Origin: an uncultured Bacteroidales bacterium
Lineage (GTDB): Bacteria; Bacteroidota; Bacteroidia; Bacteroidales; Paludibacteraceae
Length of the DNA stretch: 64,000 nt
Direction of reading: 5' to 3'
NCBI GenBank assembly: GCA_902766045.1
Contig: CACXCA010000051.1
Location: forward strand, 62,001 to 126,000
How positions within the stretch are numbered: position 1 is the stretch's first letter; every line of letters starts with the position of its first letter. Under the pieces are notes generated by a model that was given only the letters and a program-made list of their open reading frames with translations, made no database searches and was not told the origin of the DNA. A program made the translations under genes and the position numbers. This document shows, one piece after another, positions 1 to 64,000 of this stretch.

Positions 1-149
1 CTCCTGACTTTGTGGGTCATACTATTGCAGTTCATAACGGAAATAAATTTATTCCTGTGTACGTTACCGAAAATATGGTAGGTCATAAGCTTGGAGAATT
101 TTCGTTGACTCGTACATTTAGAGGACACGGTGGTAATAAGAAAAAATAA
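1..149 (+). CDS. rpsS: 30S ribosomal protein S19 (C-terminal part)
   Basis: This is the last 48 codons of an open frame entering from the left edge; the first complete codon is at position 3 and the stop TAA is at 147-149. The peptide contains the S19 signatures [22 protein letters not shown] and RTFRGH and ends in a basic tail, GNKKK. S19 binds 16S rRNA in the head of the small subunit. It precedes rplV by 33 bases, the usual S10-operon order. The N-terminal half lies outside the window. Confidence 0.95.
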
Positions 150-182
150 GCCGTGAAGGGAAATTAAAAAAAGTAAAATAAA

Positions 183-593
183 ATGGGTGTAAGAAAGAAA
201 AACTCGGCAACAGCATTAAAAGAAGCTCGTCAGTCGCTTTACTTCGCTAAATTAAACGATGTTCCTACATCACCACGAAAGATGCGTCTTGTGGCTGATA
301 TGATTAGAGGAATGGAGGCATATAAGGCTTTAAGTGTATTAAGGTTTTCAAAGAAAGATGCATCTAATCGTTTAGAGAAGTTGCTACGTTCCGCAATCAA
401 TAATTGGGAGCAAAAAAATGAAAAAAAGGCTGAAAACGGAGAATTGTTTATAAGCAAGATTTTCGTAGATGAAGGAAGAACATTAAAGAGACTTCGTCCA
501 GCACCACAGGGTAGAGGTTACAGAATTCGTAAGCGTTCTAACCATGTGACTATTTATGTAGATTCTATTAATTCAAATGCTAACCAAAATTAA
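183..593 (+). CDS. rplV: 50S ribosomal protein L22
   Basis: This 136-residue protein has the L22 core ([15 protein letters not shown] near residue 30) and the C-terminal hairpin segment [21 protein letters not shown], which in the family lines the peptide exit tunnel. The length is normal for Bacteroidota, with a short N-terminal extension. The ATG at 183 is the only good start after rpsS. It lies between rpsS and rpsC with a 7-base gap to rpsC and is surely cotranscribed with them. No Shine-Dalgarno sequence is visible, as expected in this phylum. Confidence 0.97.
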
Positions 594-600
594 TTGTTAG

Positions 601-1329
601 ATGGGACAGAAAGTAAATCCAATAAGTAACCGTTTGGGAATCATCAAAGGTTGGGATTCTAATTGGTTTGGTGGAAAAAATTATGGTGATACTATCTTGG
701 AAGATGCTAAGATTAGAAAGTATCTAAATGCCCGTCTTGCAAAGGCTAGCGTTTCTAAAATAGTTATCGAACGTACCGTAAAATTGGTTACAATCACTGT
801 ATGTACAGCTCGTCCGGGCATCATCATCGGTAAGGGTGGCCAAGAAGTAGAAAAGTTAAAAGAAGAGTTGAAGGGAATAACTGACAAAGATGTTCAAATC
901 AACATTTTTGAAGTTAAGAAACCTGATTTAGACGCGATGATCGTTGCAAGTAATATTGCACGTCAGGTAGAGGGTAAGATTGCATATCGTCGTGCTACGA
1001 AGACAGCGATTGCTTCTACAATGCGTATGGGAGCAGAGGGTATTAAGGTTCAAGTATCTGGTCGTTTGAATGGTGCAGAAATGGCACGTTCAGAGATGTA
1101 TAAAGAGGGAAGAACTCCATTGCATACATTTAGAGCAGATATTGACTATGCTCAGACTGAAGCTTTGACAAAGGTCGGCTTGATTGGTATTAAAGTTTGG
1201 ATTTGCCGTGGAGAAGTCTATGGTAAGAAGGATTTGGCACCTAACTTTGCTGCATCAAAGGAGATTAGCAGAGGTGGTAATTCACCTGCAGCAGGTAAGC
1301 AACAAGGCTTCAAGAAAAAAAGAAAGTAA
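601..1329 (+). CDS. rpsC: 30S ribosomal protein S3
   Basis: This 242-residue protein starts [14 protein letters not shown], the canonical S3 N terminus. A KH domain follows, with the nucleic-acid-binding loop [12 protein letters not shown] at about residues 77-88, and then the S3 C-terminal domain ([14 protein letters not shown]). A basic Lys-rich tail is typical of Bacteroidota. S3 forms part of the mRNA entry site on the 30S head. It sits 7 bases after rplV and 30 bases before rplP. Confidence 0.97.
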
Positions 1330-1359
1330 TTCTGTTAAACGAATTTGATTTAAGGAAAA

Positions 1360-1794
1360 ATGTTACAACCTAAGAAAACAAAGTTCAGAAGACAGCAGAA
1401 AGGTCGTATGAAAGGTATCGCTCAACGCGGAAACCAATTAGCATTTGGATCTTTCGGTATTAAAGTATTGGAGTCTAAGTGGATTACAGGTCGCCAAATC
1501 GAGGCAGCTCGTATTGCAGTAACTCGTTATATGCAGAGACAAGGACAAATTTGGATTAGAATCTTCCCTGACAAACCATTCACAAAGAAGCCTGCAGAGG
1601 TGCGTATGGGTAAGGGTAAAGGTAGTCCAGAAGGATTCGTTGCTCCTGTAACTCCAGGTAGAATAGTTATTGAAGTAGAAGGAGTTCCTTTTGAGGTCGC
1701 AAAGGAAGCTTTGCGCTTGGCTGCTCAAAAGTTACCAGTTACTACTAAGTTTATTGTTAGACGAGATTATGATGCTCAAAACCAAAACGCGTGA
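1360..1794 (+). CDS. rplP: 50S ribosomal protein L16
   Basis: This 144-residue protein starts [19 protein letters not shown] and carries the L16 signature [16 protein letters not shown] near residues 82-97. L16 binds 23S rRNA near the A site and central protuberance. Length and start agree with the family. It stands between rpsC and rpmC (6-base gap to rpmC), the conserved order of the S10 operon. Confidence 0.97.
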
Positions 1795-1800
1795 TAGGAT

Positions 1801-2004
1801 ATGAAACTAGCAGATTTTAAAAAAGAAATTAAAGGATTGTCAACTCAAGAGTTGCAAGATAAGCTTGCAGCAGAAAAGGAGGCATTGGTTCGCATGAAAT
1901 TGAATCACTCAGTATCTCCTTTGAATGATCCTTCTCAATTAAAGGCTATTCGTAAGAATATTGCTCGTATGAACACTGAATTGAGTCTGAGAGAAAATAA
2001 ATAA
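1801..2004 (+). CDS. rpmC: 50S ribosomal protein L29
   Basis: This 67-residue protein is mostly helical and has the L29 pattern: an N-terminal helix with STQELQDKLAAEKEALVRMK and a C-terminal helix with AIRKNIARMNTELSLRE. L29 lies near the exit tunnel and forms part of the docking site for trigger factor and SRP. The gene is tightly packed, 6 bases after rplP and 19 bases before the ATG of rpsQ. Confidence 0.95.
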   Translation: MKLADFKKEIKGLSTQELQDKLAAEKEALVRMKLNHSVSPLNDPSQLKAIRKNIARMNTELSLRENK

Positions 2005-2023
2005 TTAATTGAGCTTGATTAAA

Positions 2024-2275
2024 ATGAGAAATTTAAGAAAAGAAAGACAAGGTGTTGTTTCTAGTAACAAAATGGATAAGTCCATCACTGTTACAGTAAA
2101 ATATAAGGAGAAACACCCTATTTATCAGAAGTTCGTTAACAAAACGAAGAAATATCACGCTCACGACGAGAAAAACGAGTGCAATGTTGGTGATACTGTA
2201 AGAATTATGGAGACTCGCCCATTGAGCAAAACTAAGAGATGGAGATTAGTAGAAATCATCGAAAGAGCTAAGTAA
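2024..2275 (+). CDS. rpsQ: 30S ribosomal protein S17
   Basis: This 83-residue protein has the S17 OB-fold signature ([42 protein letters not shown]). I chose the ATG at 2024 ([10 protein letters not shown]). An in-frame TTG 15 bases upstream would add five residues without homology support. The chosen start leaves 19 bases after rpmC. rplN follows after one base. S17 is a primary 16S rRNA binder. Confidence 0.95.
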
Positions 2276-2276
2276 T

Positions 2277-2642
2277 ATGATACAACAAGAGTCAAGATTA
2301 GTCGTAGCTGATAACAGTGGAGCTAAGGAAGCATTATGTATTCGCGTTCTTGGTGGTACTGGGAAACGTTATGCTACTGTTGGGGATATTATCGTGGTTA
2401 CGGTAAAGAATGTTATCCCATCAAGTGATATGAAAAAAGGTGCGGTTTCTAAGGCAGTTGTTGTTAGAACCAACAAGGAAATTAGACGTCAGGACGGTTC
2501 TTATATTCGCTTTGATGATAATGCATGTGTACTTTTAAATGGTGCAGGTGAAATGAGAGCGAGTCGTATTTTCGGTCCCGTTGCGAGAGAACTCCGTGCT
2601 ACAAATATGAAAATCGTTTCATTAGCACCCGAAGTGCTTTAA
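2277..2642 (+). CDS. rplN: 50S ribosomal protein L14
   Basis: This 121-residue protein starts [18 protein letters not shown], the hallmark L14 N terminus. It continues with [24 protein letters not shown] and ends [10 protein letters not shown]14 binds 23S rRNA at the subunit interface. It starts one base after the rpsQ stop, which suggests translational coupling, and precedes rplX by 18 bases. Confidence 0.97.
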
Positions 2643-2660
2643 TTTTTAAATTACAAAAAA

Positions 2661-2978
2661 ATGAGCAAATTAAATATCAAAAAGGGTGATATGGTTTACG
2701 TAAATACGGGTTCTGATAAAGGAAAAACGGGACAAGTATTGAAGGTATTAGTTAAGGAAGAACGAGCAATCGTTGAGGGCATTAACATGGTATCTAAATG
2801 CGTTAAGCCTAGTGCAAAAAACCCACAAGGTGGTAAAGTAAAACAAGAAGCATCGATTCATATTTCTAATCTGAATTTGATTGATCCAGCAAGTAAGAAA
2901 CCTACTCGTGTTGGTCGTCGTAAAGAGGATGGAAAAACGGTTCGCTATTCTAAAAAGTCAGGGGAGGTAATTAAATAA
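2661..2978 (+). CDS. rplX: 50S ribosomal protein L24
   Basis: This 105-residue protein carries a KOW motif at residues 6-30 ([24 protein letters not shown]). The central stretch [26 protein letters not shown] is typical of L24. L24 is an assembly initiator of the large subunit. Its TAA stop shares one base with the ATG of rplE (TAATG at 2976-2980), pointing to coupled translation. Confidence 0.96.
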
Positions 2979-3529
2979 TGAATACAGCTAGTTTAAAGAA
3001 AGAGTACGCTGAGCGTATTGTTCCTTCCTTGATGAAGGAGTTCAACTACAAGTCTGTAATGCAAGTTCCAGTTCTTGAGAAAATTGTAATTAATGAAGGT
3101 TTAGGTCAAGCTGTTGCTGACAAGAAAATCATCGAAGTTGCAATCAATGAATTGACAGCTATCACAGGACAGAAGGCAGTTGCAACTATGTCTAGAAAGG
3201 ATATTTCTAACTTTAAGTTACGTAAGAAGATGCCAATCGGTGTTCGTGTAACATTGCGTAGAGAGAAAATGTATGAGTTCTTAGAGAGACTTATCCGTGT
3301 TTCTTTACCTCGTATTCGTGACTTCAAAGGAATAGAGTCTAAGTTCGATGGTATGGGTAACTATACTTTAGGAATAGAAGAACAAATTATCTTCCCAGAA
3401 ATAAATATTGATTCCATTCAGAAAATATTAGGAATGAATATTACCTTTGTAACTTCTGCAAAGACAGATGAAGAAGGGTATGCTTTGTTGAAGGAATTTG
3501 GTTTACCTTTTAAAAATATTAAGAAATAA
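2978..3529 (+). CDS. rplE: 50S ribosomal protein L5
   Basis: This 183-residue protein has L5 signatures: [14 protein letters not shown] near residues 29-42, [16 protein letters not shown] and the end segment [30 protein letters not shown]5 contacts 5S rRNA and forms an inter-subunit bridge. The start overlaps the rplX stop by one base. rpsN follows after three bases, so the pair is certainly one transcript. Confidence 0.97.
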
Positions 3530-3532
3530 GAT

Positions 3533-3802
3533 ATGGCAAAAGAATCAATGAAGGCCCGTGAGGTAAAAAGGGCTAAACTTTGCGCCAAGTATGCAGAAAA
3601 GAGAGCTCAACTTAAGGCCGAGGGTAATTACGAGGCCTTGCAAGCTCTTCCTAAGAATGCATCTCCTGTACGTAAACATAACCGTTGCAAATTGACAGGA
3701 AGACCTAAAGGTTATATGCGTCAATTTGGTATTTCACGTATCCAGTTCAGAGAGATGGCTTCTGCAGGTTTAATCCCTGGTGTAAAGAAAGCAAGCTGGT
3801 AA
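3533..3802 (+). CDS. rpsN: 30S ribosomal protein S14 (zinc-independent type)
   Basis: This 89-residue S14 carries the conserved segment [22 protein letters not shown]-like region ([26 protein letters not shown]) near its C terminus. It keeps only isolated cysteines and not the paired CxxC motifs of the zinc-binding short form, and the length of 89 also fits the long C-minus form. S14 helps build the 30S head next to S3 and S10. It is followed by a 60-base gap before the rpsH start. Confidence 0.95.
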
Positions 3803-3862
3803 AAAGATTAATTAGTGTTAAATATTGTCAGGTGTAGCCTGATCAATTTAATTATTTTTATT

Positions 3863-4261
3863 ATGACAGATCCAATAGCAGATTATCTGACGAGAATGAG
3901 GAACGCAATTCAAGCAAAACACAGAGTGCTTGAAGTTCCTGCTTCTAATTTAAAGAAAGAGATTACTAAGATATTGCTCGATAAGGGTTATATCTTGAAT
4001 TACAAGTTTGAAAACGAAGGAACTGCTCAAGGTAATATTAAGATTGCCTTGAAGTATGATCCAATCAACAAAGTAAACGCAATAAAAGGGTTGAAGAGAG
4101 TTTCTACTCCAGGTTTGCGTAAATATGTTGGTTATAAGGATATGCCTAAGGTTTTGAACGGTTTAGGAATTGCCATTGTTTCAACATCACAAGGAGTTAT
4201 GACTGATAAGGAAGCTCGTGAGTTGAAGATCGGTGGAGAAGTTTTATGTTACATCTATTAA
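3863..4261 (+). CDS. rpsH: 30S ribosomal protein S8
   Basis: The protein has 132 residues counted from the ATG at 3863 ([15 protein letters not shown]), the canonical S8 start. An upstream in-frame TTG at 3815 would add 16 hydrophobic residues with no S8 match, so I rejected it. The C-terminal signature [17 protein letters not shown] and the end [15 protein letters not shown] are typical. S8 binds helix 21 of 16S rRNA; in Escherichia coli it also regulates the spc operon. Nothing here shows such a site. Confidence 0.95.
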
Positions 4262-4264
4262 TCT

Positions 4265-4270
4265 AGGAGG
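4265..4270 (+). promoter_or_regulatory. Strong Shine-Dalgarno sequence of rplF
   Basis: A perfect AGGAGG lies eight bases before the rplF ATG. This is notable because the other genes in the window have A-rich, SD-less leaders, the rule in Bacteroidota. Confidence 0.6.
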
Positions 4271-4278
4271 AATTGTAA

Positions 4279-4833
4279 ATGTCAAGAATAGGAAAATTAC
4301 CAATCAGTATTCCTTCAGGAGTTACAGTTTCTGTTAAGGATGATGTTGTAACTGTAAAAGGTCCTAAGGGTGAGTTGAGTCAAGCTATAAATCCTAATAT
4401 CAAGATGGATATTAAGGATGGCGAGATTACTTTCACACGTTCATCAGATGAACCAGCAATGCGTTCAATGCATGGATTATATCGTGCATTAATAAATAAT
4501 ATGGTCATTGGAGTATCTCAAGGATACAAAAAAGAGTTAGAGTTGGTCGGTGTTGGATATCGTGTGTCTAACCAAGGTCAAGTTATCGAATTTGCTTTAG
4601 GATACACTCATAATATCTTCTTGCAGTTACCAAAAGAGATTAAGATTGAAACGAAGAGTGAAAGAAATCAAAATCCTTTGATAACACTTGAAAGTTGTGA
4701 TAAGCAATTGTTAGGACAGGTTTGTGCGAAGATTCGTTCATTCCGTAAGCCAGAACCTTATAAGGGTAAAGGTGTTAAGTTCGTTGGCGAGCAAATTCGT
4801 CGTAAGGCTGGTAAGTCAGCTGGTGCTAAATAA
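4279..4833 (+). CDS. rplF: 50S ribosomal protein L6
   Basis: This 184-residue protein begins MSRIGKLPISIPSGV and shows the duplicated L6 fold. The C-terminal signature PEPYKGKGVKFVGEQIRRKAGKSAG is rRNA-binding. L6 sits near the factor-binding centre below the L7/L12 stalk. Unlike its neighbours it has a full AGGAGG ribosome-binding site. It is followed by rplR after 21 bases. Confidence 0.97.
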   Translation: MSRIGKLPISIPSGVTVSVKDDVVTVKGPKGELSQAINPNIKMDIKDGEITFTRSSDEPAMRSMHGLYRALINNMVIGVSQGYKKELELVGVGYRVSNQGQVIEFALGYTHNIFLQLPKEIKIETKSERNQNPLITLESCDKQLLGQVCAKIRSFRKPEPYKGKGVKFVGEQIRRKAGKSAGAK

Positions 4834-4854
4834 TTAAATTAAATTGTATTTATT

Positions 4855-5208
4855 ATGACTTCAAAAATAGAAAGAAGATTAAAAATCAAGAGAGGTATCC
4901 GTGCAAAGATCTCTGGTTCAGCCGCACGTCCTCGTATGACTGTTTTCAGAAGTAACAAGCAAATCTATGTACAATTGGTTAATGATGACATGGAGAATGG
5001 TGCTGTTACTTTGGCTTCTGCATCTTCACTTGGAATAACAGAGAAGATTGCAAAGAAGGAACAAGCAGCAAAAGTAGGTGAACTTATTGCAAAGAAAGCT
5101 ATTGAGGCTGGAATTACAGAAGTAGTTTTCGATCGTAATGGTTATTTATACCATGGTAGAATTAAAGAATTAGCTGACGCTGCTCGTAAGGGTGGACTTA
5201 AATTTTAA
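4855..5208 (+). CDS. rplR: 50S ribosomal protein L18
   Basis: This 117-residue protein shows the L18 pattern: [27 protein letters not shown]-like start ([24 protein letters not shown]) and end [27 protein letters not shown]18 binds 5S rRNA with L5. Its stop TAA at 5206-5208 overlaps the first base of a possible rpsE start. Confidence 0.96.
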
Positions 5209-5732
5209 TGATTATGGCAGAAAATAGTAATAAAGTAAAATCCACTAGTGATTTGGAGTTAAAAGACAGATTGGTTGCCATTAATCGTGTAACAAAGGTA
5301 ACTAAAGGTGGTCGTACATTTAGTTTCGCAGCTATTGTTGTTGTTGGAAATGAAGATGGTGTTGTTGGATATGGTCTTGGTAAAGCAGGTGAAGTTACTA
5401 CAGCTATTGCTAAGGGTGTAGAAGCAGCTAAGAAGAATTTGGTTAAGATACCAGTTCTTAAGGGCACAATACCTCACGAACAAGAAGCAAAATTCGGTGG
5501 CGCTGAAGTTTTGATCAGACCTGCATCTCACGGTACAGGAGTTAAAGCTGGAGGTGCTATGCGTGCTGTGCTTGAGAGTGTTGGTATTACTGACGTGTTG
5601 GCAAAGTCTAAGGGTTCATCCAATCCTCACAATTTGGTTAAAGCTACTATTTTAGCTTTGTCTGAATTACGTGATGCCTATACAATCGCACAGAATCGTG
5701 GTGTTTCAATGGAAAAAGTGTTTAAAGGATAA
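5208..5732 (+). CDS. rpsE: 30S ribosomal protein S5
   Basis: This 174-residue protein has the S5 dsRNA-binding-like N-terminal domain ([15 protein letters not shown] near residue 28) and the C-terminal signature [28 protein letters not shown]5 is important for decoding accuracy and helicase activity at the mRNA entry. Two starts are possible: the ATG at 5208, overlapping the rplR stop, or the ATG at 5214 (MAENSNK). The overlap favours coupling from 5208, but 5214 is equally plausible. Confidence 0.95.
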
Positions 5733-5743
5733 TTTAGAATAGT

Positions 5744-5920
5744 ATGGCTACAATTAAAATTAAGCAAGTAAGAAGTAAAATAGGTTGTCCTAAAAGTCAG
5801 AAAGCTACATTGGAAGCATTGGGACTAAAGAAAATAAATTCTGTTGTTGAGCATGAGGATACTGCCTCAATTAGAGGTATGGTAGAGGCTGTTAAACACT
5901 TGGTTGTAATTGAAAAGTAA
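5744..5920 (+). CDS. rpmD: 50S ribosomal protein L30
   Basis: This short gene of 58 codons starts at the ATG at 5744 (MATIKIKQVRSKIGC). It has the L30 ferredoxin-like pattern with KSQKATLEALGLKKIN at about residues 17-32 and RGMVEAVKHLVVI at the end. It lies 11 bases after rpsE and 26 bases before rplO, exactly where L30 belongs in the spc operon. Confidence 0.95.
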   Translation: MATIKIKQVRSKIGCPKSQKATLEALGLKKINSVVEHEDTASIRGMVEAVKHLVVIEK

Positions 5921-5946
5921 TTATTTAATCATAAAATTAAGTAAAA

Positions 5947-6399
5947 ATGGATTTAAGTAATTTGAAACCCGCACCAGGTTCTATAAAGACTAGAAAGAGA
6001 ATTGGCCGTGGACCAGGTTCAGGATTGGGTGGAACTTCAACTCGTGGACACAAAGGAGCGAAGTCTCGTTCGGGTTATTCGAAAAAGATTGGTTTCGAAG
6101 GTGGTCAAATGCCTTTGCAGCGTCGTTTGCCTAAGTTTGGCTTTAAGAATATTAATCGTGTTGAGTATAAGGCAATTAATATCTCTACACTACAAACATT
6201 GGCAACATCTAAAAATATAGACAAAATTGATATCGAAACATTATGTGAGGCAGGTTATGCTTCATCTAAGAGTTTGATAAAGATTTTAGGAAATGGTACT
6301 TTGACTTCTAAATTAACTGTTTCTGCTCATGCTTTTTCAGAGTCTGCTAAGCAAGCTATTGAGAACGCTGGTGGTTCAGTTGAAATTATTAAGAAATGA
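5947..6399 (+). CDS. rplO: 50S ribosomal protein L15
   Basis: This 150-residue protein begins MDLSNLKPAPGS with the Gly-rich L15 segment (RIGRGPGSGLGGTSTRGHKGAKSR) at about residues 18-41 and GFEGGQMPLQRRLPKFGF after it. L15 is a late assembly protein of the 50S subunit. Its TGA stop overlaps the secY ATG by four bases (ATGA at 6396-6399), the classical coupling of rplO to secY. Confidence 0.97.
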   Translation: MDLSNLKPAPGSIKTRKRIGRGPGSGLGGTSTRGHKGAKSRSGYSKKIGFEGGQMPLQRRLPKFGFKNINRVEYKAINISTLQTLATSKNIDKIDIETLCEAGYASSKSLIKILGNGTLTSKLTVSAHAFSESAKQAIENAGGSVEIIKK

Positions 6400-7748
6400 A
6401 AAAACTGATTAAAACAATTAAAGACATCTACAGTATTGAGGACTTAAGAACTCGAATACTGATAACAATTTTATTTGTTTTAATATATCGCTTTGGCTCA
6501 TTTGTTGTCCTTCCAGGCATAGACCCTGCATCGTTGACAAAATTGAGCGAACAAACAAGCGAAGGATTAATGGCCCTCTTGGATATGTTTTCAGGAGGTG
6601 CCTTTTCTAATGCTTCTATATTCGCTCTTGGTATTATGCCATACATCTCAGCATCCATTGTGATTCAATTGTTGACAATGGCTGTACCTTCTTTCCAGAA
6701 GTTACAGAATGAGGGAGAAAGTGGACATAAGAAGGTACAGCAATATACAAGATACTTGACAGTATTTATTTTGTTATTGCAAGGACCATCCTATTTGGTT
6801 AACCTTTCAATGCAAATGCAAGCAGCAGGATCAGCTCTTCCTGCAGGATGGTGGTTTAGAGTTTCTTCAACTATCATTCTTTGTGCCGGAAGTATGTTTG
6901 TGATGTGGCTTGGTGAGCGTATTACAGATAAAGGCGTTGGTAATGGTATTTCATTTATTATCTTGGTAGGTATTATTGCACGTTTCCCAAGTGCTGTTAC
7001 TCAAGAGTTCGCTTCTTGTTTGACTGGACAAGGAAATGGAGGATTGATCAAGTTCTTACTTGAAATAATATTCTTATTTGTGGTTGCTGCCGCAGCAATC
7101 CTTTTGGTGCAAGGTATCCGAAAAGTGCCAGTAGAGTATGTAAAACGTGTAGAAGGTGGAGCAAAGGCTCTTGGCGGTGCGCGCAAATATATTCCTTTGA
7201 AGGTAAATGCAGCAGGTGTTATGCCAATTATCTTTGCACAGGCAATTATGTTTATTCCATTGGCTGTTGCACCTTGGGTATTATCTCAAGAGGGTGACGG
7301 AGGTTTCGTATTTAATATTTTACGAAACACAAATGGATTCGGATATAATTTCATCTTTGCATTGCTAATTATTGTGTTTACGTATCTTTATACGGCGATG
7401 ACAATTAATCCTAATAAGATTGCTGAGGGATTGAATCGTGATAATGGATTTATTCCAGGAATCAAACCAAAAAGTCCTACAGCAGAGTATTTGGATGATA
7501 TCATGTCAAAAATCACGTTGCCAGGAGCTATATTTTTAGCAATTATTGCTATATTACCAGCTATCGTTAGTAAGTTTGATGTTTCAGTTCAATTCTCACA
7601 TTTCTTTGGAGGTACATCTCTATTGATTATTGTGGGTGTTGTATTGGATACGTTACAGCAGATTGAAGGTCATTTGAAAATGCATCATTTTGATGGCTTG
7701 ATGGAGTCTGGTAGTATTCGTGGACGTTCAGGATTGTCAGCTTATTAA
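6396..7748 (+). CDS. secY: Preprotein translocase subunit SecY
   Basis: This 450-residue inner membrane protein has ten predicted membrane segments and forms the protein-conducting channel with SecE and SecG. Recognisable parts are the plug/TM2 region (GLMALLDMFSGGAFSNASIFALGIMPYISASIVIQLL), GERITDKGVGNGISFI, and the cytoplasmic loop TINPNKIAEGLNRDNGFIPGIKPK. The start overlaps rplO by four bases. Length is typical for Bacteroidota. map follows after 11 bases. Confidence 0.97.
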   Translation: MKKLIKTIKDIYSIEDLRTRILITILFVLIYRFGSFVVLPGIDPASLTKLSEQTSEGLMALLDMFSGGAFSNASIFALGIMPYISASIVIQLLTMAVPSFQKLQNEGESGHKKVQQYTRYLTVFILLLQGPSYLVNLSMQMQAAGSALPAGWWFRVSSTIILCAGSMFVMWLGERITDKGVGNGISFIILVGIIARFPSAVTQEFASCLTGQGNGGLIKFLLEIIFLFVVAAAAILLVQGIRKVPVEYVKRVEGGAKALGGARKYIPLKVNAAGVMPIIFAQAIMFIPLAVAPWVLSQEGDGGFVFNILRNTNGFGYNFIFALLIIVFTYLYTAMTINPNKIAEGLNRDNGFIPGIKPKSPTAEYLDDIMSKITLPGAIFLAIIAILPAIVSKFDVSVQFSHFFGGTSLLIIVGVVLDTLQQIEGHLKMHHFDGLMESGSIRGRSGLSAY

Positions 7749-7759
7749 GATAATTTGTT

Positions 7760-8542
7760 ATGATATATCTAAAGACAGACGAAGAGATTGAGTTGATGCG
7801 CGAAAGTAACCTTTTGGTTGCACGCACTTTGGCTGAGGTAGGAAAGATTGTAAAACCGGGAGTTACTACGTTGGAATTAGACAAAGTAGCCGAGGAATTC
7901 ATACGATCTAATGATGCAATCCCTAGTTTTCTTGGATATGGAGGTTTCCCAAATTCAATTTGTACGTCAGTAAATGATCAAGTGGTACATGGAATACCTT
8001 CTGATAAAGAATTAAAAGAAGGAGATATCGTGTCTGTTGATTGTGGCGTTCTTAAGAATGGTTTTCATGGGGATTCTTGCTATACATTTTGTGTAGGAGA
8101 AGTATCTTCTGAAATAATGTCTCTCTTAAAGACCACCAAGGAGTCTTTATATAAAGGTATAGAGGCCGCAAAAGTTGGTGGTAGGTTAGGAGATATAGGG
8201 TATGCAGTACAATCCTATTGTGAAGCAAAAGGATATTCTGTTGTACGTGAGTTTGTGGGGCATGGAATAGGTCATGATATGCATGAAGATCCAATGGTTC
8301 CAAATTATGGGAGAAGAGGTAATGGAGTTTTATTGAAAGATGGAATGGTCATTGCTATCGAACCTATGATAAATCTTGGAAAAAAAGATGTATATTTGCA
8401 GCCTGATGGTTGGACGGCAGTAACGGCAGACCATAAATATGCAGCGCATTACGAGCATACAGTAGCGATAAGGAAGGGAAAGACAGACATCTTGTCTTCT
8501 TTTGAGTATGTCGAGCAGGTTTTAGGTAATAAAGCGATATAG
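7760..8542 (+). CDS. map: Methionine aminopeptidase, type I
   Basis: This 260-residue metalloenzyme removes the initiator methionine from nascent chains. The five metal ligands of the family can be placed: Asp in SVDCGV, Asp in FHGDSCYTF, His in [12 protein letters not shown], Glu in AIEPMI and Glu in HYEHTVAI. No N-terminal zinc finger is present, so this is the short MetAP Ia form. It lies between secY and infA, as in many bacteria, with one base separating its stop from infA. Confidence 0.97.
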
Positions 8543-8543
8543 T

Positions 8544-8762
8544 ATGGCTAAACAAGCAGCAATAGAGCAGGATGGAACAATATTAGAGGCATTATCTAAT
8601 GCAATGTTCCGTGTTGAATTAGAAAATGGACACGAGATTACGGCTCATATTTCTGGAAAAATGAGAATGCATTATATAAAAATTCTTCCAGGAGATAAAG
8701 TACGTGTTGAAATGTCTCCATACGATTTGTCAAAAGGTCGTATAGCGTTCAGATACAAATAA
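8544..8762 (+). CDS. infA: Translation initiation factor IF-1
   Basis: This 72-residue single S1/OB-fold protein starts [19 protein letters not shown] and contains [46 protein letters not shown]-type IF-1 sequence (key blocks [28 protein letters not shown]). IF-1 occupies the A site during initiation. It starts one base after the map stop and precedes rpmJ by 12 bases. Confidence 0.97.
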
Positions 8763-8774
8763 TTAAGTATAGAT

Positions 8775-8891
8775 ATGAAAGTAAGAGCATCTTTAAAAAA
8801 ACGTACCCCAGAATGTAAAATAGTAAGAAGAAAGGGTCGTTTGTATGTAATTAACAAGAAAAATCCTAAGTATAAGCAACGTCAGGGATAA
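8775..8891 (+). CDS. rpmJ: 50S ribosomal protein L36
   Basis: This tiny gene of 38 codons starts at the ATG at 8775 ([21 protein letters not shown]) and ends NPKYKQRQG. It is the canonical L36, here with only one of the four zinc cysteines (Cys14), so it is the zinc-independent form. It lies between infA and rpsM, the conserved position. Confidence 0.95.
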
Positions 8892-8901
8892 AAATTTTTA
8901 T

Positions 8902-8909
8902 TATCTTTG
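8902..8909 (+). promoter_or_regulatory. Possible -7 promoter element before rpsM
   Basis: TATCTTTG matches the Bacteroidota -7 consensus TAnnTTTG and lies 20 bases before the rpsM ATG. I see no clear TTG at the -33 position, so an internal promoter for the alpha operon is only possible. Confidence 0.35.
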
Positions 8910-8928
8910 CAAAAATTTTAGTTTATAT

Positions 8929-9309
8929 ATGGCTATAAGAATTGTTGGAGTAGATTTGCCTCAGAATAAGAGAGGAGAAATCGGTTTGACCTATATATAC
9001 GGTATAGGTCGTAGTAGTGCAAATAAGATTCTTTCAGAAGCAGGTGTTGATAAGAACATCAAGGTGAAAGATTGGACGGATGATCAAGCATCTAAGATTC
9101 GTGAGATAATTGGTGCTAATTTCAAAGTAGAAGGAGATCTTCGTTCAGAAGTGCAATTGAACATAAAGCGTTTGATGGATATAGGATGTTACAGAGGTAT
9201 TCGTCATCGTCTTGGTTTGCCATTGCGTGGACAAAGCACTAAGAATAATGCCCGCACACGTAAGGGTAAGAAGAAGACAGTTGCAAATAAGAAGAAAGCA
9301 ACTAAGTAA
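8929..9309 (+). CDS. rpsM: 30S ribosomal protein S13
   Basis: This 126-residue protein begins [27 protein letters not shown] and has the C-terminal signature [31 protein letters not shown]13 contacts the P-site tRNA and the 50S subunit. It starts 37 bases after rpmJ, behind a possible promoter element, and is followed by rpsK after 33 bases. Confidence 0.97.
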
Positions 9310-9342
9310 AAGTTAGCTAACGCTATTAATTATTAAAAAGAT

Positions 9343-9732
9343 ATGGCAAAAAAAGCAGTAGCAACCAAAAAAAAGGTAGTAAAAGTTGACGCAATTGGAC
9401 AATTGCATGTACACTCATCTTTTAACAACATCATAGTGTCGTTAACAAATTCTGAAGGTCAGATTATATCATGGTCATCAGCTGGTAAAATGGGATTCCG
9501 TGGTTCTAAGAAGAACACTCCATATGCAGCACAGATGGCAGCACAGGATTGTGCAAAAGTTGCATATGATCTAGGTTTAAGAAAGGTGAAGGCATATGTA
9601 AAGGGTCCAGGTAATGGCCGTGAATCAGCAATTCGTACTGTACATGGTGCAGGAATTGAAGTAATGGAAATTATCGACGTAACACCACTTCCACATAATG
9701 GTTGTCGACCACCTAAAAAACGTAGAGTATAA
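9343..9732 (+). CDS. rpsK: 30S ribosomal protein S11
   Basis: This 129-residue protein has a Lys-rich N terminus and then the S11 core: [40 protein letters not shown] and [22 protein letters not shown]. It ends with [12 protein letters not shown]11 lines the mRNA exit channel (platform). A 116-base structured gap separates it from rpsD. Confidence 0.97.
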
Positions 9733-9754
9733 TTTTACACTTTTTATTACAAAC

Positions 9755-9827
9755 AACTTTCGAATCTCGCATTGTGAATGATTGCAATTTAATCCTCTCT
9801 GCAATCGCGGCTGCACGGTTCAAGGTT
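9755..9827 (+). ncRNA. Candidate ribosomal-protein leader RNA before rpsD
   Basis: The rpsK-rpsD gap can fold. An outer stem pairs 9755-9764 (AACTTTCGAA, one bulged C) with 9819-9827 (TTCAAGGTT). A short helix can pair 9767-9770 with 9807-9810. An inner perfect 7-bp hairpin pairs GATTGCA (9780-9786) with TGCAATC (9800-9806). The last helix ends 21 bases before the rpsD ATG. S4 is a known autoregulator in other phyla, so an S4-binding leader is the natural reading. This is an inference from base pairing only. Confidence 0.5.
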
Positions 9828-9848
9828 TGGAATTAATAATTAAAAAAA

Positions 9849-10454
9849 ATGGCTAGATACACAGGTCCAAAAACTAAGATTGCACGTCGTTTTGGAGAAC
9901 CGATCTTCGGTCCAGATAAAGTTTTAGCAAAAAGAAACTTCCCTCCTGGACAACATGGTGTTAATAGAAGAAAGAAGTCTTCTGAGTACGGTATTCAGTT
10001 GAACGAGAAGCAAAAGGCTAAATATACTTATGGCGTTTTAGAAAGACAATTCCGTAATTTGTTCGAGAAAGCTTCTGCAACAAAGGGTATTACCGGTGAG
10101 GTATTATTACAATTATTGGAGACTCGTCTTGATAATGTAGTTTATCGTTTAGGTATAGCTCCTACAAGAGCAGCAGCTCGTCAGTTAGTGTCACACTGCC
10201 ACATCGTTGTCGATGGTGAGGTAGTTAATATTCCTTCGTACTCAGTTAAACCAGGACAAGTTGTTGGCGTTCGTGAGAGATCAAAATCTCTTGAGGTGAT
10301 AGAAAATGCTTTGTCTGGTTTCAATCATAGCAAGTATGCTTGGTTAGAGTGGGATGGATCTTCTTTGTCTGGAAAATTCTTGCATCTTCCTGAAAGAGCT
10401 GATATTCCAGAAAATATTAAAGAACAATTGATCGTCGAACTTTACTCTAAATAA
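9849..10454 (+). CDS. rpsD: 30S ribosomal protein S4
   Basis: This 201-residue protein begins [21 protein letters not shown] and has the S4 RNA-binding domain ([42 protein letters not shown]) at about residues 91-135. S4 nucleates 30S assembly and is a translational autoregulator in several bacteria. It follows a gap of 116 bases that looks structured. rpoA begins 10 bases after its stop. Confidence 0.97.
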
Positions 10455-10464
10455 TAACTGATCC

Positions 10465-11454
10465 ATGGCAATTTTAGCATTTCAAAAACCTGATAAAGTA
10501 ATAATGTTGGAGGCGGACAATTTCTTCGGAAAGTTTGAATTTCGTCCGTTGGAACCAGGTTATGGTATTACTGTTGGTAATGCTTTAAGACGTATTTTAC
10601 TGTCTTCGTTGGAGGGATTTGCTATCACTTCCATCAAGATAGATGGTGTGGATCATGAGTTTTCTGTTATTCCTGGAGTTCTTGAGGATGTTACTAACGT
10701 GATTCTTAATCTAAAACAAGTACGTTTTAAACAGAAAGTTGAAGAATTTGATAGCGAAAAGGTAACTATTAATGTTTCTGGTACTGAGTTTAAAGCAGGT
10801 GATATTGCTAAACATTTGTCCGGTTTCGATGTCCTCAATCCTGATCTTGTTATTTGTCGTTTGGACAAAAGCGCAAGCTTTACCATTGAAATAAATATTG
10901 GTAAGGGTCGTGGCTATGTTCCAGCTGATGAAAATAAGATTCCTGGCTCTGAGATTGGCGTTCTTGCTATTGATTCAATCTTTACGCCTATTCGTAATGT
11001 AAAATACACTGTAGAGAACTATCGTGTTGAACAAAAAACTGATTATGAAAAGTTGGTTTTCGAAATCACTACCGATGGTTCTATTCATCCTAAGGATGCT
11101 TTGAAAGAAGCTGCAAAAATCCTTATCTATCACTTCATGTTGTTCTCTGATGAGAAAATCACATTGGATGCTCAAGAAGAGGGATCTAATGAAGAGTTTG
11201 ATGAGGAAGTTCTTCATATGCGTCAGTTGCTTAAAACTAAGTTGGTCGATATGGATCTTTCGGTTCGTGCGCTTAACTGCTTAAAGGCTGCTGATGTTGA
11301 AACATTAGGTGAATTAGTCGTATTTAACAAGAGCGATTTGCTTAAGTTTAGAAACTTCGGTAAGAAATCATTGACAGAGCTAGACCAATTGTTGGATACT
11401 TTGAATCTTTCATTTGGTATGGATATCTCAAAGTATAAATTAGATAAAGATTAA
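10465..11454 (+). CDS. rpoA: DNA-directed RNA polymerase subunit alpha
   Basis: This 329-residue protein has the alpha N-terminal dimerisation domain ([25 protein letters not shown] at about residues 32-56), a linker with [12 protein letters not shown], and the C-terminal DNA/activator-binding domain ([34 protein letters not shown]) with its helix-hairpin-helix. Both domains are complete. It lies in the usual alpha-operon position between rpsD and rplQ. Confidence 0.98.
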
Positions 11455-11459
11455 GTAAA

Positions 11460-11957
11460 ATGAGACATAATAAAAAATTCAATCATCTAAGTAGACAAAA
11501 AGCTCACAGAGATGCAATGCTTGCTAATATGGCTATTTCTTTGATTATGCACAAAAGAATCAACACTACTACTGCTAAAGCTAAGGCTTTGAGAAAGTAT
11601 GTTGAGCCATTATTGACAAAGTCTAAAGACGATTCTACTAACTCTCGTCGTGTTGTATTTAGCTATCTTCAAAATAAAGAGGCTGTTACAGAATTGTTCC
11701 GTGAGATTTCTACAAAAATTGCTAACCGCCCAGGTGGTTACACTCGTATCATCAAAACTGGTTTCCGTTTGGATGACGCTGCTGAAATGTGCTTCATTGA
11801 ACTTGTTGATTACAACGAGGATATGTTGAAGAACAAAACACCTAAGAAAGCAACTCGTACTCGTCGTTCTTCTAAGAAGAAGGCTGAGGAGATCGAAGCT
11901 GCAGCTCCTGTTGCAGAAATTGCTGAGGGTGAAGCTACTGCTCCTGTTGCAGAATAA
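11460..11957 (+). CDS. rplQ: 50S ribosomal protein L17
   Basis: This 165-residue protein has the L17 core at residues 1-125 ([59 protein letters not shown]). A C-terminal extension of about 40 residues starts basic ([13 protein letters not shown]) and ends in an Ala/Glu/Val-rich repeat (APVAE twice), common in Bacteroidota. It is the last gene of the ribosomal cluster, followed after 18 bases by a strong terminator. Confidence 0.96.
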
Positions 11958-11975
11958 TATTTTAGATAATTCTGA

Positions 11976-12010
11976 GAACGCCGCATCATTGATGTGGCGT
12001 TCTTTTTTTG
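11976..12010 (+). terminator. Intrinsic terminator of the ribosomal protein operon
   Basis: A 12-bp stem pairs GAACGCCGCATC (11976-11987) with GATGTGGCGTTC (11991-12002), with a 3-base loop and one G-T pair. It is followed by seven T residues. It closes the run that began before the window. Confidence 0.9.
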
Positions 12011-12037
12011 TTTTTTTACTCCTATTTTATAGTTTTG
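12007..12037 (+). promoter_or_regulatory. Probable pyrH promoter
   Basis: TTTG at 12007-12010, a 19-base spacer and TAGTTTTG at 12030-12037 match the Bacteroidota TTTG/TAnnTTTG promoter. It lies directly behind the rplQ terminator and 84 bases before pyrH. Confidence 0.55.
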
Positions 12038-12121
12038 TAAGCCTAAAGCGTAAATGATGATATCGGTTGATTCATCGTTCTTTTTGTTCATGTTTAATAA
12101 TAGATTCAAAAGATTTTTGTT

Positions 12122-12829
12122 ATGAAATACAAACGTATTTTATTGAAACTGAGTGGTGAGTCCTTAATGGGTGCTCAGGGGTATGGTATTGATGAAAATA
12201 GACTTTCTGAATATGCGGATCAAATAAAAGAGATTGCAGGTCTGGGCGTTCAGATTGGTATTGTAATCGGTGGTGGAAATATCTTTAGAGGATTGTCTGG
12301 CTCCAAAAAAGGATTTGATAGAGTCAAAGGTGACCAAATGGGTATGCTGGCTACTGTTATTAATGCGTTGGCTCTTAACTCCGCATTGGTGGCTGTAGGT
12401 GTGAAATCTAAAGTGCTGACTGCAATACGAATGGAACCTATTGGCGAATTTTATTCAAAAGATAAAGCAATCGAGTCTTTAAATGCTGGTTATGTTACCA
12501 TCTTTGCTGCGGGTACTGGTTGCCCATATTTTACAACAGATACAGGTTCTTCTTTGAGAGGTATTGAAATTGAAGCTGATGCTATGTTTAAAGGTACTCG
12601 TGTGGATGGTATATACACGGCTGATCCAGAGAAAGATCCGACTGCTACTAAGTATGATGATATTTCATATGACGAGATACTTAGACAGAATCTTAAAGTG
12701 ATGGATCTGTCGGCTACGGTTATGTGTCGTGACAATAATTTGCCTATCGTGGTATTCAATATGGATAAGGTCGGTAATCTGAAAAAGGTTATCTTAGGTG
12801 AAAATATTGGTACGTATGTCCATCCGTAA
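12122..12829 (+). CDS. pyrH: Uridylate kinase (UMP kinase)
   Basis: This 235-residue amino-acid-kinase-fold enzyme phosphorylates UMP to UDP with ATP. Motifs seen are MKYKRILLKLSGESLMG at the start, IGIVIGGGNIFRG at about residues 45-57, GDQMGMLATVINALAL, and FTTDTGSSLRGIEIEADAMFKGTRVDGIYTADP in the nucleotide-binding half. Length is normal for bacterial PyrH. It appears monocistronic, between the ribosomal terminator and the leu leader. In many bacteria pyrH sits next to frr; frr is not here. Confidence 0.97.
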   Translation: MKYKRILLKLSGESLMGAQGYGIDENRLSEYADQIKEIAGLGVQIGIVIGGGNIFRGLSGSKKGFDRVKGDQMGMLATVINALALNSALVAVGVKSKVLTAIRMEPIGEFYSKDKAIESLNAGYVTIFAAGTGCPYFTTDTGSSLRGIEIEADAMFKGTRVDGIYTADPEKDPTATKYDDISYDEILRQNLKVMDLSATVMCRDNNLPIVVFNMDKVGNLKKVILGENIGTYVHP

Positions 12830-12915
12830 GGTGATTACATCCTTTTTTATATAGGAATAAATCACCGTGTACGATTAGCTGGTTGAAGATTAGTCTAAAA
12901 TTTATTTTCTTAGAA

Positions 12916-12947
12916 TTTGGAGTTTTAATTAAAAGCACATAAATTTG
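12916..12947 (+). promoter_or_regulatory. Promoter of the leu operon
   Basis: TTTG at 12916-12919, a 20-base spacer and TAAATTTG at 12940-12947 form a near-perfect Bacteroidota promoter. Transcription from about 12953 would give a leader of about 200 bases that holds the peptide ORF and attenuator described next. Upstream, 12830-12878 contains GGTGATT...AATCACC, a weak hairpin after pyrH without a T tract. Confidence 0.65.
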
Positions 12948-12999
12948 TCCCGTTAAAATTCAAATACGGAGTAGATTTTTTATAAAAAAGAAAAAAAGT

Positions 13000-13062
13000 A
13001 TGCTATTTATAATTAACATTAACATTATTTTCATTATTCTCTTGCGTAGCATGAGGAAGTGA
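13000..13062 (+). CDS. leu/ilv leader peptide (attenuator control peptide)
   Basis: This ORF of 20 codons plus TGA starts at the ATG at 13000. Seven of the 20 residues are Ile (codons 4, 5, 7, 9, 10, 12, 13) and three are Leu (codons 2, 14, 15); the peptide then ends Arg-Ser-Met-Arg-Lys. The tandem Leu codons CTC TTG (13039-13044) lie about 10 bases before the antiterminator arm, and the stop codon lies inside that arm. This is the geometry of ribosome-mediated attenuation. The composition fits an operon for branched-chain amino acids. No homologue search was possible. Confidence 0.75.
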   Translation: MLFIININIIFIILLRSMRK

Positions 13063-13128
13063 GAATGTGTGTGTTATATTTAAAGATATTGAGCCTTTCT
13101 CACTTCCTGTGAGAAAGGCTTTTTTTTT
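13054..13128 (+). promoter_or_regulatory. Transcription attenuator of the leu operon
   Basis: Two mutually exclusive structures are visible. The terminator is a perfect 12-bp stem, AGCCTTTCTCAC (13092-13103) with GTGAGAAAGGCT (13109-13120), loop TTCCT, followed by a run of T to 13128. The antiterminator is a perfect 12-bp pairing of AGGAAGTGAGAA (13054-13065) with TTCTCACTTCCT (13097-13108), which uses up the terminator's 5' arm and loop. A ribosome stalled at the Ile/Leu codons leaves 13054-13065 free (read-through). A ribosome reaching the stop at 13060-13062 covers it (termination). Confidence 0.85.
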
Positions 13129-13153
13129 ACGGTGTTTTTAAATTTATACATAT

Positions 13154-14656
13154 ATGAGCGATAGATTATTTATTTTTGACACAACGCTTCGAGATGGAGA
13201 GCAAGTTCCTGGTTGCCAGTTGAATACAATTGAAAAGATTCAAGTGGCAAAACAATTGGAATTGTTAGGTGTTGATGTTATTGAGGCAGGATTCCCTATT
13301 TCCAGTCCTGGCGATTTTAATTCTGTTATTGAAATTTCTAAAGCGGTAACATGGCCTACGATTTGTGCATTAACAAGAGCAGTGGAAAAGGACATCGATG
13401 TGGCTGTAGATGCTTTAAAGTTTGCAAAACACAAGCGAATACATACGGGTATTGGAACATCTGATTTGCACATTAAGTATAAATTTAATTCCACCCCAGA
13501 AGAGATCATTGAAAGAGCTGTTTCGGCGGTGAAATATGCTAAGAAATTTGTTGAGGATGTTGAGTTTTATGCGGAAGATGCGGGCAGAACAGACAATGAA
13601 TATTTAGCTCGTGTGACAGAAGCTGTTATCAAAGCGGGTGCTACAGTGGTTAATATCCCTGATACCACGGGATTCCGTATTCCTTTTGAGTATGGAGAGA
13701 AGATAAAGTATATTATGGAACATGTGGATGCTTTATCTGCAGGGAAGGCAATCTTATCTACTCATTGCCATAATGATTTAGGAATGGCAACGGCCAATAC
13801 TGTTGCGGGGGTTTTAAATGGTGCCCGTCAGGTGGAGGTGACTATCAATGGAGTGGGAGAGAGAGCGGGAAACACTTCGTTGGAAGAAATTGCCATGATT
13901 TTTAAAACTCATCCAGATTTAAATATTGAGACCAATATTAACACGACTAAGATTTATCAGACGAGTCGAATGGTTTCCAGCCTAATGAATATGCCTGTTC
14001 AGCCGAACAAGGCAATCGTTGGTAAGAATGCGTTTGCTCATTCATCTGGAATCCATCAGGATGGTGTTTTGAAAAATGCGGAAACGTATGAAATTATGGA
14101 TCCTAAGGATGTTGGAATCGATGATAATGCAATTGTTTTGACGGCCAGAAGCGGTCGCGCTGCATTAAAGCATCGTTTACATGTGTTAGGCGTTGATGTC
14201 GATGGAGAGAAACTCGATTCACTGTATGAGGAGTTCTTAAAATTAGCAGATAAGAAGAAAGAGTTGAATGATGATGATATCCTTATGCTTGCTGGTGTGG
14301 AAAGAACAAGAGACCATCACATCAAATTAGACTTCTTACAGGTTACAAGTGGTTTAGGTGTTCGTCCGGTTGCTAGCATCGGACTGGATATTGCAGGAGA
14401 AAAATTTGTCGCTGCATCATCTGGAAATGGTCCGGTGGATGCTGCAATCAAGGCTCTGAAAGTGATTATAAAAAGAAATATGTTACTCAAGGAATTTACG
14501 ATACAAGCCATTAATAAGGGAAGTGATGATATCGGAAAAGTTCACATGCAGGTTGAACATGATGGAGCTGTTTACTATGGATTTGGTGCAAACACTGATA
14601 TCGTAACGGCTTCTGTAGAGGCGTATATTGATTGTATTAATAAATTTAGAAAGTAG
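13154..14656 (+). CDS. leuA: 2-isopropylmalate synthase
   Basis: This 500-residue enzyme condenses acetyl-CoA with 2-oxoisovalerate, the first committed step to leucine. The HMGL-like TIM barrel starts with [18 protein letters not shown] (residues 6-23) and contains [16 protein letters not shown], the metal-binding HxH motif region. The C-terminal LeuA regulatory domain follows ([29 protein letters not shown]), so leucine feedback inhibition is likely. It starts 26 bases after the attenuator T run and is the first structural gene of the operon. Confidence 0.96.
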
Positions 14657-14679
14657 TCATTTCACTAAGATTCATATTT

Positions 14680-16074
14680 ATGGGAAAAACATTATTTGAT
14701 AAAATATGGGATGCTCATGTCGTGTCTCAGATTGAGGATGGACCTACCGTCCTGTATATAGATCGCCTTTACGGTCACGAGGTGACCACTCCTCAGGCTT
14801 TTGACACACTTAGAGATAAGGGTATAAAGGCTTTCCGTCCGGAACGTATCGTGGCAATGCCTGACCATAACACTCCGTCAGATCAGCAGGATGAAATTCA
14901 TGATCCTGTGGGGAAAAAACAGGTGGAGACATTAAAGGCGAATTGCCAGGAGTTTAATATTAAACACTTCCCTATGGGGTCGAAAGACAATGGAATTATC
15001 CATGTTGTTGGTCCTGAAAAGGCTCTTTCTCTTCCTGGAATGACTATTGTGTGTGGCGATTCTCATACCTCTACTCATGGCGCTGTTGGTGCGATTGCAA
15101 TGGGTATCGGAACGAGTGAGGTGGCTCAGGTCTTGGCTTCTCAGTGTATCCTTCAGTCTAAACCTAAGACGATGCGTATAAACATTGAGGGTACGTTGAA
15201 TCCAGGTGTGACGGCTAAGGACGTTGCTCTTTATATCATGGCTAAAATGACAACATCTGGGGCAACGGGTTATGCTGTTGAATATGCAGGTAGTACAATT
15301 CGTAATATGTCGATGGAAGGTCGTCTGACCCTTTCCAACTTGTCAATCGAAATGGGCTCTCGTGCAGGATTGATTGCCCCTGATGAAACTACATTCGCTT
15401 ACTTGAAAGGTAGAGAATATGCGCCTAAAGGGAAAGAATGGGATGAAGCTGTGGAGCGATGGAGAAAATTGAAGAGTGATGACGATGCGGTATTTGACAA
15501 AGAGGTTACTTATCGTGCGGAAGATATTGAACCTCGTATCACTTATGGTACGAATCCAGGTGCAGGTATCGCTATTAATGAGTCAATACCTACTTTGAAT
15601 GAGATTCCATCTTCTGAAAAGACTCAGTTTGTAAATATGTTGGAATATATGCAGTTGAAAGAGGGACAAAAGTTAGAAGGTGTTCCTGTCGATTATGTCT
15701 TTTTAGGTGCTTGTACCAATGGAAGAATCGAGGATTTCCGTGCATTTGCATCGATCGTTAAGGGAAGGAAGAAGGCTCCTAATGTAGTCGCTTGGTTGGT
15801 GCCAGGCTCATGGTTGGTTCGTCAGCAAATCATAGATGAAGGTATCGATGTTGTTCTAAAAGAGGCTGGCTTTGAACTGAGATTACCATCATGTTCTTCT
15901 TGTTTGGCCATGAATCCTGATAAGGTGCCTGCTGGTAAGTTAGCTATTTCCACAAGCAACCGTAATTTCGTCGGTCGTCAAGGTCCGGGCGCACGTACGG
16001 TATTGGCATCACCTTTGGTGGTTGCGGCAAGTGCAGTTACAGGAAAAATCACGGATCCAAGAAAATTAATATAA
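14680..16074 (+). CDS. leuC: 3-isopropylmalate dehydratase, large subunit
   Basis: This 464-residue aconitase-family subunit carries the 4Fe-4S cluster. Its ligands are Cys in [12 protein letters not shown] and the pair in [26 protein letters not shown] is a further family signature. With LeuD it isomerises 2- to 3-isopropylmalate, and the same enzyme handles citramalate in the pyruvate route to isoleucine. It lies 23 bases after leuA. A 138-base gap with a palindromic repeat separates it from leuD. Confidence 0.96.
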
Positions 16075-16127
16075 ATTGTGGAGTAATAAATTTTTCGATG
16101 TTTTTGATATTTTTCGGTAAGGTCACC

Positions 16128-16155
16128 GTAGAGACGCAATGCATTGCGTCTCTAC
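16128..16155. repeat. Palindromic repeat, copy 1 (ATGCAT centre)
   Basis: This perfect 28-base palindrome has arms GTAGAGACGCAATG / CATTGCGTCTCTAC. It sits in the leuC-leuD gap inside the operon. The outer ten bases are shared with the repeats at 46532 and 54541, but the centre differs (AATGCATT here, ACGGCCGT there), with both sides changed together. It could form a hairpin in the leu mRNA. Confidence 0.85.
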
Positions 16156-16212
16156 AAATTCAGAAATTCTACGAAAAGAATCTATATCTCCCACATCTAA
16201 TAAAGTATCATT

Positions 16213-16839
16213 ATGAGTAAACAAAAATTTGATATAATACAGTCAACATGTATTCCTATTGGAATCGATAATTGCAACACGGATCTGATTATCCCTGCTC
16301 GTTATTTAGCGAGTACGACGCGCGATCCGAAGTTCTTCGGAGATGCTTTCATGCGTGATCTTCGTTATGATGAAAACGGGAATGTTAAGCCAGATTTCGT
16401 GATGAACCATCCTGATTTTTCGGAGACTCCACATAAGGGCGTCCATGAGATTATCGTAGGTGGACAGAACTGGGGCTCCGGTTCGAGTCGTGAACATGCC
16501 GCTTGGGCTATCGCAGGTTATGGCGTACGGGTTGTGATTTCCAGTAGTTTTGCTGATATCCATAGAAACAACCTTCTGAATTGTTTTGTGCTCCCTGTCG
16601 TTGTTAGTCGGGAGTTTCAACAGGAACTTTTCAAAAGCATAGAGGAAAATCCTAAGATGCAAGTCAGAGTTGACGTGCCCAATCAAACAGTAACCAATCT
16701 GGCTACGGGACACAGTGAACATTTTGAAATAAATAGTTACAAGAAATATTGTCTGATGAATGCTTTGGATGATATCGATTTCTTGCTCGAAAATAAAGAG
16801 AAGATAGAGGAATGGGAACAGAAAAGGGAAAATATGTAA
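16213..16839 (+). CDS. leuD: 3-isopropylmalate dehydratase, small subunit
   Basis: This 208-residue swivel-domain subunit pairs with LeuC. The family signature GGQNWGSGSSREHAAWAI lies at about residues 85-102, preceded by DNCNTDLIIPARYL near the N terminus. The length is normal for the LeuD of facultative leucine pathways. Its 3' end overlaps the next synthase gene by 28 bases, so the two are translationally coupled. Confidence 0.95.
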   Translation: MSKQKFDIIQSTCIPIGIDNCNTDLIIPARYLASTTRDPKFFGDAFMRDLRYDENGNVKPDFVMNHPDFSETPHKGVHEIIVGGQNWGSGSSREHAAWAIAGYGVRVVISSSFADIHRNNLLNCFVLPVVVSREFQQELFKSIEENPKMQVRVDVPNQTVTNLATGHSEHFEINSYKKYCLMNALDDIDFLLENKEKIEEWEQKRENM

Positions 16840-18383
16840 CAATAATGGACACGACACTCCGTGATGGGGAACAAACCAACGGAGTGAGTTTCGTGCCACA
16901 TGAGAAGTTGATATTGGCACGCACCCTCCTTTTGGACGCTAATGTAGATCGAATAGAGGTGGCATCAGCTCGCGTGAGTGATGGAGAAAAAGAGGCGGTC
17001 TCAATGATTTGCAATTGGGCAAAGAGTGTGGATTGTCTTCATCGAATTGAAGTGTTGGGTTTTGTTGATGAAACTTCAAGTATTGATTGGATAAAGGAGA
17101 CGGGATGCCAGTGTGTCAATTTGCTTGTGAAAGGATCACTCAGACATTGCTCTGAGCAATTGAAAAAAAGTCCGGAAGAGCATCTTCATGATGTTTTGGA
17201 CACTCTTTCATACGCGCAAAAACAGGGTATGCGAGTTAACCTCTATTTGGAGGATTGGAGTGGTGGCATAAAGGATAGTGCGGAATATGTATTCTTTTTG
17301 ATGGATCATCTTAAAGATCAGAAGATAGAACATTTTATGCTTCCTGACACGTTGGGTATATTGACGCCAGATCAGACCTATCGTTGTGTGAAGTTGATGA
17401 CCGATCGTTATCCTAATCTCTCGTTCGACTTCCATGCGCATAATGATTATGATTTTGCTGTGGCAAATGCGATGGCAGCGATACAGGCGGGTGCTAATGG
17501 TTTGCATACAACCATCAACGGGTTGGGCGAACGGGCAGGTAATGCTCCTTTGGCAAGTGTTCAAGCTGCACTGAAAGATCATTATCATGTTCAAACTGGC
17601 ATTAATGAGTCCAAATTAATGGAGATATGTCATTTGGTTGAGTCGTATAGCTGCATCGCAATACCACCGAATAGACCTGTCGTGGGAGAAAGTGTCTTTA
17701 CACAAGTGGCTGGTGTACATGCGGATGGTGATAACAAATCGGGATTGTATTGCAACGGTTTACTTCCTGAACGCTTTGGTAGGAAACGCGAATATGCGTT
17801 GGGCAAAAATAGCGGGAAAGCCAATATCCTTAAGAACCTTGAGGAGTTGGGACTTGCCCTTACACCTGAGCAGACAAAGGCTGTCACAAAACGAATCATC
17901 GAGTTGGGGGATAAAAAGGAACTCGTTACGCAAGAAGATCTCCCTTATATAGTGGCCGATGTGGTTAAACATTCTGCCCCTGATGATCATGTGAAGTTGG
18001 ATAGCTACATGGTGAGCACCAGTTATGGACTAAAGCCGTTGGCCAGTGTTCGTCTTGAGATTGATGGAAAATCTTATGAAGAGACTGCAACGGGTGACGG
18101 ACAATATGATGCGTTCGTTCGTGCGGTAAGACATATCTATCGAGATAAATTACAACGTAAATTTCCTTGGTTGACAAACTATGCTGTAAGCATTCCACCC
18201 GGCGGTCGTACCGATGCCTTGGTGCAAACCAGTATCTCATGGACATTCGATGGGAAAAGTTATCGAACGAGAGGTTTGGATGCCGACCAGATGGAAGCAG
18301 CTATCAAGGCAACCTTTAAAATGTTGAATCTGATAGAGGACTTGTACACACAAGCGCCTGAGAGAACGAAAGAAAATAAATAA
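16812..18383 (+). CDS. Second isopropylmalate-synthase-family enzyme, probable citramalate synthase
   Basis: This 523-residue protein has a full HMGL-like barrel ([18 protein letters not shown] near residues 10-27, DFHAHNDYDFAVANAM in the metal-binding region) and a LeuA-type regulatory C-terminal domain (VKLDSYMVSTSYGLKPLASVRLE). The sequence departs strongly from the LeuA at 13154, so it is not a recent duplicate. In Bacteroidota such a gene between leuD and leuB is usually taken as citramalate synthase (acetyl-CoA plus pyruvate, first step to isoleucine). A 2-isopropylmalate or homocitrate role cannot be ruled out from sequence. The ATG at 16812 lies within leuD. Confidence 0.8.
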   Translation: MGTEKGKYVTIMDTTLRDGEQTNGVSFVPHEKLILARTLLLDANVDRIEVASARVSDGEKEAVSMICNWAKSVDCLHRIEVLGFVDETSSIDWIKETGCQCVNLLVKGSLRHCSEQLKKSPEEHLHDVLDTLSYAQKQGMRVNLYLEDWSGGIKDSAEYVFFLMDHLKDQKIEHFMLPDTLGILTPDQTYRCVKLMTDRYPNLSFDFHAHNDYDFAVANAMAAIQAGANGLHTTINGLGERAGNAPLASVQAALKDHYHVQTGINESKLMEICHLVESYSCIAIPPNRPVVGESVFTQVAGVHADGDNKSGLYCNGLLPERFGRKREYALGKNSGKANILKNLEELGLALTPEQTKAVTKRIIELGDKKELVTQEDLPYIVADVVKHSAPDDHVKLDSYMVSTSYGLKPLASVRLEIDGKSYEETATGDGQYDAFVRAVRHIYRDKLQRKFPWLTNYAVSIPPGGRTDALVQTSISWTFDGKSYRTRGLDADQMEAAIKATFKMLNLIEDLYTQAPERTKENK

Positions 18384-18402
18384 CCGTTAATTTTTTATTA
18401 AT

Positions 18403-19464
18403 ATGAAATTAAAAATTGCCGTATTACCAGGAGATGGTATAGGACCAGAAATCTCTGAACAAGGAGTCAATGTAATGACTGCCGTATGTAATAAGTTTGG
18501 ACACGAAGTGAGTTATACTCATGCTATATGTGGAGCCGATGCAATAGATAAAGTAGGGGATCCATTCCCAGAAGAGACCTTTAAGATTTGTATGGAGGCA
18601 GATGCAGTACTCTTTTCTGCCGTAGGTGATCCTAAGTTTGATAATAATCCTGCTGCCAAGGTGCGTCCTGAACAAGGATTGTTGGCAATGCGTAAGAAAT
18701 TAGGATTGTTTGCTAATATTCGTCCGATACAGACTTTTGATTGTTTGATTCATAAAAGTCCGCTGAAAGATGAGTTGGTGAAAGGTGCTGATTTCATCTG
18801 TATCCGTGAATTGACGGGTGGTATGTATTTTGGAGAGAAGAAAGAGGGAAGTGATTTTGCATACGACACGAATGCGTATAGCAGAGAAGAGGTAGAGCGA
18901 ATTTTGAAGGAGGCATATAAATATGCACGTCAGCGCAGAAAACATTTGACAGTTGTGGATAAGGCCAATGTGTTGGCATCTTCTCGTTTGTGGCGTAAGG
19001 TGGCACAAGAGATGGCTCTCCAATATCCAGATGTGACGACTGATTTCATGTATGTTGACAATGCAGCAATGCGCATGATTCAGGAACCAACATTTTTTGA
19101 TGTGATGGTGACGGAGAACACTTTCGGTGATATCCTTACAGATGAGGGTTCTTGTATTACAGGTTCAATGGGCTTGCTACCTTCCGCATCGACAGGAGAA
19201 CACACACCGGTGTTTGAACCGATTCATGGATCATGGCCGCAAGCAAAGGGTTTGAATATTGCCAATCCGTTGGCTCAGATCCTTTCGGTCGCTATGTTGT
19301 TCGAATATTTTAATTTGAAAGAGGAAGGGAAATTGATTCGAGAGGCTGTTGATGCTTCCTTAGATGCTAATGTCCGTACACCAGAAATCCAGGTTGAGGG
19401 AGGTGCTAAGTATGGCACAAAAGAAGTGGGACAGTGGATTGTGGATTATATTAATAAGAAATAA
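18403..19464 (+). CDS. leuB: 3-isopropylmalate dehydrogenase
   Basis: This 353-residue NAD-dependent decarboxylating dehydrogenase oxidises 3-isopropylmalate. Signatures are [10 protein letters not shown] at the start, [10 protein letters not shown] at about residues 130-139, and [27 protein letters not shown] containing the metal and substrate ligands. It is the last gene of the operon, 19 bases after the second synthase, and a terminator follows. The same enzyme can act on 3-methylmalate in the citramalate route. Confidence 0.96.
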
Positions 19465-19499
19465 ATGTGACGAATAGAGAAGATTGAAAAGGTACTCAT

Positions 19500-19535
19500 A
19501 AGGACATACTCAACAAGAGCGTGTCCTTTTGTTTT
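19500..19535 (+). terminator. Terminator of the leu operon
   Basis: AAGGACA (19500-19506) pairs with TGTCCTT (19522-19528), an inner CTC/GAG pairing is possible, and TTGTTTT follows. It lies 36 bases after leuB and before the convergent minus-strand genes. Confidence 0.8.
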
Positions 19536-19552
19536 ATGATAGCAGCAATGTT

Positions 19553-19883
19553 TTAAAACTCTGTCTGTGCCTCTGTCACCACAACTATGGCAAGGTAGTT
19601 TCCATTAGGGTAGTGGTGGTAAAACGTTTTGTCGATTAAGTTTCCCTTTTTGTCGTAGTGGTATCTTATATAGATATTTCCATTTGAATCATATTGATAT
19701 GTGTATCTGTAATCCAATCTTTGGTTGGCTATTTGATTCCAATGCGTTTGTACTATCCGCAGTTGAAATTATTTTCTCCATAATTTTTGTTATGTCAACA
19801 GCTGATTGACCTAATACTGTTGCGGAAGTTGTCAGCAAACAAAGTAAGCCGATAAGCGTGTATGCGTGTTTGCGTGTTGCCAT
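19553..19883 (-). pseudogene. Small exported protein, frameshifted
   Basis: The reading frame from the ATG at 19883 encodes a signal peptide (HAYTLIGLLCLLTTSATVLGQ) and then runs to a stop at 19689. A neighbouring frame, displaced by one base, is open from about 19768 down to a stop at 19553. It encodes a well-formed Tyr-rich tail (YTYQYDSNGNIYIRYHYD, then KKGNLIDKTFYHHY). The total length is 3n+1, so a single-base indel between about 19690 and 19768 explains both. It follows the LysM gene by two bases. Function is unknown. Sequencing error is an alternative to true inactivation. Confidence 0.6.
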
Positions 19884-19885
19884 GA

Positions 19886-20389
19886 CTATCGTTTGATGAT
19901 TAGTTGTTGACCTATTCGCAGATTCGCATTTTTCATCTGATTCCACTTCATAATCTCCTCTGCTGTGCAACCATATTGCTTGCCGATTCGGTATAGCGTT
20001 TCCCCTTTCTTCACAATGTGAGTGGTGACTTCTTCACTTTTTTCATCGCTGTTACCGTTGTCTTCTTTTGGTTTCTCATCTTTGTTGACACTCTTTTCCT
20101 GATCAGAAGACTCTTTTTTCACGTCAGTAGTGTCAGAAGGTGCAGGCGTAATCTCTTTCTTCTCATCTTTTGAATGATTGTCGATTGCCTCTTTCTCTTC
20201 GTTAGATTGTGGAGAAGGGTTGTCTGGATTGATGAGAAGTTTCTGTCCAATCTTCAAATTGTTGTTTTTCAATTTGTTCCATTTGATGATATCATCCACT
20301 TTACATCCATATTGTTTGGAGATGCGATAGAGGTTGTCTCCTTTTTTCACGATGTGTACGACCTTGGTTTCCTCTGTTGGTTCGATCAA
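19886..20389 (-). pseudogene. LysM-LysM part of a split NlpC/P60 protein
   Basis: This open frame holds two LysM peptidoglycan-binding domains: VVHIVKKGDNLYRISKQYGCKVDDI with IGQKLLI at about residues 10-53, and a second, THIVKKGETLYRIGKQYGC with IGQQLIIKR, at the C terminus. They are joined by an acidic Lys/Glu/Asp-rich linker. There is no signal peptide and no natural start. The frame continues upstream past its first ATG into an acidic linker (KEDSKPEKETQPSDQDSLSN) up to 20494-20501. It is therefore the C-terminal half of the gene at 20386-21057, separated by a one-base shift. Confidence 0.75.
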
Positions 20390-21057
20390 AGGTTTGTTTT
20401 GAGGAATCTCCTCGTTTTGTCCTGAGGTATCGTTTGATAGAGAGTCTTGATCTGATGGTTGAGTCTCTTTTTCAGGTTTGCTGTCTTCCTTTTCCCCTTT
20501 TCTTTTTCTTCTTCCTCTTTTTCTTTTTCGTCGTCAGAGAAGTCCTCTTCCTTATCAGAAGCTAATTCTCCGATGATGCGTTTGCAACCGATGTATCGTT
20601 TGTTGTAGTATTCGTAGCCAGGGTAGCTGTCAATGGAGATGCCTCTTTGTACAGAAGCGTGAATAAACCATACGGTGTCTTGCTTTTCGCTTTTATTGAT
20701 GATGATACCTACATGTCCGACGGCTTTGCTGTTGAGCTTGCTACCTTTGAAAAAGATTAGATCTCCCTTCTCTGTGTTGTTGTACTTTATCTTCTCTCCT
20801 TGTAGATATTGAGAAGAAGAGGAGCTGTTGAGTGTATATCCGAAATGTTGAAACACATAGTATGTAAACCCAGAGCAGTCGAATGCTTTAGGTCCTCTGC
20901 TTCCATACTTATATTTGCATCCGATATGTTTTTGTGCGTATTCAACGAGGGAATCCCGCAGTGTTAGTTCATGATGTTTCCGATGTTTACACCATGCATT
21001 ATCGAGACTCAGAGTCAGTATGAAAATGAGGCAAAGTATATGTTTACAAATTCTCAT
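20386..21057 (-). CDS. NlpC/P60 cell-wall endopeptidase (N-terminal part of split gene)
   Basis: This frame encodes 223 residues. A signal peptide (MRICKHILCLIFILTLSLDNAW) is followed by an NlpC/P60 domain with the catalytic Cys in FDCSGFTYYVF, His in GHVGIII and a third polar residue in FIHAS. The family cleaves D-gamma-glutamyl-diamino acid bonds in peptidoglycan stems. After about residue 190 the frame leaves an acidic linker and runs out of frame for the last 35 residues. The LysM domains lie in the -1 frame. The shift point, A_AAG_GGG on the minus strand (20501-20495), is a homopolymer and formally a slippery heptamer. Confidence 0.85.
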   Translation of the reverse strand: MRICKHILCLIFILTLSLDNAWCKHRKHHELTLRDSLVEYAQKHIGCKYKYGSRGPKAFDCSGFTYYVFQHFGYTLNSSSSSQYLQGEKIKYNNTEKGDLIFFKGSKLNSKAVGHVGIIINKSEKQDTVWFIHASVQRGISIDSYPGYEYYNKRYIGCKRIIGELASDKEEDFSDDEKEKEEEEKEKGKRKTANLKKRLNHQIKTLYQTIPQDKTRRFLKTNL

Positions 21058-21064
21058 AAAAATG

Positions 21065-21097
21065 AAAAACGGGGAGAATATGATGAGTCTCCCCGTT
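21065..21097 (-). terminator. Terminator between fabD and the NlpC/P60 gene
   Basis: A perfect 10-bp stem pairs AACGGGGAGA (21068-21077) with TCTCCCCGTT (21088-21097). On the minus strand it is followed by TTTTT, so it ends fabD transcription. Confidence 0.8.
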
Positions 21098-21110
21098 TGT
21101 ATCTATAAAA

Positions 21111-22004
21111 TCAGTTTACACCAGCAACGATGATTTCCTTACCTGTGTCTTTGATGATCTTCTTAATCATACCTTGAAGTACAGCGCCTGGTCCCACTTC
21201 CGTAAATTCTGTTGCACCTGCATTGATCATATTAAGAACGGATTGTGTCCATTTCACAGGAGCTGTTAGTTGTTTGATCAGATTGCTCTTTATCACCTCA
21301 GGATCTGTTTCTCCTTTTGTTGTCACGTTTTGGAAAACAGGACATTTAGGAGATTTGAATTGAGTAGCTTGAATGGCAGCTTCCAATTCAACCTTAGCAG
21401 GTTCCATGAGAGGAGAGTGGAATGCACCACCCACAACTAGTTTGAGTGCTCTTTTCGCACCAGCTTCAGTCATCAGTTCACAAGCTTTATCGATACCGGC
21501 GTTTGTTCCTGAAATAACCAATTGTCCAGGACAGTTATAGTTAGCTGGGACAACTATTTCATCTTTGATGGATGCACAGAGCTCTTCAACTTTCTCGTCA
21601 GGTAATCCTAGAATAGCCGCCATAGTAGAAGGATTCATTTCACATGCTTTTTGCATGGCTTGAGCACGTTTAGATACTAAGACAAGACCATCTTCAAAGC
21701 TCATAGCACCACTTGCTACTAATGCAGAGAACTCACCGAGAGAGTGACCTGCAACCATGTCGGGTTGAAATTTTTCACCGAGAGACTTTGCTAATACTAC
21801 AGAGTGAAGAAATACGGCAGGTTGAGTAACTTTTGTTTGTTTAAGGTCTTCAGCACTTCCTTCGAACATTATGTCGGTAATGCGGAAACCTAGGATGTCA
21901 TTCGCTTTCTCTAGTAAATCTTTTGCCATTGGCATGTTCTCATATAGGTCTTTCGCCATTCCTGTAAATTGGGAGCCTTGACCTGGGAATACAAATGCTT
22001 TCAT
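21111..22004 (-). CDS. fabD: Malonyl-CoA:ACP transacylase
   Basis: This 297-residue enzyme loads malonate onto acyl carrier protein for fatty acid synthesis. Motifs are AFVFPGQGSQ at the N terminus (oxyanion loop), the nucleophile elbow GHSLGEFSALVASG at about residues 88-101, and the catalytic His region GGAFHSPLM near residue 200. Length is standard. It has its own terminator and stands between unrelated genes. The 50-base gap upstream shows no strong promoter. Confidence 0.97.
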   Translation of the reverse strand: MKAFVFPGQGSQFTGMAKDLYENMPMAKDLLEKANDILGFRITDIMFEGSAEDLKQTKVTQPAVFLHSVVLAKSLGEKFQPDMVAGHSLGEFSALVASGAMSFEDGLVLVSKRAQAMQKACEMNPSTMAAILGLPDEKVEELCASIKDEIVVPANYNCPGQLVISGTNAGIDKACELMTEAGAKRALKLVVGGAFHSPLMEPAKVELEAAIQATQFKSPKCPVFQNVTTKGETDPEVIKSNLIKQLTAPVKWTQSVLNMINAGATEFTEVGPGAVLQGMIKKIIKDTGKEIIVAGVN

Positions 22005-22054
22005 ATCAATTAAAATTATTCTTATGAAGTATATTTTTCATAAGGTGTTAGGTG

Positions 22055-22960
22055 TTAATTATTATATTTATTTTCGTATAAGAATTTCTGCCATGCAGAG
22101 ATATTTAGATTTCCTTCTAAGGCATCTTGAGTCTTTGGTGCGATGTTGTTGAAGAAATCGATGCCTGTTGCTTTTTCCACTTCATCTACAGTTACTGCAT
22201 ATTCGAATATGTCACCTTTAGCTGATTGAGGGATGATGAAACCGATCATTTTTTCTTTCCCTGCATAAGAAAAGTCGTAGATGATTTTGAAGAATTTGGC
22301 AGGTATGGTGATTTCACTCGTTTCCACCTCTCCACGGTTGTTGGTATAATGCATTTTCTCATCATTCGGAGAAAATACAGGACCCGTAACGATATAGACT
22401 TTATTGAATTTCCTTGCCCAGTGACGGGTTTGCATCTCCAAATCATTCCAAATTCCAGCATTGAATTTTTGTTTTTGCGGAGAGATGTTACTTGTATAGA
22501 AACATTCCATCATGGCAGTTCGGTCGAATTTCATATCAGCAGCCGGTGCCAAATGACCTTTGGTATAGCCACTCTCACGGTATTCATAGACATGAGCAGA
22601 CTCGGTGGAAACGATTGGATCTTCTGTGAATGCGTTGGAACGACTTAATTTGCCATACGTCTCTTCTTTCGTTAACTCATACGCTACCCATTCCGATTGT
22701 TCATCTTCCTCAGAGTAAGAAAACGAATAGTTCTCATGATGATACAATCGACCTTTTTTTGTTGAATGAGTGAAGATAGCATCACCTTTCACTTCACTTG
22801 TCTCAGACGAAGTTGGTGCGGTTGACTCATTCTCTCGAACGGTTGTTTGACTTGAAAAATGTGAAGCCGTCTTGTTGCTTTCTGTAACAGTAGTATTGTT
22901 TGTAGAGGTACAACTGCAGATAAGAGAAAGAAGAATGATTATGTGTTGAAATTTGTTCAT
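22055..22960 (-). CDS. DNA/RNA non-specific endonuclease, lipoprotein
   Basis: This 301-residue protein has a lipoprotein signal (LLSLICSC, lipidated Cys near residue 17) and a Ser/Thr-rich linker to about residue 65. The beta-beta-alpha-metal nuclease domain follows, with catalytic His in TKGHLAPAAD and the Mg-binding Asn region SNISPQKQKFNAGIWNDLE. The DRGH box of the family is changed to TKGH, keeping the catalytic His. It probably acts at the outer membrane on extracellular nucleic acid. Its start overlaps the nadC stop by four bases, so it is the last gene of a DUF4783-nadC-nuclease operon. Confidence 0.9.
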   Translation of the reverse strand: MNKFQHIIILLSLICSCTSTNNTTVTESNKTASHFSSQTTVRENESTAPTSSETSEVKGDAIFTHSTKKGRLYHHENYSFSYSEEDEQSEWVAYELTKEETYGKLSRSNAFTEDPIVSTESAHVYEYRESGYTKGHLAPAADMKFDRTAMMECFYTSNISPQKQKFNAGIWNDLEMQTRHWARKFNKVYIVTGPVFSPNDEKMHYTNNRGEVETSEITIPAKFFKIIYDFSYAGKEKMIGFIIPQSAKGDIFEYAVTVDEVEKATGIDFFNNIAPKTQDALEGNLNISAWQKFLYENKYNN

Positions 22961-23820
22961 TTGACAGCTTTTAAACTCATATCCAAACCTTTCACTGAAT
23001 GGGTAAGTGCTCCCACGGAGATGTAATCAACTCCACATTCAGCATAATCACGTAGTGTATCTATTGTAATACCACCTGATGATTCAGTTTCAAATCGATG
23101 ATTAATGATTTGAACAGCCTTCTTTGTGTCTTCTGTATTGAAGTTGTCGAGCATGATACGATCAACGCCACCGATTTCGAGAACTTGATTTAGCTCGTCA
23201 AAATTTCGAACTTCAATTTCTATTTTTAGGTTTTTACCATGCGTTTTCAGATACTCTTTTGCCTTTGTTATGGCATTCTTTATACCGCCTGCAAAATCCA
23301 CATGGTTGTCTTTTAGAAGAATCATATCGAATAATCCGATACGGTGATTTACACCGCCACCAATTTTAACAGCTTGTTTTTCAAGCATACGTAATCCTGG
23401 AGTAGTCTTTCTAGTGTCTAATACACGGGTATGGAGGCCTTCCAGAAGTTTAGCGTATTTGTGTGTTTGGGTAGCGATACCGCTCATTCTTTGCATGATA
23501 TTAAGAACGGTACGTTCTGTTTGTAAAAGAGATTGTTCCTTTCCTGTTACGTAAAAAGCGATGTCTCCTTTTTTTACTTCGGTACCATCCGTTAGGAGAA
23601 TCTCCATCTCCATGTCAGGGTCAAATTTGTGAAATATTCGTTTGGCTATTTCAACACCTGCAAGGATACCATCCTCTTTAATGAGTAGTTTTGCTTTGCC
23701 GATTTTATCAGCAGGAATACAACATAAGGTTGTGTGGTCACCATCACCAATATCTTCAGCAAATGCTAAATCGAGAAGGTCCTCAATTAATTCGTTTTCG
23801 CTTTTCATAGGAATAATCAA
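22957..23820 (-). CDS. nadC: Nicotinate-nucleotide pyrophosphorylase (carboxylating)
   Basis: This 287-residue quinolinate phosphoribosyltransferase is the last step in making nicotinate mononucleotide in de novo NAD synthesis. Family blocks are AEDIGDGDHTT near residue 21, TERTVLNIMQRMSGIAT, the substrate-binding RKTTPGLRMLEKQAVKIGGGVNHR, and DYISVGALTHS at the end. The true start may be the second Met (MKSENEL). The gene overlaps its neighbours by four bases on both sides. nadA and nadB are not in the window. Confidence 0.96.
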   Translation of the reverse strand: MIIPMKSENELIEDLLDLAFAEDIGDGDHTTLCCIPADKIGKAKLLIKEDGILAGVEIAKRIFHKFDPDMEMEILLTDGTEVKKGDIAFYVTGKEQSLLQTERTVLNIMQRMSGIATQTHKYAKLLEGLHTRVLDTRKTTPGLRMLEKQAVKIGGGVNHRIGLFDMILLKDNHVDFAGGIKNAITKAKEYLKTHGKNLKIEIEVRNFDELNQVLEIGGVDRIMLDNFNTEDTKKAVQIINHRFETESSGGITIDTLRDYAECGVDYISVGALTHSVKGLDMSLKAVK

Positions 23821-24209
23821 TTGTTTTTTGTGATTTTAATCTGATATATAAAATCTTTGTTCGTATCTTTTTGTGTAAGAATGAACAGAGAAAATTCTCC
23901 GTTGCTGGTGTATAGCTTTCCTAGCAGGATTGCAGATTTCCCTTTTTCTGTCTTGTTGGTGAGAGAGTAATTCGTCGGTCTGTTTTTGCGGAAAAAATCG
24001 CTTAATAATGACTTCGCTCGATTTTTATCGCAGGAACTTGCGGAATTTTCAATCATTACATCAACATTATTATTTAAATAAGATTCTAATTTTGAAATAT
24101 TTCCATTTGCAAAAGCTTGGGTGATTTCTGTCGGATTCGCCATCGAATTCATTCCGAACATAAGTGTAAAAAATGAAAGAATAAATATCTTCGATTTTCT
24201 ATTTCTCAT
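23817..24209 (-). CDS. Exported DUF4783 protein
   Basis: This 130-residue protein has a signal peptide (FILSFFTLMFGMNSMAN). The mature part resembles the DUF4783 family (ITQAFANGNISKLESYLNNNVDV, KAKSLLSDFF-like region), which has a cystatin/NTF2-like fold in Bacteroidota and often precedes nadC. Function is unknown. It is the first gene of the operon with nadC and the nuclease, and is divergent from rlmH. I see no catalytic motif. Confidence 0.8.
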   Translation of the reverse strand: MRNRKSKIFILSFFTLMFGMNSMANPTEITQAFANGNISKLESYLNNNVDVMIENSASSCDKNRAKSLLSDFFRKNRPTNYSLTNKTEKGKSAILLGKLYTSNGEFSLFILTQKDTNKDFIYQIKITKNN

Positions 24210-24263
24210 ATTTCTTAATTTTTCAATTGTTACGATGTGTTCACATCTTCATATATGCCTCTG

Positions 24264-24271
24264 CAAAAATA
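24264..24271 (-). promoter_or_regulatory. Possible -7 element for the DUF4783-nadC operon
   Basis: On the minus strand this reads TATTTTTG, matching TAnnTTTG, 55 bases before the DUF4783 start. No clear -33 element is seen. Confidence 0.4.
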
Positions 24272-24305
24272 ATGCCAAAGTGCGAAAAAAATCGATTTTT
24301 GGTAT

Positions 24306-24313
24306 TATTTTTG
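24306..24313 (+). promoter_or_regulatory. Possible -7 element for rlmH
   Basis: TATTTTTG matches TAnnTTTG and ends 18 bases before the rlmH ATG, so the transcript would be nearly leaderless. No clear -33 element is seen. Confidence 0.4.
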
Positions 24314-24331
24314 TCACAAAAGTTATATTGT

Positions 24332-24805
24332 ATGAAAGTTACTCTAATAACCGTTGGCAAAACTAATAATTTAAATTTTAAAAATGCAATATCTGAGTAT
24401 CAAAAGAGGCTTAAATTTTACATTTCTTTTGATATTGAGGAGCTAAATGATGTTAAAAATACTAAAAATCTAACAGAAGAGGTTCAAAAGCAGAAAGAAG
24501 GAGAGCTCTTATTGAAATCATTTCAAGAAGGAGATGAGGTGATTTTGTTGGATGATAAAGGGGTGGAGCATACATCTGTATCATTCTCTGCTTTCATCGA
24601 AAAAAAATCTGTTTCGGGTTTGAAAAGATTGGTGTTTGTTGTGGGGGGGGCTTATGGCTTCTCTCCTGAGGTATATGCGAGAGCCAATGGTAAGGTCTCG
24701 TTGTCGCGTATGACCTTTTCGCATCAGATGGTCCGGTTGATTTTTGTCGAACAGCTTTATCGGGCAATGACTATATTAAGGGGTGAACCCTATCATCACG
24801 AATAA
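24332..24805 (+). CDS. rlmH: 23S rRNA pseudouridine1915 N3-methyltransferase
   Basis: This SPOUT-fold methyltransferase has 157 residues from the ATG at 24332 (MKVTLITVGKT), the usual RlmH start and length. A longer frame from a TTG at 24227 was rejected. Motifs are FVVGGAYGFSPEVYARA (SAM-binding trefoil knot) and the C-terminal FSHQMVRLIFVEQLYRAMTILRGEPYHH. It methylates m3-pseudouridine at position 1915 in helix 69. The kinase gene follows closely. Confidence 0.95.
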   Translation: MKVTLITVGKTNNLNFKNAISEYQKRLKFYISFDIEELNDVKNTKNLTEEVQKQKEGELLLKSFQEGDEVILLDDKGVEHTSVSFSAFIEKKSVSGLKRLVFVVGGAYGFSPEVYARANGKVSLSRMTFSHQMVRLIFVEQLYRAMTILRGEPYHHE

Positions 24806-24828
24806 ATTTGGCACGTAATTTGTATTGT

Positions 24829-27800
24829 ATGTTTATGAACGATACATATAATAAGTTGATTAGGTTATTGAGATATTATTGGAGAAGATTGAGTCGGCGA
24901 TTTTCGTTGAACTCAAGTACCAATTTTGTCGGGTGGCTATCAATATGTGCATTGTGCCTTTTTTTCACAATGGGGGTGGAATATCTGCACTATAGATCAT
25001 CTCTTCAATCCATAAAAAAAGATGAAATAACTCGAGTGATTCGCCAAAAGGAGATGATCTCAGAACAAATTATGACTCAGATAAGACATGTCTTGGCGAA
25101 AGGAAGTGTGGAGGATCTATATGATAGAAATGATTTGTATGAAATATCAAAAAGCAATGAAATAGCCTTCCTTGTTTATAAAGGGAATGAACTATTGTAC
25201 TGGACCAATAATGATATCGCGATACAGGGAGTGGAAGGGTTTGATTTCGCAAAGGAATTCTATTATCTCTCGGTTAATGCGCATGTTATTGTTATGCAGT
25301 CCTTCTATAAGGAGTACAGATGCATATCATTGATTAAAATAAAAGACTATATTTTCCCTAAAAAAAATAGTTACAATAATTATTTCGCTGAAGCATTTCA
25401 TCTGCCTGGTTCTGTCGTAATCTCTCGTGATCCGTCGCAAGGAATGCCGTTCTATTCTAAGGATGATGTTTTCTTGTTTTCCTTGTCCGATATATTGGTG
25501 AAAACGGGTAATTACCGATATATCCTATTGTCTATTTTGTTCGGTGCATTGTTCCTGGTTAGTCTGTTGATGACGCTAAATTCTTTAGCTAATAATATTC
25601 GAATCAGGTGTCCTCGATGGTATCGGGTTGGCTTGTTTGGCATCTTCCTGCTTCTAGCTTTGACGTTTTGTTTGCTATTATATTTCAGATTTCCCGGCTT
25701 GTGGTTTGATAATTCCTTTCTGAGTGGAATGTCCTATCATTCCGATCATATTCCTTCATCGTCTCATTTATCTCTGTTTGTTACTTTTTTATATGGTATT
25801 GCGTTTTTGTATAAGCGACAGGCGCCCTATTTAAATATTGATATTTTAAAAGATAAAAAGACGTGGAAGAAGGTGTTTCTTATTTTTATAATGAAATCGT
25901 TTCCGTTTGTTTTGATGATTCAATATTTCTTGATTGTTAAGGGAATGGTGTATCATTCAAATATGAATGTGGCTGTGTCATTTATACAGGAGGTAAATGC
26001 GGAAACACTCATAATGTTGATGCTGGAGTTGTTCTTGGTTTATCTGTTCTATTTCGTTATCAGTCATATCCGTGTATTGTATGCCTTTAAAGAAAACACA
26101 AAGATTATTTTGTTCGTACATTTAACGTTGACAGTTCTAGTCTCTTTGGGTTATGCAGTTCAGGGTTTATGGGTGGAGGTTGTCTTTGTCTTCCTTGTCT
26201 CTATCGTTATTTTGTTTGTCGATCTGTATGAAACATATTATCCTGTCAGTCGATTTTTATATACAGCACCGATAGCCTTTGTTTTTATCAATTTGATTGT
26301 GGGATTATCCTATTATTATTCGACCTCCAAGAATGAGTCTAATTTCAGAACGATGGCGAAGACGATCAGTGAGAATAGCTGTGTGTATAAAGATGAAGTT
26401 GCGGAAAGTATATTAAAAGATAAAAACTCGTATTTGATTACAGATACACGATTGATTCGATGGGTTCGTTTGAATAGTTCGGAGGTTGAGGATTTGGCGG
26501 AAAACTATTTGTGGGAATCTTATTTTCGAGTTTTTGATGAGAAATATGATTTTGAAGTGCAGGTGTGTAGTCCGTCTGAATCATTGTATTTACGAAAGCC
26601 TAATTTTGAAAATGTGGTGTATAAGGATTTCTCCGAGGTGGAAGAACATTTCCGCAGATTGGATAAGTCTAAATTCTATGCGAATCAGGATGAACGGTTG
26701 GCAATATCCTTCTTAGGTAGAATCCCGATGGATTCAATTACGGTTTATCTGAAGTTTTATCGTAAATCGACCTATGATAGGGTTAGCTTGTTGGAACAGT
26801 CATTGTCGGAGGGAAAGAATTATGCGAATTATTCAATGGCAAAATATATCAATGGAGAATTGAGTTATTCCGATGGAGAGTTTCATTATCCAATTATGAT
26901 GACATGGATATCTGGTCCCAATAGAGGAGAGGATGATAAATTTTTCATGAACTATTATACTCATTACGTACATGTTTTTGATCAGGGGAAGAGTATAGCG
27001 GTTGTCAGTGTGCCGGAACGTCAAAGTTATATTTATGTGATTATGTTGACGTATCTGTTTGCGGCCTATATCTTGGTGGCATTAGCTTATTTCTCCATAT
27101 GTGAGATGCGGAAGAGTTTTCAAAAGAGAGGAAAGTCATTGTTGACACGAATGCAGTTAATCTTTGTGATTCCGATATTGATTTCATTTATGATTTTCGC
27201 ATTTGCCACATTCCCGTTCTTTATGGATCAGTATGAGAAGTTGCAGTTCTCGGAGATGAAGGAAAAGTCGGTCTCAATCCAGCAACAGGTGCAGCAGTTG
27301 GTCGGGTTGGATGAGACGATTACAATGAATACGCCGGATCTATTTGCGAAGGTAAGAGAGTTGTCTAATTTGTTCCAATTAGACATCGTGTTATATGACG
27401 AGAAAGGTAATTTGGCGATTTCCTCACGTCCGATCTTGTTGCCGTCGGACAAGCGAAGGAGTAAATTGGTTTATCCTCGCATAAAATTCTCGCAGGTCCC
27501 AGATATGTTTATGGTGGAGAAGTTCCATTCGTCGAATTTCTATTCTCAATACATGAAAGCGTATAACCTTCAGAACAAGTGTGTGGGATACATTCACATG
27601 ATGTCATATAAATCGTATTATGAGGCTAGGAATGAGATGCTCAACATATTGGTTGTCGTAGTGGATGTCTATTTGTTCATTTCCATCATCTCTATCTTTA
27701 TTATATGGCTGTTGAATAAACAGACGATACGACCGTTGTCATTGCTGTCGCAACATTTTACGCAGGTTCGATTGACGGGAGAAAACTCGCTGATAGATTA

Positions 27801-28572
27801 TCGGGAGGATGATGAGATCGGTGAGGTGGTTAGACAATACAATACGATGGTGAAACAGCTTCATGATAGTGCGGATAAACTGGCTCGTTCCGAACGTGAA
27901 TTTGCTTGGCGTGAAATGGCAAGGCGAATTGCACATGAGATAAAGAATCCGTTGACGCCGATGAAGTTGAGTGTGCAGCAATGCTTGAGGAAGCAGAAAT
28001 TGGATCCGGAAAATTTTGATGTGTATTTCCAAAAAACAGCCAATATATTAGTCGATCAAATTGATAATCTATCCAATATCGCTTCAGAATTTTCTTCGTT
28101 TGCAAAGGCCTCTGAATCAAGGTGTGTGAAGATGGATATGGTCGAACGCCTACAATCTACGGTGGAATTGTTCGTTAATAACTCAGAGGATGTCTATTTC
28201 GTGTTGAATCTGAATGGAATAGAGCATCTATATGTGTGGATGGATGATAAACAGATGTTGCAGGTGATGAATAATTTATTTAGAAATGCAATTCAAGCGA
28301 TTCCTTCCGACCGAAAGGGCATTGTACAGATCTCATTACATGAGAAAGATGGATTTGCTTGTATCGACGTGAAAGATAATGGCTGCGGTATTCCAGAACA
28401 GAATAGAAAATATATGTTCCAACCTAATTTTACAACCAAAACAAGTGGTATGGGATTAGGACTTGCTATTGTGAAGAATATTCTTTTATCAGCAGGAGGA
28501 GATATTGATTTTGAAACTAAAATAAATGAAGGCACGACATTTTTCTTGAGAATTCCGATTTATAAGGATTGA
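24829..28572 (+). CDS. Large membrane sensor histidine kinase (NtrY-like)
   Basis: This protein has about 1247 residues from the ATG at 24829 (24835 is also possible). A membrane segment at about residues 22-42 is followed by an extracytoplasmic part and a block of seven to eight membrane segments (about 220-500). A second extracytoplasmic region, further membrane segments, a third sensor region, a last membrane helix and a HAMP domain come next. The C terminus is a complete kinase: H box RIAHEIKNPLTP (His1036), N box NNLFRNAIQA, and G boxes DNGCGIPEQN and GMGLGLAIVKN. No response regulator is adjacent. It starts 23 bases after rlmH. The signal sensed is unknown. Confidence 0.9.
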   Translation: MFMNDTYNKLIRLLRYYWRRLSRRFSLNSSTNFVGWLSICALCLFFTMGVEYLHYRSSLQSIKKDEITRVIRQKEMISEQIMTQIRHVLAKGSVEDLYDRNDLYEISKSNEIAFLVYKGNELLYWTNNDIAIQGVEGFDFAKEFYYLSVNAHVIVMQSFYKEYRCISLIKIKDYIFPKKNSYNNYFAEAFHLPGSVVISRDPSQGMPFYSKDDVFLFSLSDILVKTGNYRYILLSILFGALFLVSLLMTLNSLANNIRIRCPRWYRVGLFGIFLLLALTFCLLLYFRFPGLWFDNSFLSGMSYHSDHIPSSSHLSLFVTFLYGIAFLYKRQAPYLNIDILKDKKTWKKVFLIFIMKSFPFVLMIQYFLIVKGMVYHSNMNVAVSFIQEVNAETLIMLMLELFLVYLFYFVISHIRVLYAFKENTKIILFVHLTLTVLVSLGYAVQGLWVEVVFVFLVSIVILFVDLYETYYPVSRFLYTAPIAFVFINLIVGLSYYYSTSKNESNFRTMAKTISENSCVYKDEVAESILKDKNSYLITDTRLIRWVRLNSSEVEDLAENYLWESYFRVFDEKYDFEVQVCSPSESLYLRKPNFENVVYKDFSEVEEHFRRLDKSKFYANQDERLAISFLGRIPMDSITVYLKFYRKSTYDRVSLLEQSLSEGKNYANYSMAKYINGELSYSDGEFHYPIMMTWISGPNRGEDDKFFMNYYTHYVHVFDQGKSIAVVSVPERQSYIYVIMLTYLFAAYILVALAYFSICEMRKSFQKRGKSLLTRMQLIFVIPILISFMIFAFATFPFFMDQYEKLQFSEMKEKSVSIQQQVQQLVGLDETITMNTPDLFAKVRELSNLFQLDIVLYDEKGNLAISSRPILLPSDKRRSKLVYPRIKFSQVPDMFMVEKFHSSNFYSQYMKAYNLQNKCVGYIHMMSYKSYYEARNEMLNILVVVVDVYLFISIISIFIIWLLNKQTIRPLSLLSQHFTQVRLTGENSLIDYREDDEIGEVVRQYNTMVKQLHDSADKLARSEREFAWREMARRIAHEIKNPLTPMKLSVQQCLRKQKLDPENFDVYFQKTANILVDQIDNLSNIASEFSSFAKASESRCVKMDMVERLQSTVELFVNNSEDVYFVLNLNGIEHLYVWMDDKQMLQVMNNLFRNAIQAIPSDRKGIVQISLHEKDGFACIDVKDNGCGIPEQNRKYMFQPNFTTKTSGMGLGLAIVKNILLSAGGDIDFETKINEGTTFFLRIPIYKD

Positions 28573-28600
28573 AAAGGTAATGTAAGCCAATAATTTTTAC

Positions 28601-28608
28601 TATATTTG
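28601..28608 (+). promoter_or_regulatory. Possible -7 element before porQ
   Basis: TATATTTG matches TAnnTTTG and lies 83 bases before porQ in the 119-base gap after the kinase. The -33 element is not evident. Confidence 0.45.
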
Positions 28609-28691
28609 AACTCGTATTTTTGATATCCCAATGGGGAGCAAAGAAAAAAGAAGAAACGACAGGAAGTTCTTCCTGAATAAAAAGTTTTGTT

Positions 28692-29750
28692 ATGATTTTT
28701 AAGAAAAGAAATATTTTATTGTTGGTGATAGCAATGCTTTCTATGGTTCCTGTGAGAGCTGCAGAAACAGGTGAGGGTGTTTATTCTTATTTGAATATGC
28801 CATATAATGCGAAATTGGCAGGTCTTGGAGGTGTGAATGTGTCGGTTCATTCTGATGATGTGAATCAGATATACTCCAATCCTTCTTTGTTTTCTCCTTC
28901 TTTGCGGAATGCTATATCTTTAAGTTATGTCAATTACATAGCGGATGCCAATGGGGGAATGGCTTCATACGCCTATACTCCGGATAGCCTGAACTATTTT
29001 GGATTCAATTTCATATTCATGGGATATGGACAATTTGATGGGTATGATCGATATGGCATGGAGACGAATTCATTTTCGGCTGGTGATTTTGCGTGGAACT
29101 TGGTCTATGCAAGATATTTAGGTGCTAATATCAAGGTGGGTCTCTCCTTGAAGCCTGTTTATTCACATATTGATACATACAGTAGTTTCGGTATGGCTTT
29201 TGATGTGGGTGCAAATTACTATCATCCAGAGTGGGATTTTTCTGTCGGATATGTAATAAAAAATTTTGGATTCCGTTTTACCGATTATTATGATGAACAG
29301 GAGAGAGAACGCTTGCCATGGAATATGCAGTTGGGCGTTTCGAAAGGGTTGGTTCATGCACCTTTCCGTTTCTCTGTTACGTATAATCATATGAATAAGT
29401 GGAAGCTGGATTATACACATGCGAAACCGAAGACATCCGTTCTGACTGTGGATACTGAGGGGGAGAAAGATCCGAATGACATTCGGTTTGCAGATATGTT
29501 GTTCCGCCATCTAGTGTTTGGCATGGAGGTTATAATAAAGAAAAACTTCCATATTGATATGGCTTATAATCATCGTCGAAACAGAGAATACACGTTGAGT
29601 GAGGCTCGAGGTGTTAATGGATTCTCATTCGGCGCAGGCTTTAAAGTATATAAGTTTAATTTGGATGCGGCTTATGCGCAATATGCTCCTTCAGGAGGTG
29701 TCTTTACGCTTTCGTTGTCATCCTCTATTGATTCGTTTAAGAAGGAATGA
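28692..29750 (+). CDS. porQ: Type IX secretion system protein PorQ
   Basis: This 352-residue protein has a signal peptide ending at VRAAET. The start [33 protein letters not shown] is the PorV/PorQ-type outer membrane beta-barrel entry, and barrel strands run to the C terminus. PorQ belongs to the T9SS outer-membrane attachment machinery with PorU, PorV and PorZ. The stop overlaps cmk by four bases; porQ-cmk-ispH is a recurrent Bacteroidota arrangement. Confidence 0.88.
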
Positions 29751-30433
29751 AGAAAATTATTGTTGCAATAGATGGATATTCTTCTTGTGGGAAGAGTACA
29801 ATGGCTAAGGATCTAGCCAAAAGTGTTGGTTATGCCTATGTGGATACGGGTGCGATGTATAGATCTGTGACCTTGTATTGTTTAAGAAACAATTGGATAA
29901 CCAATGGTGTGGTGGATGAGGAGAAATTAAAAGAGGCTCTTCCTTCTATCCGTATAGATTTTAAATATAATCAAGAGAAGAAAGCAAATGAAACGTATCT
30001 GAATGGTGAGAATGTGGAAGATGAGATTCGTTCCCTCACTGTTTCTAATTCCGTGAGTGTGGTAAGTTCCATCGGTTTTGTTCGGAAAGCAATGGTGGCT
30101 CTTCAGCAAGCATATAGGGAGACGCGTGGTGTAGTGATGGATGGCCGGGATATCGGAACGGTTGTCTATCCAGATGCGGAATTAAAGGTCTTTTTAACAG
30201 CTTCTCCTGAGATTCGTGCTCAGCGTCGTTACGATGAGTTGACAGCCAAGGGCGAAAAGGTTTCATTCGATGAGATATTGGAGAATGTAAAACAACGTGA
30301 TTATATGGATCAAAATCGTGCGGAGAGTCCTTTGCGTCAGGCTGAGGATGCGATTGTGTTAGACAATAGTCATATGACAATTGCTGAACAGAAAGCATGG
30401 TTGTTGGAACGTTTTGAAGAAAGAGCTAAATGA
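29747..30433 (+). CDS. cmk: Cytidylate kinase
   Basis: This 228-residue P-loop kinase phosphorylates CMP and dCMP. The Walker A is [12 protein letters not shown] at residues 9-20, followed by [15 protein letters not shown] (substrate binding), [23 protein letters not shown] and the lid region [13 protein letters not shown]. It overlaps porQ and ispH by four bases on each side, so the three are translationally coupled. Confidence 0.97.
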
Positions 30434-31296
30434 TTGTCGAAATAGATACAAATTCAGGTTTTTGCTTCGGTGTTGTGACGGCTATTCATAAGGCTGAGGA
30501 GGAGTTGGACAAGTCGGATAAACTTCATTGCTTAGGTGCGATTGTTCATAATAGCATGGAGGTGAGACGGCTGGAGGAGAAAGGCCTTGTTACGATCGAC
30601 CGTGATATGTTTGACCATCTGCATGGACAAAAGATCTTGTTCCGTGCACATGGAGAACCCCCCTCAACTTATATACAGGCGAAAAAGAATAATCTGACCA
30701 TTATTGATGCTACTTGTCCGGTTGTTTTAAATCTGCAGAAAAGAATACGGAAAGCGTATCTGGCTTCTGATTCTCAACAGACTCAAATTGTTATCTACGG
30801 GAAAAAAGCACATGCGGAGGTGAATGGCTTGGTGGGACAGACGGATGGGAATGCTATTGTAATAGAGGGCGTGGAGGATTTGTCTAAATTGGATTATTCT
30901 AAAAATATCTGTTTGTTCTCTCAAACGACAAAGTCAATAGAGGGATTTAATAAAATCGTGGCGGAGATTCAGAAACGAATGGATTCGGATAAAACGTTCG
31001 TGTTCAATGATACCATCTGTCGGCAGGTGGCCAATCGAATACCTAAGATTATCAATTTTGTTGCTCGTCATGACTTAATCCTCTTTGTGAGCGGTAGGGA
31101 GAGTTCCAATGGTAAGGTGTTGTTTGATGAATGTAAGAAGGTGAATAGCAACATCTACATGATTTCAGATCTGGATGAGGTGGATTATACTATCTTTGAG
31201 GGCGTGAAATCGGTTGGTATTTGTGGGGCTACATCTACTCCCAAATGGTTGATGGAAGAGTTGAAACAGAAAATAGAACAAAATGTTATTCCATAA
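30430..31296 (+). CDS. ispH: 4-hydroxy-3-methylbut-2-enyl diphosphate reductase
   Basis: This 288-residue iron-sulfur enzyme is the last step of the MEP isoprenoid pathway, giving IPP and DMAPP. The three cluster cysteines are in [16 protein letters not shown] and NDTICRQV. His residues in AIVHNSMEV and FRAHGEPP bind the substrate diphosphate. The third box reads [10 protein letters not shown] rather than the commoner DTICxATxxRQ, an uncommon but in-family variation. It overlaps cmk by four bases. Confidence 0.96.
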
Positions 31297-31302
31297 TTGA
31301 AT

Positions 31303-31917
31303 ATGAATATGCGGAAGCAATTGTTGTTTTTCTTCTGGTTGATCCCTTTGATATCATTTGGACAGGCTGCTGGTACTGCAAGTGAGACGATTGCTTATAT
31401 AGATCAGTATTGTAAGACGGCAATTCGCGAGATGTATTTGTATAAGATTCCGGCTAGTATCACTTTGGCTCAGGGAATATTGGAGTCGGGTAGTGGACAT
31501 AGTGATCTGGCCATAATCGCTAATAATCATTTCGGCATTAAATGTACGAGTGATTATGTGGGGGATACATTTTTGAAAGATGATGATAAAAAAGATGATT
31601 GTTTCCGTGTTTATTTAGATGCTGAATCTTCTTATCGGGATCATTCTTTATTTCTGGTTAATCGTAGCCGCTATTCTTTCTTGTTCAATTATTGGATAAA
31701 AGATTATAAAGCATGGGCTATTGGACTGAAAAAAGCTGGTTATGCTACGAATCCTAATTACCCTCAGTTGCTGATCGATGTGATTGAGAAATATGAACTC
31801 TATGAATATGATCGTCATCCTGAACGGTATGTGATGAAACCAACTAACACATTGGATATCGTGAGAAAAGCTTTTGAGTCATCTCAGAATGCGGGAAAAA
31901 ATGTTGAGAATGAATAA
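31303..31917 (+). CDS. Exported glucosaminidase (GH73-like)
   Basis: This protein has about 204 residues. A signal peptide (LLFFFWLIPLISFGQAAG) precedes a mannosyl-glycoprotein endo-beta-N-acetylglucosaminidase domain (IPASITLAQGILESGSGHSDLAIIANNHFGIKC) with the catalytic Glu in ILESGSG. It cleaves glycan strands in peptidoglycan. Start choice is open: the ATG at 31303 or 31309; the TTG next to the ispH stop is less likely. No LysM tail is present. The 3' end overlaps the following gene by eight bases. Confidence 0.88.
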   Translation: MNMRKQLLFFFWLIPLISFGQAAGTASETIAYIDQYCKTAIREMYLYKIPASITLAQGILESGSGHSDLAIIANNHFGIKCTSDYVGDTFLKDDDKKDDCFRVYLDAESSYRDHSLFLVNRSRYSFLFNYWIKDYKAWAIGLKKAGYATNPNYPQLLIDVIEKYELYEYDRHPERYVMKPTNTLDIVRKAFESSQNAGKNVENE

Positions 31918-32593
31918 AAAACTAATTATCTCGATTGTCTTTGCCTGTTTTTTTGCGGGCTTTTTCTTTTTCTTGTTAAAAGACAGAAATGAACATTCTC
32001 TCAACTCGCAGCCTGTCACGCAGGAGAACCATCCTACGATTGATTTGGTAGAGGATTGTATCGTGTTTATCGGAGATGAACGTTTAGAGAAGTGCGATTG
32101 GCGCAGTCTGATGCAATGTGATAAGATTTATAATTTGTCACAATCACAGAATACAATAAAAGATGAGTATAATCGGTTGGATTATCTTTTCGGAGAGGTC
32201 CATCCTTCTCAGGTGGTGGTGATGCTTGGATTGCGTGATTTGATGAATAAAATACCTGTTAATCAAGTATATGCTGATTTTGTTCAATGTATTGAGACGA
32301 TGCAAAGTCGATATCCTCAGACGGAAATAATCATATTGCCTATCTTGCCTGTGGATTATAATATGCCAGTTGTCTATAATTCGTTGAAGGAGAAGGATAT
32401 TGAGGCCTTCAACCTGTTGGTTAAATTGTATGCATTGGAGAAAGGCCTTTCGTATGTGAGTATGGCCAATGATTTAAAGGGAACGGGTGGCAATTTACGC
32501 AGAGAGTATAGTCAAGGAGACGGTCTCTCTTTTTCGGATGCTGCCTACTATGTTATGAAGGATCGTCTATCTGCCTATCTGCGTTTAAATTAA
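31910..32593 (+). CDS. Membrane-anchored SGNH-fold protein lacking catalytic residues
   Basis: This 227-residue protein starts at the ATG at 31910, overlapping the glucosaminidase stop. One N-terminal membrane helix (residues 5-23) precedes an SGNH/GDSL-like domain. Block I reads FIGDERL (residues 53-59), with Glu57 where the nucleophile Ser stands. Block III reads MLGLRDL instead of GxND. Block V reads DGLSFSDAAYYV without the catalytic His (usually DGLHLS). The fold order is kept but the Ser-His machinery is absent, so it is probably a binding or structural protein. The glucosaminidase neighbour suggests a role at the cell wall. Confidence 0.7.
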   Translation: MNKKLIISIVFACFFAGFFFFLLKDRNEHSLNSQPVTQENHPTIDLVEDCIVFIGDERLEKCDWRSLMQCDKIYNLSQSQNTIKDEYNRLDYLFGEVHPSQVVVMLGLRDLMNKIPVNQVYADFVQCIETMQSRYPQTEIIILPILPVDYNMPVVYNSLKEKDIEAFNLLVKLYALEKGLSYVSMANDLKGTGGNLRREYSQGDGLSFSDAAYYVMKDRLSAYLRLN

Positions 32594-32606
32594 GCCACTC
32601 CGTTTG

Positions 32607-33491
32607 TTAATAGGAGACTTGAGAAAATACATCTAAAATCTCTTCTTTTGTTAGGTTGTCAAAGTCCTCTTTCCGAGGGAGTACAAGTATGCCTGCAATG
32701 TCGATGGCACCTGGGCTGATCATCTTATAGGCGTCACCCTCTTCGAAATATTGTGAAGGACGATGTTTCTTCCTAGGAAAAACAAACAAATGATAATCAC
32801 CCTCTTCGTAAAAACCAAAAAGGTTCATTTTAGGTTCTGATTCAGAGCCCTCTCTCATCTGTAATTGTTTGTATAGTTGTTGGAAGTAGGAACTCGCCAT
32901 GGCTGGTTGTTCGCACTGAATGTGAATACATTTTCTTCCGTAGTTGACAAACTCTTCCATCTTATTCCCTTTGCACTCGGATAATACTCTGGTTGAGATA
33001 CTTTGCATTTCAGTTTCAAAAGGCAGTTGTCCTTTTAGTACGGCTTGAAAGTGAAGATGGTCTGGTGCCGATGCTCCACATTGAGGACCATTATATAACA
33101 ATGTGTGCGTAGGAATCGTTCTGCAGAAAGAGATGAAATCGTCTATGAAGGGAAGAATCTCTTGAACCTTATGCTCTTTGTGGGGAATGGTCATGTGCCC
33201 TTTTAAGATAGGGAATGGGTTGACCAGTAGAATGAATCGTTCATTTAGGTCTTGATGTTTTTGAACCGACGGACGATTTTCCTGACATAGAAAACACTTC
33301 CTGGCAGCAATGCTTTTAGCATCTAATTTTGCACCTGATGATACGGCTCTTGCTGGATTATATTGAGCGTAGATTGTATAATTGCCCATATTGAAGGAAC
33401 GAAGCTCAATCGTATCTAATTGCTCTACTCGTTGACGAAATTCGTCCCATTCAGTTAATTGCTCATGAAATAGTTGTTCAGCGTTTATCAT
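32607..33491 (-). CDS. DUF4922 protein, HIT-like nucleotidyltransferase fold
   Basis: This 294-residue protein is of the DUF4922 / GDP-L-galactose phosphorylase-like type. CFLCQENRPS could bind metal. NPFPILKGHMTIPHKEH and the HIT-type motif GASAPDHLHFQAV (about residues 138-150) point to nucleotide phosphate chemistry. The substrate is unknown. It overlaps the upstream glycosyltransferase by 14 bases, so the two are coupled and may act on the same sugar nucleotide. That functional link is inference. Confidence 0.75.
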   Translation of the reverse strand: MINAEQLFHEQLTEWDEFRQRVEQLDTIELRSFNMGNYTIYAQYNPARAVSSGAKLDAKSIAARKCFLCQENRPSVQKHQDLNERFILLVNPFPILKGHMTIPHKEHKVQEILPFIDDFISFCRTIPTHTLLYNGPQCGASAPDHLHFQAVLKGQLPFETEMQSISTRVLSECKGNKMEEFVNYGRKCIHIQCEQPAMASSYFQQLYKQLQMREGSESEPKMNLFGFYEEGDYHLFVFPRKKHRPSQYFEEGDAYKMISPGAIDIAGILVLPRKEDFDNLTKEEILDVFSQVSY

Positions 33492-34947
33492 GACTTTTCT
33501 TTTTGTTTTCTTTTTGTCTTCTAATAATCTCTAAGCTTCTGAGCTGGTCTTTGTAGGTATTGTTCTTATTGAGTTTTTCAATGTTCAAAGACGCATCAGA
33601 ATTATCGTTCCATCTTCTGCACAAATACAATGATTCGAAAATTCGTCCGATTTGATACTCATGAGAGATGGTGAGTCCTAATGCATAGTCCTCGCCATAA
33701 CTGGTGTTCGGTACATGAATCGTTCTAAGAATAGGAGTGTAGAATGCTCTTGGTGCTCCTAGTCCGTTTATTCTAAGTGCATTGTTTCGTCCGTTTTTGT
33801 ACGTCCATTCCTTATGGTCAATCAAGCCAGGGGCGATGGTGTTCATTTGGAAATCTGTTAGCGTATAGCTGCCGATGACCATGGCACATTCCTGTTCGTA
33901 GAATGTGTTAACAATCGTTTGTAGCGTGTTTTCTGACTGATAAACATCATCGCTGTCCAGTTGAACAGAGAATTTTCCGCAAAGAGGATGGTCGATTCCT
34001 TCATTCCAGCATCCTCCGATACCTAGGTCGGTGCGTGTAGGAATAATGTGAACGATTCTGTCATCTTTCTCCGCATGTTGTTTAATGATGTCTGTCGTAC
34101 CATCGGTTGAGTGATTGTCGATGATGATGAGATTGAACTTGAAATCTGTCTTTTGTGACAATACAGATTGTATTGCATCGGCAATCGTCAGTTTGCGATT
34201 CTTTACAGGAATGATGACGCTGGCTTCATAATCGAATGACGTTGCATTCAGGTTCACTTTCTTAAAGACAGGCTCTAAATAGGCTCCTATTGCTTTTAGA
34301 TGACTGATACATGCTCGTTCCTTTTCTACCTGCACCTCTCGGTTGCGTGGATCTACATAATCAAATTGTCCGTTGCCCGACATTGATTCAGTCTCGACAA
34401 TCGTGTAGAGGTATTCGTTGATATGAAAAGCTGGTTGCTGCGAAGTAATCGCCAAGCGTGAACGATACCATCCTGCTGTGAGATAGTTCTCTTTGTTCAG
34501 GACAGTCTCCTTCTGTAACAGTTTCTGATTGATTAATACGACTGGACCAAAATTGAAATCGTCGCGGACACTGCCGATTTGATAGTCGATTGTAGGGTAT
34601 TCTTCACGTTTCCCATCCTTTTCTACATAATAGTTGGAGTAGATGAGGCTGGCTTGTGTGAAGGATGCAATTTGGTTGAGGCGTTCCAATCCATGCTGTC
34701 CCCAGTTGATCTTGACTGGCTTGGGACAATACAAAACATACTCGTTCTTAGACATTAACGTGATGAGTCGGATGGTACGAGAACTCTCTAAATGGGGAAT
34801 CGAAATGGTACGAACTCCCAATTGAGGAATTGCTGCATGTTCAGGGACAAGTAAGATAATCTCTCCAACACAACGCTCTTGCTTAAGTTCGTTTATTGTT
34901 TGCGATGTAATCTCATCGTTAATGTATGGAATGAAACAGTCAATCAT
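33478..34947 (-). CDS. Family 2 glycosyltransferase
   Basis: This protein has 489 residues from the ATG at 34947 (MIDCFIPYINDE); a GTG 51 bases further out is less likely. The N-terminal 230 residues look like a degenerate nucleotide-sugar-transferase-like region. A classical GT-A domain follows: ASVIIPVKNRKLTIADAIQSV, IIIDNHSTDGTTDII and the DxD-type motif QLDSDDVY. It has no membrane segments, so it is cytoplasmic. It forms an operon with the DUF4922 gene, driven by a good promoter at 35016-35046. The acceptor is unknown. Confidence 0.85.
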   Translation of the reverse strand: MIDCFIPYINDEITSQTINELKQERCVGEIILLVPEHAAIPQLGVRTISIPHLESSRTIRLITLMSKNEYVLYCPKPVKINWGQHGLERLNQIASFTQASLIYSNYYVEKDGKREEYPTIDYQIGSVRDDFNFGPVVLINQKLLQKETVLNKENYLTAGWYRSRLAITSQQPAFHINEYLYTIVETESMSGNGQFDYVDPRNREVQVEKERACISHLKAIGAYLEPVFKKVNLNATSFDYEASVIIPVKNRKLTIADAIQSVLSQKTDFKFNLIIIDNHSTDGTTDIIKQHAEKDDRIVHIIPTRTDLGIGGCWNEGIDHPLCGKFSVQLDSDDVYQSENTLQTIVNTFYEQECAMVIGSYTLTDFQMNTIAPGLIDHKEWTYKNGRNNALRINGLGAPRAFYTPILRTIHVPNTSYGEDYALGLTISHEYQIGRIFESLYLCRRWNDNSDASLNIEKLNKNNTYKDQLRSLEIIRRQKENKKKSHDKR

Positions 34948-35015
34948 AAGTGAAAAATTCAAATTAATATTGTAAAACGGTGATGTTATAGAACTCACCT
35001 AATTAAATCATATCA

Positions 35016-35046
35016 CAAAGGTATGAAATTTCAGCCTATTTTACAA
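35016..35046 (-). promoter_or_regulatory. Promoter of the GT2-DUF4922 operon
   Basis: On the minus strand, TTG (35046-35044), a 20-base spacer and TACCTTTG (35023-35016) match the Bacteroidota promoter consensus. The -7 element is 68 bases before the ATG at 34947. Confidence 0.55.
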
Positions 35047-35085
35047 TGTTGCATGATCAACTTGAATTGCATTTAGCTTTCTATT

Positions 35086-36951
35086 TCATTCGACAAAAAC
35101 TTCTGTTTTTGATTTAACTATATAAGAGAATTTCAACTCCTTTTTCTCTCCTGGTTTTAAGGTGAGTTTCCATGTGAGTTTTCCCTCTATTGGATCAACC
35201 TCGGCACCGCTGCTTTCCGTAAGTTCCACTTTGACTTCATCTGTTGTGGAGATTGGATATTGGTCTTCAACAGTGATTTTCACTGACTCAGCTTTGTTGT
35301 TTTTAACGGTGATCTGCCATATCTTCTCCGTTTTGTCTGTTGTCTTTGTCAGATTTTTGGATGTGTAGTTCTTCAATTCCTTACGATCAACAGCTAAATC
35401 TCTATCCTTTCCGATGGAGAGGTGAAGCGTATCTTCTGTTTGTCTTGTATTGATGAAACTTTCTCCCATGTACATGTTGTTGAGGAAGAGTTTCACTTTA
35501 CCATCCAGCAAGTCCAGTTTCTTCCATTCAGGAATGGATGCAATGAGATAGACATCCTTTGATAGTTTAGGAATGGCAAAATAGTTGTATTCAGCATTGA
35601 TGGACATATCTTTTACAACAATCTCATGGTCGGCTGCATCATCCGGAATCGTGTTCTTACCTGCAATGTCGGATATGTAGTTTCGTATGACCATTTGTGG
35701 TATGTTAGCTTCCATATCGCTGCTTTGGCTCTTGCTCTTATTGATCTGAATTTTGTTTTGAGATGCGTAATCCTTAAACAGATTGCTCTCAATGGTATTG
35801 CTTAATTTTGAATAAGAACCCAATTCCACATTTCTAACGGCAACATTTTGTCCCTCTGCAGAGGTGGTGAAGGTTTGATATCCTACAAATTCATATTTTA
35901 CACGAGCGTAGATTGGAACCAAAAGTTCGTAGTAGCCATTCTCGTCAGTTTCTGTTTTGATATCTTCTCCGCATGAGATGAGTACGCCCTTCAATGGGTT
36001 TTCTTTATCTCGTACGATACCTAAAACTTTTATGTACTCTTTCTCATCTGATGGCATGCTATTGGTCCTTCTATAGTCATTATAGCCGTTGGGAATGAAA
36101 TGCTTTGTCAACTCTGGTTTCTCATTGCTGACAGTTGGGTCGTTTTGAGATAGGGATAGTTTCACATTCCCCCAATTCTCTTTGCTTCCTTGGCTGACGT
36201 ATGCTTTCTGAATCAGATGAAGGTGCTTGTCAGCTTTTGTGATTCTTGTTTCATAGAAAGGCATCCAAGATGCGTTTCTTACGAAGTATTGAATGTTGAT
36301 GTCGCAATTGGTTCCCATGCGAGCACTTAACGTGAGTTTGAGGAAACTCTTTGGCTCGATCTGTTTGTCATATAGAAGATTGACTTTTTGTTCGTTGCTA
36401 GTCAGCTCTTTTTGAAGTTGTTCGATCTTCTTTTGATTCTTGTATTCAAGTGAGGCAATCTCATTTAAGTCTTTACGGACGTATGAAGCGATGCCTTGTA
36501 GAGTCGTTGCCGTGAATCCGTTTTCACCACCGATGTTGTCACTTTTAAGTATCAATTCACGTTCATTACGTAATACGCTGTTTTTCTCTTTTAGCATATC
36601 GATGGAGTCGCGCAGAATGCCTGCTCTTTTGTTCAGTGCATTGGCCTCTTTGGTGATTTGCTTGCTGTTGGGAACTCCCACATCGTAATCGACTGATACA
36701 AGCGTCACATCTCCTCTCTTTATACCTACTTGAATAGATTTCTTATCAAGCAATGGAGTTATTAATGGTATCTTTATCTCCGACTGCCCTGGTTTTACAT
36801 TGACGTTGGCCACACGACTAACCATGGCTCCCTGTGGATAGACCATGACGTCGGTTATTTTGGATGTCGCTTCTTGTGCGGCGAATGTAGATAAGCAGCA
36901 GAGAGAAATACATCCTGCTAATATTGTTTTGATTATATGTTGTGTCTTCAT
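35086..36951 (-). CDS. DUF4139 (mucoidy inhibitor A-like) surface protein
   Basis: This protein has 621 residues from the ATG at 36951 (36969 is possible and would overlap the upstream gene). It has a signal peptide (LAGCISLCCLSTFAAQ), a DUF4140-type N-terminal domain, a coiled coil of about 80 residues (LNKRAGILRDSIDMLKEK), and a DUF4139 beta-domain that ends the protein (LTWKLTLKPGEKKELKFSY). Within DUF4139 lies a carboxypeptidase-regulatory-like insert (IKVLGIVRDKENPLKG, ETDENGYYELLVP). Function is unknown. It is a tandem paralogue of the gene at 36956, lacking that protein's plug domain. Confidence 0.8.
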   Translation of the reverse strand: MKTQHIIKTILAGCISLCCLSTFAAQEATSKITDVMVYPQGAMVSRVANVNVKPGQSEIKIPLITPLLDKKSIQVGIKRGDVTLVSVDYDVGVPNSKQITKEANALNKRAGILRDSIDMLKEKNSVLRNERELILKSDNIGGENGFTATTLQGIASYVRKDLNEIASLEYKNQKKIEQLQKELTSNEQKVNLLYDKQIEPKSFLKLTLSARMGTNCDINIQYFVRNASWMPFYETRITKADKHLHLIQKAYVSQGSKENWGNVKLSLSQNDPTVSNEKPELTKHFIPNGYNDYRRTNSMPSDEKEYIKVLGIVRDKENPLKGVLISCGEDIKTETDENGYYELLVPIYARVKYEFVGYQTFTTSAEGQNVAVRNVELGSYSKLSNTIESNLFKDYASQNKIQINKSKSQSSDMEANIPQMVIRNYISDIAGKNTIPDDAADHEIVVKDMSINAEYNYFAIPKLSKDVYLIASIPEWKKLDLLDGKVKLFLNNMYMGESFINTRQTEDTLHLSIGKDRDLAVDRKELKNYTSKNLTKTTDKTEKIWQITVKNNKAESVKITVEDQYPISTTDEVKVELTESSGAEVDPIEGKLTWKLTLKPGEKKELKFSYIVKSKTEVFVE

Positions 36952-36955
36952 AAGA

Positions 36956-39145
36956 TTATAAATTTTCATCGGTTATTAAACTGTCATAAACGGAACTGTC
37001 TTTGATTATCACTTCGTATATGAATTTTATCTCTTTCTTTTCTCCTGGGGCTAATTTCAGCTTCCAGGTTAGTTTGCCATCCGACTCGTTCAGTGTGGCT
37101 CCTCCATTGTCAATTAGGTTTACCTTTACGGCATCACTTTGCGCAACAGGAATCTGATCCTCTACCGTGATGTCAATGGTTACCTCTTTGTTGTTTTTTA
37201 CAGTGATGAGCCATTCTCTTTTGATCTTATCTCTTGTGTTGAAAAGATTCTTCTTTTGTTTGGTAACTTGTAATTGTCTCTCTATTCCCACGTTCTTATC
37301 CACGCCCAGTGAGAAATGAAGTGTGTCTTCAATATCTTTTGGAATCCAATATGATTCGCCGGTATAGGTGTTGTCAGAGAAGACTCTCAGTTTGCCTGGC
37401 AAAAACTGGAAATCCTTCCAGTGCGGAATCTCAGCCAACATATATACGTTAGGTGTGATTTTTGGTGCCGCATAGTAGGTGTAGTGGACAGAGATCTCTT
37501 CTTGCTGCAGTGCAGCTTCATGTTCCGCCCCATCAGAAGGTATGGAGTTTAACCCTGCCGATGTTTCCGTATAATCTTCCAAATTGGAGAATACGGAATT
37601 GTATAAATCACTTCCTGTTTTAGCACCTTTTTTAGTGGAGATCATGACGACACCATTTGTAGCGCGTGAACCCCATATGACAGATGATGATGCGTCTTTT
37701 AGGACTTCCATGCTCTCGATGTCATTTGGATCAAGGCTTAGGAATACATCTCCAGATACTGGCATTCCATTTATTACATATAGAGGTTGATTCTCACCAG
37801 TTAGAGAAGAGGTTCCGCGAATATACGCTCTTGAGGATGCATCTGGATTTCCTCCGAATGTCTCGCTTGATTGCACACCAGAAACACGTCCTTTTAGAGC
37901 ATAATCAATGCCCCCTTTTATACCAGGTTCAAAGTTCTTAGTATTTGATGAGTATTCTCTGTCATCTTCTACCTCTAATATTTCAGTATTCTTTTCCGCA
38001 TAAATACTTGAGGCATCCTCAGCCAGATTGATGTTAATCATGTTGACATTCTCGTTCGTGGTCTTCCGATTGATGGGGGTATGTCCTGAATGAGAGAACA
38101 TGATGTTAGAGTGTGCGGGTGCTAAGATTTCATAGAATCCTGATGCGTCTGTTTCTGTAGAGATGTTGCCGACCGACACATGAGTACCTTGCAAACTGCC
38201 TTTCTCATCACGTACCACACCAAAAACTTTTACCATGTTGTTTTCAGATACTTTTGTGGTTTGTGTGTTTTTGGACGTCACGATTTGGTGAGGAAGTGTG
38301 TAGCGAGTCAACTCAGGTTTCTTGTTGTTTTTTGTTGGATTGGATTTCGTCACGGTCATTTTGATTTCATTCCAATCCTCTTGTGATTTCTGTGATACAA
38401 AAATCTTTTTGTTAATATTCATTGTGGCCGTTTTTTCAAAAACATGCAGTTCGTAAAACGGTTTCCATTGGGCATCTTTGATGATATAGCTAATGGTGAT
38501 GTTGGTCTCTGATGAGGTAGGAGAGGTCAGAGAAAGAAGAATGGCAGCTTTGGGCTTTAATGCACGTTCGTCGAGCAGTTGCAATTGCTGACGTGAAATG
38601 CGATACTCTCTTGAGAGGTCATCATACAATCGATCGTATTTCAATGTGTTGTCGGCAATCTCGTTGAGGTCTTTTCTCATAAAGGAGGCAATGCCGCTTA
38701 GTTGCTCTGCTGAGAATCCTTTCTTTCCTCCTATATTATCATTGGAAATGACAATTCTCTTTTCGTTTTTCAATGTGCTTTTTAGCGATGTCAATATCTG
38801 GATAGAGTCTCTTACGACGGATATCCTATCGACCAATTTTTTATTGGCTTTCACGAAAGAATCTTTGTTCGTCACCTCCATAATGACATCTACTTTTCCC
38901 AATGTGATGTCTGAATTGGTGATTCCAACCTGAACACTCTTTTGGTCAAGTTTATGACTGATCATGGGAATCTTTATGATTGATACGCCCGCTGGTATTT
39001 TCACGTGTGCGGTTCGCTCAACCATTGCTCCTTGCTTGTAAATTGTCACCTCATCAATCTTCGATTGTGTTGTTAAGGTGTCTGCTGCATTGACATAGCT
39101 TGCCGCAAATGCTAACAGTAAAATTAGATGAATAAATCGCTTCAT
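36956..39145 (-). CDS. DUF4139 surface protein with an inserted SusC-type plug domain
   Basis: This 729-residue protein has a signal peptide (LILLLAFAASYVNAAD), a DUF4140-like domain, a coiled coil, and a DUF4139 domain interrupted by two modules. One is a carboxypeptidase-regulatory-like repeat (VKVFGVVRDEKGSLQGTHV, ETDASGFYEILAP). The other is a TonB-receptor plug of SusC type (RAYIRGTSSLTGENQPLYV, DPNDIESMEVLKDASSSVIWG, ATNGVVMISTKKGA; about residues 415-515). No TonB-dependent beta-barrel follows; the DUF4139 sequence resumes and ends the protein. It is 57 percent longer in the insert than a plain family member would need. It is the first gene of the pair. Confidence 0.82.
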   Translation of the reverse strand: MKRFIHLILLLAFAASYVNAADTLTTQSKIDEVTIYKQGAMVERTAHVKIPAGVSIIKIPMISHKLDQKSVQVGITNSDITLGKVDVIMEVTNKDSFVKANKKLVDRISVVRDSIQILTSLKSTLKNEKRIVISNDNIGGKKGFSAEQLSGIASFMRKDLNEIADNTLKYDRLYDDLSREYRISRQQLQLLDERALKPKAAILLSLTSPTSSETNITISYIIKDAQWKPFYELHVFEKTATMNINKKIFVSQKSQEDWNEIKMTVTKSNPTKNNKKPELTRYTLPHQIVTSKNTQTTKVSENNMVKVFGVVRDEKGSLQGTHVSVGNISTETDASGFYEILAPAHSNIMFSHSGHTPINRKTTNENVNMININLAEDASSIYAEKNTEILEVEDDREYSSNTKNFEPGIKGGIDYALKGRVSGVQSSETFGGNPDASSRAYIRGTSSLTGENQPLYVINGMPVSGDVFLSLDPNDIESMEVLKDASSSVIWGSRATNGVVMISTKKGAKTGSDLYNSVFSNLEDYTETSAGLNSIPSDGAEHEAALQQEEISVHYTYYAAPKITPNVYMLAEIPHWKDFQFLPGKLRVFSDNTYTGESYWIPKDIEDTLHFSLGVDKNVGIERQLQVTKQKKNLFNTRDKIKREWLITVKNNKEVTIDITVEDQIPVAQSDAVKVNLIDNGGATLNESDGKLTWKLKLAPGEKKEIKFIYEVIIKDSSVYDSLITDENL

Positions 39146-39206
39146 TATGATATGAATGTTTTTTGTTTTTTTACTTGATAGTAATAAAATCTGCCAAATG
39201 ATACGT

Positions 39207-39214
39207 CAAAGATA
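39207..39214 (-). promoter_or_regulatory. Possible -7 element for the DUF4139 pair
   Basis: On the minus strand this reads TATCTTTG, matching TAnnTTTG, 62 bases before the start at 39145. No clear -33 element is seen. The same gap also has runs of C (39251-39259 and 39308-39313). Confidence 0.4.
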
Positions 39215-39338
39215 ATTTAATGTTTTGGAGAAATGAAATTTGTTGATTGTATAATTCCCCCCCCCTGTTTCTTTGATTAATATCAATAAATCAAGACGCT
39301 GTTTTTCCCCCCTTCAAACTGCTCGCTAAAAAAGAATG

Positions 39339-42323
39339 TTATTTTTTCTCGAAAAATTGAATGATCTCTTTCATGAGTTGCATTCTTTCTTTTTCGCTTT
39401 CGATACTTTCAAAAGGGATGGAAGAAATGATAGTCTTGTATTTCCCTCTGTATCCAACAGTAGCAGGATTATTGTTCCCCTCAAAAGAGTGAATCACTTT
39501 AGAACCGTTACAGATGTCTAGTGCATCAGGAGACTCTACTGCATATTGTTTTGAATTGAGAATCGTATTGAAGTGAAGATATTTTGTTTTAAACTCTTTC
39601 CATGGAGAGAAGTAGTTAGAAAGAAGACCTTTGTTTGAGGTTCTGCTCTCTGCTAATTTATATTTCAGGATTCGCTCTGCAAAATAAATAGCTTCATTGT
39701 CGCAGGAATCTCGTTCGTAAAGGTCGGAGGCAACATAGGCACCACTGACGTATAGGTTTCCTTTCTGACGGAAGAGATATCTTCGAAGCGATTTCCGCAG
39801 GTTGGGTTGAAGGAGTTGATATCGGGTGGTTTGTCCCACTTGAGTGCTCTTTTCTTCGCCTAATATCAGATCGATAAAATCATATCCTTTTAGACTGTAG
39901 GATCCTTCTGTGACGACTTCATCACTGCATGACACAAAGGAATAACCTGCATTTAGTATGGCTTTCCCATGCACTGCAGGGAAATCGAATGTGTTGCCGG
40001 CAATTTTTTCGTTTTCAAAAAGAGCGTAGCTGCCTCCGTGTCCAGGATTGGCATTGGTCTTGAATTTGTTTCGTTTGTTGAAGGCGTATTGGCTTCCCGT
40101 ATAACTGAGGTCGTATCGATCTGGTACACCTTGGTCTCCGTCTAGGAATCCAGAATAGTTCGGTGTGTCGAACCATTCGGGTGCGGCGACACGATGAAAT
40201 CCATTGATGATAAGAGCTGTCTTGGATTTATGAGGCACATATCCAGCAGCCAATATTTCAGAAGGAAAACTTTCTCCACCTTCGTTGACGGCTGTTACTT
40301 TGAAGCGATATATTTTATAAGGTTCCAATGTGACTTGAAGAGAAGGTGTTTTGGTTATCTCTCCGTTGTTCCAGCCTTTCCCGTCAACAGATGTATATAG
40401 TATGTAGTGTTTAGGGGTGGCTGTCTGTTCCAAACTGTCGCTTTGAGCTACCCATGTTAGATGAATAACATTATTTTCTTCGTTGTAAAACTCCGCACTG
40501 AAATTCTTTACAGGTAAAGGTTGAACGACATAGTCTCTTTCTTGCTGAAAACAAAGGAACTTTAGGATTCCTTTATAGATAGCACGACTTGCCACGAATT
40601 GGAAATGTGGGTCTAGTCCATAACGCATATCAGTTAGATTCTGATGAGAAAGAAGCTCTAGAAGGAAGGTGGGGACTTCAGGGACTCTTGCTTCGTAGTA
40701 GGATGCATCGGTCAGTCTTCTTCTAGTCCAGTCAGGACGGAAGGTTTGTCGGATGTCTTTTACAATCTCTGTCTGTACGATGTCGGCCAAATCACGTGAT
40801 ACGATTCTTCGTTGATTATTGGCATAGAATTTAGACTCGTTGCTTTCCGATTTGTAGATTGTTAACGTGCCGATAATACTATCGTTAAACAGTTGACCTG
40901 CATCTGTATGGAAGCCCATAGCCATTTCGACAGGAATATTTTTCCCCTTTGTATTAGGTGATTTTGAAGATCCGCCTATAAGGTCGTTAACCCAGTGACC
41001 ACGACACATATAATCATCTTTGTAATCACTTAACCCTTCATTCCTGCTATAAATTGAATCCGCATATCCAGCCCATTGCAACCAATATCTGGCACCTTCC
41101 AGATAACGAGGCATATTGTTGTAGATGACGGAATCTTGGTCGTTTTTCCTTCCAATATTACTATAGCCACCTCCAAATCTTACGGCATCAGCCGTTATAA
41201 TGTTGTTGTTGGATTTACTTTTATTGGAGAGTTCGACTCTTCCTGTCTCAGGATTTATACCTTTGTTGAAATGGAATGTTCCGAGATATATCCATGTGCC
41301 ACCGCCCATTTTCTGGTTGACAATGTATTGTGTGCATCCTCCAGTGTGATAAACCGTATAGTGCGCATCTGTGGCACTTGTTGGAAGAGTGTGGTAAGAG
41401 ATATAGACAGCGTAATCACCTTCTTCCGGTATCTCAGGTGTCCAATTCGCATATCCCATACCTTCTTTGCTTGTCCGTATTTGTCTGTATGAACCATAAC
41501 AGAATGGGTTTTCTCCATCGATATATTGCTCTTTTGCATTGGCATATCCTGTTGAATCACCTCTCCGCCACCTGTGTTTAGTGTCTTGGCATTCGTCGTA
41601 AAAAAACAGATCACGGTCATCATTATCTACGATGACCTCGTTCAACTGGGTGTCACGTTCCCTTGGTAGCATAACGTAAGCGCCTGCATTTTCTAACATG
41701 GGAAGAAGGTAGGGCAATACATAACTTAATGTGTAGGTGTCCTCACTCACATGAAATAAGCGGGGACGTTGCCATATCCAGTTGTTTTCTCTTTGTTCAA
41801 AATAAAGGCCGTGACTTGGCCATAATGCAATTGTGTTGTTGAGAAGACCTTTTGTCGGTTGGTATGCTTTGCTCAGATTGCTGACGATGGAAGGTGCATA
41901 TAATCGATGATTTTCCATCCTTCCCTTATCCAGTTTGGTCTCTTCTCGATAGATATTGGGTACTAAATCACTGATCTCATAACCGTTTATGAAGAATTCT
42001 ATGTTATAACGGTAGTAATCGTGAGGCAAACTTTTCTTTATTGAATCTTTAATAGCCTGAACAACATTCTCCCGGAAGGGAATGCTTTCGAAATATTTAT
42101 TACCATAGATTTGAAGTGTCTTCCTGCTTTTGTCAATCTTTATACTATCATATCCAATCTTATTTTTTCGCAGACAAGGATACACTTCTTGTAAATAAGG
42201 TAACAACGACTTCCCTATAGAGTCGGGGACAATCTGAGAATGTAGGGGAAAACATGATAATAACGTGAACAATGTTCCGAGTAAGCTATAAGCCCAAATT
42301 CGATGTTCAGAGGATTGTTTCAC
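39339..42323 (-). CDS. Large exported N-acetylmuramoyl-L-alanine amidase with golvesin-like and FN3 domains
   Basis: This 994-residue protein has a signal peptide (LLGTLFTLLSCFPLHSQ). The amidase_3-type domain is split by an insert: first part with IALWPSHGLYFEQ and GAYVMLPRERDT, later part with AMGFHTDAGQLF and TFLLELLSHQN, giving His, His and Glu as likely zinc ligands. The insert is a golvesin/xanthan-lyase C-terminal-like beta-domain (WTPEIPEEGDYAVYISYHTL, GGGTWIYLGTFHF, TADAVRFGGG). A fibronectin type III domain (about 600-690) and a large C-terminal region follow. Homologues are often labelled xanthan lyase; I see an amidase instead. It lies 18 bases downstream of tRNA-Leu. Confidence 0.75.
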   Translation of the reverse strand: MKQSSEHRIWAYSLLGTLFTLLSCFPLHSQIVPDSIGKSLLPYLQEVYPCLRKNKIGYDSIKIDKSRKTLQIYGNKYFESIPFRENVVQAIKDSIKKSLPHDYYRYNIEFFINGYEISDLVPNIYREETKLDKGRMENHRLYAPSIVSNLSKAYQPTKGLLNNTIALWPSHGLYFEQRENNWIWQRPRLFHVSEDTYTLSYVLPYLLPMLENAGAYVMLPRERDTQLNEVIVDNDDRDLFFYDECQDTKHRWRRGDSTGYANAKEQYIDGENPFCYGSYRQIRTSKEGMGYANWTPEIPEEGDYAVYISYHTLPTSATDAHYTVYHTGGCTQYIVNQKMGGGTWIYLGTFHFNKGINPETGRVELSNKSKSNNNIITADAVRFGGGYSNIGRKNDQDSVIYNNMPRYLEGARYWLQWAGYADSIYSRNEGLSDYKDDYMCRGHWVNDLIGGSSKSPNTKGKNIPVEMAMGFHTDAGQLFNDSIIGTLTIYKSESNESKFYANNQRRIVSRDLADIVQTEIVKDIRQTFRPDWTRRRLTDASYYEARVPEVPTFLLELLSHQNLTDMRYGLDPHFQFVASRAIYKGILKFLCFQQERDYVVQPLPVKNFSAEFYNEENNVIHLTWVAQSDSLEQTATPKHYILYTSVDGKGWNNGEITKTPSLQVTLEPYKIYRFKVTAVNEGGESFPSEILAAGYVPHKSKTALIINGFHRVAAPEWFDTPNYSGFLDGDQGVPDRYDLSYTGSQYAFNKRNKFKTNANPGHGGSYALFENEKIAGNTFDFPAVHGKAILNAGYSFVSCSDEVVTEGSYSLKGYDFIDLILGEEKSTQVGQTTRYQLLQPNLRKSLRRYLFRQKGNLYVSGAYVASDLYERDSCDNEAIYFAERILKYKLAESRTSNKGLLSNYFSPWKEFKTKYLHFNTILNSKQYAVESPDALDICNGSKVIHSFEGNNNPATVGYRGKYKTIISSIPFESIESEKERMQLMKEIIQFFEKK

Positions 42324-42341
42324 GTGATCAAGAGGTATAAG

Positions 42342-42424
42342 TACCCGGGATGAGACTCGAACTCACACAACCTTGCGGTCACTAGTACCTGAAACTAGCG
42401 TGTCTACCATTTCACCACCCGGGT
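42342..42424 (-). tRNA. tRNA-Leu (anticodon CAG)
   Basis: This 83-base class II tRNA has acceptor stem ACCCGGG/CCCGGGT, discriminator A and no encoded CCA. The D arm includes GGTAGACAC. The anticodon stem CTAGT/ACTAG carries loop TTCAGGT (anticodon CAG, reading CUG). A long variable arm is built around ACCGCAAGGT, and the T loop is TTCGAGT. It lies just upstream of the amidase gene on the same strand. Confidence 0.95.
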
Positions 42425-42437
42425 AGTAAGACATATG

Positions 42438-42445
42438 CAAAGGTA
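42438..42445 (-). promoter_or_regulatory. Possible -7 element for tRNA-Leu
   Basis: On the minus strand this reads TACCTTTG, matching TAnnTTTG, 13 bases before the mature tRNA 5' end. The -33 element is not clear. Confidence 0.45.
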
Positions 42446-42543
42446 ATATATTTTTTATTAAAAAAAAGAAAAATCAATTGTAAAGAGGGAAATTTTTCTT
42501 CTGTGTGGGTCTCTGCTAAAATGGAAATTGAATCAAATTATTA

Positions 42544-42551
42544 TATCTTTG
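42544..42551 (+). promoter_or_regulatory. Possible -7 element before the 42594 gene
   Basis: TATCTTTG matches TAnnTTTG 42 bases before the ATG at 42594. No clear -33 element is seen. Confidence 0.4.
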
Positions 42552-42593
42552 TAGATGATTGAAAATGAAGAAACTAAAAAATAGAAACAAGGG

Positions 42594-43262
42594 ATGGAAA
42601 AGCTTATGACGAAACTAATGCTCGTATTGATGCTTTTACACTTGCCGTTAATGCTGACTGCACAAGAAACGAATGCGGAAAATCAGAATCAATCTCTGTC
42701 CAAACAGTCAAAAGAGTCTTCGGAAAAATTCAATATCCGAAAAGAAAAAGGTTGTGGGCTCTTTGTAAATGTGGGTGGCTTATTGACGGATGGAATAAAG
42801 ATAGGAGTGGAACCGAGATACAACCGTTGCATACTTTCTATTTTCGTTGGTGTTCCACAAACGGGCATTGTGTTTAAAAACAGTCACAAGGATTGGGAAT
42901 CGCTCCTCAGTATCTCTGCCGGCATAGGGTGCAAAGGAATTGTTCCTGCAAAGTGGGGCGGATTCTATGCGGGTGGTGTCGTTCAATATGAACGTTATTC
43001 TGGCGACCTGAAAGTTAATACATTACGGGAAGAAAAAGACTTCTGCGAGAACGTTGGAGTGATGGCAAATGCAGGATTCCGTTTTCAAACTAAATGCCAT
43101 ATCTATTTTAATTTTGGAGGAATGTGTGGACCGTCATTTGATCGGTCGTATTTCCGCCATACAAACATCTTGATGAATGACTATTCTGCGGCATATGTTG
43201 GCAGGGATCCTGAAACCAACTTCAAAGTTTCTGCAGAGATTTCTATTGGTTATGAATTTTAA
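42594..43262 (+). CDS. Exported protein, probable small outer membrane beta-barrel
   Basis: This 222-residue protein has a signal peptide (LMLVLMLLHLPLMLTAQ) ending near residue 24. The mature part starts with a Gln/Ser/Lys-rich stretch. Alternating hydrophobic strands then follow, rich in Gly and aromatics (GCGLFVNVGGLL, GGFYAGGVVQYERYSG, HIYFNFGGMCGPSF), ending ISIGYEF with a terminal Phe as in outer membrane barrels. No known family is recognised with confidence. It is 22 bases before a lipoprotein gene and shares its promoter. Confidence 0.6.
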   Translation: MEKLMTKLMLVLMLLHLPLMLTAQETNAENQNQSLSKQSKESSEKFNIRKEKGCGLFVNVGGLLTDGIKIGVEPRYNRCILSIFVGVPQTGIVFKNSHKDWESLLSISAGIGCKGIVPAKWGGFYAGGVVQYERYSGDLKVNTLREEKDFCENVGVMANAGFRFQTKCHIYFNFGGMCGPSFDRSYFRHTNILMNDYSAAYVGRDPETNFKVSAEISIGYEF

Positions 43263-43284
43263 ATTCTAAAACGAAAAGAAGAAA

Positions 43285-44043
43285 ATGAAAAGGATACATC
43301 TATTATATCTGATACTTCTTGCAATCTGCATTTCATTTGGTTCATGTAAAGACGAGGAAGAAGAAATGACAAACGGAACAGGAGGTATATTAACTGGTGT
43401 ATGGGGCTTGGTTGATGATGATGGCTTATACGTTGGAGATGATGACTTGCAGTATGGTCTTCGTGTTTCAATTGATGGGAAGATGCAACGTGTTCGTTTC
43501 TCTAGTACGGTATGTGAACCTTTCAACGACTATGCAGATGGTATCATACAACAAGTTTATCGCAGTGCGATCAAAGTGTTGGGAATAGACGGAGAGTTTT
43601 TTGTTCCATTTGCTTTGGATACTATCATCAGGGGAGAGGGAAACAGACTTGTTCCATTCATGCGACTTCACTTGGCAACCAATCAGACAGATGGATCTGT
43701 TGATTATGACTCAAAAGAGGATAGTGCAACAGAGTTGGATAAGGCACCATTCCCCGTTAGTGGAATTTATATTAAGGCATTAAAATTTTATAATGAGGTG
43801 GATCGTCTTTTGTATGGAATGGATGGACGATTATTGGGCGAATGGGAACAACAATTTGGAACAAATAGTTTTGCTTTTTTTTCTGGCAACGGTAAAATAA
43901 ATGGTAATCTATTTAGTGATTGGCGTGTGAAGAATGGTGTGCTTTATATCCTGAAGGATGGTGTTATATCTCAATATCCGTATTCCTTTGATGGGACAGC
44001 ACTTGTCATTGGAGAAGAAACATTCATAAAGGTCTCCAAATAA
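43285..44043 (+). CDS. Hypothetical lipoprotein
   Basis: This 252-residue protein has a lipoprotein signal (LLAICISFGSC, lipidated Cys about residue 21) followed by an acidic KDEEEE stretch. The body has a repeated lipocalin-like flavour: GVWGLVDDDGLYVG near the start and LLGEWEQQFGTNSFAFFSGNGKINGN with YPYSFDGTALVIG near the end. This resembles the beta-strand pattern of Bacteroidota lipocalin-like lipoproteins, but I cannot name the family. It is probably cotranscribed with the 42594 gene and converges with the AraC gene, six bases away. Confidence 0.6.
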   Translation: MKRIHLLYLILLAICISFGSCKDEEEEMTNGTGGILTGVWGLVDDDGLYVGDDDLQYGLRVSIDGKMQRVRFSSTVCEPFNDYADGIIQQVYRSAIKVLGIDGEFFVPFALDTIIRGEGNRLVPFMRLHLATNQTDGSVDYDSKEDSATELDKAPFPVSGIYIKALKFYNEVDRLLYGMDGRLLGEWEQQFGTNSFAFFSGNGKINGNLFSDWRVKNGVLYILKDGVISQYPYSFDGTALVIGEETFIKVSK

Positions 44044-44049
44044 ACGCTG

Positions 44050-45177
44050 TTATGGACGGTTCCTTTTCCATTCGGTAGGAGTCATGTATGTATATTCCTT
44101 AAAATATCGGCAAAAATTGCTTGGGTCGGAATAGCCAACCATTACACCGACTTCAGCCATTGTAAGTTCGTTGTTTGTTTCAATGATATTTTTTGCCTCC
44201 TCTATTCTCAGTTGATTGATGAAAGCATTGAAATTGCACGTTTCAAACGTATGCAGACAAATCGAAAGGGTCTTGACGTTTGTGCCCAGTCTGATGGCGA
44301 TTAACCTGAGTGTTATGCCTGAAATACAATATAGTTTTTCTTGAAGAATGACATTTTTCCAATCATTCCATCTCGCTTCTTTTTCGTTTGTCTTTAAGGT
44401 TTCGAGGCTCTCGTCATCCTCTGTTTTATACGAGTCATAAATTGTATAAAACACCTTGGGATAATGTAAATACATCAGACCGACGATACAATATAGAATG
44501 AGCATAAAGAAGTTTAATACAGTCAGTAGGTCTTGACTCATACAAGCCGAGATGAGTAACGATGTCGTTCCAATTGCCGCAACAAACAGAAACGATAATC
44601 GAATACTCTTCAATCCTTCATCCACAATATTATTATAGGACGAAAAATCATCTATGTTATTCTGGCAATCTCTGCTTTCTTTGAAAAAATTCTTTATGTA
44701 ATAGAAGAAAAGAGAAAGATAATATGCCATAAAGAGTAACCGCAATATCACGTTGAATCTCAGTTCCCCATTCTCAATCCATGCATGGGCAAGATTGTCG
44801 TAGTTTAGATAGACATGGTCCTCAAATAGGGATACAATGACATACAGCACACAAAAGATAATGAGTGGCGCTATTTGTCGTGTTACATAGCGAGCCGTCA
44901 CACGATGAGGATTGAGCATGTTTATATGAGAAATGGAAAGCAAATGAGCTTGCGTAACGGAGACAACTAGAAATGGAAAACTGAATATTTCAATCTGACA
45001 AAACAGCTTGAGTATGCAATATATAGCCAACAAAAAGAACGAAAAGGCCAATAGTCTTAGCGATATGGTGTATTTCTTTATGCCATCGTGTGTAGGTACT
45101 GGCGTGAGTAAAAACACTATCGAAAGCAATAATAAAGCCACAAAAAGTGCATAATAGGATATTTCTAATATCTTCAT
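44050..45177 (-). CDS. Membrane-bound AraC-family regulator
   Basis: This 375-residue protein has six to seven hydrophobic segments over residues 1-245 (ALFVALLLLSIVFLL at the start). A cytoplasmic AraC-type DNA-binding domain follows, with two helix-turn-helix units: ITLRLIAIRLGTNVKTLSICL and LTMAEVGVMVGYSDPSNFCRYFKEYTYMTPTEWK. This membrane-sensor plus AraC layout is common in Bacteroidota. Target genes are unknown; the neighbouring outer membrane genes on both sides are candidates. An inverted repeat lies in its probable 5' leader. Confidence 0.85.
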   Translation of the reverse strand: MKILEISYYALFVALLLLSIVFLLTPVPTHDGIKKYTISLRLLAFSFFLLAIYCILKLFCQIEIFSFPFLVVSVTQAHLLSISHINMLNPHRVTARYVTRQIAPLIIFCVLYVIVSLFEDHVYLNYDNLAHAWIENGELRFNVILRLLFMAYYLSLFFYYIKNFFKESRDCQNNIDDFSSYNNIVDEGLKSIRLSFLFVAAIGTTSLLISACMSQDLLTVLNFFMLILYCIVGLMYLHYPKVFYTIYDSYKTEDDESLETLKTNEKEARWNDWKNVILQEKLYCISGITLRLIAIRLGTNVKTLSICLHTFETCNFNAFINQLRIEEAKNIIETNNELTMAEVGVMVGYSDPSNFCRYFKEYTYMTPTEWKRNRP

Positions 45178-45232
45178 CTTGTGAAATGTCCTGTGTTTTT
45201 ATTAGAAGTTGCTGGGCTCCATTCATTCTTTA

Positions 45233-45269
45233 TTTCTTGATTGGTTGAACCCGATTACCAGTCAAGAAA
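45233..45269. repeat. Inverted repeat upstream of the AraC gene
   Basis: TTTCTTGATTGG (45233-45244) pairs with CCAGTCAAGAAA (45258-45269), 11 of 12 positions, with a 13-base loop. It lies between the AraC start and a possible minus-strand -7 element (TAACTTTG, 45299-45292). It may be a leader hairpin or an operator. Confidence 0.45.
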
Positions 45270-45524
45270 CCGTTTCCATAAATAGTTTCTTCAAAGTTAA
45301 TGGAACATATTCAGAAAAAATGAAAATCTCTGAAGATATATTCTCTCTTTTGATAATTTTTTGATTGATGTCAATTAATTAAATGCAAAGGGGGAAATGT
45401 TAAACAGTATTAAAATGAAGTATGGATAGGACAAGATTGAACAATGCAATGTCGGTGGTGGGCATCTTGATATCACTACTTTTGAAAAAAATGTTTCTTT
45501 ACGTTCACATTTCAATTTTTTTTT

Positions 45525-45532
45525 TATTTTTG
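45525..45532 (+). promoter_or_regulatory. Possible -7 element before the 45601/45742 genes
   Basis: TATTTTTG matches TAnnTTTG. It is in the 564-base gap 45178-45741, 69 bases before the small ORF at 45601. Apart from this motif, the inverted repeat and the small ORF, I see nothing else clear in that gap; it is A/T-rich. Confidence 0.45.
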
Positions 45533-45600
45533 TACCACGTTATAGGTTATGATTGTCTTATAAGTTGTTGATTATTAATAATTGTAATTAAATTATAGAA

Positions 45601-45702
45601 ATGAAAAGTTGTTTGTTATTATTGTTAAAGATAATATTCATATTATTTTTCTTTGCAGGAATTGTATATGTTGCAGTAAGGTTTGCGGATTTTGGGCAAT
45701 AG
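45601..45702 (+). CDS. Candidate small single-pass membrane protein
   Basis: This ORF of 33 codons starts at the ATG at 45601 and ends at the TAG at 45700-45702. The peptide starts MKSC, has one hydrophobic stretch rich in Leu, Ile and Phe (residues 4-27), and ends VRFADFGQ. It lies 69 bases behind a promoter-like motif and 39 bases before the outer membrane protein gene, so it would be cotranscribed with it. No homologue is known to me. Chance is possible at this length, but the position and single membrane helix favour a real small protein. Confidence 0.45.
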   Translation: MKSCLLLLLKIIFILFFFAGIVYVAVRFADFGQ

Positions 45703-45741
45703 TCAAATGATTGTTAATTATTTATATAAATTAAATTAAAA

Positions 45742-46458
45742 ATGAGAAAATTTTTTTTAATGGCGATGTTGTTCTCATCTATGGTGATGAGTGCACAAGA
45801 GGACACTGCTTCTTATGTAGCTAATAATGAAGCTCAAGAGTCAAATGAATTTAAGGCTGATCCAGGCAAGTTTATGATGGAGGTTGGTTTTTCTCCAATC
45901 GCAGGTGCTGTTAATGAAGTAAACTTAATGGGAGGTCAATTACGTGCTATTTATATTGTTTCTGAGAAAATCGAGTTGAAATTAGGACTCGGATTTGGAA
46001 TCAACAAGGTTTCTTCAGATAATGGAGAAGTTGGTGATGCATGGGCTGAGTCTTCTACTCGTGTTTCTTCATTCTCTATCAACCCAGGTTTTAACTATTT
46101 GTTCAAAGGTACTCCAAAGTTGGAGCCTTATATTGGTGCTGAACTTGGCTTTGGTATGTCTTCAAGCAAATCTGTAGCAGAAACTAAGGTTGAAAAAACC
46201 GTTGAAAAAAATAAAGATATAAACCGTTACAATACAATTGAAGTTAGCGCATTGACTGGTTTCAACTATTTCTTCGCAAAGAACATCTTCGTAGGTGTTG
46301 AAGTTGGATTAGGTGTAGGTGTAGATGTTTTGAAAGGTTCTTACACTGAAACTGAATTAAATGGTAAGACAGAGAAAGAGGAGTCAGTTGGTGAGTCTCA
46401 TGAAGTAAGCTTCACTCCATTGGTTACACCAACAATACGTTTGGGTTGGGCTTTCTAA
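45742..46458 (+). CDS. Outer membrane beta-barrel protein
   Basis: This 238-residue protein has a signal peptide ending SMVMSAQ and a mature barrel domain of OmpW/porin-like alternating strands (FMMEVGFSPIAGAVN, IELKLGLGFGINKV, LEPYIGAELGFGMSSS, NIFVGVEVGLGVGVDVL). It ends in TIRLGWAF with terminal Phe, the barrel-assembly signal. Codons are strongly biased (Gly GGT, Val GTT/GTA), like the ribosomal genes, suggesting high expression. A strong terminator follows at 46486. The ligand is unknown. Confidence 0.75.
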   Translation: MRKFFLMAMLFSSMVMSAQEDTASYVANNEAQESNEFKADPGKFMMEVGFSPIAGAVNEVNLMGGQLRAIYIVSEKIELKLGLGFGINKVSSDNGEVGDAWAESSTRVSSFSINPGFNYLFKGTPKLEPYIGAELGFGMSSSKSVAETKVEKTVEKNKDINRYNTIEVSALTGFNYFFAKNIFVGVEVGLGVGVDVLKGSYTETELNGKTEKEESVGESHEVSFTPLVTPTIRLGWAF

Positions 46459-46485
46459 GAATAAGGTCTAATACATACTATATAG

Positions 46486-46516
46486 AGAGGGCATATCAAT
46501 TTGATATGCCCTCTTT
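46486..46516 (+). terminator. Terminator after the outer membrane protein gene
   Basis: A perfect 13-bp stem pairs AGAGGGCATATCA (46486-46498) with TGATATGCCCTCT (46502-46514), loop ATT, followed by TTCT. It is a strong stem with a weak T tract. Confidence 0.8.
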
Positions 46517-46531
46517 CTGTAATACACGTTG

Positions 46532-46557
46532 TAGAGACGCACGGCCGTGCGTCTCTA
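46532..46557. repeat. Palindromic repeat, copy 2 (CGGCCG centre)
   Basis: This 26-base perfect palindrome has arms TAGAGACGCACGG / CCGTGCGTCTCTA. It shares the outer TAGAGACGC with the copy at 16128 and the entire core with the copy at 54541. It lies between convergent genes and is followed by the conserved block at 46582-46664. Confidence 0.85.
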
Positions 46558-46581
46558 TCCTATATATCGTGTTTATTTTAT

Positions 46582-46664
46582 ATATCATGTTTATTTGTGT
46601 GCCTTGTGTGATTCATTGCCATAACCTTAACACCTTATGTAAGAAAATTTGAGGACGTATTAAA
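46582..46664. repeat. 83-base dispersed repeat, copy A
   Basis: By direct alignment, 75 of 83 bases match 54588-54670 without gaps, including CTTGTGTGATTCATTGCC and CCTTAACACCTTATGTAAGA. It follows palindrome copy 2. Its right end overlaps the stop codon of the minus-strand symporter gene (46660-46662). Confidence 0.85.
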
Positions 46665-48078
46665 GTTCAGTTCTGATACGCTCTTTTTTTTCTGTCAATC
46701 GTAGTCCTGTGTACATTAATCCTCCGTTCAGTAGTAATAGCTCATATCCCATGGTGTAATTCACTAACAGAAGCATTTGACTGGTTAAGAAGGATAGTAA
46801 GATGGAGAGGATGGCAATGAAAGGAATGTATCTTCCTTTATGCTGGTGGTTGGAGAGTGCGAAGATGAATAATCCTAATACAGGACCGTACAGATATGAT
46901 ACTATGGTATAGATGACATCGATGGCATGTTCGTTATGAATCCATTCCATTGCCATCACTAGAAGAAAGAGCAGGATGGCGATGGAGAAATGTATGATTT
47001 TTCGATCTTTGATAGTGGTATCGCTTGATTTGAAATCGTTGATGATTGATGTGGTAATGGAAGTCATTGCGGAGTCGATGCTGGAAAATGTTGAGGCTAA
47101 TAATCCGATGACGAAGCAGGAGATGGTCAGAACATTTGCTTGTTGCGCAAAGTGTGGAAGAAGTTGATCGCCAGTGATGTCTGTTATTCCGTGCAGTTGA
47201 TTGTAGTTCATTATAAGAACACCTAAAGATAGTAATAGCAGATTCAACGGTATGAATAAAACACCGTAGGATAACATGTTTTTTTGAGCCTCCTTCAAAT
47301 TTCTGCAGGATAGATTCTTCTGCATCATGTCTTGATCCATGCCGGTCATTACAAGAACGATAAAGATGCCACTAAAGAACTCTTTGAAGAAATTCTGTTT
47401 GCTGTTCCATTCCCAGTTGAATATTGCGGAATGGTCGGATTCCTGAATCAGTGAAAAAACGTCTGTTGCTCGAATGTTAAGTAGCTGACAAACAGTTATG
47501 ATCAGTAAGATGAGTGCAAGTATGATGAAAATGGTTTGAGTGAAGTCGGTCCATACAATGGTACGAATGCCGCTTCGATGGGAATAGAACCATGCGATTA
47601 AAATGGAAAGGAATACGATGACAGGAAGGGGTATGTCGCAGTAGGGTAGGATGAACAGACGAAGAACGATGACGACAACATATAGTTTGAGTGCGGAAGA
47701 AAGTGTCTTGTTAAGAAGGAAAAATAGTGCGGCGGTTTTTCGTCCGTAACGACCTAAGCTGGCATCTAATACAGAATAAATTGAAGTGACATTGTTTTTA
47801 TAGTATAGTGGTAAAAGGAGGTAGGCAACAAGAACGTAACCAATGACAAAACCGACTACCATTTGCATGTATGAGAATTGAGTGGAAGAGACCCAACCAG
47901 GAACAGAAATAAATGTGACCCCCGAGATTGAGGCACTAACCATTCCGATGGCGACAGACCACCAAGAAGAACGATGTCCACCCAAAAAGAAATCGGCATT
48001 ATCGTTGCGTTTGGAGGTGAAATGAGAAATAACAAATAGTATTCCGAAATATAAGAGAAGAATAGATAGTAGCCACAT
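46660..48078 (-). CDS. Sodium:solute symporter family protein
   Basis: This 472-residue protein has about 13 membrane segments and the SSS (LeuT-fold) pattern: NADFFLGGHRSSWWSVAIGMVSASISGVTFISVPG near the N terminus, RTIVWTDFTQTIFI around residue 165-180, and MTGMDQDMMQKNLSCRNLKEAQKNML in the middle. A family-typical STFSSIDSAMTSITT follows. The substrate is not predictable; sialic acid, sugar or amino-acid types exist. Its last codons and stop lie in a dispersed repeat. A possible -7 element (minus strand TAATTTTG, 48111-48104) lies 26 bases upstream. Confidence 0.88.
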   Translation of the reverse strand: MWLLSILLLYFGILFVISHFTSKRNDNADFFLGGHRSSWWSVAIGMVSASISGVTFISVPGWVSSTQFSYMQMVVGFVIGYVLVAYLLLPLYYKNNVTSIYSVLDASLGRYGRKTAALFFLLNKTLSSALKLYVVVIVLRLFILPYCDIPLPVIVFLSILIAWFYSHRSGIRTIVWTDFTQTIFIILALILLIITVCQLLNIRATDVFSLIQESDHSAIFNWEWNSKQNFFKEFFSGIFIVLVMTGMDQDMMQKNLSCRNLKEAQKNMLSYGVLFIPLNLLLLSLGVLIMNYNQLHGITDITGDQLLPHFAQQANVLTISCFVIGLLASTFSSIDSAMTSITTSIINDFKSSDTTIKDRKIIHFSIAILLFLLVMAMEWIHNEHAIDVIYTIVSYLYGPVLGLFIFALSNHQHKGRYIPFIAILSILLSFLTSQMLLLVNYTMGYELLLLNGGLMYTGLRLTEKKERIRTEL

Positions 48079-48185
48079 AAATTATATTCCTTGTTTCTTT
48101 CCGCAAAATTAGAAATGATTTTCGAGAATGAAAAAACTGCGAGGCTGTGAATTGAGTGATTTTGTTATGTATGATAGTATATTTT

Positions 48186-48216
48186 TTTGTTCTTTGGAAT
48201 TTATCAATTATCTTTG
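48186..48216 (+). promoter_or_regulatory. Promoter of porW/sprE and porX
   Basis: TTTG at 48186-48189, a 19-base spacer and TATCTTTG at 48209-48216 match the Bacteroidota promoter. The leader to the sprE start is about 115 bases. Confidence 0.6.
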
Positions 48217-48338
48217 TAAGGCTTTATTTATGCACAAATTATATGTTCGAAATATGTAGAAATTGTGCAATATTTTCGCTTATTTTCAGTTATTGAAGAA
48301 AGGTATTATTGGTAGATTGAATTAGAAAAAATTTAGAG

Positions 48339-51300
48339 TTGGAAAAGAGTCATATATATATTCTTCTGATGTCAATTGCACTCGTTTTGACTGGGTGTGA
48401 TATGAAGAAAAATACTGCTTTTAATAGAAAGTATCAGGCTTTGAATACGCGATATAATGTGTATTTCAATGCAAATGAATCGTTCAAAAAAGGATATAAG
48501 AAAATTGATGAAAGCTATTCTCCGGATTACTCTCATGTGATTCCTGTTTTTGCTGTAAGTGACGCCTCGACTTCAGGTGTGGCGAAGGGGGATATGAGTC
48601 GTGCAATTGAAAAATGTGAGAGTGCTATTCAGGAACGTTCTATTCAGAAAAAGCCGAAGAAGAAATATGAGAAGATGCATGATGCGGCATACGTGAATTT
48701 TTATAATCAGGAGGAGTTCAATAGTTATATGGATGAGGTGTGGATGCTGATGGGACAGGCGAAATACTATTCCAATGATTATCTTGCAGCATCAGCTAAC
48801 TTCACGTATGTGATGAAGCATTTTTCGACCGATGAAAAACTTGTTCTTCAAGCCTCTATATGGAAAGCACGCTCATTAAAAGAGTTGGGCTGGCTTTATG
48901 AAGCGGATGAAATCATGAATAAGATTGATGGAGAAACGGTTCCGTATGATGTGGTCAATCTATATCATGGTGCGATGGCTGATCTTTTACTCGCACATAA
49001 AGAGTACGAAGAAGCATTGCCACATCTTCTAAAAGCGGCAGAAACAGAAAAAGACAGGGTACAGAGGACTCGTTTTAATTTCGTCATCGCACAGATCTAT
49101 CAGATGTTGAAAAGGAATGAAGAGTCTTATGCTTATTATGAGAAGGTGATTAAAGCGAATCCAACCTATCAAATGACCTTTAATGCTAATATCTTGCAGA
49201 CAGAGGTGGTCTCAGGCACTTCGGAAGTTGATTTGGTGAAAAGGTTGGAAAAGATGGCTAAGAATCGTAATAATGCTGATTATCTGGATCAGATTTATTA
49301 CGCAATGGGTAATATCTATTTGGCAAAGAAAGACACGACAAAAGCTTTGGGATTCTATCAGACCTCGGCAGATACAAGTGTCCGTAACGGATTGGAAAAA
49401 GCACAAACGCTTATAACCATGGGTGATATCTATTATGGACGAAAGAACTATGTGAAGGCACAACCTTGTTTCTCTGAGGCATCTTCTATTATAGATCATA
49501 AACACGATGATTATATCCGTGTCTCAAAATTATCGATGGTATTGGATGAGTTGGTGCAGAATTATGAAATATATTCACTTCAGGATAGTTTGTTGACATT
49601 ATCTACGGCATCTAAATCAGATTTGTCTGGTGCGATTAACCGGGCCATTAAGAAAGTGTTGGATGAGGAACAACGTGAACGTGAACGATTGGCTCGAGAG
49701 AGAGAAGAACAAAAACAATTAGACCTTGAAATTGAAAACATGGCTGTGATGGATAGCCGTGCGTTAGGTACGACTCAAGCATCAACATGGTATTTCTATA
49801 ATAAGAGTACGGTAGATAAAGGTAAGTTGGAATTCCGCCGTAAGTTCGGACAACGTCGATTGGAGGATAATTGGAACCGACGTAATAAATCTATTATGGT
49901 GTTTGCGGAAGAAAATTTAGCTGATAAAATAGATATGGAATCGATGATATCAGGCGATTCTATTGTGACGGATAAGGATTTTGATGATAGGAGTTTGCCA
50001 GCGGACCAAAATCCTAAAAGAGCTGAATATTATCTGAAACAGATTCCTTTCAATGATGATCAGAAGGCTGTGGCAAACGAAGAGTTGTCTAATGCTCTGT
50101 TTAATATGGCTGTTGTGTATGATGAGAAACTATTGGATTATCCAAAGGCTTTGGAGACGTATGAGGAGTTTGTTCGTCGCTATCCAAATGACCCAAGAGC
50201 TGCTGATGCTTATTATTGTTGCTATCGTATTGCCGAGAAGCAGAATGATCCATCTATGTCAAGTGTTTATCGAAACAATCTAATCACATCCTATCCGCAA
50301 AGTAAGTATGCTAAGATTCTTTCGAATCCTAATTATCGTGAACGATTGGAACGTATGCAGTCGGAACAGGATTCTCTTTATGAACAAACATATGCTGCAT
50401 ACCTGAAGGGTGATATTCAAAAGGTGAAGGATTATACTCAATATATGGAGAGTAATTATCCCGTCTCTTCCCTTATGCCGAAGTTCTTGTTGTTGAATTC
50501 GTTGTGCATTGGTAAGACAATGGATAAAGATACGTTTGCAGCATCGTTGAATGACTTGCTTGAGCGTTATCCATCGAGTGATGTTTCCTCAATGGCAAAA
50601 GATATCTTGGCATTGATAAATCAGGGTAAAACACCTTCGGATGGTACATCGGTCGGAGGTCTGATGGCCTTGAGAGAGGAAACACGAAAAGAGGAAGCAG
50701 TTGAGAATGGTGTTGTCGTTTCAAATGGATTCACCGTGAATTATCAAACACCTTATCTGTTTAAGATGATTACAGATACGACCAAAGTTAATCAGAACAA
50801 GTTGTTGTATGAAACTGCGATGTATAACTTTACTAAATTCTTGATTAAGGATTTTGATTTGTCCGTGCAGAAAGGAGTGCTGACTGTTTCCGGATTGGAT
50901 AATTATGATGAGGCTCTTTGGTATATCAATGGAATCATTGCAGATGAAGGCATACAGAAATTGTTATATGGCTCTACTTATAAGTATCTGTTGATTACGC
51001 CTGAGAATCTGGAGTTGATAGGCAGAGGATATACGATTGATGATTACGAGAAATTCTACAAGGATAGTATCATGAATCGGAAACACAACAATAGAGTTGC
51101 GGTTGAGTTGATCGGGGAGCAGAAGGCCATAGAAGAAATAACATCCGAACAAAAATTGGATGTGAAGGAGAATGATAACCTAAATGGTGCTAAGTTCGTT
51201 ACGCCTTCTCAACAAGAGGAGACGAAAGAACCATCCAATACGGATTCAAAGAAACAGGAGGTGACAACCCCTTCAAGTGAGGGAACTAATGTACAACCTT

Positions 51301-51806
51301 CTAATGGGGATAAAAATACATCAGTAGAGGAGACACCGAAAGAGGCTGAAAAGACAGAGGACGGACTCAAAACAGCCAATGAATCAAAACCTAAAGAGGA
51401 AGCTCCGAAGAAAGAATTGAAGAAGTATAAAGGATTATATACATATGATCCTTTTGCACCACATTGCTTTGTTATGATTGTGACCGTAGGTAAGGTTGAA
51501 TCAGAAGAGGTGATGTCGGCTATAAATAAGTATAATTCAACCAATCATGCGTTGTTGAATTTGAATGTGGTGGAGAACTCAACCAAAGATTTTTCACAAA
51601 TGTTTGTTGTAGGAACCCTTCCTTCCGCAGAGTTAGGTCTCTTCTATTTGAAGCAGGTTGTGAAGAATGCAGAGATTAAGAATGCATTCGGAAATATTCC
51701 ATATCGAAACATAGTCATTTCCAAGGATAATCTAGAGGTTTTGAAAACTACGGGTAATATAAATGTATATATGGAGCTTTATAAGCGTTTGTATTTGAAT
51801 CGATAG
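48339..51806 (+). CDS. porW: Type IX secretion / gliding motility lipoprotein PorW (SprE)
   Basis: This 1155-residue protein probably starts at a TTG at 48339, which gives a proper lipoprotein signal (LLMSIALVLTGC, Cys20). The in-frame ATG at 48369 leaves too short a signal. The family mark TAFNRKYQALNTRYNVYFNANESFKKGYKKI follows, then TPR-type repeats to about residue 750 (ALFNMAVVYDEKLLDYPKALETYEEFVRRYP). A low-complexity Glu/Thr/Ser/Lys linker (about 950-1040) and a C-terminal domain end it. PorW/SprE links T9SS outer-membrane and motor parts. porX follows after 24 bases. Confidence 0.85.
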   Translation: MEKSHIYILLMSIALVLTGCDMKKNTAFNRKYQALNTRYNVYFNANESFKKGYKKIDESYSPDYSHVIPVFAVSDASTSGVAKGDMSRAIEKCESAIQERSIQKKPKKKYEKMHDAAYVNFYNQEEFNSYMDEVWMLMGQAKYYSNDYLAASANFTYVMKHFSTDEKLVLQASIWKARSLKELGWLYEADEIMNKIDGETVPYDVVNLYHGAMADLLLAHKEYEEALPHLLKAAETEKDRVQRTRFNFVIAQIYQMLKRNEESYAYYEKVIKANPTYQMTFNANILQTEVVSGTSEVDLVKRLEKMAKNRNNADYLDQIYYAMGNIYLAKKDTTKALGFYQTSADTSVRNGLEKAQTLITMGDIYYGRKNYVKAQPCFSEASSIIDHKHDDYIRVSKLSMVLDELVQNYEIYSLQDSLLTLSTASKSDLSGAINRAIKKVLDEEQRERERLAREREEQKQLDLEIENMAVMDSRALGTTQASTWYFYNKSTVDKGKLEFRRKFGQRRLEDNWNRRNKSIMVFAEENLADKIDMESMISGDSIVTDKDFDDRSLPADQNPKRAEYYLKQIPFNDDQKAVANEELSNALFNMAVVYDEKLLDYPKALETYEEFVRRYPNDPRAADAYYCCYRIAEKQNDPSMSSVYRNNLITSYPQSKYAKILSNPNYRERLERMQSEQDSLYEQTYAAYLKGDIQKVKDYTQYMESNYPVSSLMPKFLLLNSLCIGKTMDKDTFAASLNDLLERYPSSDVSSMAKDILALINQGKTPSDGTSVGGLMALREETRKEEAVENGVVVSNGFTVNYQTPYLFKMITDTTKVNQNKLLYETAMYNFTKFLIKDFDLSVQKGVLTVSGLDNYDEALWYINGIIADEGIQKLLYGSTYKYLLITPENLELIGRGYTIDDYEKFYKDSIMNRKHNNRVAVELIGEQKAIEEITSEQKLDVKENDNLNGAKFVTPSQQEETKEPSNTDSKKQEVTTPSSEGTNVQPSNGDKNTSVEETPKEAEKTEDGLKTANESKPKEEAPKKELKKYKGLYTYDPFAPHCFVMIVTVGKVESEEVMSAINKYNSTNHALLNLNVVENSTKDFSQMFVVGTLPSAELGLFYLKQVVKNAEIKNAFGNIPYRNIVISKDNLEVLKTTGNINVYMELYKRLYLNR

Positions 51807-51830
51807 TTCGTTATTTAAATCGACAATGTT

Positions 51831-53384
51831 ATGAAGAAAGACAGAATTTTATGGGCTGATGATGAGATTGACCTATTGAAGTCTCATGTTATGTTTTTGG
51901 AAGCTAAAGGCTATGAAGTGGTTTGCGTGAATAATGGACAGGATGCAGTTCAAGTCTCTTCAGAAGAACATTTTGATATCATCTTTCTGGATGAAAACAT
52001 GCCTGGTATGAGCGGGTTGGAAGCTCTTTCGATGATAAAAGAGAAGGATACTATGGTGCCTGTCGTGATGATCACAAAGAGTGAGGAGGAGAATCTGATG
52101 AATCAGGCTATTGGTAAAAAAATTGCGGATTATTTGATTAAACCTGTCAATCCCAATCAGATACTCTTGTCTATAAAAAAGAATCTAAATAAAAAGGAGA
52201 TTATTTCATCGACGACAACGGATGATTATCGTTCTGAATTTGGAAGAATCGGAATGCAAATCAATGATTCTTTCTCTTATCAGGATTGGATGGATGTATA
52301 TAAGAAACTGGTTTATTGGGAGTTGGAGTTGGAACAAACCGAGCATCAGATGACTGATGTCCTTCGTATGCAGAAAGAGGAAGCCGATTCAACATTCGTG
52401 AAGTTTATAAAGAAGAATTATGAAAGTTGGTTTACGGATGCGAATGTTGACAGACCGATGTTGAGTCATGAACTATTCAAGAAGCAGTTGTTCCCGTTGT
52501 TGGATAAGGAGGAATCGGTATTCTTTATCGTGTTTGATAATTTCCGATTTGATCAGTGGAGGATTGTATGGGAGTTGCTTCATAATGAGTTTATGATAGA
52601 GTCGGAGGATATGTATAGCTCTATTTTGCCGACAGCCACGCAATATGCTCGCAATGCAATTTTCTCTGGTTTGATGCCATTACAGATTCAGAAGATGTTC
52701 CCGCAGTACTGGGTCGAAGAAGAAGCAGAGGAGGGGAAAAATAATTTCGAGGAGGAACTTATTCGGACGCAAATCGAACGCTATCGTAAGAAATACTCTT
52801 TTTCATATCATAAGATTAATGATTCTAGTTCATGTGAGAAACTGATAGATGAATATTCTAACTATTGTCAGAATCAGTTGAATGTGGTGGTGTTCAATTT
52901 CGTGGATATGCTCTCTCATGCTCGTACCGATTCTAAGATGATAAGAGAGTTGGCTTCTTCTGAGGCGGCTTATCGGTCACTTACAAAATCATGGTTTCAG
53001 CACTCTTCTGTGGCTGATTTCTTCCATCTGTTGGCAGAGAAAAAGGCAAAGGTGATGATTACAACAGATCATGGTACCATCAAGGTGGATAATGCTGTGA
53101 AAGTTGTCGGTGATAGAAACACCAATACAAATCTTCGATACAAAGTAGGTAAGAATTTAGATTATAATAATAAAGAGGTTTTTGCGATTAAAAATCCAGA
53201 AAAAATAGGTTTGCCTTCTCCAAATGTAAGTTCTTCTTATATATTTGCAGGAAATAAGGATTTTTTTGCTTATCCGAATAATTATAATTATTATGTGTCG
53301 TATTTTAAGGATACATTCCAGCATGGAGGAATCTCTCTTGAAGAGATGTTCGTTCCTTTTGTGGTCCTTAAATCAAAGCGATGA
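51831..53384 (+). CDS. porX: T9SS response regulator PorX (REC-PglZ)
   Basis: This 517-residue protein has an N-terminal receiver domain with acidic pocket ADDE (residues 9-12), phosphoacceptor Asp54 in FLDENMPG, Thr82 and Lys104. A helical linker leads to a PglZ alkaline-phosphatase-superfamily domain with DNFRFDQW, the nucleophile Thr270 in PTATQYARN, Asp413-His414 in TTDHGT and FQHGGISLEEMFVP. PorX controls type IX secretion and its PglZ domain hydrolyses phosphonucleotide-type substrates in studied homologues. It is encoded 24 bases after porW. No PorY-type kinase is adjacent. Confidence 0.93.
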   Translation: MKKDRILWADDEIDLLKSHVMFLEAKGYEVVCVNNGQDAVQVSSEEHFDIIFLDENMPGMSGLEALSMIKEKDTMVPVVMITKSEEENLMNQAIGKKIADYLIKPVNPNQILLSIKKNLNKKEIISSTTTDDYRSEFGRIGMQINDSFSYQDWMDVYKKLVYWELELEQTEHQMTDVLRMQKEEADSTFVKFIKKNYESWFTDANVDRPMLSHELFKKQLFPLLDKEESVFFIVFDNFRFDQWRIVWELLHNEFMIESEDMYSSILPTATQYARNAIFSGLMPLQIQKMFPQYWVEEEAEEGKNNFEEELIRTQIERYRKKYSFSYHKINDSSSCEKLIDEYSNYCQNQLNVVVFNFVDMLSHARTDSKMIRELASSEAAYRSLTKSWFQHSSVADFFHLLAEKKAKVMITTDHGTIKVDNAVKVVGDRNTNTNLRYKVGKNLDYNNKEVFAIKNPEKIGLPSPNVSSSYIFAGNKDFFAYPNNYNYYVSYFKDTFQHGGISLEEMFVPFVVLKSKR

Positions 53385-53408
53385 AAAACAGTCTTAAATT
53401 GTATATAT

Positions 53409-54533
53409 ATGAAGAACAGATTTACGTTAATAGCTTCAGTGCTAATGTGTTGGGCCGGTTCCTTGATGGCACAAACGGCAGATAAGGAATCACTAGGTTT
53501 TTTCTCCGTCTGGGGATATCCGTATTGCCAGATTGATACTACGGCAGAAACATGGTCAATTGTGACTGATCACATTGTTCCAATTACGAATAATACAACT
53601 TTCATCAGATCCAATATGCTTCATCTGGGTTGCTCGTACAGAACATCCGTTGCCAGTCCGGATGGCGCTGATATCGTGGTGGCAATCAATGATTATTTTG
53701 AAAAAACAACACCGATAGAATTCGATGAGTTGTATAAAAAACGTCCTGCACCAAGAAAAAAGAGTACGCAATCTAATCAGAAGACAGTATTGAAGATTGG
53801 TAAATTCACGTATATATCAGAGACATCAGAACCTAAAAAAGATGTTGGCGGACCGCAGCCAGTAGAAGGCCCTAGTTCTATCGTAGCATTGGCTACTCGT
53901 GAGATAGGATTCAATGTGGAGGTGAAAACACAAGCAGGTCTTGTTTATACTGATACGCTTTATTTCTTGCGAGACTTCGTTTCTAGTCCGTTCTTGGATA
54001 AGAAATTAGCTGCAGATGATTTGAATAAGCGATTGTCTTCATTTACGTTAGGTGGTGAGTTGAATAATTACACACCATTCTTGTCTAAAGTAATTGGATC
54101 CACCGTGTTGTCAACCGTTAAGTTGCATTTGTATAAAGTGAAGGTGAAGAAGAAGTGTACAATTGATTATACTGACATAAATTCGTCTGTTGAGAGATTT
54201 CAGGAAGCGTTTGATTTTATTAAGAAACGTCCTTTTGAATTAGACAGATTCAAGGAATTAGCAGCACCATCTGTTCAGGTATGGAAAGATGCAATTGCTC
54301 AATCTAATCCTACCGATGCAAATGCAAAGGTGAATAAAGAGGTGACGGCTGCAATGTATTACAATATGGCTATATATTGTGCTTTGTGTAGAGAATTTGA
54401 GGGCTGTGAATCCTATTTCAAGAAGGCAGATCAAGTATATTTTGATTTCGCTGATGCCGCAAGAATGGCTAAGTTGGTAAAGACATGGACTGTGGCAAGA
54501 GAAAACTATATTAAATCTCTTTCAGAGTTTTAA
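53409..54533 (+). CDS. Exported protein of unknown function, porX operon
   Basis: This 374-residue protein has a signal peptide (LIASVLMCWAGSLMAQ). The N-terminal half is beta-rich (ESLGFFSVWGYPYCQIDTTAE, SPDGADIVVAINDYF), a Lys/Pro-rich stretch lies near residue 115-160, and a helical TPR-like C terminus (AAMYYNMAIYCALCREFEGCESYFKKADQVYF) follows. I do not recognise the family. It starts 24 bases after porX on the same strand and is the last gene before a repeat element that can act as terminator, so a link to type IX secretion is possible but unproven. Confidence 0.6.
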   Translation: MKNRFTLIASVLMCWAGSLMAQTADKESLGFFSVWGYPYCQIDTTAETWSIVTDHIVPITNNTTFIRSNMLHLGCSYRTSVASPDGADIVVAINDYFEKTTPIEFDELYKKRPAPRKKSTQSNQKTVLKIGKFTYISETSEPKKDVGGPQPVEGPSSIVALATREIGFNVEVKTQAGLVYTDTLYFLRDFVSSPFLDKKLAADDLNKRLSSFTLGGELNNYTPFLSKVIGSTVLSTVKLHLYKVKVKKKCTIDYTDINSSVERFQEAFDFIKKRPFELDRFKELAAPSVQVWKDAIAQSNPTDANAKVNKEVTAAMYYNMAIYCALCREFEGCESYFKKADQVYFDFADAARMAKLVKTWTVARENYIKSLSEF

Positions 54534-54540
54534 GGTGCTG

Positions 54541-54584
54541 ATATAGGGGTAGAGACGCACGGCCGTGCGTCTCTACCCCTATAT
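54541..54584. repeat. Palindromic repeat, copy 3 (44-base perfect palindrome)
   Basis: Both 22-base arms are perfectly complementary: ATATAGGGGTAGAGACGC plus ACGG on the left and its complement on the right. The core matches copy 2. It starts seven bases after the stop of the 53409 gene and leads into the conserved block at 54588. Confidence 0.9.
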
Positions 54585-54587
54585 ATA

Positions 54588-54670
54588 ATATCGTGTTTAT
54601 CAGTGTGTCTTGTGTGATTCATTGCCATTTCCTTAACACCTTATGTAAGAAAATTCGAGGGCGTATTAAA
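54588..54670. repeat. 83-base dispersed repeat, copy B
   Basis: It matches 46582-46664 at 75 of 83 bases without gaps. As in copy A, it follows a TAGAGACGC palindrome, sits between convergent genes and runs into a hairpin at its right end. Confidence 0.85.
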
Positions 54671-54749
54671 ATTGAATTTGAACTGAACCCCGAAAGTTGG
54701 ACAAAAAAACTTTCGGGGTTCAGTTCAAATTTGATACACCCTCTTTTTG
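54657..54749. terminator. Long bidirectional hairpin terminator
   Basis: A perfect 24-bp inner stem pairs 54675-54698 with 54708-54731 around GGACAAAAA. It is framed by an outer stem, GAGGGCGTAT (54657-54666) with ATACACCCTC (54734-54743), 9 of 10 paired. TTTTT follows on the plus strand. The inner arms (TGAACCCCGAAAGTTGGAC) resemble the ends of IS3-family elements, so this may be an IS-derived hairpin inside the repeat. That origin is inference. Confidence 0.7.
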
Positions 54750-54756
54750 TTTGTGA

Positions 54757-55584
54757 TTATGCGTGAAACTGAATAAGTCCGGAAATGGGACTTTGTTCAA
54801 TTTTTGTGATTTCTTTATGATAAGTGGAGGCTACGAAGCTCAGCTCTTCTCGGAAATAGTGGGCTATGGAGCCGATGAATCCGATAGGAAGCGTTGTTTC
54901 ATATTGTTGAATATTCCTTTCAAAAAAACGATCGAAAGCAGTTAGAATTAAATTGCGGAAAAATGGGTCGTCTTTATGCAGATAAATATGTCTTGAGAAT
55001 TGAGCAAGATAGCGGTTGGGGAAGGGCTTTTTGTAGATGTTCTCCATGATGCTTGCCGCATTGGTGTCAGTCTCTTCATAGAACTGTTTCTGAATATGCT
55101 GAGGAGCAATGCCTTTTAGAATATCGCTGACGAGTAGTTTGCCTAGTACGGCACCGCTTCCCTCATCGCCTAAGATGAAACCAAGAGGGGGTACATTTTG
55201 CACAATTGCTTCACCATTGTAGATGCAAGAATTAGCGCCTGTGCCTAAAATACAAGCAATGCCTTGCTCGTGTTGAAAAAGTGCCCGTGCGGCTCCAAGT
55301 AAATCATTGTGGATTTCAATCTTCGCATTGGGGAAAATCTGTGACAAGGGACGATGCACCATGTCGCATTTCTCTTTGAACGAACATCCAGCACCATAGA
55401 AAAAGACAGATTCGGTAGAATCCTCAAATTCCTTTGGCGTTACTTGATGCAATGTTTGGTAAATACATTTTTCGTCTTGGTAAAACGGATTGATACCGGC
55501 CGCATTGGCTTCAAAAACCACATTTGCATTCTTTACCCATTTTAGGTCACTTTTTGTAGAGCCACTATCGATGATCAGTTTCAT
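54757..55584 (-). CDS. BadF/BadG-family ATPase, N-acetylglucosamine kinase-like
   Basis: This 275-residue ASKHA-fold protein carries phosphate 1 motif LIIDSGSTKSDLKWV, phosphate 2 motif CILGTGANSCIYNG (about residues 111-124), and FILGDEGSGAVLGK, typical of GlcNAc kinase-like members. It probably phosphorylates an amino sugar, perhaps recycled from cell wall. The exact substrate cannot be told. It is monocistronic, divergent from the glucan operon, with a possible minus-strand -7 element TAAATTTG at 55636-55629. The 256-base gap to 55841 shows no clear plus-strand promoter. Confidence 0.85.
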   Translation of the reverse strand: MKLIIDSGSTKSDLKWVKNANVVFEANAAGINPFYQDEKCIYQTLHQVTPKEFEDSTESVFFYGAGCSFKEKCDMVHRPLSQIFPNAKIEIHNDLLGAARALFQHEQGIACILGTGANSCIYNGEAIVQNVPPLGFILGDEGSGAVLGKLLVSDILKGIAPQHIQKQFYEETDTNAASIMENIYKKPFPNRYLAQFSRHIYLHKDDPFFRNLILTAFDRFFERNIQQYETTLPIGFIGSIAHYFREELSFVASTYHKEITKIEQSPISGLIQFHA

Positions 55585-55840
55585 GTCTTTTTATCTTTTG
55601 TCGTAGGGAAATATATGTTATTTCAGAACAAATTTACATAGATAATATGAATAAGAAAAACCCTAAGAGGAGATTTATTTTAGTACGAAAATAAAAAGAT
55701 AAAATTCGATTTTTGGAACTTCTGAGAAAAAAACAAGTAAATATTTTTAGGTAAGAAAAAAAATGTCTAAATTTATACGTTGAACGCATTTGGTGATGTT
55801 TTGGGGTTGAATAGGAGAGTTAAACGGAAAGGAATGGATT

Positions 55841-57784
55841 ATGAGTTATCTTAAGTTTGATAAAATGATGTTGACGAATCTTGAGCAATCTTTGTCTCGA
55901 GAGATGTTGCGCACGAATAAGTCGGGAGCCTATCATTGTACAACGGTGGTGGGGTGCAATACACGTAAGTACCATGGCTTATTGGTTATGCCAATAAAAG
56001 GCATGGATGACGATAATCATGTGTTGCTGTCTTCTTTGGATGAAACAGTAGTTCAGCATGGTGCTTCATTTAATTTGGGAATTCACAAGTATGAGGGAGA
56101 TCACTATTCTCCTAAGGGTCATAAGTATATGAGGGAATTCAATTGTGATGTGGTGCCTTGTGGAATTTATCGTGTGGGAGGAGTTATTCTAGCGAAAGAG
56201 AAAGTGTTCATTTCTTATGAGAGTCGAATATTAATTAAATATACGCTGTTAGAGGCAAATTCACCAACAATACTTCGATTCAGTCCTTTTTTGGCGTTTC
56301 GAAACGTAAAGGAATTGAGTGTGGAGAACTATCAGGCAGATACCTCTTATCGTGAGATAGATAATGGTATTTCGATGTGCATGTATCAGGGATATCCTAC
56401 GTTATACATGCAGTTTAATAAGCCGATGAAATTTGTGTCTCAACCTCATTGGAATAAAGGAATTGAGTATCCGAAGGAGTTGGAACTTGGTTACTATTTT
56501 AAGGAGGATCTTTTTGTTCCAGGGTACTTTGAGGTGCCGATTGTTCGTGGGGAGTCGGTCATCTTTTCTGCGGGTGTCAGTAATCTTGATTCTGCGGATT
56601 TGGCTGAAATCTACTACGATGAAGTTTCTAAGAGAACGACGCGAACGAGTTTCTTTAATTGTTTGAAAAATTCTGCTCAGCAATTCTTCAATCGGAAGAA
56701 TCCGGAGGAATTATATTTGTTGGCAGGTTATCCATGGTTTAAGTGTCAGGCAAGAAACATGTTTATTTCCTTGCCGGGTGTGTCTCTTGCGTTTGATGAT
56801 TTATCAGGTTTTGAAAAGATTATGGCTACCATGATTCCTGGAATTCGTAATTTTATGAATGGAAAACCTATTGACCGTGAGGTGCAAGGGTTGGAAGAGC
56901 CTGATGTTTTCTTGTGGTTGATATGGGCGGTGCAAGAGTATGCAAAAGCAACATCGAATGAGATGGCATGGAGAATGTATGGCGACATACTGAAAGAGAT
57001 CATGGAGTATATATTGATGCAGAAGCATCCTAATCTGTTTGTTCACGACAATGGATTGTTGTTTATAAATGGTTGGGATCGGGCTGTGACATGGATGAAC
57101 GCAGTATGTGATGGACATCCTATTACGCCTCGAAGTGGATATGTTGTGGAGATAAATGCTTTGTGGTACAATGCATTGCGATTTGTGGCAGATCTTTCTT
57201 CGCAGACGGGTGATAGTTATTTCTCAGATAATTTGACAAGTTATGCAGATAAGGTGAAAGAGAATTTCTCTCCAGTATTTTGGAATGGTTTTTATCTGTA
57301 TGACTTTGTTTCAGGTGATTATCGAGAATTGTCTGTTCGTCCTAATATGCTATGGGCGGTGTCGTTGAAATATTCTCCTTTGGAGAACAGACAGAAGAAA
57401 TCCATCGTGGATATTTCAACAAAAGAGTTGTTGACCCCTAAGGGGTTGCGTTCATTAAGTCCGAAGAGTCAGAATTATCATGGTAATTGTGATGGCAATC
57501 AAGGAGATCGTGATCAGGCAGCATTTCAAGGTGCCGTTTGGCCATGGTTGATAGGCACTTATTTGGAAGCCTATTTGAACGTGTATAAGAACAGTGGATA
57601 TTCGTTTGCCGAACGTACACTGATTGGTTTTGAAGAAGAGATGTACTCTGGATGTATAGGTACGCTTTCTGAAATGTATGATGGCAATCCGCCATTCAAA
57701 GGTCGAGGTGGAATATCGTATGCGATGAATGTGGCTGAGGTGTTGAGAGTGTTGAAGATTTTGAAAAATTATAACAAAGACTGA
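55841..57784 (+). CDS. Glycogen debranching enzyme (amylo-alpha-1,6-glucosidase, GH133)
   Basis: This 647-residue protein has an N-terminal GDE_N-type beta-domain (EWLRTN-like start REMLRTNKSGAYHCTTVVGCNTRKYHGLLV) and a C-terminal (alpha/alpha)6 domain from about residue 285 (YPWFKCQARNMFISLPGV, EEPDVFLWLIWAVQEYAKA, NGWDRAVTWMNAVCDG, GAVWPWLIGTYLEAYL). It hydrolyses alpha-1,6 branches of glycogen-like glucans. It has no signal peptide, so it is cytoplasmic. It is first in an operon with a GT4 and a GH57 gene, a common Bacteroidota glycogen locus. Confidence 0.92.
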   Translation: MSYLKFDKMMLTNLEQSLSREMLRTNKSGAYHCTTVVGCNTRKYHGLLVMPIKGMDDDNHVLLSSLDETVVQHGASFNLGIHKYEGDHYSPKGHKYMREFNCDVVPCGIYRVGGVILAKEKVFISYESRILIKYTLLEANSPTILRFSPFLAFRNVKELSVENYQADTSYREIDNGISMCMYQGYPTLYMQFNKPMKFVSQPHWNKGIEYPKELELGYYFKEDLFVPGYFEVPIVRGESVIFSAGVSNLDSADLAEIYYDEVSKRTTRTSFFNCLKNSAQQFFNRKNPEELYLLAGYPWFKCQARNMFISLPGVSLAFDDLSGFEKIMATMIPGIRNFMNGKPIDREVQGLEEPDVFLWLIWAVQEYAKATSNEMAWRMYGDILKEIMEYILMQKHPNLFVHDNGLLFINGWDRAVTWMNAVCDGHPITPRSGYVVEINALWYNALRFVADLSSQTGDSYFSDNLTSYADKVKENFSPVFWNGFYLYDFVSGDYRELSVRPNMLWAVSLKYSPLENRQKKSIVDISTKELLTPKGLRSLSPKSQNYHGNCDGNQGDRDQAAFQGAVWPWLIGTYLEAYLNVYKNSGYSFAERTLIGFEEEMYSGCIGTLSEMYDGNPPFKGRGGISYAMNVAEVLRVLKILKNYNKD

Positions 57785-57787
57785 TAT

Positions 57788-59053
57788 ATGAAGGCGCTAA
57801 TGTTTGGATGGGAATTCCCTCCTCATATCTTAGGTGGTTTGGGTACGGCTAGTTATGGACTTACGAGAGGTATGTCTGTACAGCCAGACATGGAGATTAC
57901 ATTTATGTTGCCTAAACCATGGGGAGATGAGGATCAAAGTTTCCTAAAAATTATTCCTGCAAATAAGATTCCAATTTGTTGGCGAGAACCCGATTGGAAC
58001 TACCTGAATCAAGAACTGTCTGGACTGATGTCAACCGACGCTTACTACCATTTCCGTAATTGTATTCGTGAGGATAATAATCATATTGGTGTAAATGGTA
58101 TTGGCGCGGTAGAGTTCTCTGGACGTTATCCGAATAATCTACAGGAAGAGATTCGTAACTATGATGCTGTTGCTGGTGTTGTGTGTAGAGCATTGGATTT
58201 TGATATTATTCATTCACATGACTGGTTGACTTATCCTGCTGGCATACATGCTAAAAATGTTTCTGGTAAACCGTTGGTCATTCATGTCCATGCAACCGAT
58301 TTCGATCGTAGTCGTGGTAATGTGAACCCTGTCGTGTATAATATAGAAAAAACGGGTATGGATTATGCAGATCATATCATCACGGTGAGTGACTTGACGC
58401 GTGATACTGTCATCAACCGTTATCATATTGATCCTGCAAAGGTGACCACCGTCCATAATGCGGTGGAACCATTGAGCCCGGAGATAGCTGCATTGCCATC
58501 TCGCAATGGAACAAAGGATAAAATCGTCACTTTCTTGGGTCGAATCACCATGCAGAAGGGACCTGAATATTTTGTTGAGGCGGCTTGCCGTGTCTTACAA
58601 CGTACGAAGAATGTTCGTTTCGTTATGGCCGGTAGTGGTGATATGATGGAAAAGATGATTCGCTATGCTGCCTATCGTAATATAACAGACCGTTTCCATT
58701 TTACAGGATTTCTGAAAGATAAGGAGGTATATACGATGTTGAAATCGAGTGATGTTTATATCATGCCGTCCGTATCAGAACCGTTCGGTATATCTCCATT
58801 GGAGGCTATGCAGGTGGGCGTTCCTACGATCATCTCCAAACAATCTGGGTGTGCGGAAATTCTTCGCAATGCTATAAAAATTGATTATTGGGATGTCGAT
58901 GCTATGGCTGATGCTATTTATTCAATCATTACCTATCCAGCCATGTATAAATTCTTGAAAGAGGAAGGAAAGAAAGAGGTGGATGAGATTAAGTGGGAAT
59001 ATGCAGCTCAGAAAGTCCGTCAGGTGTATAACAGAGTCTTAGGATGGAATTGA
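57788..59053 (+). CDS. GT4-family glycosyltransferase, glycogen synthase-like
   Basis: This 421-residue GT-B enzyme has the donor-side start MKALMFGWEFPPHILGGLGTASYGLTRG (Gly-rich loop), DIIHSHDWLTYPAG, and VHVHATDFDRSRGN. The C-terminal domain carries VTFLGRITMQKGPEYFVEAA and the EX7E motif SVSEPFGISPLEAMQVGVP. It probably extends alpha-1,4-glucan from a nucleotide sugar. Its position three bases after the debranching gene and 29 before GH57 supports this. A maltose-synthesising role is an alternative. Confidence 0.87.
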   Translation: MKALMFGWEFPPHILGGLGTASYGLTRGMSVQPDMEITFMLPKPWGDEDQSFLKIIPANKIPICWREPDWNYLNQELSGLMSTDAYYHFRNCIREDNNHIGVNGIGAVEFSGRYPNNLQEEIRNYDAVAGVVCRALDFDIIHSHDWLTYPAGIHAKNVSGKPLVIHVHATDFDRSRGNVNPVVYNIEKTGMDYADHIITVSDLTRDTVINRYHIDPAKVTTVHNAVEPLSPEIAALPSRNGTKDKIVTFLGRITMQKGPEYFVEAACRVLQRTKNVRFVMAGSGDMMEKMIRYAAYRNITDRFHFTGFLKDKEVYTMLKSSDVYIMPSVSEPFGISPLEAMQVGVPTIISKQSGCAEILRNAIKIDYWDVDAMADAIYSIITYPAMYKFLKEEGKKEVDEIKWEYAAQKVRQVYNRVLGWN

Positions 59054-59082
59054 TTGTTGAATAATTATAAATGTAATCATAT

Positions 59083-60417
59083 ATGAAATCAGTTTGTTTC
59101 TATTTTCAGATACATCAACCATTCCGGTTGAAAAGATATAGATTCTTTGATATCGGTAATGATCATTATTACTATGATGATTATAATAATGAGGAAATCA
59201 TTACCCGTATAGCTCGTAATTGTTATTTGCCTGCTAATAATACAATTCTTCAAATGATAAAGGATACCAAAGGAAAGTTTAGAGTGGCTTATTCTATATC
59301 AGGCATCGCTCTTGAACAAATGGAACTGTATGCTCCTGAAGTAATCGATTCTTTCAAGGAATTGACGAAGACAGGCTGTGTGGAGTTCTTGGCAGAGACA
59401 TATGCTCATTCTCTTTCTTCTTTGCGTGATGATACGGATGAGTTTGAAAAACAGGTGAAGACCCACATGAAGAAAATCGAAAATCTTTTCGGCGTGAAAC
59501 CGACGGTTTTCCGTAATACAGAGTTGATCTATTCCGATGAGATTGGTGAACGTGTTGCAAATATGGGCTTCAAAGGTATGCTTACGGAAGGTGCTAAACA
59601 TGTGTTAGGATGGAAAAGTCCGAATTATGTTTACTGCTGTGCTAATAATCCTCGTTTGAAACTGCTGCTGAAAAATTTTAAACTGAGCGATGATGTTACG
59701 TTCAGATTCTCAGATTGGAGTTGGAACCAATATCCGTTGACCGCTGATAAGTTTATGGGTTGGATTAAGGATACGCCAGATACGGAAGATGTTGTTAGTC
59801 TCTTCATGAATTATGAGACATTTGGTGAACTGCAGAGTGCAGGCACTGGTATCTTCGAATTCTTGAAAGCCTTGCCTTATTTTGCAGATCAGATGGGAAT
59901 CGATTTTCAAACGCCTTCCCAGATCTTTAGCTCTCGTAAACCAATAGATCAGATTAATGCACCGTATCCTATATCATGGGCAGATGAGGAACGTGACCTT
60001 TCTGCTTGGTTGGGAAATGAACTTCAACGCTCAGCTTTTGATAAATTGAATGCGATAGGCGAAAGAGTTCGGTTGTCTAATGATAAACGTTTGCTTCAAG
60101 ATTGGTATTACTTACAGTCAAGCGACCATTTTTATTATATGTCAACTAAGTATTTCTCGGATGGAGCTGTTCATAGTCATTTCAGTCCGTATGATACACC
60201 GTTTGACGCATTTACTAACTATATGAATGTGTTGAGCGACTTCATTGCCCGTGTGAACGCTTGCTTCCCAGAAGGAGTCGATAATGAAGAACTGAATTCT
60301 TTGTTACAGACAATCGAGGCACAAGGAAGATTAATTGAGGAATTGCAAGATAAATGCGCTAAGTTGGAGGCACAAAAGAAGAAACCGACTAAATCTTCGA
60401 AAAGTGCTAAAGCATGA
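59083..60417 (+). CDS. GH57 alpha-amylase / glucanotransferase
   Basis: This 444-residue protein starts SVCFYFQIHQPFRLKRYRFF, the GH57 signature with His in IHQP. The nucleophile Glu is in FRNTELIYSDEIG, and the acid/base region is SLFMNYETFGE. A C-terminal coiled coil (LQTIEAQGRLIEELQDKCAKLEAQ) and Lys/Ser-rich tail complete it. GH57 members cleave or transfer alpha-1,4-glucans. It has no signal peptide, so it is cytoplasmic. It is last in the glucan operon and followed by a strong terminator. Confidence 0.93.
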   Translation: MKSVCFYFQIHQPFRLKRYRFFDIGNDHYYYDDYNNEEIITRIARNCYLPANNTILQMIKDTKGKFRVAYSISGIALEQMELYAPEVIDSFKELTKTGCVEFLAETYAHSLSSLRDDTDEFEKQVKTHMKKIENLFGVKPTVFRNTELIYSDEIGERVANMGFKGMLTEGAKHVLGWKSPNYVYCCANNPRLKLLLKNFKLSDDVTFRFSDWSWNQYPLTADKFMGWIKDTPDTEDVVSLFMNYETFGELQSAGTGIFEFLKALPYFADQMGIDFQTPSQIFSSRKPIDQINAPYPISWADEERDLSAWLGNELQRSAFDKLNAIGERVRLSNDKRLLQDWYYLQSSDHFYYMSTKYFSDGAVHSHFSPYDTPFDAFTNYMNVLSDFIARVNACFPEGVDNEELNSLLQTIEAQGRLIEELQDKCAKLEAQKKKPTKSSKSAKA

Positions 60418-60422
60418 TAAGA

Positions 60423-60461
60423 TAGAGGAGATGTGAATTGTGCATCTCCTCTAATTTTTTT
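60423..60461 (+). terminator. Terminator of the glucan operon
   Basis: A perfect 11-bp stem pairs TAGAGGAGATG (60423-60433) with CATCTCCTCTA (60443-60453), and a run of seven T residues follows. Confidence 0.9.
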
Positions 60462-60592
60462 GTCCTTCCTCTGCTATATATTATTAATAGGTATATTTTG
60501 ATGATGAAGCAATCCAAGATTGATTAAAAGTAGGTTCTGTTAATTCAGTTTTTTTCATCTATGTAAGGACGTGTAAAGTGTGAATGATTTTT

Positions 60593-60622
60593 TTGTTGAA
60601 TAAAAAAATATATCTATCTTTG
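60593..60622 (+). promoter_or_regulatory. Promoter of the trpB leader
   Basis: TTTG at 60593-60596, an 18-base spacer and TATCTTTG at 60615-60622 fit the Bacteroidota promoter. Transcription would begin near 60628, just before the leader peptide. Confidence 0.6.
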
Positions 60623-60640
60623 TGAAAATAAAATTAATAG

Positions 60641-60682
60641 ATGAATTATCATATGAACAGTAAAAGACGTTGGTGGCGCTAA
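60641..60682 (+). CDS. trp leader peptide
   Basis: This ORF of 13 codons plus TAA encodes MNYHMNSKRRWWR, with tandem Trp codons (60671-60676) just before the end. An inner ATG at 60653 would give MNSKRRWWR. It lies 19 bases after a promoter-like -7 element and upstream of an intrinsic terminator and a tryptophan synthase gene. This is the pattern of a Trp attenuator peptide. Confidence 0.8.
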   Translation: MNYHMNSKRRWWR

Positions 60683-60731
60683 TCTTGATATCAATGGAGG
60701 ATTAGACTGTTACATTATGTTCATACAATAT

Positions 60732-60767
60732 AAAGCCGTAGGCCTCCGAGTCCTGCGGCTTTCTTTA
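60732..60767 (+). promoter_or_regulatory. Attenuator terminator before trpB
   Basis: An 11-bp stem pairs AAAGCCGTAGG (60732-60742) with CCTGCGGCTTT (60752-60762), loop CCTCCGAGT, followed by CTTTAA. Upstream, CTAATC (60679-60684, covering the leader stop) can pair with GATTAG (60700-60705). GGAGG (60696-60700) can pair with CCTCC in the terminator loop region. The antiterminator is therefore short and less certain than that of the leu operon. Confidence 0.65.
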
Positions 60768-60812
60768 ATTCTAGTTCGAAAGAAATAAATAATTATAATA
60801 ATTCAAAATAAC

Positions 60813-62180
60813 ATGGAAAAACAAAAAAGATTTTTCTTACAAGAAAACGAAATACCTAGAGCATGGTATAACATTGTGGCTGATATGAAAAACAAGCCTC
60901 TTCCAATGCTGAATCCACAAACAAAGCAGCCTATTAAGTTGGAAGAGATGTGTGGACTTTTCAATCGAGCTTGTTCAGAACAAGAGTTGAATACAACAGA
61001 TGCTTGGATTGAAATCCCAGAAGAAGTTCGTGATATGTATAAGAGCTATCGTTCCACTCCGTTGGTTCGTGCATATGGCTTGGAGAAAGCCCTAGATACA
61101 CCTGCTCATATCTATTTTAAAAATGAGAGTGTCAGCCCTGTTGGTTCTCATAAGTTGAACTCTGCTTTGGCTCAAGCTTACTATTGTAAAAAAGAGGGTG
61201 TGACAAACATTACTACCGAGACTGGTGCTGGTCAGTGGGGTGCCGCTCTTTCTTATGCCGCTAAGGCTTTCGGTTTGGAATTGGCTGTCTTTATGGTTAA
61301 GGTAAGCTACCACCAAAAACCTTACCGCCGTTCTATTATGCAAACATTCGGCGCACAGGTTATCGCCTCTCCTAGTATGAGTACGCGCGCTGGTAAAGAT
61401 ATCCTAACGGCTAATCCTACTTATCAAGGAAGTTTGGGTACAGCTATCTCTGAGGCTGTTGAGTTGGCTATGGGTACACCTAATTGTAAATATGTATTGG
61501 GTAGTGTGTTGAATCACGTTACGCTTCATCAGACTATCATCGGACTAGAGGCAGAAAAACAAATGGAAATGGCAGGCGAATACCCAGATATCATCATCGG
61601 TTGCTTCGGTGGTGGTTCTAACTTCGGTGGTATCTCATTCCCATTCATGAGACATAATATTTTGGACGGAAAGAATACATTGTTCTATGCTGCAGAACCT
61701 GCATCTTGTCCTAAGTTGACTCGTGGTGTCTTCCAATATGACTTCGGTGATGAGGCTGGTTACACTCCTATGTTGCCAATGTTTACGTTGGGTCACAACT
61801 TCGCTCCTGCGCATATTCATGCAGGTGGACTTCGTTATCATGGTGCAGGAACAATCGTTAGTCAGTTGATTAAAGATGGTATGATGAAAGGTGTTGATAT
61901 CCCTCAAATCGAGACGTTCGAAGCAGCTACTCTATTCGCAAGAGCTGAAGGTATCATCCCTGCTCCTGAATCTTCTCACGCAATTGCTGCTGCTATCCGT
62001 GAGGCTAAGAAGGCTAAAGAGGAAGGCAAACAAAAAGTTATCTTGTTCAACTTGTCTGGACATGGATTGATAGATATGTCTGCTTACGATCAATACATCG
62101 CAGGCGACCTTACTAATTATGAGTTGCCTGACGAGGTGATCCAAAACAATGTAAGTAAGTTGGAAAAGATTGTTAAGTAA
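60813..62180 (+). CDS. trpB: Tryptophan synthase beta chain, TrpB2 type
   Basis: This 455-residue PLP enzyme makes tryptophan from indole and serine. Lys114 in PVGSHKLNSALAQA binds PLP, and TETGAGQWGAALSYAAK and CFGGGSNFGGISFPF (phosphate loop) follow. The extended N terminus and length of 455 (against about 400) mark the TrpB2 subgroup, which works without a tightly bound alpha subunit. No other trp gene is in the window. The Trp-codon leader shows that the cell treats it as a tryptophan gene. Confidence 0.92.
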   Translation: MEKQKRFFLQENEIPRAWYNIVADMKNKPLPMLNPQTKQPIKLEEMCGLFNRACSEQELNTTDAWIEIPEEVRDMYKSYRSTPLVRAYGLEKALDTPAHIYFKNESVSPVGSHKLNSALAQAYYCKKEGVTNITTETGAGQWGAALSYAAKAFGLELAVFMVKVSYHQKPYRRSIMQTFGAQVIASPSMSTRAGKDILTANPTYQGSLGTAISEAVELAMGTPNCKYVLGSVLNHVTLHQTIIGLEAEKQMEMAGEYPDIIIGCFGGGSNFGGISFPFMRHNILDGKNTLFYAAEPASCPKLTRGVFQYDFGDEAGYTPMLPMFTLGHNFAPAHIHAGGLRYHGAGTIVSQLIKDGMMKGVDIPQIETFEAATLFARAEGIIPAPESSHAIAAAIREAKKAKEEGKQKVILFNLSGHGLIDMSAYDQYIAGDLTNYELPDEVIQNNVSKLEKIVK

Positions 62181-62197
62181 TAATTATTCATCTGATA

Positions 62198-62236
62198 AAA
62201 ACAGGAGTGCTTGCTGAAGTGCTCCTGTTTTATTTC
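62198..62236 (+). terminator. Terminator after trpB
   Basis: A perfect 10-bp stem pairs AAAACAGGAG (62198-62207) with CTCCTGTTTT (62222-62231), followed by ATTTC. It lies 18 bases after the trpB stop. Confidence 0.85.
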
Positions 62237-62287
62237 GACAAGATACATTCATGAATACTATATAGAACTCACCAAAATAGACATTAT

Positions 62288-63712
62288 ATGGAAGATCTTT
62301 ATACGTTAGCCCTTCAAGGAAATGTTGATGCACAATATAAGTTGGGTAGTCGCTATTATATGGGTGAGGGTGTGGATATTGATTATAGAGAATCTGCCAA
62401 ATGGTATAAGATGGCGGCTAAACAAGGTCATGCCGAAGCTCAATATTTTTTAGCTTGGCAGTATTCTGCCGGTTTTGGTGTTCCGAAAAATGTCAAAAAA
62501 GCATTTGAATTATATTTGGCGGCAGCTCGACAGAATCATGCCGCAGCACAATATGCTCTTTGCGGATGCTATTTTAAGGGTGATGGTGTAGAGGTGAACA
62601 TCCGAGAAGCCTTGAAATGGGCTGAGAAGGCGCAGGAAAATGGGTTAGCTGCAGCGGCGGGAGTCGTAACTTATTATAAATCGTTGTTGAAAGTGGATGA
62701 GAAAGAGAGCGAGAACGAACCAGAACTGAAGATAGAAGACCTCGTTGCCAATGAACCTTGGGTGAATTTGGAAAGACGTAAATATGATCTTTTTGTTAAT
62801 AAAAAAAATCCAGTCAGATTTATTGTAGATGAAAAAGGTAAACTGATGGAATTTATTGGCTGGTCTGGTCTCGGGAAAGAATATAGCGAGAAATATGATT
62901 ATTATAGTTATGATTTTCGTGATGGCATTTATGAATTTTATCGCTATTCAGATACAAAAATTGAAGATTTGGAATACATCAGTTGGTTTGAGCCTACTTA
63001 TGCATCATATAATTTCCTTATTCCATTAAATATAAAAGATTTAGTGTATCAATATATAAGGAAATATGAAACGTTGACAATAGATGCAGCATCTTCCTTT
63101 TCCGAGGTTGTTCATGCTAACTTGAATCCAGAAAAAAGAACTTATCTCACTACAAAGTCTAATCCTGTGATAAGGGTTGCTAGCAGACTACTTTTGTATC
63201 GTAGGAAAGAGAATCTTTTGATTGGATATATGCCAGCATTATTGGAATATGGGTTTAAAAACAACAGAGGATATTATAGTAAGACATTCGATCAAGAAGA
63301 TATGTCCTATTCTGCTTATTATGTTGATCGTGTATGTGCTGTATATCACGGATATACGGCATGTGTTGAAGGTGTAGATCGAAGGACGAAATCATTCTTT
63401 TTGACATTTACTGATGCCGATGGTAAGGCAGCTGGGATTAAGCCTAAAGAAGATGATAATCTTATGAAGATGATTTGGAAGCAATGTGAGAGGTTGGTGG
63501 GGATTGAATCAGAAGCGGATCATAATGCCAAACGTAATCATAAATATGAAGCGTATGTCCCGATGGATCAGGTGACGGATGTCTATGAGATTCGTAAGCC
63601 TTTCGCTAAATACCCATTTCACACGCCCGAAAAAGTGTACCATAAAAAAGATAATGTATGGTTACCTTGGCATAAATTTGGCACTCTTCTCTATCCTGAT
63701 GAATGGATATAG
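62288..63712 (+). CDS. Sel1-repeat protein with unknown C-terminal domain
   Basis: This 474-residue protein has no signal peptide. Residues 1-125 form three to four Sel1-like repeats (DAQYKLGSRYYMGEGVDIDYRESAKWYKMAA and two similar units). An acidic linker (VDEKESENEPELKIEDL) leads to a C-terminal region of about 310 residues rich in Tyr, Phe and Lys (KYDYYSYDFRDGIYEFYRY). I cannot assign that region to a family. Sel1 repeats mediate protein-protein contacts. No adjacent gene gives a clue to its partner. Confidence 0.75.
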   Translation: MEDLYTLALQGNVDAQYKLGSRYYMGEGVDIDYRESAKWYKMAAKQGHAEAQYFLAWQYSAGFGVPKNVKKAFELYLAAARQNHAAAQYALCGCYFKGDGVEVNIREALKWAEKAQENGLAAAAGVVTYYKSLLKVDEKESENEPELKIEDLVANEPWVNLERRKYDLFVNKKNPVRFIVDEKGKLMEFIGWSGLGKEYSEKYDYYSYDFRDGIYEFYRYSDTKIEDLEYISWFEPTYASYNFLIPLNIKDLVYQYIRKYETLTIDAASSFSEVVHANLNPEKRTYLTTKSNPVIRVASRLLLYRRKENLLIGYMPALLEYGFKNNRGYYSKTFDQEDMSYSAYYVDRVCAVYHGYTACVEGVDRRTKSFFLTFTDADGKAAGIKPKEDDNLMKMIWKQCERLVGIESEADHNAKRNHKYEAYVPMDQVTDVYEIRKPFAKYPFHTPEKVYHKKDNVWLPWHKFGTLLYPDEWI

Positions 63713-63834
63713 AGGGGGGAATGATTGAGAATTTCACCCTGTTTGAATATTGATATAGAAACCATTTCCCTGTTTTTGTTTCGTCTGTTATAAAAAATTT
63801 ATTATTTTTACGTTGAAAATATTATTTGTTGCGT

Positions 63835-64000
63835 ATGAATAAATTAGTCGTTTATTTAAAATTATATATAAAGTTAGCAATTATGTGGGGTATCTTTTCT
63901 TCTTTTTCAGGTTATAAGTCAGAATGGGCTTCAGTAGATAAAATAGCAAACACAAATCCTAAAACAGCTATTGGGAAAATCAATTTGATAGAAAAAAAAG
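63835..64000 (+). CDS. Start of a long exported protein, possibly alpha-2-macroglobulin family
   Basis: The ATG at 63835 opens a frame that runs without stop to the right edge (55 codons seen). The N terminus is a plausible signal sequence (LKLYIKLAIMWGIFSSFSG). The next part, EWASVDKIANTNPKTAIGKIN, resembles the helical N-terminal segment of Bacteroidota alpha-2-macroglobulin-like proteins (a Trp, then PKxAxxxIN). The assignment is weak because only the first residues are visible. Confidence 0.45.
   Translation, partial: MNKLVVYLKLYIKLAIMWGIFSSFSGYKSEWASVDKIANTNPKTAIGKINLIEKK

Follow-up and report, generated by a model that had tools for sequence, protein, structure and literature searches.

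A probable ribosome-mediated transcription attenuator with isoleucine and leucine codons upstream of the leu operon in a Paludibacteraceae genome

The leu (leuL), ilvGMEDA (ilvL) and trp attenuators of enterobacteria combine a leader peptide rich in regulatory codons with mutually exclusive 1:2, 2:3 and 3:4 helices. In these attenuators the leader stop codon lies in arm 2, a terminator with a U tract follows, and an amino-acid operon stands downstream. Other systems have been described as well. The branched-chain amino-acid attenuator of Staphylococcus aureus has a leucine-rich peptide, according to a passage of PMC5794164. In actinobacteria, a section of PMC1262725 describes a LEU element with a Leu-codon ORF upstream of leuA, and ORFs with Ile/Val/Leu codons together with terminators upstream of ilvB. 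For Flavobacterium psychrophilum, one section of PMC9723704 gives hints that amino-acid operons are attenuated through leader peptides, and an excerpt of PMC7366714 notes short ORFs within long 5' UTRs of B. thetaiotaomicron. Serial attenuators are known from Salmonella mgtCBR, as outlined in part of PMC3641672.

The window analysed here, a stretch of 64,000 nt from a Paludibacteraceae genome, has a 324-nt gap between pyrH (12122-12829) and leuA (13154). The gap holds a promoter, a 20-codon ORF, an antiterminator and an intrinsic terminator, with the following features.

12916..12947, + strand: promoter of the Bacteroidetes type (TTTG at 12916-12919 and TAAATTTG at 12940-12947, spacing 20 nt)
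13000..13062, + strand: leader peptide ORF MLFIININIIFIILLRSMRK (codons 13000-13059, stop codon TGA 13060-13062)
13039..13045, + strand: arm 1 of the 1:2 (protector) helix, formed by the last Leu codons; partner 13049-13055, from covariation
13049..13055, + strand: 3' side of the 1:2 helix, overlapping arm 2, from covariation
13054..13065, + strand: arm 2, the 5' half of the antiterminator, containing the leader stop codon (perfect 12-bp repeat; covariation)
13092..13108, + strand: arm 3 and loop (terminator 5' half 13092-13103; antiterminator 3' half 13097-13108)
13109..13120, + strand: arm 4, the 3' half of the terminator (perfect 12-bp repeat; covariation)
13120..13128, + strand: U tract (U9) of the intrinsic terminator, read from the sequence

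The leader (ATG CTA TTT ATA ATT AAC ATT AAC ATT ATT TTC ATT ATT CTC TTG CGT AGC ATG AGG AAG TGA) has seven Ile and three Leu codons among its 20. Its ATG is preceded by an A-rich stretch without a Shine-Dalgarno-like sequence; Bacteroidota are largely without Shine-Dalgarno starts. The spacing and sequence of the promoter fit the Bacteroidetes pattern of -33 TTTG and -7 TAnnTTTG. A scan for E. coli-type promoters missed it and returned one weaker site, at 13013-13040 (3.3 expected). Antiterminator (AGGAAGTGAGAA at 13054-13065 with TTCTCACTTCCT at 13097-13108) and terminator (AGCCTTTCTCAC at 13092-13103 with GTGAGAAAGGCT at 13109-13120) are both perfect 12-bp inverted repeats, and they are mutually exclusive because both use 13097-13103. 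The terminator ends 25 nt before the start of leuA. The first-pass annotation had placed the 20-codon leader with its seven Ile and three Leu codons, both perfect 12-bp helices and the promoter correctly to the base. A third helix, absent from that annotation, belongs to the system: the last Leu codons pair with arm 2, with one U-U mismatch in the window genome, in the counterpart of the 1:2 protector helix of trp-type attenuators. A UGUGUG stretch (13068-13079) was also observed 3' of arm 2 (GTGTGTAT) and in the consensus of 32 relatives; it lies outside the three counted helices and, in the predicted fold of the window genome, could extend the 1:2 helix.

Among dinucleotide shuffles of 12950-13090, an ATG ORF of 15-24 aa with at least 10 Ile+Leu arose in 4 of 5000. 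Such a composition is not unique, however: of 573 ORFs of 15-30 aa that begin with ATG anywhere in the window, counting both strands and nested starts, 4 reach 50% Ile+Leu. The fold of 12960-13135 had a z-score of -5.7, none of 200 shuffles being equally stable, and the window had 36 (overlapping) 12-mer inverted-repeat matches within 80 nt against 1 in a single shuffle. At gathering score, Rfam, including Leu_leader (RF00512), gave no match to the window leader, nor to any of 15 related loci in which leu leaders and other amino-acid leaders were mixed, and the T-box model had no match in the window. Phe_leader reached 16.5 bits on the window leader (gathering score 55). At E ≤ 10 the leader had 17 matches, all sub-threshold, of which the best, with E 0.0017, was to the opposite strand. 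The BTnc201 match (23.5 bits against a cut-off of 105) was rejected, as this sRNA, MasB, is unrelated to the leader. Elsewhere in the window, a known element, the S4-Bacteroidia ribosomal protein leader (Rfam RF03139, 48.7 bits), was found at 9780-9813, directly before an ORF at 9849.

Conservation was assessed in 91 leuA upstream regions, drawn from 42 of 61 relatives and from the 66 of 158 genomes of the order having a leuA match; they contain near-identical strains and one duplicated locus (L023, L064). A terminator was called in 79 of the 91, the remaining 12 having no terminator or being too short. A strict leader (at least 14 aa with at least 8 Ile+Leu, just upstream of the terminator) was present in 54 of the 79 and missing in 25, against 2.1 expected when the pre-terminator region was shuffled; a lenient filter was passed by 57 of the 79 (12.0 expected from the same shuffle). 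For six leaders that the filter had missed or mischosen (L043, L047, L050, L051, L057, L060), the ORF was assigned manually from the sequence. In 53 of 55 leaders, TAnnTTTG lay at most 80 nt upstream of the ATG (4.5 expected from shuffles). Relative to base composition, Ile was 2.2-fold and Leu 1.7-fold in the 55 leaders, with Val at 0.3, Phe at 0.5 and Met at 0.45; the ORFs had been chosen by their Ile+Leu+Val content, a choice that leaves the low Val unexplained. The scarcity of Val and Phe speaks against a membrane peptide, plain hydrophobicity or a simple A+T bias. Across the 55 leaders the peptide sequence drifts and the codon type stays. The leader before leuA is not universal: of 80 leuA loci in named genomes, 34 passed the leader filter, 16 had no terminator, 29 had a hairpin without a passing ORF and 1 was too short. 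In the set L213-L289, from rumen Bacteroidaceae and Prevotella-like genomes, an LRL motif was common to many leaders, and several had a Cys-containing tail after the regulatory codons.

The best contiguous antiterminator pairing of the stop-codon region with the 5' arm of the terminator beat shuffles (p ≤ 0.05) in 41 of 55 leaders and was no better than shuffles in 14; when the segment used was too short for long leaders, the count was 30 of 55 at p ≤ 0.05. Median scores over the 55 leaders were 20.8 for cognate, 16.5 for non-cognate and 13.6 for shuffled pairings. Measured from the last base of the stop codon, arm 2 began at -10 to +5 nt in 41 leaders and 12-27 nt upstream in the other 14. 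The two antiterminator arms co-vary in close relatives (UUCUCACUUCC with GGAAGUGAGAA) and in other relatives (GCCAUUCUCAC/GUGAGAAUGGU, CGUCUCGA/UCGGGACG, AGCCCCCU/AGGGGGUU).

Helices were further compared in an alignment, A1, of 32 of the 55 leaders (31 distinct), hand-picked and mostly with a UUCUCAC-type terminator. Here 90% of terminator cells were paired, with 21 double-change cells against 4.8 in shuffles. For the antiterminator the values were 80% and 22 against 8.3, and for the 1:2 helix (columns 37-43 with 51-57) 73% and 30 against 11.3. Sliding the partner by 1-3 columns lowered the percentage paired, the double-change cells and the covariation score of all three helices. By the count of double-change pairs, the shuffles gave 0/500 for the terminator, 9/500 for the antiterminator and 126/500 for the 1:2 helix, which is not exceptional by this measure. 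Against the shuffles and the slid controls together, all three helices of A1 covary. RNAalifold recovered the terminator alone from A1, as expected where helices compete. An alignment of related leuA upstream regions was the check proposed by the first-pass annotation; in these regions the Ile/Leu codon type is conserved, and the alternative pairings are conserved and covary, the opposite of the sequence outcome that it had named as refuting its claim.

The window leader is very probably a ribosome-mediated transcription attenuator, one that would sense charged tRNA-Ile and tRNA-Leu together and set read-through into leuA-leuC-leuD-cimA-leuB. What the sequences show is its parts, their conservation and covariation, and a tie between leader codons and operon content. 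We infer that transcription would start near 12954 and that a ribosome would begin translating the leader at 13000 as RNA polymerase proceeds. If Ile-tRNA or Leu-tRNA were scarce, the ribosome would stall on the Ile/Leu codons (13003-13044), open the 1:2 helix and free arm 2 (13054-13065). Arm 2 could then pair with arm 3 (13097-13108) ahead of the synthesis of arm 4, and polymerase would read on into the operon. With both amino acids ample, the ribosome would reach the stop codon within arm 2 and mask that arm; arms 3 and 4 would form the terminator, and transcription would end. If the leader were not translated, 1:2 and 3:4 would form, a default off state.

Predicted folds agree with these steps, as a consistency check and not a proof, the ribosome footprints having been placed by hand. 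The antiterminator (-20.1 kcal/mol) was predicted for a ribosome stalled at the Ile codons with polymerase having reached 13108, and the terminator (-21.6 kcal/mol) for a ribosome at the stop codon. The ribosome-free prediction had a 1:2-type hairpin plus the terminator (-47.4 for the whole leader). For a stalled ribosome with polymerase past the U tract, the terminator was predicted at -24.1 and the antiterminator at -21.1. Since the terminator is predicted to be 3 kcal/mol better once arm 4 exists, even with arm 2 free, the switch would have to be kinetic. A kinetic decision is usual for attenuators. The conserved, covarying parts speak for the earlier claim of an attenuator before the leu operon; the phrase 'translation control' used with it does not apply, as the control proposed is transcription termination.

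The genes that would be regulated follow in the order leuA-leuC-leuD-cimA-leuB.

13154..14656, + strand: leuA, 2-isopropylmalate synthase, the first regulated gene (TIGR00973, 655 bits, above cut-off)
14680..16074, + strand: leuC (TIGR00170, 610 bits, above cut-off)
16213..16839, + strand: leuD (TIGR00171, 146 bits, above cut-off)
16812..18383, + strand: cimA-like (R)-citramalate synthase, Ile branch (CimA, NF042433, is the best family at 628 bits, below its cut-off of 950)
18403..19464, + strand: leuB (TIGR00169, 430 bits, above cut-off)

The cimA-like protein has HMGL-like and LeuA_dimer domains, the latter a LeuA-type allosteric domain. The closest named match to leuA, at 99% identity, was from the MAG Paludibacteraceae bacterium RGIG7865 (water-buffalo reticulum), which makes a rumen member of the Bacteroidales the most likely source of the window. 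A threonine dehydratase was not found in the window genome, either among its 8 PLP-family proteins (five cysteine-synthase-like proteins, TrpB, a TrpB-like protein and the threonine synthase ThrC) or with the ilvA model (79 bits at most, cut-off 379), so LeuCDB probably make isoleucine too. Most likely isoleucine is made from citramalate via LeuCDB, and the leu operon most likely serves both leucine and isoleucine. The leader would read both amino acids because LeuC, LeuD and LeuB act in leucine synthesis and would also, downstream of citramalate synthase, act in that of isoleucine. The genome's own ilvD had no terminator call in the 450 nt upstream. Palindromes on GTAGAGACGC were observed at 16128-16155, in the leuC-leuD gap, and at 46531-46558 and 54549-54576 (7 matches in the window with at most 1 mismatch, 1.2 expected); a similar palindrome precedes leuC in G182.

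The leader codons followed operon content across genomes. Among pooled distinct leaders, at least 3 Ile were present in 70 of 72 with cimA in the leu operon and in 2 of 20 without it (Fisher 6e-15, a value that ignores kinship). This cut-off was picked after the misses of a prior prediction had been seen; at the cut-off of that prediction, at least 2 Ile, the counts were 72/72 and 8/20. Left out were L005, L006, L014, L060, L063 and L099, in which cimA would lie beyond a contig end or in the missing part of an incomplete genome, and L030, which has no real leader; L217, L220, L227 and L242, which had failed a filter of 30% Ile+Leu+Val, were added as low-Ile leaders before the cimA test. The prediction, written beforehand, used 37 of the 80 named-genome loci, L221 (a 9-aa ORF) having been dropped in advance. 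All 10 low-Ile leaders were without a compact cimA, which was not detected, lay over 6 kb away, or was on a different contig or strand; 22 of the 27 high-Ile leaders had cimA 2-3 kb downstream. Each of the five misses (L213, L216, L223, L225, L226) carries exactly 2 Ile beside 5-8 Leu. A leuA tree of 85 rows shows 5 changes of the operon trait and 7 of the Ile trait. Corrected for phylogeny, 3 supported independent pairs (5 in all) remained; Ile follows cimA in 2.7 of 3 on average, occasionally in the opposite direction, and the pairs are too few for significance in a sign test (p 0.25), which would take at least 6. These 3-5 contrasts appear to run mostly in the predicted direction.

Single families gave closer comparisons; for the statements on f26 and f5, cimA and ilvA were searched in 80 of the 90 listed genomes. 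In f26, a leader was readable by eye in 7 of the 14 genomes having leuA. Five of them (G205, G200, G216, G199, G217) have a cimA-like match about 2 kb after leuA and leaders with 4-8 Ile; at the thresholds applied, G061 and G213 gave no cimA-like match, and their leaders contain 0 Ile, with 6 Leu in G061 and 11 in G213. The leaders of G205 (MNSIILSLSIIGLTLSK, cimA) and G061 (MNTTLLSLSLTSGLTLSK, no cimA) look orthologous and differ chiefly at the Ile codons. On the tree, leuA from G213 does not group with the others of f26. In G182, leuA stands alone behind a leader with 9 Leu and 0 Ile, and a cluster of an ilvD-like ORF, ilvB, leuC, leuD, cimA and leuB has two successive leaders with Ile, Leu and Val. 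G528 and G529 have a Leu leader at leuA and an Ile leader at a separate leuC-leuD-cimA cluster (MTMYSTIINSIIILSLRISCSE in G528, nearly identical in G529). Among 12 named-genome cimA clusters apart from leuA, a fitting leader was found in these two genomes only, and none was seen upstream of the separate leuC or cimA of G043, G153, G158, G054, G040, G151, G078, G104 and G088. Val averaged 9.2% in leaders with ilv genes in the operon (n=7) vs 1.5% in the others (n=51), the G058 leader being left out of this count.

Joint sensing of Ile and Leu, which the first-pass annotation had suggested, fits the content of the leuA-leuC-leuD-cimA-leuB operon, and the rule linking codons to operon content backs it with exceptions: L092 and L093 (family f5) have leuA with leuC and leuD, cimA elsewhere and no ilvA match and are still Ile-rich, and L011 and L260 have cimA and only 2 Ile. 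An attenuator sensing leucine alone, with the Ile codons as filler in an A+T-rich genome, we consider unlikely. The Leu codons (13039-13044) are indeed those nearest arm 2 and lie within the covarying 1:2 helix, A+T-rich DNA favours ATT and ATA, and leaders with Leu alone do exist. Filler codons are hard to reconcile, however, with Ile at 2.2-fold the expectation from composition, with the scarcity of Ile codons where cimA lies elsewhere than in the leu operon or was not detected, and with the G205 and G061 leaders, which within one family differ chiefly at those codons.

Similar leaders with terminators stand before other amino-acid genes elsewhere in Bacteroidota. R1, a covariance model of the leu leader, matched 48 of 296 genomes of the phylum (E ≤ 0.01, strict filters); in its own genome it scored the leu leader at 111.8 bits, the reverse strand of that leader at 33.5 bits and one place at 23.1 bits (E 3.7). 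Twenty-seven further loci (L184-L210) were read, the best-scoring and not a random sample, for which the evidence covers leader and terminator only. The leader peptide fits the next long ORF in 24 of the 27, ORF identity being assigned by HMM, in some cases at domain level only or for partial proteins. The fits comprise trpE (5, W-rich), hisG (1, HHHHHH), an aspartokinase/homoserine dehydrogenase-like gene (1, Thr+Ile), ilvE-like genes (6), ilvN (2), ilvD (5), ilvA (2, Ile), PAPS/APS reductase (1, Cys, with the gene start about 460 nt past the terminator) and O-acetylhomoserine sulfhydrylase (1, Met+Cys). L187 was unreadable, and L207 and L210 do not fit. At L190, L194, L195, L199, L205 and L208, runs of Thr/Ile, Cys, Trp, Met/Cys or His codons were seen before matching genes. 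Two leader-terminator units in series were present in 7 of 21 loci examined (L185, L186, L188, L191, L193, L198, L203), all before ilvE-like or ilvN genes, and also at L128 (G182, before the ilvD-like ORF). The two peptides are near copies at L185 and differ at other serial loci. Serial units could possibly give multiplicative control.

The breadth of these fits also bears on a constitutive early terminator, whose product would be a stable small RNA or functional peptide and which would involve no amino-acid sensing. The strong ribosome-free fold that is predicted, terminator included, suits such an element, and terminated leader RNAs can appear as small RNAs. We nevertheless regard it as very improbable: a plain terminator needs neither the antiterminator nor the 1:2 helix, both of which covary, and in 24 of 27 other loci the make-up of the peptide follows the enzyme encoded downstream, while peptide sequence drifts. 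Least credible of all is translational attenuation of leuA by the leader codons, or a protein binding UGUGUG between arms 2 and 3, for which GTGTGTAT after arm 2, in the consensus and outside the three counted helices, could speak, but the U-tract terminator is conserved, covaries and ends 25 nt before leuA, and UGUGUG can extend the 1:2 helix in the window genome.

Beyond the single attenuator before leuA, the loci suggest, with somewhat better than even likelihood, a phylum-wide attenuation regulon in Bacteroidota, with leader peptides that would mirror operon content as an evolvable read-out, coding scheme, serial attenuators and coupling included. In this regulon, leaders would carry Leu codons only where leuA stands alone or isoleucine comes from threonine, Ile+Leu before leu-cimA operons and Ile+Leu+Val before ilv-leu operons; Trp, His, Thr+Ile, Cys and Met+Cys leaders would precede the respective operons, at times as two attenuators in series. 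Such a regulon would imply tight coupling of ribosome and RNA polymerase in Bacteroidota. The first-pass annotation had called the mechanism unusual for the phylum, which does not hold: leader-terminator units precede several Bacteroidota amino-acid operons, and clues had already been given in the F. psychrophilum section of PMC9723704. In the literature searched we recognised no description of this leader, of a tie between Ile+Leu codons and citramalate synthase, or of serial amino-acid attenuators, a weak negative given that few subscription journals were covered. If the regulon is real, Bacteroidota, a dominant gut phylum, would run amino-acid synthesis by coupled transcription and translation, as enterobacteria do. 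Leader codons would offer a genomic read-out of the amino acids that an operon serves, which here agrees with isoleucine made by way of citramalate. Leaders of the Leu-only, Ile+Leu and Ile+Leu+Val types would form a natural mutant series for multi-amino-acid sensing.

Among described systems, the S. aureus attenuator likewise has a branched-chain amino-acid leader peptide, in a different phylum (passage of PMC5794164). The actinobacterial LEU element, as presented in the section of PMC1262725, differs in being a pseudoknot between the Leu run and the Shine-Dalgarno box of leuA, whereas in the window leader the terminator would decide. The F. psychrophilum candidates are from the same phylum and also precede amino-acid biosynthesis operons, several of their 5' elements being without an Rfam match; the section concerned in PMC9723704 names neither a leu leader nor a codon rule.

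The proposed mechanism is that of the textbook leader-peptide attenuator, of which the leu leader described here would be an additional member. It differs from the enterobacterial leaders in its mix of Ile and Leu codons, where those carry Leu alone or Ile+Leu+Val, and in the lack of a Shine-Dalgarno-like sequence before the leader ATG; unlike the enterobacterial leu operon, the operon downstream includes citramalate synthase. With the enterobacterial attenuators it shares the codon-bearing peptide, the three exclusive helices, the stop codon in arm 2, the terminator and the amino-acid operon that follows.
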